A stretch of DNA of 10,979 nucleotides, taken from the NCBI GenBank assembly GCA_934646965.1, contig CAKUEZ010000066.1, positions 1-10,979 of the forward strand. Reading direction: 5' to 3'. This document shows positions 1 through 10,979 of the stretch, piece by piece. The DNA comes from an uncultured Collinsella sp. (GTDB lineage: Bacteria > Actinomycetota > Coriobacteriia > Coriobacteriales > Coriobacteriaceae). The notes under the pieces are model-generated. The model saw only the letters and a list, made by a program, of their open reading frames with translations. It ran no database searches and was not told where the DNA came from. Position 1 is the first letter of the stretch; every line of letters starts with the position of its first letter. The position numbers and the translations under genes were made by a program.

Positions 1-219
1 CATCCCAAATCGATGGTGCTCGCGAGCTCGGTGGAGCCCATGGCATTTAACGTCGGCATTTCGTTTGGCACCGCGGTAGGCGGCGCGGTAGTGAGTGGCA
101 TTGGCATTGCCTACGTGGGCGCAGTTGGTGCCGCGTTCTCGCTCGTAGCCTGGGTGCTCACGCTGGTGACAATCAAACTGGCACGCCGGGAGCGCAAGCG
201 GGCAAGGAAGCAAGCATAG
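1..219 (+). CDS. MFS transporter, C-terminal end (partial)
   Basis: The reading frame is open from base 1 and ends with TAG at 217-219, so this is the last 72 residues of a gene that begins outside the window. The fragment has two hydrophobic stretches rich in Gly, Ala and Val (about residues 18-42 and 46-62), followed by a very basic tail (RRERKRARKQ). The pattern of 'SSVEPMAFNVGISFGTAVGG' followed by two final helices is typical of the last two transmembrane helices of AraJ/arabinose-efflux-type major facilitator permeases, which export small molecules using the proton gradient. Substrate cannot be told from this piece. The gene probably preceded the LMW-PTP gene in the uninterrupted host chromosome, with 46 bp between them. 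Family assignment is by pattern recognition only. Confidence 0.75.
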   Translation, partial: HPKSMVLASSVEPMAFNVGISFGTAVGGAVVSGIGIAYVGAVGAAFSLVAWVLTLVTIKLARRERKRARKQA

Positions 220-265
220 GTGCGATAATCGAGCCCATCGATACCGATTGAACAGGAAACCGCTC

Positions 266-304
266 ATGCAACGCATTCTTTTTATCTGCCACGGCAATAT
301 TTGA
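266..304 (+). pseudogene. Displaced native 5' end of the LMW-PTP gene (12 codons)
   Basis: ATG at 266 is preceded by a plausible RBS (CAGGAAAC, 252-259) and reads MQRILFICHGNI before TGA at 302-304. This aligns with the start of the intact phosphatase at 9516, MHRIMFVCHGNICRS. The coding match stops exactly where the conserved P-loop continues with Cys-Arg-Ser. The simplest reading is that this is the original host start of the phosphatase gene, cut off when the mobile element integrated within the P-loop codons. TGA arises at the junction: host ATATTTG or ATATCTG followed by element sequence. If transcribed it would give only a 12-residue peptide, followed at once by a terminator hairpin. 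Confidence 0.85.
287..303 (+). other. attL core
   Basis: The sequence TGCCACGGCAATATTTG matches 9537-9553, TGCCACGGGAATATCTG, at 15 of 17 positions. The longest identical run is TGCCACGG (8 bp), a normal overlap length for tyrosine recombinases, so strand exchange probably falls in 287-294. In the gene frame the core reads Cys-His-Gly-Asn-Ile, the start of the phosphatase P-loop. Flanking codons differ on the two sides, as expected when one flank is host and the other is element. Confidence 0.8.
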
Positions 305-306
305 CA

Positions 307-352
307 AGAGGGGTAAACCGCCTCGTAAACGAGCGGCTCGCCCCTCTCTTTT
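307..352 (+). terminator. Rho-independent terminator just inside attL
   Basis: AGAGGGG (307-313) pairs with CCCCTCT (341-347). Inside it, CTCG (322-325) pairs with CGAG (330-333) around a TAAA loop, and CCG/CGG pair next to it. The hairpin is followed by CTTTT. Orientation is rightward, so it would stop transcripts entering from the host MFS and phosphatase promoter three bases after the truncated phosphatase frame ends. It probably insulates the element from host transcription. In the excised circle it would lie just after the element's own phosphatase start codons. Confidence 0.75.
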
Positions 353-362
353 AGCTGCCATG

Positions 363-383
363 CAACTTTTTTACAACTTTTTG
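363..383 (+). other. Putative integrase arm-binding sites, left end
   Basis: Two CAACTTTTT motifs lie 11 bp apart (starting at 363 and 374), the second inside TTTACAACTTTTTG (370-383). The same word, TTTACAACTTTT, occurs near the right end at 9388-9399. Shared short words about 70 bp inside attL and about 150 bp inside attR fit arm-type sites bound by the N-terminal domain of Tn916/lambda-type integrases. This is inferred from position and repetition only. Confidence 0.5.
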
Positions 384-400
384 AGCACAAGAACCCGCCT

Positions 401-736
401 TTAGCTGCGCCTCTTCGCCATGGCGTCCCTCAGCGCCCGAAGCACCTCGATGGCCACGGGCAGCTCATCAGCCTCAAATGAATCGAGAATCTCCTGTACC
501 TCGGACGAGAGCGCCGACTTATCAGGCTTCGGCCCATCGGACAACAGCGCATCCGCGCCGACCGAGAGCTCGTCGGCGATCTTCGACAGCACGGGCAGGC
601 TCAGCTTCGTGTTTCCGGTCTCGATATGGCTCATATGCGTGACGGAGATGCCGACCTTTCCCGCCAGCGCTTCTTGCGACATACCGCAAGCCTTGCGGTA
701 CCGCCGTATGCGTTGGCCAATCTCGAAGTACTTCAT
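401..736 (-). CDS. XRE-family transcriptional regulator
   Basis: From the ATG at 736 this is 111 residues. A Cro/C1-type helix-turn-helix fills about residues 7-62 (IGQRIRRYRKACGMSQEALA, then VGISVTHMSHIETGNTKLS), with the typical 'SQEALA' second helix and 'ISxxxxSxIETG' recognition helix. The remaining 45 residues are predicted helical and probably dimerise the protein. In-frame starts exist at 751 (ATG) and 760 (TTG). I prefer 736 because the residue order MKYFEIGQRIRRYR matches the family and because a palindromic operator covers the upstream codons; its RBS is weak. It is transcribed divergently from the envelope operon at 952. By analogy it should repress its own promoter and that operon. 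No toxin partner or peptidase domain is adjacent. Confidence 0.85.
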   Translation of the reverse strand: MKYFEIGQRIRRYRKACGMSQEALAGKVGISVTHMSHIETGNTKLSLPVLSKIADELSVGADALLSDGPKPDKSALSSEVQEILDSFEADELPVAIEVLRALRDAMAKRRS

Positions 737-746
737 GCAAACACCG

Positions 747-780
747 CCCATACGAATCAACGTGGCTTGAATCGTATGGG
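747..780. promoter_or_regulatory. 34-bp palindromic operator upstream of the XRE gene
   Basis: CCCATACGAATCAA (747-760), six bases (761-766), then TTGAATCGTATGGG (767-780). The arms are reverse complements at 13 of 14 positions, with CCCATACGA/TCGTATGGG perfect. It begins 10 bp upstream of the ATG at 736 and lies just before a TATAAT at 795-800 that faces the envelope operon. Position and symmetry fit the binding site of the dimeric regulator encoded next to it, allowing simultaneous control of both directions. Binding is inferred, not shown. Confidence 0.65.
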
Positions 781-794
781 CATTTCTCTATCAA

Positions 795-800
795 TATAAT
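795..800 (+). promoter_or_regulatory. Candidate -10 box for the envelope operon
   Basis: A perfect TATAAT occurs on the + strand in the A/T-rich stretch between the divergent genes. With a 16-18 bp spacer the -35 region would fall in the right arm of the palindrome (around 771-778), and no good -35 hexamer is seen there; TTGAAT at 767-772 would need a 22-bp spacer. A weak -35 covered by an operator suits a repressed promoter. The leader to the start codon would be about 145 bases. It contains a small hairpin (ACTGC/GCAGT, 819-832) and repeated GCAGTTT words (828, 845). Confidence 0.35.
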
Positions 801-951
801 AAACTGTGTAGGCGATTTACTGCTTATGCAGTTTAATATGAAGCAGTTTTCAGCATGGCTGCGATGAGCACGATAAAGCTAATCCGCAAAAGGGAAGCGC
901 GACCCATCGGCTCCTCGGAGCTCAAAACTCATAAAGAAAGGGGAAGGGATA

Positions 952-2169
952 ATGGAAACATCGATACGAAAAAGGGGGCTGGTGGCCCTCGCAGGCGCAC
1001 TCGCCCTGTGTGCGGCGCTTCTTTTTGGCGGCGGTGTCCACACCGCATATGCCGAGGAGACCGCGGGTGACGGCTGGACGCTCGACGGCGGGGTGCTCAC
1101 GTTGACGAAAGACGTCGCCACGGCAAACACCTACGACTGGACGCAGTACGCCTCGCAGATCACAGAGGTCAAGGTTGCCGAGGGCGTCACGGAAATCCCC
1201 GGCACCGCGTTCGCCTCGTACGGTAGCGTCCAGTACAGCAACCTGCATAAGGTGACGCTGTCCTCCACGGTGAAGACCATCAGGGTCTCCGCATTCGCGG
1301 ACAACCCTAGCCTCACCGAGGTCCATCTGAACGATGGGCTGGAGCACGTGTGGAACTGCGCGTTCCAGAATGCGGGATTCACCGAGATCAAGCTGCCCGC
1401 AAACGTCGACTGGCATTCCGATGTCTTCGTCTACTGCAAGAAGCTCACCTCGGTGACCATTCCCTCCGGTTCCACATGGGGCGGCGGCGGCAACGCGCAG
1501 TTCTACGGCTGCACCAGCCTTGAGAACGTGCATGTCGAGGAGGGCGTGACCGAGATCCCCGACCAGTTCCTCAACCAATGCGACAGCCTCAAGAATGTCT
1601 GGATCCCCAAATCCGTCACGGCCATCCATTCGACGCCCATTCTCAACTGCCGCATCATCGGCTACAAGGGGACCGAGGCGGAGCGCTATGCGAAGTGGCG
1701 TCAGGAGGTCGGCGTGAACACTGTTGAGTTCCATGCCATCGACGGCGACGCGCACGAAGGTACTTGGAAGGTCACGACCCCCGCGACCTGCACCGCGCCC
1801 GGGCAGGAGCAGCTGACATGCGATATCTGCGGGGCCGTCCAGACGCGCGAGATCGCGGCGACCGGCCACACATGGGACAAGGGCACCGTGACTACCGAGC
1901 CCACCGCGACGAAGGAGGGCGTGCGCACCTACACCTGCACCAAGTGCGGCGCGACCAAGACCGAGGCCATCGCGGCCCTCGGAACGTCGACGGAGCAGAA
2001 GAAGAAACAGGCCAGCGGCTCGAATGATTCGGCCGCGAAGCCCGCGGCGAAGGGCGGCGAGCTGCCCAAGACGGGCGACGACGCGCCCGTATTCCTCGTG
2101 CCCCTCGCGCTGTCCCTGCTCTGTATCTCAGCCGGCGTCATCGCGAAGCACCCGGGTATCACGCGATGA
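952..2169 (+). CDS. LPKTG-anchored leucine-rich-repeat surface protein
   Basis: This 405-residue protein has a signal peptide (basic residues 6-8, hydrophobic 9-28, likely cleavage after AYA at 32-34). About residues 65-262 form BspA/LRR_5-type leucine-rich repeats, recognisable by recurring 'L.xVtIPxSVTxI' units such as LTSVTI and VWIPKSVTAI. Two short repeats with a CxxCG knuckle follow (C290/C293 and C329/C332), separated by ATGHTW. A Lys/Ala/Ser linker leads to the sorting signal LPKTG (371-375), a hydrophobic stretch and a short tail KHPGITR. It should be covalently attached to the wall by a host sortase; none is encoded here. LRR_5 proteins of this sort often bind host or bacterial surfaces, but the ligand is unknown. 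ATG 952 has a purine-rich RBS (AAAGGGG, 937-943). It heads the five-gene operon. Confidence 0.85.
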   Translation: METSIRKRGLVALAGALALCAALLFGGGVHTAYAEETAGDGWTLDGGVLTLTKDVATANTYDWTQYASQITEVKVAEGVTEIPGTAFASYGSVQYSNLHKVTLSSTVKTIRVSAFADNPSLTEVHLNDGLEHVWNCAFQNAGFTEIKLPANVDWHSDVFVYCKKLTSVTIPSGSTWGGGGNAQFYGCTSLENVHVEEGVTEIPDQFLNQCDSLKNVWIPKSVTAIHSTPILNCRIIGYKGTEAERYAKWRQEVGVNTVEFHAIDGDAHEGTWKVTTPATCTAPGQEQLTCDICGAVQTREIAATGHTWDKGTVTTEPTATKEGVRTYTCTKCGATKTEAIAALGTSTEQKKKQASGSNDSAAKPAAKGGELPKTGDDAPVFLVPLALSLLCISAGVIAKHPGITR

Positions 2170-2220
2170 GCCCGCAAGGGTCGCATTGAGTATCACGGGG
2201 AGAAGGAAACGGGGAACGAA

Positions 2221-3252
2221 ATGACCGAACAATCAGGCAAGAAGAAGCGAACGGTCCTCTGGATCGCGATAGGCGTCGTGACGGCGGTCGCGCTCTGCTG
2301 CGGCGGCGCGTATCTTTACCTCTCGGCACAGGCGTCCAAGACCTACGGCGTCCCGCTCGTCGTGAACGCCGAGGGGCTCGACACAGACAAGGGAACGAAG
2401 ATCCCCGTCCGCGCCACGGGAAAGGATTCCGCGGGCAACGACGTGGACACCGTGTTCTATGCGGGGTCGGGTTCCTCCATCAAGCTTAGGCCGGGGGATT
2501 ACCGCCTTGCAATCGAGGCATCGCCCATCGCGCAGGACGGGACCATATACACCACCAAGGGCGCGACCACAAAGGTGAGCATCACCAAGGACGGCAAAAC
2601 CAGCGTCAAGAAGGAGGTCACCATCGAGCCCATTCCGGCCGAATCGGTGACGGACGAGCAGATCGATGCGGCGTACAAAGCGGCGAAGGACAGCGGCATA
2701 AGCTCCTCCAAGCTCGACAAGCTCAAGGAGAAGGCACAGAAGCGTCGGGACGATGCCGTGGCGGCCAAGAAGGCCGAGGAAGAAAAGAAGGACGCCGAGG
2801 CGAGCGCAGCCGAAAATAGCCAGACCTCGAGCGACCAGACGTCCAGCGGTGGCCATTCGTTCACGACCGACTACTTCTACGTGGACGTGCCGTCCGATTG
2901 GAAGCAGAACGAGTGGAGCGTGACCCAGCTAGACGACCACACGTGGCAAATTTCGCACAAACCGGCCAACGACTACGGCGGCGCAATCTGCATCGCCGTT
3001 GCGAAAGATAACCCGTGGCCGGTATACGGCACGCAGGAACTCGGCGCGACCGGCACCGGACTGAACGTATATGTCGGCAACGGGGCGGGAGACGGCCTGG
3101 AGAAGTATCTGACGATCGGGCTCACCAAGTCATGGGACCCGAACGATCCCAACTCCGTCCGCGGCGACGGCATGACGAACTCCCAATTCCAGGATCAGCT
3201 CAACGCGAGAGAGTGGCTCAAGGCACAGCAGGAAAGCCAACAACAACAATAA
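2221..3252 (+). CDS. Membrane-anchored extracellular protein, unknown function
   Basis: This 343-residue protein has a basic N-terminus (KKKR, 7-10) and one hydrophobic helix (about 11-34) with no clear cleavage site, so it is probably a type II membrane protein facing outward. About residues 43-160 form a beta-rich domain (LRPGDY at 89-94, SP at 101-102) ending in IPAESVTDEQ; a related domain occurs in the protein at 5131. Next come a highly charged helical stretch rich in K, E and A (165-198), a Ser/Thr linker, and a second domain (about 212-318) beginning FTTDYFYVDVPSDW. It ends in a Gln-rich tail. I recall FYVDVP-type domains in other coriobacterial envelope proteins but cannot name a family. 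It starts 51 bp after the LPKTG gene with RBS-like AAGGAAA/GGGGAA. No enzymatic motif is visible. Confidence 0.75.
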   Translation: MTEQSGKKKRTVLWIAIGVVTAVALCCGGAYLYLSAQASKTYGVPLVVNAEGLDTDKGTKIPVRATGKDSAGNDVDTVFYAGSGSSIKLRPGDYRLAIEASPIAQDGTIYTTKGATTKVSITKDGKTSVKKEVTIEPIPAESVTDEQIDAAYKAAKDSGISSSKLDKLKEKAQKRRDDAVAAKKAEEEKKDAEASAAENSQTSSDQTSSGGHSFTTDYFYVDVPSDWKQNEWSVTQLDDHTWQISHKPANDYGGAICIAVAKDNPWPVYGTQELGATGTGLNVYVGNGAGDGLEKYLTIGLTKSWDPNDPNSVRGDGMTNSQFQDQLNAREWLKAQQESQQQQ

Positions 3253-3260
3253 GTTGCATA

Positions 3261-3315
3261 GGGGCAAGCCGAACGGCTCCGGAATCTTTACCGGGGCAGT
3301 CGTTCGACTTGCCCC
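3261..3315. other. Long intercistronic hairpin within the envelope operon
   Basis: GGGGCAAG (3261-3268) pairs with CTTGCCCC (3308-3315). After one C/A mismatch, CGAAC (3270-3274) pairs with GTTCG (3302-3306). An inner stem pairs CTCCGG (3277-3282) with CCGGGG (3291-3296). No run of T follows in either direction, so it is not a standard intrinsic terminator. It occupies much of the 144-bp gap before the lipoprotein gene and could protect the upstream mRNA or tune downstream expression. Confidence 0.6.
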
Positions 3316-3396
3316 CTTCCCATCAAAGCCGACGGGAAAGCATCGAGCAACAAGCTAAATCGACAAAGCAAGCGAACGCAAAAGGAGAAAACAACC

Positions 3397-4209
3397 ATGA
3401 AGCAGTACACGAGGAGAGAGGCGCTCAAGCTATTCGGTATCGGGACGGTTGCCGTCGCGGGCCTTGGGCTGACCGGCTGCAACGGCTTAGGCGAAGGCAC
3501 GGGCGGCGGCGCTCAGAAGTCGAGCGAGCCCATGCCGGCGTCTCGGGCATTCGCTCAAGCGAGTGTTTGGCTGGAGTACAACAGCCCGGAGGACGGAATC
3601 GGAAAGGATGTATCGATATATAGATTCCTCTTCTTTGACGGGAAGGGCAACGTCACCACCTACTTACCCGCAGACGCCAGGTTCCGCGACCTGAAGGGGC
3701 TTTCCGGCGAGGAGATCGTCAAGTTTGCCACGAAGCAGGACAAAGCTAGGTTCGAAGCCGAAAAGAAACATGCCATCGAGAACGCGAACGAGGATGTCGA
3801 GAATTATCAAAATCTGGATTCCTCGTTCGCCGAAACCTTAGAACTTGCCAAGCAGGTCCTCGCGTTTGAGGAAGCTGCTCAATATTCGAAGCCCAAAGCA
3901 CACCCCTACACGCTTGAGCTTGAAACCGATGAGTCGGGCAATTCGACGGCAAGCGAGAAGCTCCGCTTCAAAGCGAGGAGCTTCGTATGCAGCGACATCA
4001 CCGCATACAACGTCATGAAAAACAATGTCGAGATCCCCAAGAGCGCCATCGAAACCTACGACGACGATATCGAACTCGGTTCTGCGACCACCGCGACCGT
4101 CTACAACACCACTTTCGCGGGATATGCGGGCTTGGTGACCGTGGTGAATGAGGGATTTTCGGGCTTCACGTGGGACACCCCCGATACCGAAGGGATAGAG
4201 GTGGACTAG
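3397..4209 (+). CDS. Tat-type lipoprotein, unknown function
   Basis: This 270-residue protein starts MKQYTRREALKLF, a twin-arginine signal (TRREALK, R6-R7), followed by a hydrophobic stretch and a lipobox LTGC with the lipidated Cys at position 28. It should be exported, perhaps already folded, and anchored on the outer face of the membrane. The mature part is acidic and mixed alpha/beta, with a helical charged section (about 105-165) and no recognisable catalytic motif or cofactor site. No family is recognised. Start choice is secure: AAAGGAG (3381-3387) lies 9 bases before the ATG. It is gene three of the operon, with the Tat signal setting it apart from its Sec-type neighbours. Possible roles include a ligand-binding or accessory component of the surface complex; this is inference from context. 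Confidence 0.75.
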   Translation: MKQYTRREALKLFGIGTVAVAGLGLTGCNGLGEGTGGGAQKSSEPMPASRAFAQASVWLEYNSPEDGIGKDVSIYRFLFFDGKGNVTTYLPADARFRDLKGLSGEEIVKFATKQDKARFEAEKKHAIENANEDVENYQNLDSSFAETLELAKQVLAFEEAAQYSKPKAHPYTLELETDESGNSTASEKLRFKARSFVCSDITAYNVMKNNVEIPKSAIETYDDDIELGSATTATVYNTTFAGYAGLVTVVNEGFSGFTWDTPDTEGIEVD

Positions 4210-4221
4210 GCAATCGATACG

Positions 4222-4260
4222 CACGGATATAGCCCGATTGCAGCTCGGGCTATATCCGTG
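4222..4260. other. Perfect 16-bp hairpin immediately upstream of an RBS
   Basis: CACGGATATAGCCCGA (4222-4237) and TCGGGCTATATCCGTG (4245-4260) are exact reverse complements with a 7-base loop. There is no following T-tract; the sequence runs AAATAGAAAGGAG into the ATG at 4279. The stem ends only about 6 bases before the Shine-Dalgarno AAAGGAG. It is probably an RNA element affecting stability or initiation of the next gene, or a protein-binding palindrome. Confidence 0.7.
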
Positions 4261-4278
4261 AAATAGAAAGGAGCGAAC

Positions 4279-5067
4279 ATGGAGGAACAGGCAAGTCTGT
4301 TGCCAGGCGTTGCCACGGCGCACGATTTGATGCATAGGGTGGTTGACCTTCAGCAACGCATCAACCAGCTCACCACTCAGTTTGCCACCAAGACGGAAAA
4401 GAAGACTAAAAGGCACCCCGTCCTCTACGCAATCGGGGGCTTCCTTATCGCGTTCACGCTTATCACGAGCACGCCACTTAAGGTGATAACGTTTCTCCCC
4501 ACCCTTCCGCTCTTCTCGATGGGAGGCTCGGAGCTTCAATTGGCGGTCTGGAATATCGTGAACCTCATCGTCTCAGCTATCATCGGTGCGATTCTATACA
4601 AGGTCATAGCGAAGACGGCGGACAAAAGCCGCTCCCAGAAAAATGCCGCGATTGACCAAAGCAACCAACAAGTTGAAGCCAACAACCAGGCCCTGGCCCA
4701 GAGCATCGAGCAAACCAAGCAGGAGATTTTCGCCGTACAGCAGCAATGGGCTTCGCAGGTCGCCCCGTGGTACCCCATGGATTACGACAGCATCGAAGCC
4801 GTGGATTTCTTCCTTGCTGCCGTGCGCAACCATCGCGCCACCACCGTACAGGAGATGGTCAACCTCTACGAGACCGAGATGCACCAGCGCCGCATGGAAG
4901 CGGGCCAGCAGCAGATTCTCAACCAGCAGCGCATCGGCAACATGCTGCAAATAGGCAACCTGTTCATGCAGGGGCAGATTCTCAATCAGGCTCAGCAGAT
5001 TAACGCGAACACCGCCAGCGCGAGCGGCAACCTCGACTGGATGGCTCGCGCGATGGGAAAGCGCTAA
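4279..5067 (+). CDS. Two-helix membrane protein with coiled coil, unknown function
   Basis: This 262-residue protein has a helical N-terminus (15-40), two hydrophobic segments (about 48-64, possibly extending to 80, and 86-111), and then a long Gln/Lys-rich stretch likely to form a coiled coil (about 115-158). The C-terminal part contains a conserved-looking block WYPMDYDSIEAVDFFLAAV followed by a helix with NLYETEMHQRRME (about 164-206). I have the impression of similar blocks in uncharacterised proteins of other Gram-positive bacteria, with no name. Both termini are probably cytoplasmic, which makes it the only operon product with a large inner-side domain. It might link the outer proteins to the cytoplasm. 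RBS AAAGGAG (4267-4273) fits ATG 4279. There is no signal peptide and no catalytic motif. Confidence 0.75.
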   Translation: MEEQASLLPGVATAHDLMHRVVDLQQRINQLTTQFATKTEKKTKRHPVLYAIGGFLIAFTLITSTPLKVITFLPTLPLFSMGGSELQLAVWNIVNLIVSAIIGAILYKVIAKTADKSRSQKNAAIDQSNQQVEANNQALAQSIEQTKQEIFAVQQQWASQVAPWYPMDYDSIEAVDFFLAAVRNHRATTVQEMVNLYETEMHQRRMEAGQQQILNQQRIGNMLQIGNLFMQGQILNQAQQINANTASASGNLDWMARAMGKR

Positions 5068-5130
5068 GTAATGACGCGGTTGACATAACGAGGTAACTCG
5101 AAACCACCATGAAAGAAAGGGGGATGGATA

Positions 5131-6270
5131 ATGAACGGATTATCCCAGTGGGCGCGCTCGCATAAGCCCCATGTCGCAGCGATAGCCGTTGCGATCGTTG
5201 TTGCGATCGTTGTTGCGATAGCCGTGGCAAGTGGAGCGTTCGCAACGTCCGAGCAACAACCAGAGCAGCAGGAGTCAAGAACTGTCGATGTGACCCTCAA
5301 CGTCACGGCCGACAACGGTTGGGACGAGAACTCCACGCCCGCCATCGCCCATATCGAGAGCAACGACGTGGACTTCTACCACGCGGTGACCCCCGATGCC
5401 GATGGCAACAAGGGCACTTCCACGGTCGAACTCGCCGAGGGCGACTACACCGTGAGCTTCGTCAGCCCCGTCAACTCCGACGGTTCCGCATTCGACATCT
5501 ACGACACGGGCGCTCCCGTCGACATCACCGTCGACGCCGACGCGAAGACCGCACCTGCCATCAACTGCCCTATGGCGCAGATTCCCGCTGACAAGGTCAC
5601 CGACGATATGCTCGCGGACATCGTCAACAAGACCAAGGACGCCATCAAGAACGGCGACGTGACCTTGAAGGGCGATGCGGGCACTGGCATCCTCGACAAG
5701 CTCGACGGTAACGTGAGCGCCAACCCGAACGTCTCCGACGAGACGAAGGAGAACGCATCCAAGGCCGAGGAGGGTGTCGATATCGACGGCAAGCCCGCCG
5801 ACAAGCCTTCCGGCGGAAACGCCAACGCTTCCGGCTCCAACACCGGAAACTCCAACTCTGGAAACGCCGGCGGTTCCCACAAGCCGAGCACGCCTGCCCA
5901 CCAGCATTCGTGGACACAGCACACCGCACAGAGGTGGGTATCCAACATGGTGACGGTCCCCGACTACGAGACGCAGACAGTCTACGGAGCGCGTTTCTAT
6001 GTCCCAACCGGCACTCCCGGCCAATACATCGCAAAAGGACCGGAGTACTGGTTCGAGAACGGATTCACGCGGGACGACCTCAATGCCATCATCGTCAACG
6101 CCCTGCGTAACGCCGACGAGAACGGCCTGTACAACGGCGTGGATTACTCCAGCTACCAGAACATCAAAAAGACCGTGCAGGTTCAGGTCGGTTCCCATCA
6201 GGAAGACCACGGTTACTACGAGGACTACGTGGACTACGTGTATTGCAGTTCGTGCGGTGCTCGTCAGTAA
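5131..6270 (+). CDS. Membrane-anchored protein with His/CxxC C-terminal domain
   Basis: This 379-residue protein begins with a short basic segment and a low-complexity hydrophobic helix (about 15-38, Val-Ala-Ile repeats). Residues 51-170 are a beta-rich domain related to that of the protein at 2221: LAEGDY (101-106), SP (112-113), then IPADKVTDDM. A Ser/Gly/Asn-rich linker (about 225-255) follows. The C-terminal domain opens with HQHSW (257-261) and ends with YCSSCGARQ, so an HxH...CxxC metal site, probably zinc, is plausible. Similar His/Cys-bracketed domains occur in surface proteins of gut Firmicutes and Coriobacteriia, to my recollection. No LPxTG follows. It is the last gene of the operon. 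The RBS region (GAAAGAAAGGGGG, 5111-5123) resembles that of the gene at 952. Confidence 0.8.
   Translation: MNGLSQWARSHKPHVAAIAVAIVVAIVVAIAVASGAFATSEQQPEQQESRTVDVTLNVTADNGWDENSTPAIAHIESNDVDFYHAVTPDADGNKGTSTVELAEGDYTVSFVSPVNSDGSAFDIYDTGAPVDITVDADAKTAPAINCPMAQIPADKVTDDMLADIVNKTKDAIKNGDVTLKGDAGTGILDKLDGNVSANPNVSDETKENASKAEEGVDIDGKPADKPSGGNANASGSNTGNSNSGNAGGSHKPSTPAHQHSWTQHTAQRWVSNMVTVPDYETQTVYGARFYVPTGTPGQYIAKGPEYWFENGFTRDDLNAIIVNALRNADENGLYNGVDYSSYQNIKKTVQVQVGSHQEDHGYYEDYVDYVYCSSCGARQ
5188..5223 (+). repeat. 12-bp tandem repeat inside a membrane-helix coding region
   Basis: GTTGCGATCGTT occurs twice head to tail (5188-5199, 5200-5211), with a third diverged copy GTTGCGATAGCC (5212-5223). Each unit adds four residues (V-A-I-V) to the transmembrane helix, so slippage would change helix length without breaking the frame. 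Confidence 0.8.
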
Positions 6271-6360
6271 CGACGAAACCATAACGGCACGTCCTGTGTT
6301 CGGGCATAGCCCTCACAGACCCGCGCGCTCCCTCCGGTCGCGTGCAGGTGTCCGTTTCCC

Positions 6361-6404
6361 AAACAAGGGGAGCATCCGTATAACGGGTGCTCTCCTTTGT
6401 TTTT
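6361..6404 (+). terminator. Intrinsic terminator of the envelope operon
   Basis: ACAAGGGGAGCATCCGT (6363-6379) pairs with ACGGGTGCTCTCCTTTGT (6383-6400), with G-T pairs and one bulge, around a 3-base loop. TTTTT (6400-6404) follows. It lies 90 bp beyond the stop of the last operon gene and is the first stem with a T-tract after 952, which supports one transcript for 952-6270. The rest of 6271-6558 holds a small GGGC/GCCC hairpin (6303-6313) and a GACGCC/GGCGTC hairpin (6510-6524), with no gene. Confidence 0.8.
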
Positions 6405-6558
6405 GCCCAGATGCTCCGGAATACCGCGAAACAGGATCAGCGACGGCGCACCGACCTTTGAAGGGCTTTTCGAGATCTTTCGGCGGGCTTTGGATGGGCA
6501 TGCGTGAAAGACGCCTGCGGCGTCGGGTGCCTCTGAAACGAAGATAAGGAGGTACACG

Positions 6559-6912
6559 ATGGACAAGGAGCGTCTTGAACCCAACAGCCCCCAGGAGGAG
6601 GCCATGTGGAGGGCGCAGGTGCTCAGGCGCACCGCCCGCATCTGCTCGGCGAAGGCCAAGGAGCTTGAGCGCATGGCGAAGGTGGACGGGAACGCCCCCA
6701 TGCGCGACAGCAGCACCCTGAAGGACGTGCTCAAGCGCATCGACAACGTGATGGAGTGGCGGTTCGTGAACGCTCTGGGCGAGGTCGTACTCGACGGGGA
6801 CATCCTCGCGGAGAGCATCGACTGCGAGGCCCTGCGCACCATGCGCTACTGCGTGGCGGAATACCTCAAGCGAATCGAGGAGCGGGAAGCGGAGGGGAAG
6901 GGCGATGAGTGA
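6559..6912 (+). CDS. Hypothetical protein, first gene of a two-gene unit
   Basis: A 117-residue, highly charged, mostly helical protein without signal peptide or membrane segment, so cytoplasmic. An N-terminal helix (about 11-42, EEAMWRAQVLRRTARICSAK) is followed by a second region (52-110) with LKDVLKRIDNVMEWRFV and an acidic C-terminus. I recognise no family. The start is well supported by AAGGAGG (6546-6552), 6 bases before the ATG. Its last 8 bases overlap the start of the next gene, so the two are translationally coupled. They share the terminator at 7199. They are separated from the envelope operon by a terminator and so probably have their own promoter, which I could not locate with confidence. 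Confidence 0.75.
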   Translation: MDKERLEPNSPQEEAMWRAQVLRRTARICSAKAKELERMAKVDGNAPMRDSSTLKDVLKRIDNVMEWRFVNALGEVVLDGDILAESIDCEALRTMRYCVAEYLKRIEEREAEGKGDE

Positions 6913-7186
6913 CTACGGCATCAAGACCTACGCCGACCTCGCCGAGACGTGCGGCGGGATGGTGCTCGCAAACGAGATGGCAAAACGCCCGCTTGAGCTT
7001 GTGAGCGGGGACTGGGCGCCGTGGGAGGAGATTTTCCAGTGGTACATCATACAGGACCCGTCGTTTGTCATGGATCACACGGGCGAGCCGGTGTTCTACG
7101 ACGAGGAGCTTGACCTGTACGTCCTTGGGGTAAATCATCTAGGCACAGCTTGGCAGCTCGTGCCCGCTCCGACAATCTACGATTGA
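6905..7186 (+). CDS. Hypothetical protein, second gene of a two-gene unit
   Basis: A 93-residue acidic protein, soluble by sequence. Notable features are ADLAETCGGMVLANEMAK near the start and an aromatic middle (WEEIFQWYIIQD), followed by FYDEELDLYVLGVNHLGTAW. The D-Y-V-x-G-V-x-H-x-G-T-x-W pattern looks conserved-domain-like. I have a weak memory of similar small proteins on clostridial and coriobacterial mobile elements, without a known role. The start ATG overlaps the previous stop (ATGAGTGA at 6905-6912) and is preceded by GAGGGGAAGGG. No catalytic motif is recognised. A function in element maintenance or host defence is possible but unsupported. Confidence 0.75.
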   Translation: MSDYGIKTYADLAETCGGMVLANEMAKRPLELVSGDWAPWEEIFQWYIIQDPSFVMDHTGEPVFYDEELDLYVLGVNHLGTAWQLVPAPTIYD

Positions 7187-7198
7187 AAAGACGCCGAA

Positions 7199-7236
7199 GG
7201 GCGCAGCGAAAACAATCGCTGCGCCCTTTATTTTTT
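7199..7236 (+). terminator. Strong intrinsic terminator after the two-gene unit
   Basis: GGGCGCAGCG (7199-7208) and CGCTGCGCCC (7217-7226) form a perfect 10-bp stem with an 8-base loop, followed by TTTATTTTTT. It lies 12 bp after the stop at 7186 and ends the transcript of 6559-7186. Confidence 0.92.
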
Positions 7237-7256
7237 GCTCCGCGCGCACTCAAGAC

Positions 7257-7403
7257 GCGCTTTCTACACGTCGTCACTTTATGCCTGAACTTGTAGAAAA
7301 ACTCCGAGAAGATCGCCCCGTTTATGGGGCTTTCCGAAGCGCTTTCTACAACTGTCGCAATCTTCGACAGATCCAACCCCTAAAACATGCCTTGTTTTCT
7401 ACA
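7257..7403. repeat. Clustered TTTCTACA motifs
   Basis: TTTCTACA occurs at 7261-7268, 7343-7350 and 7396-7403, and inverted (TGTAGAAA) at 7292-7299. The first and third share the longer word GCGCTTTCTACA (7257-7268 and 7339-7350), 82 bp apart. The stretch lacks a credible gene. Such a cluster could be protein-binding sites for an origin, a relaxosome, or excision control; which one is unknown. Confidence 0.6.
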
Positions 7404-7488
7404 GCGTTTCACGCCATATATCAGGAGAAATCGCCTTGGCTCCCTCCGCTATACGCTTCGGGGGCAAAAAAGGCAAAAGGGCATAAGG

Positions 7489-7612
7489 GGGACTGACGCA
7501 GCGTGCGCTGCGGTCGGCATAGCCGACAGTCCCATGCCCAACGCCCGCGTACTTCATACAAATAAACCCACGAGCATCGAGCGAAGCGAGATGCGCACGG
7601 GCGAAGGGCATG
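7489..7612. other. Compact structured region (three-way junction plus long hairpin)
   Basis: GGGACT (7489-7494) pairs with AGTCCC (7528-7533), enclosing two hairpins: CGCAGC/GCTGCG (7497-7502 with 7507-7512) and GTCGGC/GCCGAC (7513-7518 with 7522-7527). Directly after, CATGCCC (7533-7539) pairs with GGGCATG (7606-7612) and GCCCG (7543-7547) with CGGGC (7598-7602), enclosing GCATC/GATGC (7574-7578 with 7590-7594). This much pairing in 124 bp without a reading frame suggests a structured RNA or a single-strand-active DNA site such as an origin of transfer. No T-tract follows. Confidence 0.6.
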
Positions 7613-7760
7613 CGTATGGAGACCCCGTGAATCTCGAAATATAGCACTGACTTTTTTCTCCTCATTTATGAACGGATGCAAGCAAAAATACTGATTTATC
7701 AGGGTTTTTTCGATTTGCTGATGCGCAACGGTGCGGGTACTCTCGGGTCGAATTGAAATT

Positions 7761-7776
7761 GCGTTGCAAGCAACGC
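7761..7776. promoter_or_regulatory. Palindrome upstream of the excisionase-like gene
   Basis: GCGTTGC-AA-GCAACGC is a perfect 16-bp palindrome ending 9 bp before the AAAGGAGG Shine-Dalgarno of the gene at 7797. ATTGAAA words flank it (7752-7758 and 7779-7785). It may be an operator for that gene or a short leader hairpin. Confidence 0.45.
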
Positions 7777-7796
7777 CGATTGAAAAGGAGGCTCGA

Positions 7797-8039
7797 ATGA
7801 GCAAGGAGACAAGTGTTCAGGATGCGTCTAAGAACCCTGTGTACAGCATGCTCGAAAATGCCATGTTGGTCGTTGACGAAGAGGAGGCAAAGAAGTTTCT
7901 TGGGGCAACCAGGCTTTTGCAGTTGATGGTAGACAGCGGTGATGGCATCGGGCCTGCGCATCTTCGTCACTGCTATGACTCATCTCACCGCTATTACTTT
8001 GTAAGCGATCTGCTTTATTGGAACAAGAATCGTCCCTAG
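7797..8039 (+). CDS. Excisionase-like winged-helix protein
   Basis: From ATG 7797, preceded by AAAGGAGG (7784-7791), this is 80 residues. About residues 27-78 fit the small MerR-like excisionase fold (HTH_17 type): an EEEAKKFLG helix, a second helix ATRLLQLMVDSG, a turn, and a wing ending HRYYFVSDLLYW, which resembles the usual 'YRFxxsDLxxWl'. Such proteins bend DNA at attachment sites and direct the integrase toward excision. Some relatives are only transcription factors. The location, 107 bp before the integrase gene and in the same orientation, supports the excisionase reading. An upstream in-frame ATG at 7731 lacks an RBS and adds unrelated residues, so it was not used. Confidence 0.65.
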   Translation: MSKETSVQDASKNPVYSMLENAMLVVDEEEAKKFLGATRLLQLMVDSGDGIGPAHLRHCYDSSHRYYFVSDLLYWNKNRP

Positions 8040-8086
8040 GAATCTCGAAAGTCATTCAACGTAGCCCGTACCACTAGCAATCATAC

Positions 8087-8118
8087 GCCCCGATGCACCA
8101 GCGAAGCAGCATCGGGGC
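8087..8118. other. Perfect hairpin before the integrase RBS
   Basis: GCCCCGATGC (8087-8096) and GCATCGGGGC (8109-8118) form a 10-bp stem with a 12-base loop. No T-tract follows. The integrase Shine-Dalgarno (AAGGAGAGGAGG, 8127-8138) starts 8 bases later. It may limit read-through or translation of the integrase, or be a protein-binding site. Confidence 0.65.
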
Positions 8119-8146
8119 ACATCCATAAGGAGAGGAGGTGACAAGA

Positions 8147-9343
8147 GTGCCCACGAGGAAAGACAGCAAGGGGCGCATTCTTCGCCAAGGAGAGGGGCAG
8201 CGCCCGAACGGCCAGTACTATTTCAAGTTCAAAGACGTGAAAGGCAAGACGAAGTACAAGTACTCGTGGACGCTTACCACGCACGACCTCCCTCCCAAGG
8301 GCAAAAAGTCGGGGCCGTGCCTCCGCGAAATCGAGAAGCAGGTGCAACGCGATCTGTTTGACCGCGTTGCACCAAGCGGGATGACCGTTCTCGAATTGGT
8401 TGAAAAGTACGTCGCGACCAAGACGGCGGTGCGCCCGACTACGCGCGCGGGCTATAAGACGGTTATGAACTTTCTCGCCAAGGACGAGTTCGGAAGCAGG
8501 AAGATCGGCGATGTAACGACGCTCGACGCGAAGAATTGGCTCATCTATCTTCAAGGCGAGCTCGGGAAAAGCTACAGCGCGATTCACTGCATTCGAGGAG
8601 TGCTTCGCCCAGCTTTCCAGCTTGCGGAGGAAGACGACCTCATCAGGCGCAACCCGTTTAACTTCGAGCTCGCCACCGTACTCGTCAACGACTCCATTGC
8701 GCGCGAGGCCTTGTCCCCACGGGACGAGCGCAGGTTCCTCGATTTCATCAAGGGAGATAAGCATTACTCGCGATACTACGAAGCGTTCTACATCCTCTTC
8801 AACACGGGGCTGCGCATCTCGGAGTTCTGCGGTCTCACAAAATCTGACCTCGACTTCGAAAACGGAAGCATCCGCGTCAACAAGCAGCTGCAGAGGGGCA
8901 GCGATATGAGGTACTACATCGAGCGCCCCAAAACGAAAAGCGGCGAGCGATACGTGCCCATGTCCGAGGAAGTCAAAGAATGCTTCAAGGCAATCCTTCA
9001 AAAGCGTGCCAACCAACCCGTCGAGCCCGTCGTTGACGGGGTAAGCGGATTCCTGCTTCTGGACAAAAACGGCATGCCGAAGGTTGCGATGCACTGGGAG
9101 AAGTACTTCCAGCTCTCCCTCCGCAAGCACAATAGCATTTACAACAAGGGGCTTCCCAAGATTACCCCGCATGTCTGCCGACACACGTTCTGCTCCAAGA
9201 TGGCTCGCAAGGGGATGGATCCCGCGAAGCTCAAGTACATCATGGGGCACTCGGACATTAGCGTGACATACAACACGTACACCCACCTTGGATTCGAGGA
9301 CGTGAGGGGCGACATGCTCCGCATGACGGATGGTGCCGCGTAA
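8147..9343 (+). CDS. int: Tyrosine recombinase/integrase, Tn916 type
   Basis: From GTG 8147 this is 398 residues, close to the 405 of Tn916 Int. The N-terminal arm-binding domain (about 1-70) starts PTRKDSKGRILRQGEGQR and contains YYFKFKD and KYSWTL, closely like Tn916 Int. A SAM-like core-binding domain spans about 77-180. The catalytic domain has Arg223 (TGLRISEF), Lys262 or Lys264 (PKTKSGER), His342 and Arg345 (HVCRH), His368 (MGHSD) and the likely nucleophile Tyr378 (YNTYTH). All five classes of active-site residue are present, so it should be active. GTG 8147 sits 8 bases after GAGGAGG; an in-frame GTG at 8138 directly abuts that SD and is less likely. It lies 172 bp from the phosphatase start and catalyses integration and excision at the LMW-PTP core. 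Confidence 0.92.
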   Translation: MPTRKDSKGRILRQGEGQRPNGQYYFKFKDVKGKTKYKYSWTLTTHDLPPKGKKSGPCLREIEKQVQRDLFDRVAPSGMTVLELVEKYVATKTAVRPTTRAGYKTVMNFLAKDEFGSRKIGDVTTLDAKNWLIYLQGELGKSYSAIHCIRGVLRPAFQLAEEDDLIRRNPFNFELATVLVNDSIAREALSPRDERRFLDFIKGDKHYSRYYEAFYILFNTGLRISEFCGLTKSDLDFENGSIRVNKQLQRGSDMRYYIERPKTKSGERYVPMSEEVKECFKAILQKRANQPVEPVVDGVSGFLLLDKNGMPKVAMHWEKYFQLSLRKHNSIYNKGLPKITPHVCRHTFCSKMARKGMDPAKLKYIMGHSDISVTYNTYTHLGFEDVRGDMLRMTDGAA

Positions 9344-9356
9344 GCTAAAGTGTACG

Positions 9357-9400
9357 AAGTTGTAAATCCGCGAGGTTTACAACCGAATTTACAACTTTTG
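9357..9400. other. Putative integrase arm-binding sites, right end
   Basis: AAGTTGTAAA (9357-9366) is the inverse of TTTACAACTT. It is followed by TTTACAAC (9376-9383) and TTTACAACTTTTG (9388-9400). The first two form an 8-bp inverted repeat, GTTGTAAA/TTTACAAC. The word TTTACAACTTTT recurs at the left end (370-381). The site lies 14 bp after the integrase stop. Role is inferred from sharing and position. Confidence 0.55.
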
Positions 9401-9515
9401 CGGCGGAAAATATCCGCTCATACACGAGTCGATTCGGGATTCCGCGACTGGGCGATGACATACGAACAGCATTTATCACCTGCGGAAATCCTGATATACG
9501 AGAGGAAGTCCGAGG

Positions 9516-9962
9516 ATGCACAGAATCATGTTCGTATGCCACGGGAATATCTGTCGCTCGACGATGGCTGAGTCGGTGTTTGCCGAGCTGGTGCGCCGTG
9601 CCGGGCGCGAGGCGGAGTTCGTTATTGATTCCGCCGCGACCTCAACCGAGGAAATCGGCAACCCGCCGCATCATGGCACGGTTGCCAAGCTGCACGAGGT
9701 CGGGATTCCCGTGGCTGAGCACCGCGCGCGCCAGGTGCGTCGTGCGGAGTATGGCGACTGGGACCACATCGTCTATATGGATGCCGAGAACGCCCGTGGC
9801 CTGCGTCGCATCTTCGGCGACGATCCCGACGGCAAGATTTCGCGCCTGCTTGATTGGACCAACCGCCCCGGCGACGTGGCCGACCCGTGGTACACCGGCA
9901 ACTTTGACGCCACGTACCGCGATGTGCTCGCCGGCTGCACGGCTATGCTCGAGCAGCTGTAG
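9516..9962 (+). CDS. Low-molecular-weight protein tyrosine phosphatase, 5' end rebuilt by the element
   Basis: This is a 148-residue LMW-PTP of usual length. The P-loop is VCHGNICRST with nucleophile Cys8 and Arg14 (CX5R). The general acid is Asp123 in DPWYTG, followed by the aromatic Trp125-Tyr126. These enzymes hydrolyse phosphotyrosine, often on kinases or capsule-assembly proteins, and act in the cytoplasm. The first seven codons (MHRIMFV) and the RBS (AGAGGAAG, 9501-9508) are element DNA; from about codon 9-10 onward the sequence is host. The displaced native start, MQRILFI, is at 266. Residues before the P-loop remain hydrophobic beta-strand, so the protein should fold and work. The promoter is not evident. 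There is no terminator after the integrase gene, so read-through is possible. Confidence 0.93.
   Translation: MHRIMFVCHGNICRSTMAESVFAELVRRAGREAEFVIDSAATSTEEIGNPPHHGTVAKLHEVGIPVAEHRARQVRRAEYGDWDHIVYMDAENARGLRRIFGDDPDGKISRLLDWTNRPGDVADPWYTGNFDATYRDVLAGCTAMLEQL
9537..9553 (+). other. attR core
   Basis: TGCCACGGGAATATCTG encodes Cys-His-Gly-Asn-Ile plus the first bases of Cys13, inside the phosphatase P-loop. It matches attL at 287-303 except for positions 9 and 15. Downstream codons (CGC TCG ACG ATG) continue the host gene; upstream codons, including AGA for Arg3, are element sequence. Confidence 0.8.
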
Positions 9963-10008
9963 ACGTTCGGGCGGCGCGGGCGCACGAGCCACACCATCGG
10001 CATAAAAC

Positions 10009-10130
10009 GAGCGTGGATTTTCTCCCGCATACAAATTGAGCGTGGATTTTCTCCCACTTTGAGCGTTCAAGTGCGCTCTAAACGGGAGAAAATCCACGCT
10101 CATTATCTCGGTGGGAAATAATCCACGCTC
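10009..10130. repeat. Four-copy 18-bp inverted repeat cluster between convergent genes
   Basis: GAGCGTGGATTTTCTCCC occurs exactly at 10009-10026 and 10038-10055. Its reverse complement occurs exactly at 10084-10101 and with two changes at 10113-10130. Between copies two and three, GAGCG (10061-10065) and CGCTC (10074-10078) add an inner stem. Copies two and three can form one long hairpin, copies one and four a second around it. The cluster lies between the phosphatase stop (9962) and the convergent gene's stop (10133), where a bidirectional terminator is expected. The extent and regularity suggest a REP-like dispersed element rather than a simple terminator. Confidence 0.85.
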
Positions 10131-10132
10131 GA

Positions 10133-10462
10133 TTACTCGTCGACGATCTCGGCGAGCCAGACGTTCAGCGTATCGACCTCGGGGCAGCAGAACTTTGCCG
10201 TGCCGGGCTCGTTGCCGGGCACGGTTCCGCCATAGCGCAGGATATCGATATAGGGAAAGCCCACGTGGCAGGCCATGGCACACATCTTGCCGCGGTCGCG
10301 GTCGAAGTCAAAGACGTCGCCCGGCTTGTGCCCGTGGTGACAACGGCATGTACCCAGCTGATCCACGCAACTAATGCGAATACGCGGACGCTTGCCGCGC
10401 GGCGCACCGAGCGGCTTGTTCTCGCCCGCGGGCTCGGGGCCGCTCTCGCCAGCGCTACTCAT
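10133..10462 (-). CDS. TIGR04076-like small cysteine-rich protein
   Basis: This 109-residue protein has a polar N-terminal extension (1-24) and then a domain beginning RIRISCVDQLGTCRCHHGHK, with PGDVFDF, MCAMACHVGFPYIDILRYGG and a C-terminal FCCPEVDTLNVWLAEI. The order, with Cys-rich start, 'G..F.' middle, 'C..A...i.p.i..lr.G' and a late 'CCP', matches my memory of the TIGR04076 family. Its biochemical role is unknown; six or more Cys/His suggest metal or cluster binding. The start ATG (10460-10462) overlaps the stop of the upstream kinase gene by 8 bases (ATGAGTAG), so the two are translated as a coupled pair. It is host sequence, not element. Confidence 0.7.
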   Translation of the reverse strand: MSSAGESGPEPAGENKPLGAPRGKRPRIRISCVDQLGTCRCHHGHKPGDVFDFDRDRGKMCAMACHVGFPYIDILRYGGTVPGNEPGTAKFCCPEVDTLNVWLAEIVDE

Positions 10463-10979
10463 GGTCGATCACATCCAGGCAGGCCTCGATGGGCAAGCCG
10501 GCGGACTTGTCCTCCTGGTCGGCGTTGCGCTCGATAAGCTCTGCCACCACGCGCATGGCGTCGGCCGTTGCGCGCTGCAGGCTCCAGCCAGCCATAACGC
10601 GGCCGACGAGCACCGCCGAGAACGTATCACCGGTGCCCGGGAAGTAGACCGGGATCAGGTCGAAGGGAATCGTGAAGTGCTCCCCCGCCACGTGGTCGTA
10701 ACCGATAACGGCGTTCGTGCCGTCGACCACAGCGCTCGTAATGACCACCGACTTGGCGCCCAGCGCACGCATGGCGTCCACAAGGGCATGCGCCTCGTCG
10801 GGCGTGATTTGCTCGGCAATGGGCGTATCGGTGAGCAGGCAGGCCTCGGTATAGTTAGGAACCGCGTAGTCGGCGCACTCGAGCAGATGCCTCATGAGGC
10901 CGATCGTGGACTCGGGCACACCGGCGTAAAGTTTGCCGTTGTCGCCCATGATGGGGTCGACGAACACCTTGGTGCCCTT
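10455..10979 (-). CDS. Pyridoxamine/pyridoxal kinase, C-terminal part (partial)
   Basis: The frame is open to the right edge, so the N-terminus is missing; 174 residues are visible. Motifs are those of PfkB/ribokinase-superfamily vitamin B6 kinases: VFVDPIMGDNGKLY near the start, PNYTEACLL, then KSVVITSAV, and the anion-hole/catalytic motif PGTGDTFSAVLVG with Asp as base. The enzyme phosphorylates pyridoxal, pyridoxamine or pyridoxine with ATP in B6 salvage. The 'DPIMGD' and 'PNxTEA' pair favours PdxY/PdxK-type over ThiD or sugar kinases; substrate preference is inferred. It ends by overlapping the TIGR04076-like gene, so the pair forms an operon reading leftward. Confidence 0.85.
   Translation of the reverse strand, partial: KGTKVFVDPIMGDNGKLYAGVPESTIGLMRHLLECADYAVPNYTEACLLTDTPIAEQITPDEAHALVDAMRALGAKSVVITSAVVDGTNAVIGYDHVAGEHFTIPFDLIPVYFPGTGDTFSAVLVGRVMAGWSLQRATADAMRVVAELIERNADQEDKSAGLPIEACLDVIDHE

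Follow-up and report, generated by a model that had tools for sequence, protein, structure and literature searches.

This locus raises the question of why a phosphatase gene should begin twice. In the window, by which we mean the whole 10,979-nt stretch analysed, the phosphatase gene (LMW-PTP) of a Collinsella-like bacterium is interrupted within its active-site codons by a 9,250-bp element (~9 kb), and a phosphatase start is found on either side. We consider it very likely that this is an integrative element with a Tn916/Tn1549-type integrase, for which attB is the LMW-PTP P-loop and attP carries a mimic of the gene's 5' end.

Features lie on the forward strand unless noted. The host left flank (1..219) is the 3' end of an MFS transporter gene (PF07690, E 1.8e-5, under the curated cut-off), and it aligns with the gene immediately 5' of the phosphatase in nine genomes. 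The left junction (attL, 266..304) is a stub of the native LMW-PTP start, reading MQRILFICHGNI and then TGA, and it holds the left copy of the attachment core, TGCCACGG (287..294), which covers Cys, His and two Gly bases. Directly inside this end are a terminator-like hairpin with a U-rich tail (307..347, fold z -3.71) and an arm-type repeat, TTTACAACTTTT (370..381), with 11-mers in common with the right arm. There follow an XRE/Cro-type regulator (401..760, reverse strand, PF13560/PF01381) and an LRR_5 (BspA-type) protein (952..2169, PF13306, E 1.3e-24) with a C-terminal LPKTG read from the sequence, which is probably surface-bound. Then come open reading frames for a cargo protein with an N-terminal hydrophobic segment (2221..3252, no match in Pfam or NCBIfam), a putative lipoprotein cargo (3397..4209, no family match), a putative membrane protein cargo (4279..5067, family matches weak and sub-cut-off), a putative secreted cargo protein (5131..6270, no confident family match) and two small element genes (6559..6912 and 6905..7186). 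In an element of genome G634, DNA identity to the window is 68% over 3382-3793, 80% for the membrane protein gene and 71% over 6616-7277. An 80-aa product (7797..8039, no family match) is a possible excisionase, judging solely by its position 5' of int, the tyrosine integrase gene (8138..9343). The right arm (9341..9536) includes arm-type repeats TTTACAAC, one inverted and two direct (9359..9395), in the same arrangement as in L172 and L181, and at its end it supplies the rebuilt gene (9516..9962) with a ribosome-binding site (RBS), a start codon and the codons MHRIMFV; beyond the right core copy (attR, TGCCACGG, 9537..9544) this gene is host DNA.

The rebuilt gene is an open frame of 148 aa (PF01451, E 4.4e-33) whose start reads MHRIMFVCHGNICRS. 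With its C-x5-R P-loop (CHGNICRS), PF01451 domain and match to YfkJ (4etm, E 3.3e-31), the predicted protein fits the definition of an LMW-PTP; the earlier note's claim that the enzyme gene stays intact holds, with an altered N-terminus. The same note described a 17-base core, TGCCACGG.AATAT.TG. The two window copies do agree at 15/17 bases; the exact core is shorter, an uninterrupted block of 8 bp with a mismatch on either side, and because two of the 17 bases differ, the copies do not fix the strand-exchange point. Both P-loops encode the same motif, so their likeness is partly expected and alone is no proof. As far as sequence comparison can carry it, insertion is proved by three findings together, namely an empty site in relatives, a 5' end that the element carries and the set of two-ended elements, and these bear out attachment at the phosphatase P-loop codons.

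The empty site comes from relatives. In nine Collinsella genomes out of 43, a single fused phosphatase comes straight after the MFS gene and starts MQRVLFIC[HY]GNICRS, the natural Tyr allele of the core segment being TGCTATGG. The MQRILFIC start, as in the window, is found in 8 other genomes, among the 21 closest, with ~1.6 kb between MFS gene and phosphatase, and two of these natives carry MQRILFICHGNICRS exactly. Codons 1-7 of the native genes in L116, L123 and L134 are identical to the left window copy (21/21) and agree with the right copy at 12/21 bases. The prediction of an uninterrupted MQRILFICHGNICRS gene directly after the MFS gene is thus borne out in substance and not letter for letter within any single genome: the nine fused genes after MFS read MQRVLFIC, and the MQRILFIC natives have the ~1.6-kb gap. 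Neither of the situations named beforehand as counting against the insertion, relatives without a fused gene or both starts without the element, occurs in the 43 Collinsella genomes. In G044, which has 8.3 kb between MFS gene and phosphatase, the window integrase has no match in the stretch examined.

Two phosphatase starts in one window would also arise if the element carried the phosphatase at 9516 as cargo, and a separate native gene had lost its body and left only the stub on the left. We regard this as highly improbable, and reject it, on four counts. The phosphatase body and the genes beyond it (9537-10979) align to L001 at 92% as a single block; there is a single phosphatase per genome in all 38 of the 43 Collinsella genomes that have one at E <= 1e-30; the G634 element has no phosphatase body; and in G764 identity to the window falls from 163/175 in the arm, and 18/21 in the start, to 307/412 in the body, breaking at the core (a comparison of the right end, as the contig ends before the element's left end). 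In G634, a near-identical element outside the phosphatase matches the window at 167/175 bases of the right arm and 21/21 bases of the MHRIMFV start, and a search of 30 native Collinsella loci at E 1e-5 finds nothing that matches the window right arm. By these comparisons the right-hand start belongs to the element and not to the host, in agreement with the claim that RBS, start codon and seven codons are replaced. The native G634 phosphatase also starts MHRIMFV (18/21 bases like the window right copy), so the amino acids alone are no element marker; the arm is. A set of 55 right arms, near-copies included, has 46 distinct starts, and in these the mimic varies at third codon positions while its second positions hardly change.

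The two-ended elements place the right boundary of the core. We chose 23 such pairs by hand, taking the nearest upstream stub as partner; L022, L041 and L077 have no recognisable integrase between their ends, and L036 and L044 have integrase fragments only. The two ends agree in 18-23 of 23 cases at P-loop bases 1-10, and agreement drops to 8/23 and 9/23 at bases 11 and 12. At synonymous sites of the core, the ends agree in 57/69 cells, compared with 70/138 at upstream third codon positions (Fisher p 4.8e-6, possibly inflated by codon preference). An element's own two ends also have more arm repeats in common than ends of different elements (mean 6.2 own vs 2.6 cross 8-mers). A strict pattern for P-loop starts gave 167 matches on both strands of the real loci and none in 2.69 Mb of base-shuffled loci, read on one strand.

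The integrase has a Tn916 arm domain (PF02920, E 5.1e-24) and a phage-integrase catalytic domain (PF00589, E 6.4e-33). Residues R226, H345, R348, H371 and Y381, which we take to be the catalytic R...H-x-x-R...H...Y of tyrosine integrases, are invariant across 14 aligned sequences. Its PDB matches are Int 6emy (E 2.1e-80) and the N-domain entries 1b69 and 1tn9, presumably Tn1549 and Tn916 proteins. An integrase of this kind invites the reading that the insertion is a chance, low-specificity event and the common core merely a conserved protein motif, since Tn916 itself is loose and AT-preferring in its targets (PMC4701971, in the text available) and the G634 element sits at another site. The survey contradicts low-specificity AT-rich targeting. 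There are 69 integrase matches in 397 Lachnospiraceae genomes, of which 66 are testable and 3 cut off. An LMW-PTP with complete P-loop lies downstream in 53 of the 66, its start within 147-580 bp in 49 of these, and 50 of the 53 starts also match the phosphatase by tblastn. A P-loop mimic comes first in 9 more, a class which means that the element encodes a mimic and does not place the element in a phosphatase (L271 is counted here, though a phosphatase comes 160 bp further on). An LMW-PTP or mimic is thus found in 62/66; the other four show no P-loop in 0.7-3.0 kb of downstream sequence. Matches in the class Clostridia show the phosphatase in 10/11 cases and a mimic in one (5/11 repeat matches of the Lachnospiraceae survey), and those in Coriobacteriia in 3/4. 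Two plasmid-borne integrases (43-44% identity) and one in G025 (42%) have no LMW-PTP downstream, and the mimic is retained even in an element outside the phosphatase. At the level of the family we therefore reject the chance reading, which seems very unlikely, and by the same counts the predicted integrase marks a site-specific lineage whose other members occupy this position in many further bacteria. The target choice proposed for this one case extends to the whole integrase lineage. It is not absolute: the G634 phosphatase has a perfect core, yet the near-identical element sits elsewhere in that genome.

These survey counts are unbiased, whereas the integrase tree and identity bins (111, then 96 of 202 integrases, with near-copies and cut-off loci removed) include loci selected by phosphatase. 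In the tree, no target was seen at first for 17 of 96 rows, and one clade held 14 of these. Treating this group as a clade with another target was rejected, as 10 of 25 loci show a phosphatase or mimic 1.8-6.7 kb past int. Reading further downstream gave no target for L257, L264, L266, L294, L295, L301, L302, L306, L309 and L325, for the outgroups L210, L320 and L321, or for L212 and L213 (shorter cuts of matches seen in L261 and L258); part of the clade may use another site. The arrangement is also present in the 'Gastranaerophilales' MAG L071; since the search of its class gave genomes that came up in the search of class Clostridia as well, we claim no jump between phyla.

As to the class of element, no relaxase, coupling protein or VirB4 is found among its ten ORFs by Pfam and NCBIfam, as an ICE would have. 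An integrative mobilizable element or phage satellite would be marked by a relaxase or oriT, or by dependence on a helper phage, and of these marks the family search covers the relaxase. The XRE/Cro-type regulator has a far, sub-cut-off match to MobT that is limited to its HTH part (18 bits against a cut-off of 600). No capsid, terminase or tail genes are found in the ten ORFs by PHROGs, as a prophage would have; PHROGs matches are to integrase, DNA-binding/regulator and unknown-function families only. The locus does show what defines 5'-end-replacing elements: a conserved gene is entered within its 5' end, its frame is restored and its N-terminus is altered.

In the mechanism that we propose, the integrase would recombine attP with attB, the TGCCAYGG(CA) P-loop segment near the chromosomal LMW-PTP start. 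The attP would hold the mimic of the phosphatase's first codons behind the element's own ribosome-binding site. On integration the host gene body would lose its native promoter, its start and codons 1-7, which would remain as the stub, and would be fused instead to the element's 5' copy, so that the phosphatase frame stays open with a changed N-terminus. Comparison establishes that the site occurs empty, that the 5' end came from the element, that integrase and site go together, and where the core ends on the right; recombination by the window integrase, excision, an attP circle and any expression change are what we infer from this.

New expression signals for the phosphatase, also proposed in the earlier note, are plausible: an RBS and a conserved leader precede the start codon of the rebuilt gene, but no consensus promoter was found in the right arm. 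A simple terminator scan did not call the left-end hairpin; its G634 counterpart has a fold z of -8.32. The hairpin probably blocks read-through that enters from the MFS gene, which means that expression should come from the element, by int read-through or its own leader. The element could further act as a regulatory switch, its integration and excision altering phosphatase output beyond keeping the gene open. The complete swap of native 5' signals, the hairpin and the leader fit this, as does an element promoter that lowers expression at dusA (PMC8409611, in the available part). Against it are the lack of a consensus promoter in the right arm and the fact that enzyme integrity suffices as a reason for the mimic, and we think such a switch rather unlikely. 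A broader picture is conceivable, and we offer it tentatively: in gut bacteria, this lineage may have made the P-loop codons a tRNA-like dock for small islands and phages, with tandem stacks, a maintained mimic in each element and reversible, element-controlled phosphatase expression.

Two properties make tRNA genes serve as attachment sites: they are conserved, and an element that enters them can restore them. At this locus the logic extends to the active site, the most conserved stretch of an enzyme, and the 5' end is what is rebuilt. Although integrases of the Tn916/Tn1549 type are known for loose targeting, the results suggest that they can be strongly site-directed. The lineage provides naturally occurring integrases whose single attB can be predicted across many anaerobes, which is useful for engineering hard-to-modify bacteria, and it raises the testable question of mobile element control of host protein-tyrosine dephosphorylation.

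The suggestion that LMW-PTP is not a described integration target agrees with the open-licence literature, in which we found none; subscription journals lie mostly outside that scope. The word 'phosphatase' is absent from the main text of PMC4701971. Streptococcus phage Javan141 has an annotated LMW-PTP near its end, preceded by ruvB, and the phosphatase gene there has the look of ordinary flank. The 'histidine phosphatase' next to GBS prophages (PMC7698700, part of the text) is a different gene. Replacement of a 5' end is already known, whereas this target, within the active-site codons of LMW-PTP, was not found in the literature searched. According to the parts of these sources available, SXT/R391 ICEs in prfC (PMC8409611; position also in PMC4542580) and IMEVchUSA3-type islands in dusA (PMC8409611) occupy a gene's 5' end, provide a new promoter and alter the N-terminus, and streptococcal ICEs target the 5' ends of ftsK, rbgA and ebfC (PMC4701971). 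The streptococcal ICEs keep the N-terminus unchanged, whereas the window element alters it. Like Tn916/Tn1549, the window element combines a PF02920 arm-binding domain with PF00589 and has repeats at both ends; unlike Tn916, its integrase lineage favours one coding motif. It resembles the SXT/prfC elements and dusA islands in sitting in the 5' end of a coding gene and altering its N-terminus; those elements supply a new promoter, whereas that of the window element is only putative. It differs from them in its target, an LMW-PTP, in a core within the catalytic P-loop, in its Tn916/Tn1549-type integrase, and in its occurrence in Clostridia and Coriobacteriia.

In the window, the 3' end of an MFS transporter gene (1-219) is followed by the native LMW-PTP start codon (266), which reads MQRILFICHGNI and then a stop, while the open LMW-PTP gene lies at 9516-9962 and its start reads MHRIMFVCHGNICRS. 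The two starts have an exact TGCCACGG in common, at 287-294 and 9537-9544, and 15 of 17 bases of a longer P-loop stretch are identical between the left and right copies. The distance from core start to core start is 9,250 bp. The element block is opened by an XRE-type regulator (401-760, opposite orientation) and closed by a tyrosine integrase (8138-9343). The interior codes for a leucine-rich protein of the BspA type with a terminal LPKTG motif, for a putative lipoprotein, and for proteins with no assigned function that are putatively membrane-located or secreted; it also has two small genes. No conjugation or virion genes are found among the ten ORFs tested, and PADLOC calls no defence system in the element, reporting regulator matches and one weak LeoBC match (E 5e-4) at 4279-5067. 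Between genes, at 7250-7420, TTTCTACA-type repeats occur several times and in either orientation; this stretch may be an origin of transfer or replication. Directly 3' of the phosphatase (10005-10134) there is a long inverted repeat of GAGCGTGGATTTTCTCCC units with 61-nt arms that are 80% complementary; such a repeat is also near the phosphatase in the Collinsella loci L001, L003 and L004.

Judged by DNA likeness, the window probably comes from a Collinsella. A phosphatase query against GTDB genomes finds a continuous single gene in the C. aerofaciens and Collinsella loci L001-L004, contiguous with the MFS flank in L002-L004. The left flank is matched in 25 of 43 Collinsella genomes. An uninterrupted phosphatase directly after the MFS gene, as the earlier note had expected, is present in nine of them, where the MFS match stops two bases 5' of the phosphatase start, but the exact start differs, as all nine read MQRVLFIC[HY]GNICRS. 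In eleven others the spacing is about 1.6 kb, and in one (G044) 8.3 kb separates the two genes. Among the 21 closest genomes, native starts are MQRV (11), MQRI (8) and MQHV (2). Joining the window flanks in silico gives a protein identical to that of native locus L116 at 144 of 149 positions, counting the stop. Both phosphatase starts occurring without the element, which the same note had named as counting against insertion, are not seen: 38 of the 43 genomes have one phosphatase (E <= 1e-30) and none has two. In 9 of the 21 close genomes (L116-L136) the P-loop is CYGNICRS (TGCTATGG) instead of CHGNICRS, a His to Tyr variant that alters the attachment core with the motif retained; this allele is possibly an escape from insertion.

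The right-hand 5' end is element DNA, because its arm and codons recur with the element elsewhere while the arm has no match among 30 native Collinsella phosphatase loci, which bears out the proposal that the gene's 5' end had been replaced. Integrases 97-98% identical to that of the window occur in two Coriobacteriia genomes, G764 and G634. In G764 the element's right end is within a different phosphatase; for this end, identity to the window is 163/175 in the arm, 18/21 in the seven codons, 8/8 in the core and 307/412 in the phosphatase body. In G634 the element is outside a phosphatase, with 167/175 in the arm, 21/21 in the codons and 10/32 past the core. The phosphatase of G634 itself starts MHRIMFV (18/21 bases) with a perfect core, and its 3.5-kb locus has no integrase match. 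The element's codons may derive once from a host with such an MHRIMFV-type phosphatase. The near-identical G634 element (L345, 3083-10112) has a partial core at its other site, and an opposite-strand ORF (10094-11053) overlaps its right end.

When the two ends of 23 elements are compared, each of the ten bases of TGYCAYGGCA matches in 18-23 elements; the next two bases (11 and 12) match in 8 and 9. As coding confounds likeness upstream of the core, we compare synonymous sites, which agree at 57/69 in the core vs 70/138 upstream (p 4.8e-6). The left stub has the CWG form (TGCTGGGG) in three of the 23 (L198, L229 and L230); CWG stubs occur alongside the CHG type in these and in L157 and L200, and tryptophan-variant P-loops may be further targets or mimics. 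The 55 right arms comprise 46 distinct starts, whose codons resemble MIKILFV. Second codon positions hardly vary and third positions vary more, the pattern expected if the encoded protein were under selection, even though only integration makes the sequence useful. Directly 5' of the start codon, CTSATATWYGARAGG is retained in five Coriobacteriia arms and is likely a ribosome binding site and possibly an extended -10 as well; no consensus promoter was found in the right arm. Folding of a left-end hairpin and its U-rich tail is better than that of 200 of 200 shuffles in the window, and the same holds for one of different sequence in G634; a pattern scan does not call the window's hairpin a terminator. 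Such a hairpin would insulate the phosphatase from its former transcription unit.

At E <= 1e-120, 65 of 397 Lachnospiraceae genomes have 69 integrase matches. A LMW-PTP start with complete P-loop is downstream of 53 (147-580 bp away in 49, 1,967-2,484 bp in four), and tblastn to the phosphatase is also positive in 50 of these; the others have a P-loop mimic first (9), none (4) or are too short (3). Class-wide, 4 of 396 genomes of Coriobacteriia have the integrase, three of them in LMW-PTP and the fourth at another site. Of 391 Clostridia genomes, 11 have it: in ten it is in LMW-PTP and in one it is followed by a mimic, and five of these 11 matches repeat the Lachnospiraceae survey. A further 47 IMG/VR loci give LMW-PTP (2), mimic (14), too short (12) and none within 2 kb (19); in L286 and L312 the signature is farther downstream than that. 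The record of Monoglobales phage CHVD 5762, which includes genes for portal, tail and head, terminates in a LMW-PTP start 6.7 kb 3' of the integrase; no stub was found at the opposite end, so only one junction is seen. In phage record PV036456.1 (21254-27890), a methyltransferase and other genes lie between the integrase and a terminal LMW-PTP start annotated merely as 'similar to hypothetical protein'. The signature is absent in the 4-7 kb beside two plasmid-borne integrases (43-44% identity), one adjoining vanB and presumably Tn1549-like, and beside one from Collinsella (42%). Of the 96 integrases in a tree, the phosphatase lies within 1.3 kb of 62, a mimic of 17 and neither of 17; of these last 17, 14 fall in one clade and 7 have the signature farther downstream. 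Two genomes (G409 and G081) have two integrases in series, the mimic after the first and the phosphatase after the second, and phosphatase sites can therefore be reused. In L233, L224, L081 and L202, integrase and mimic are followed by non-phosphatase sequence (tandem or junction arrangements), with a second integrase and phosphatase after the mimic in L233 and L224. The cluster (P0001) to which the 98%-identical integrase belongs has 1178 members, so elements of this type may be frequent in public databases.

The window's left end carries TTTACAACTTTT, and its right arm (9341-9536) one inverted and two direct TTTACAAC. The layout is the same in L172 (TTACCCC) and L181 (TTACACC), with different centres. 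An element's two ends have 6.2 8-mers in common, vs 2.6 with other elements, and at least two TTTACNNC sites occur in 20 of 55 right arms vs 1.0% of shuffles. We take these repeats to resemble the DR2 arm sites of Tn916. We consider the target new since searches of the open-licence literature found no LMW-PTP attachment site. We therefore see a known mechanism that acts on a new target, which lies within an active-site motif, together with a widely distributed, site-preferring lineage of a loosely targeting integrase type.
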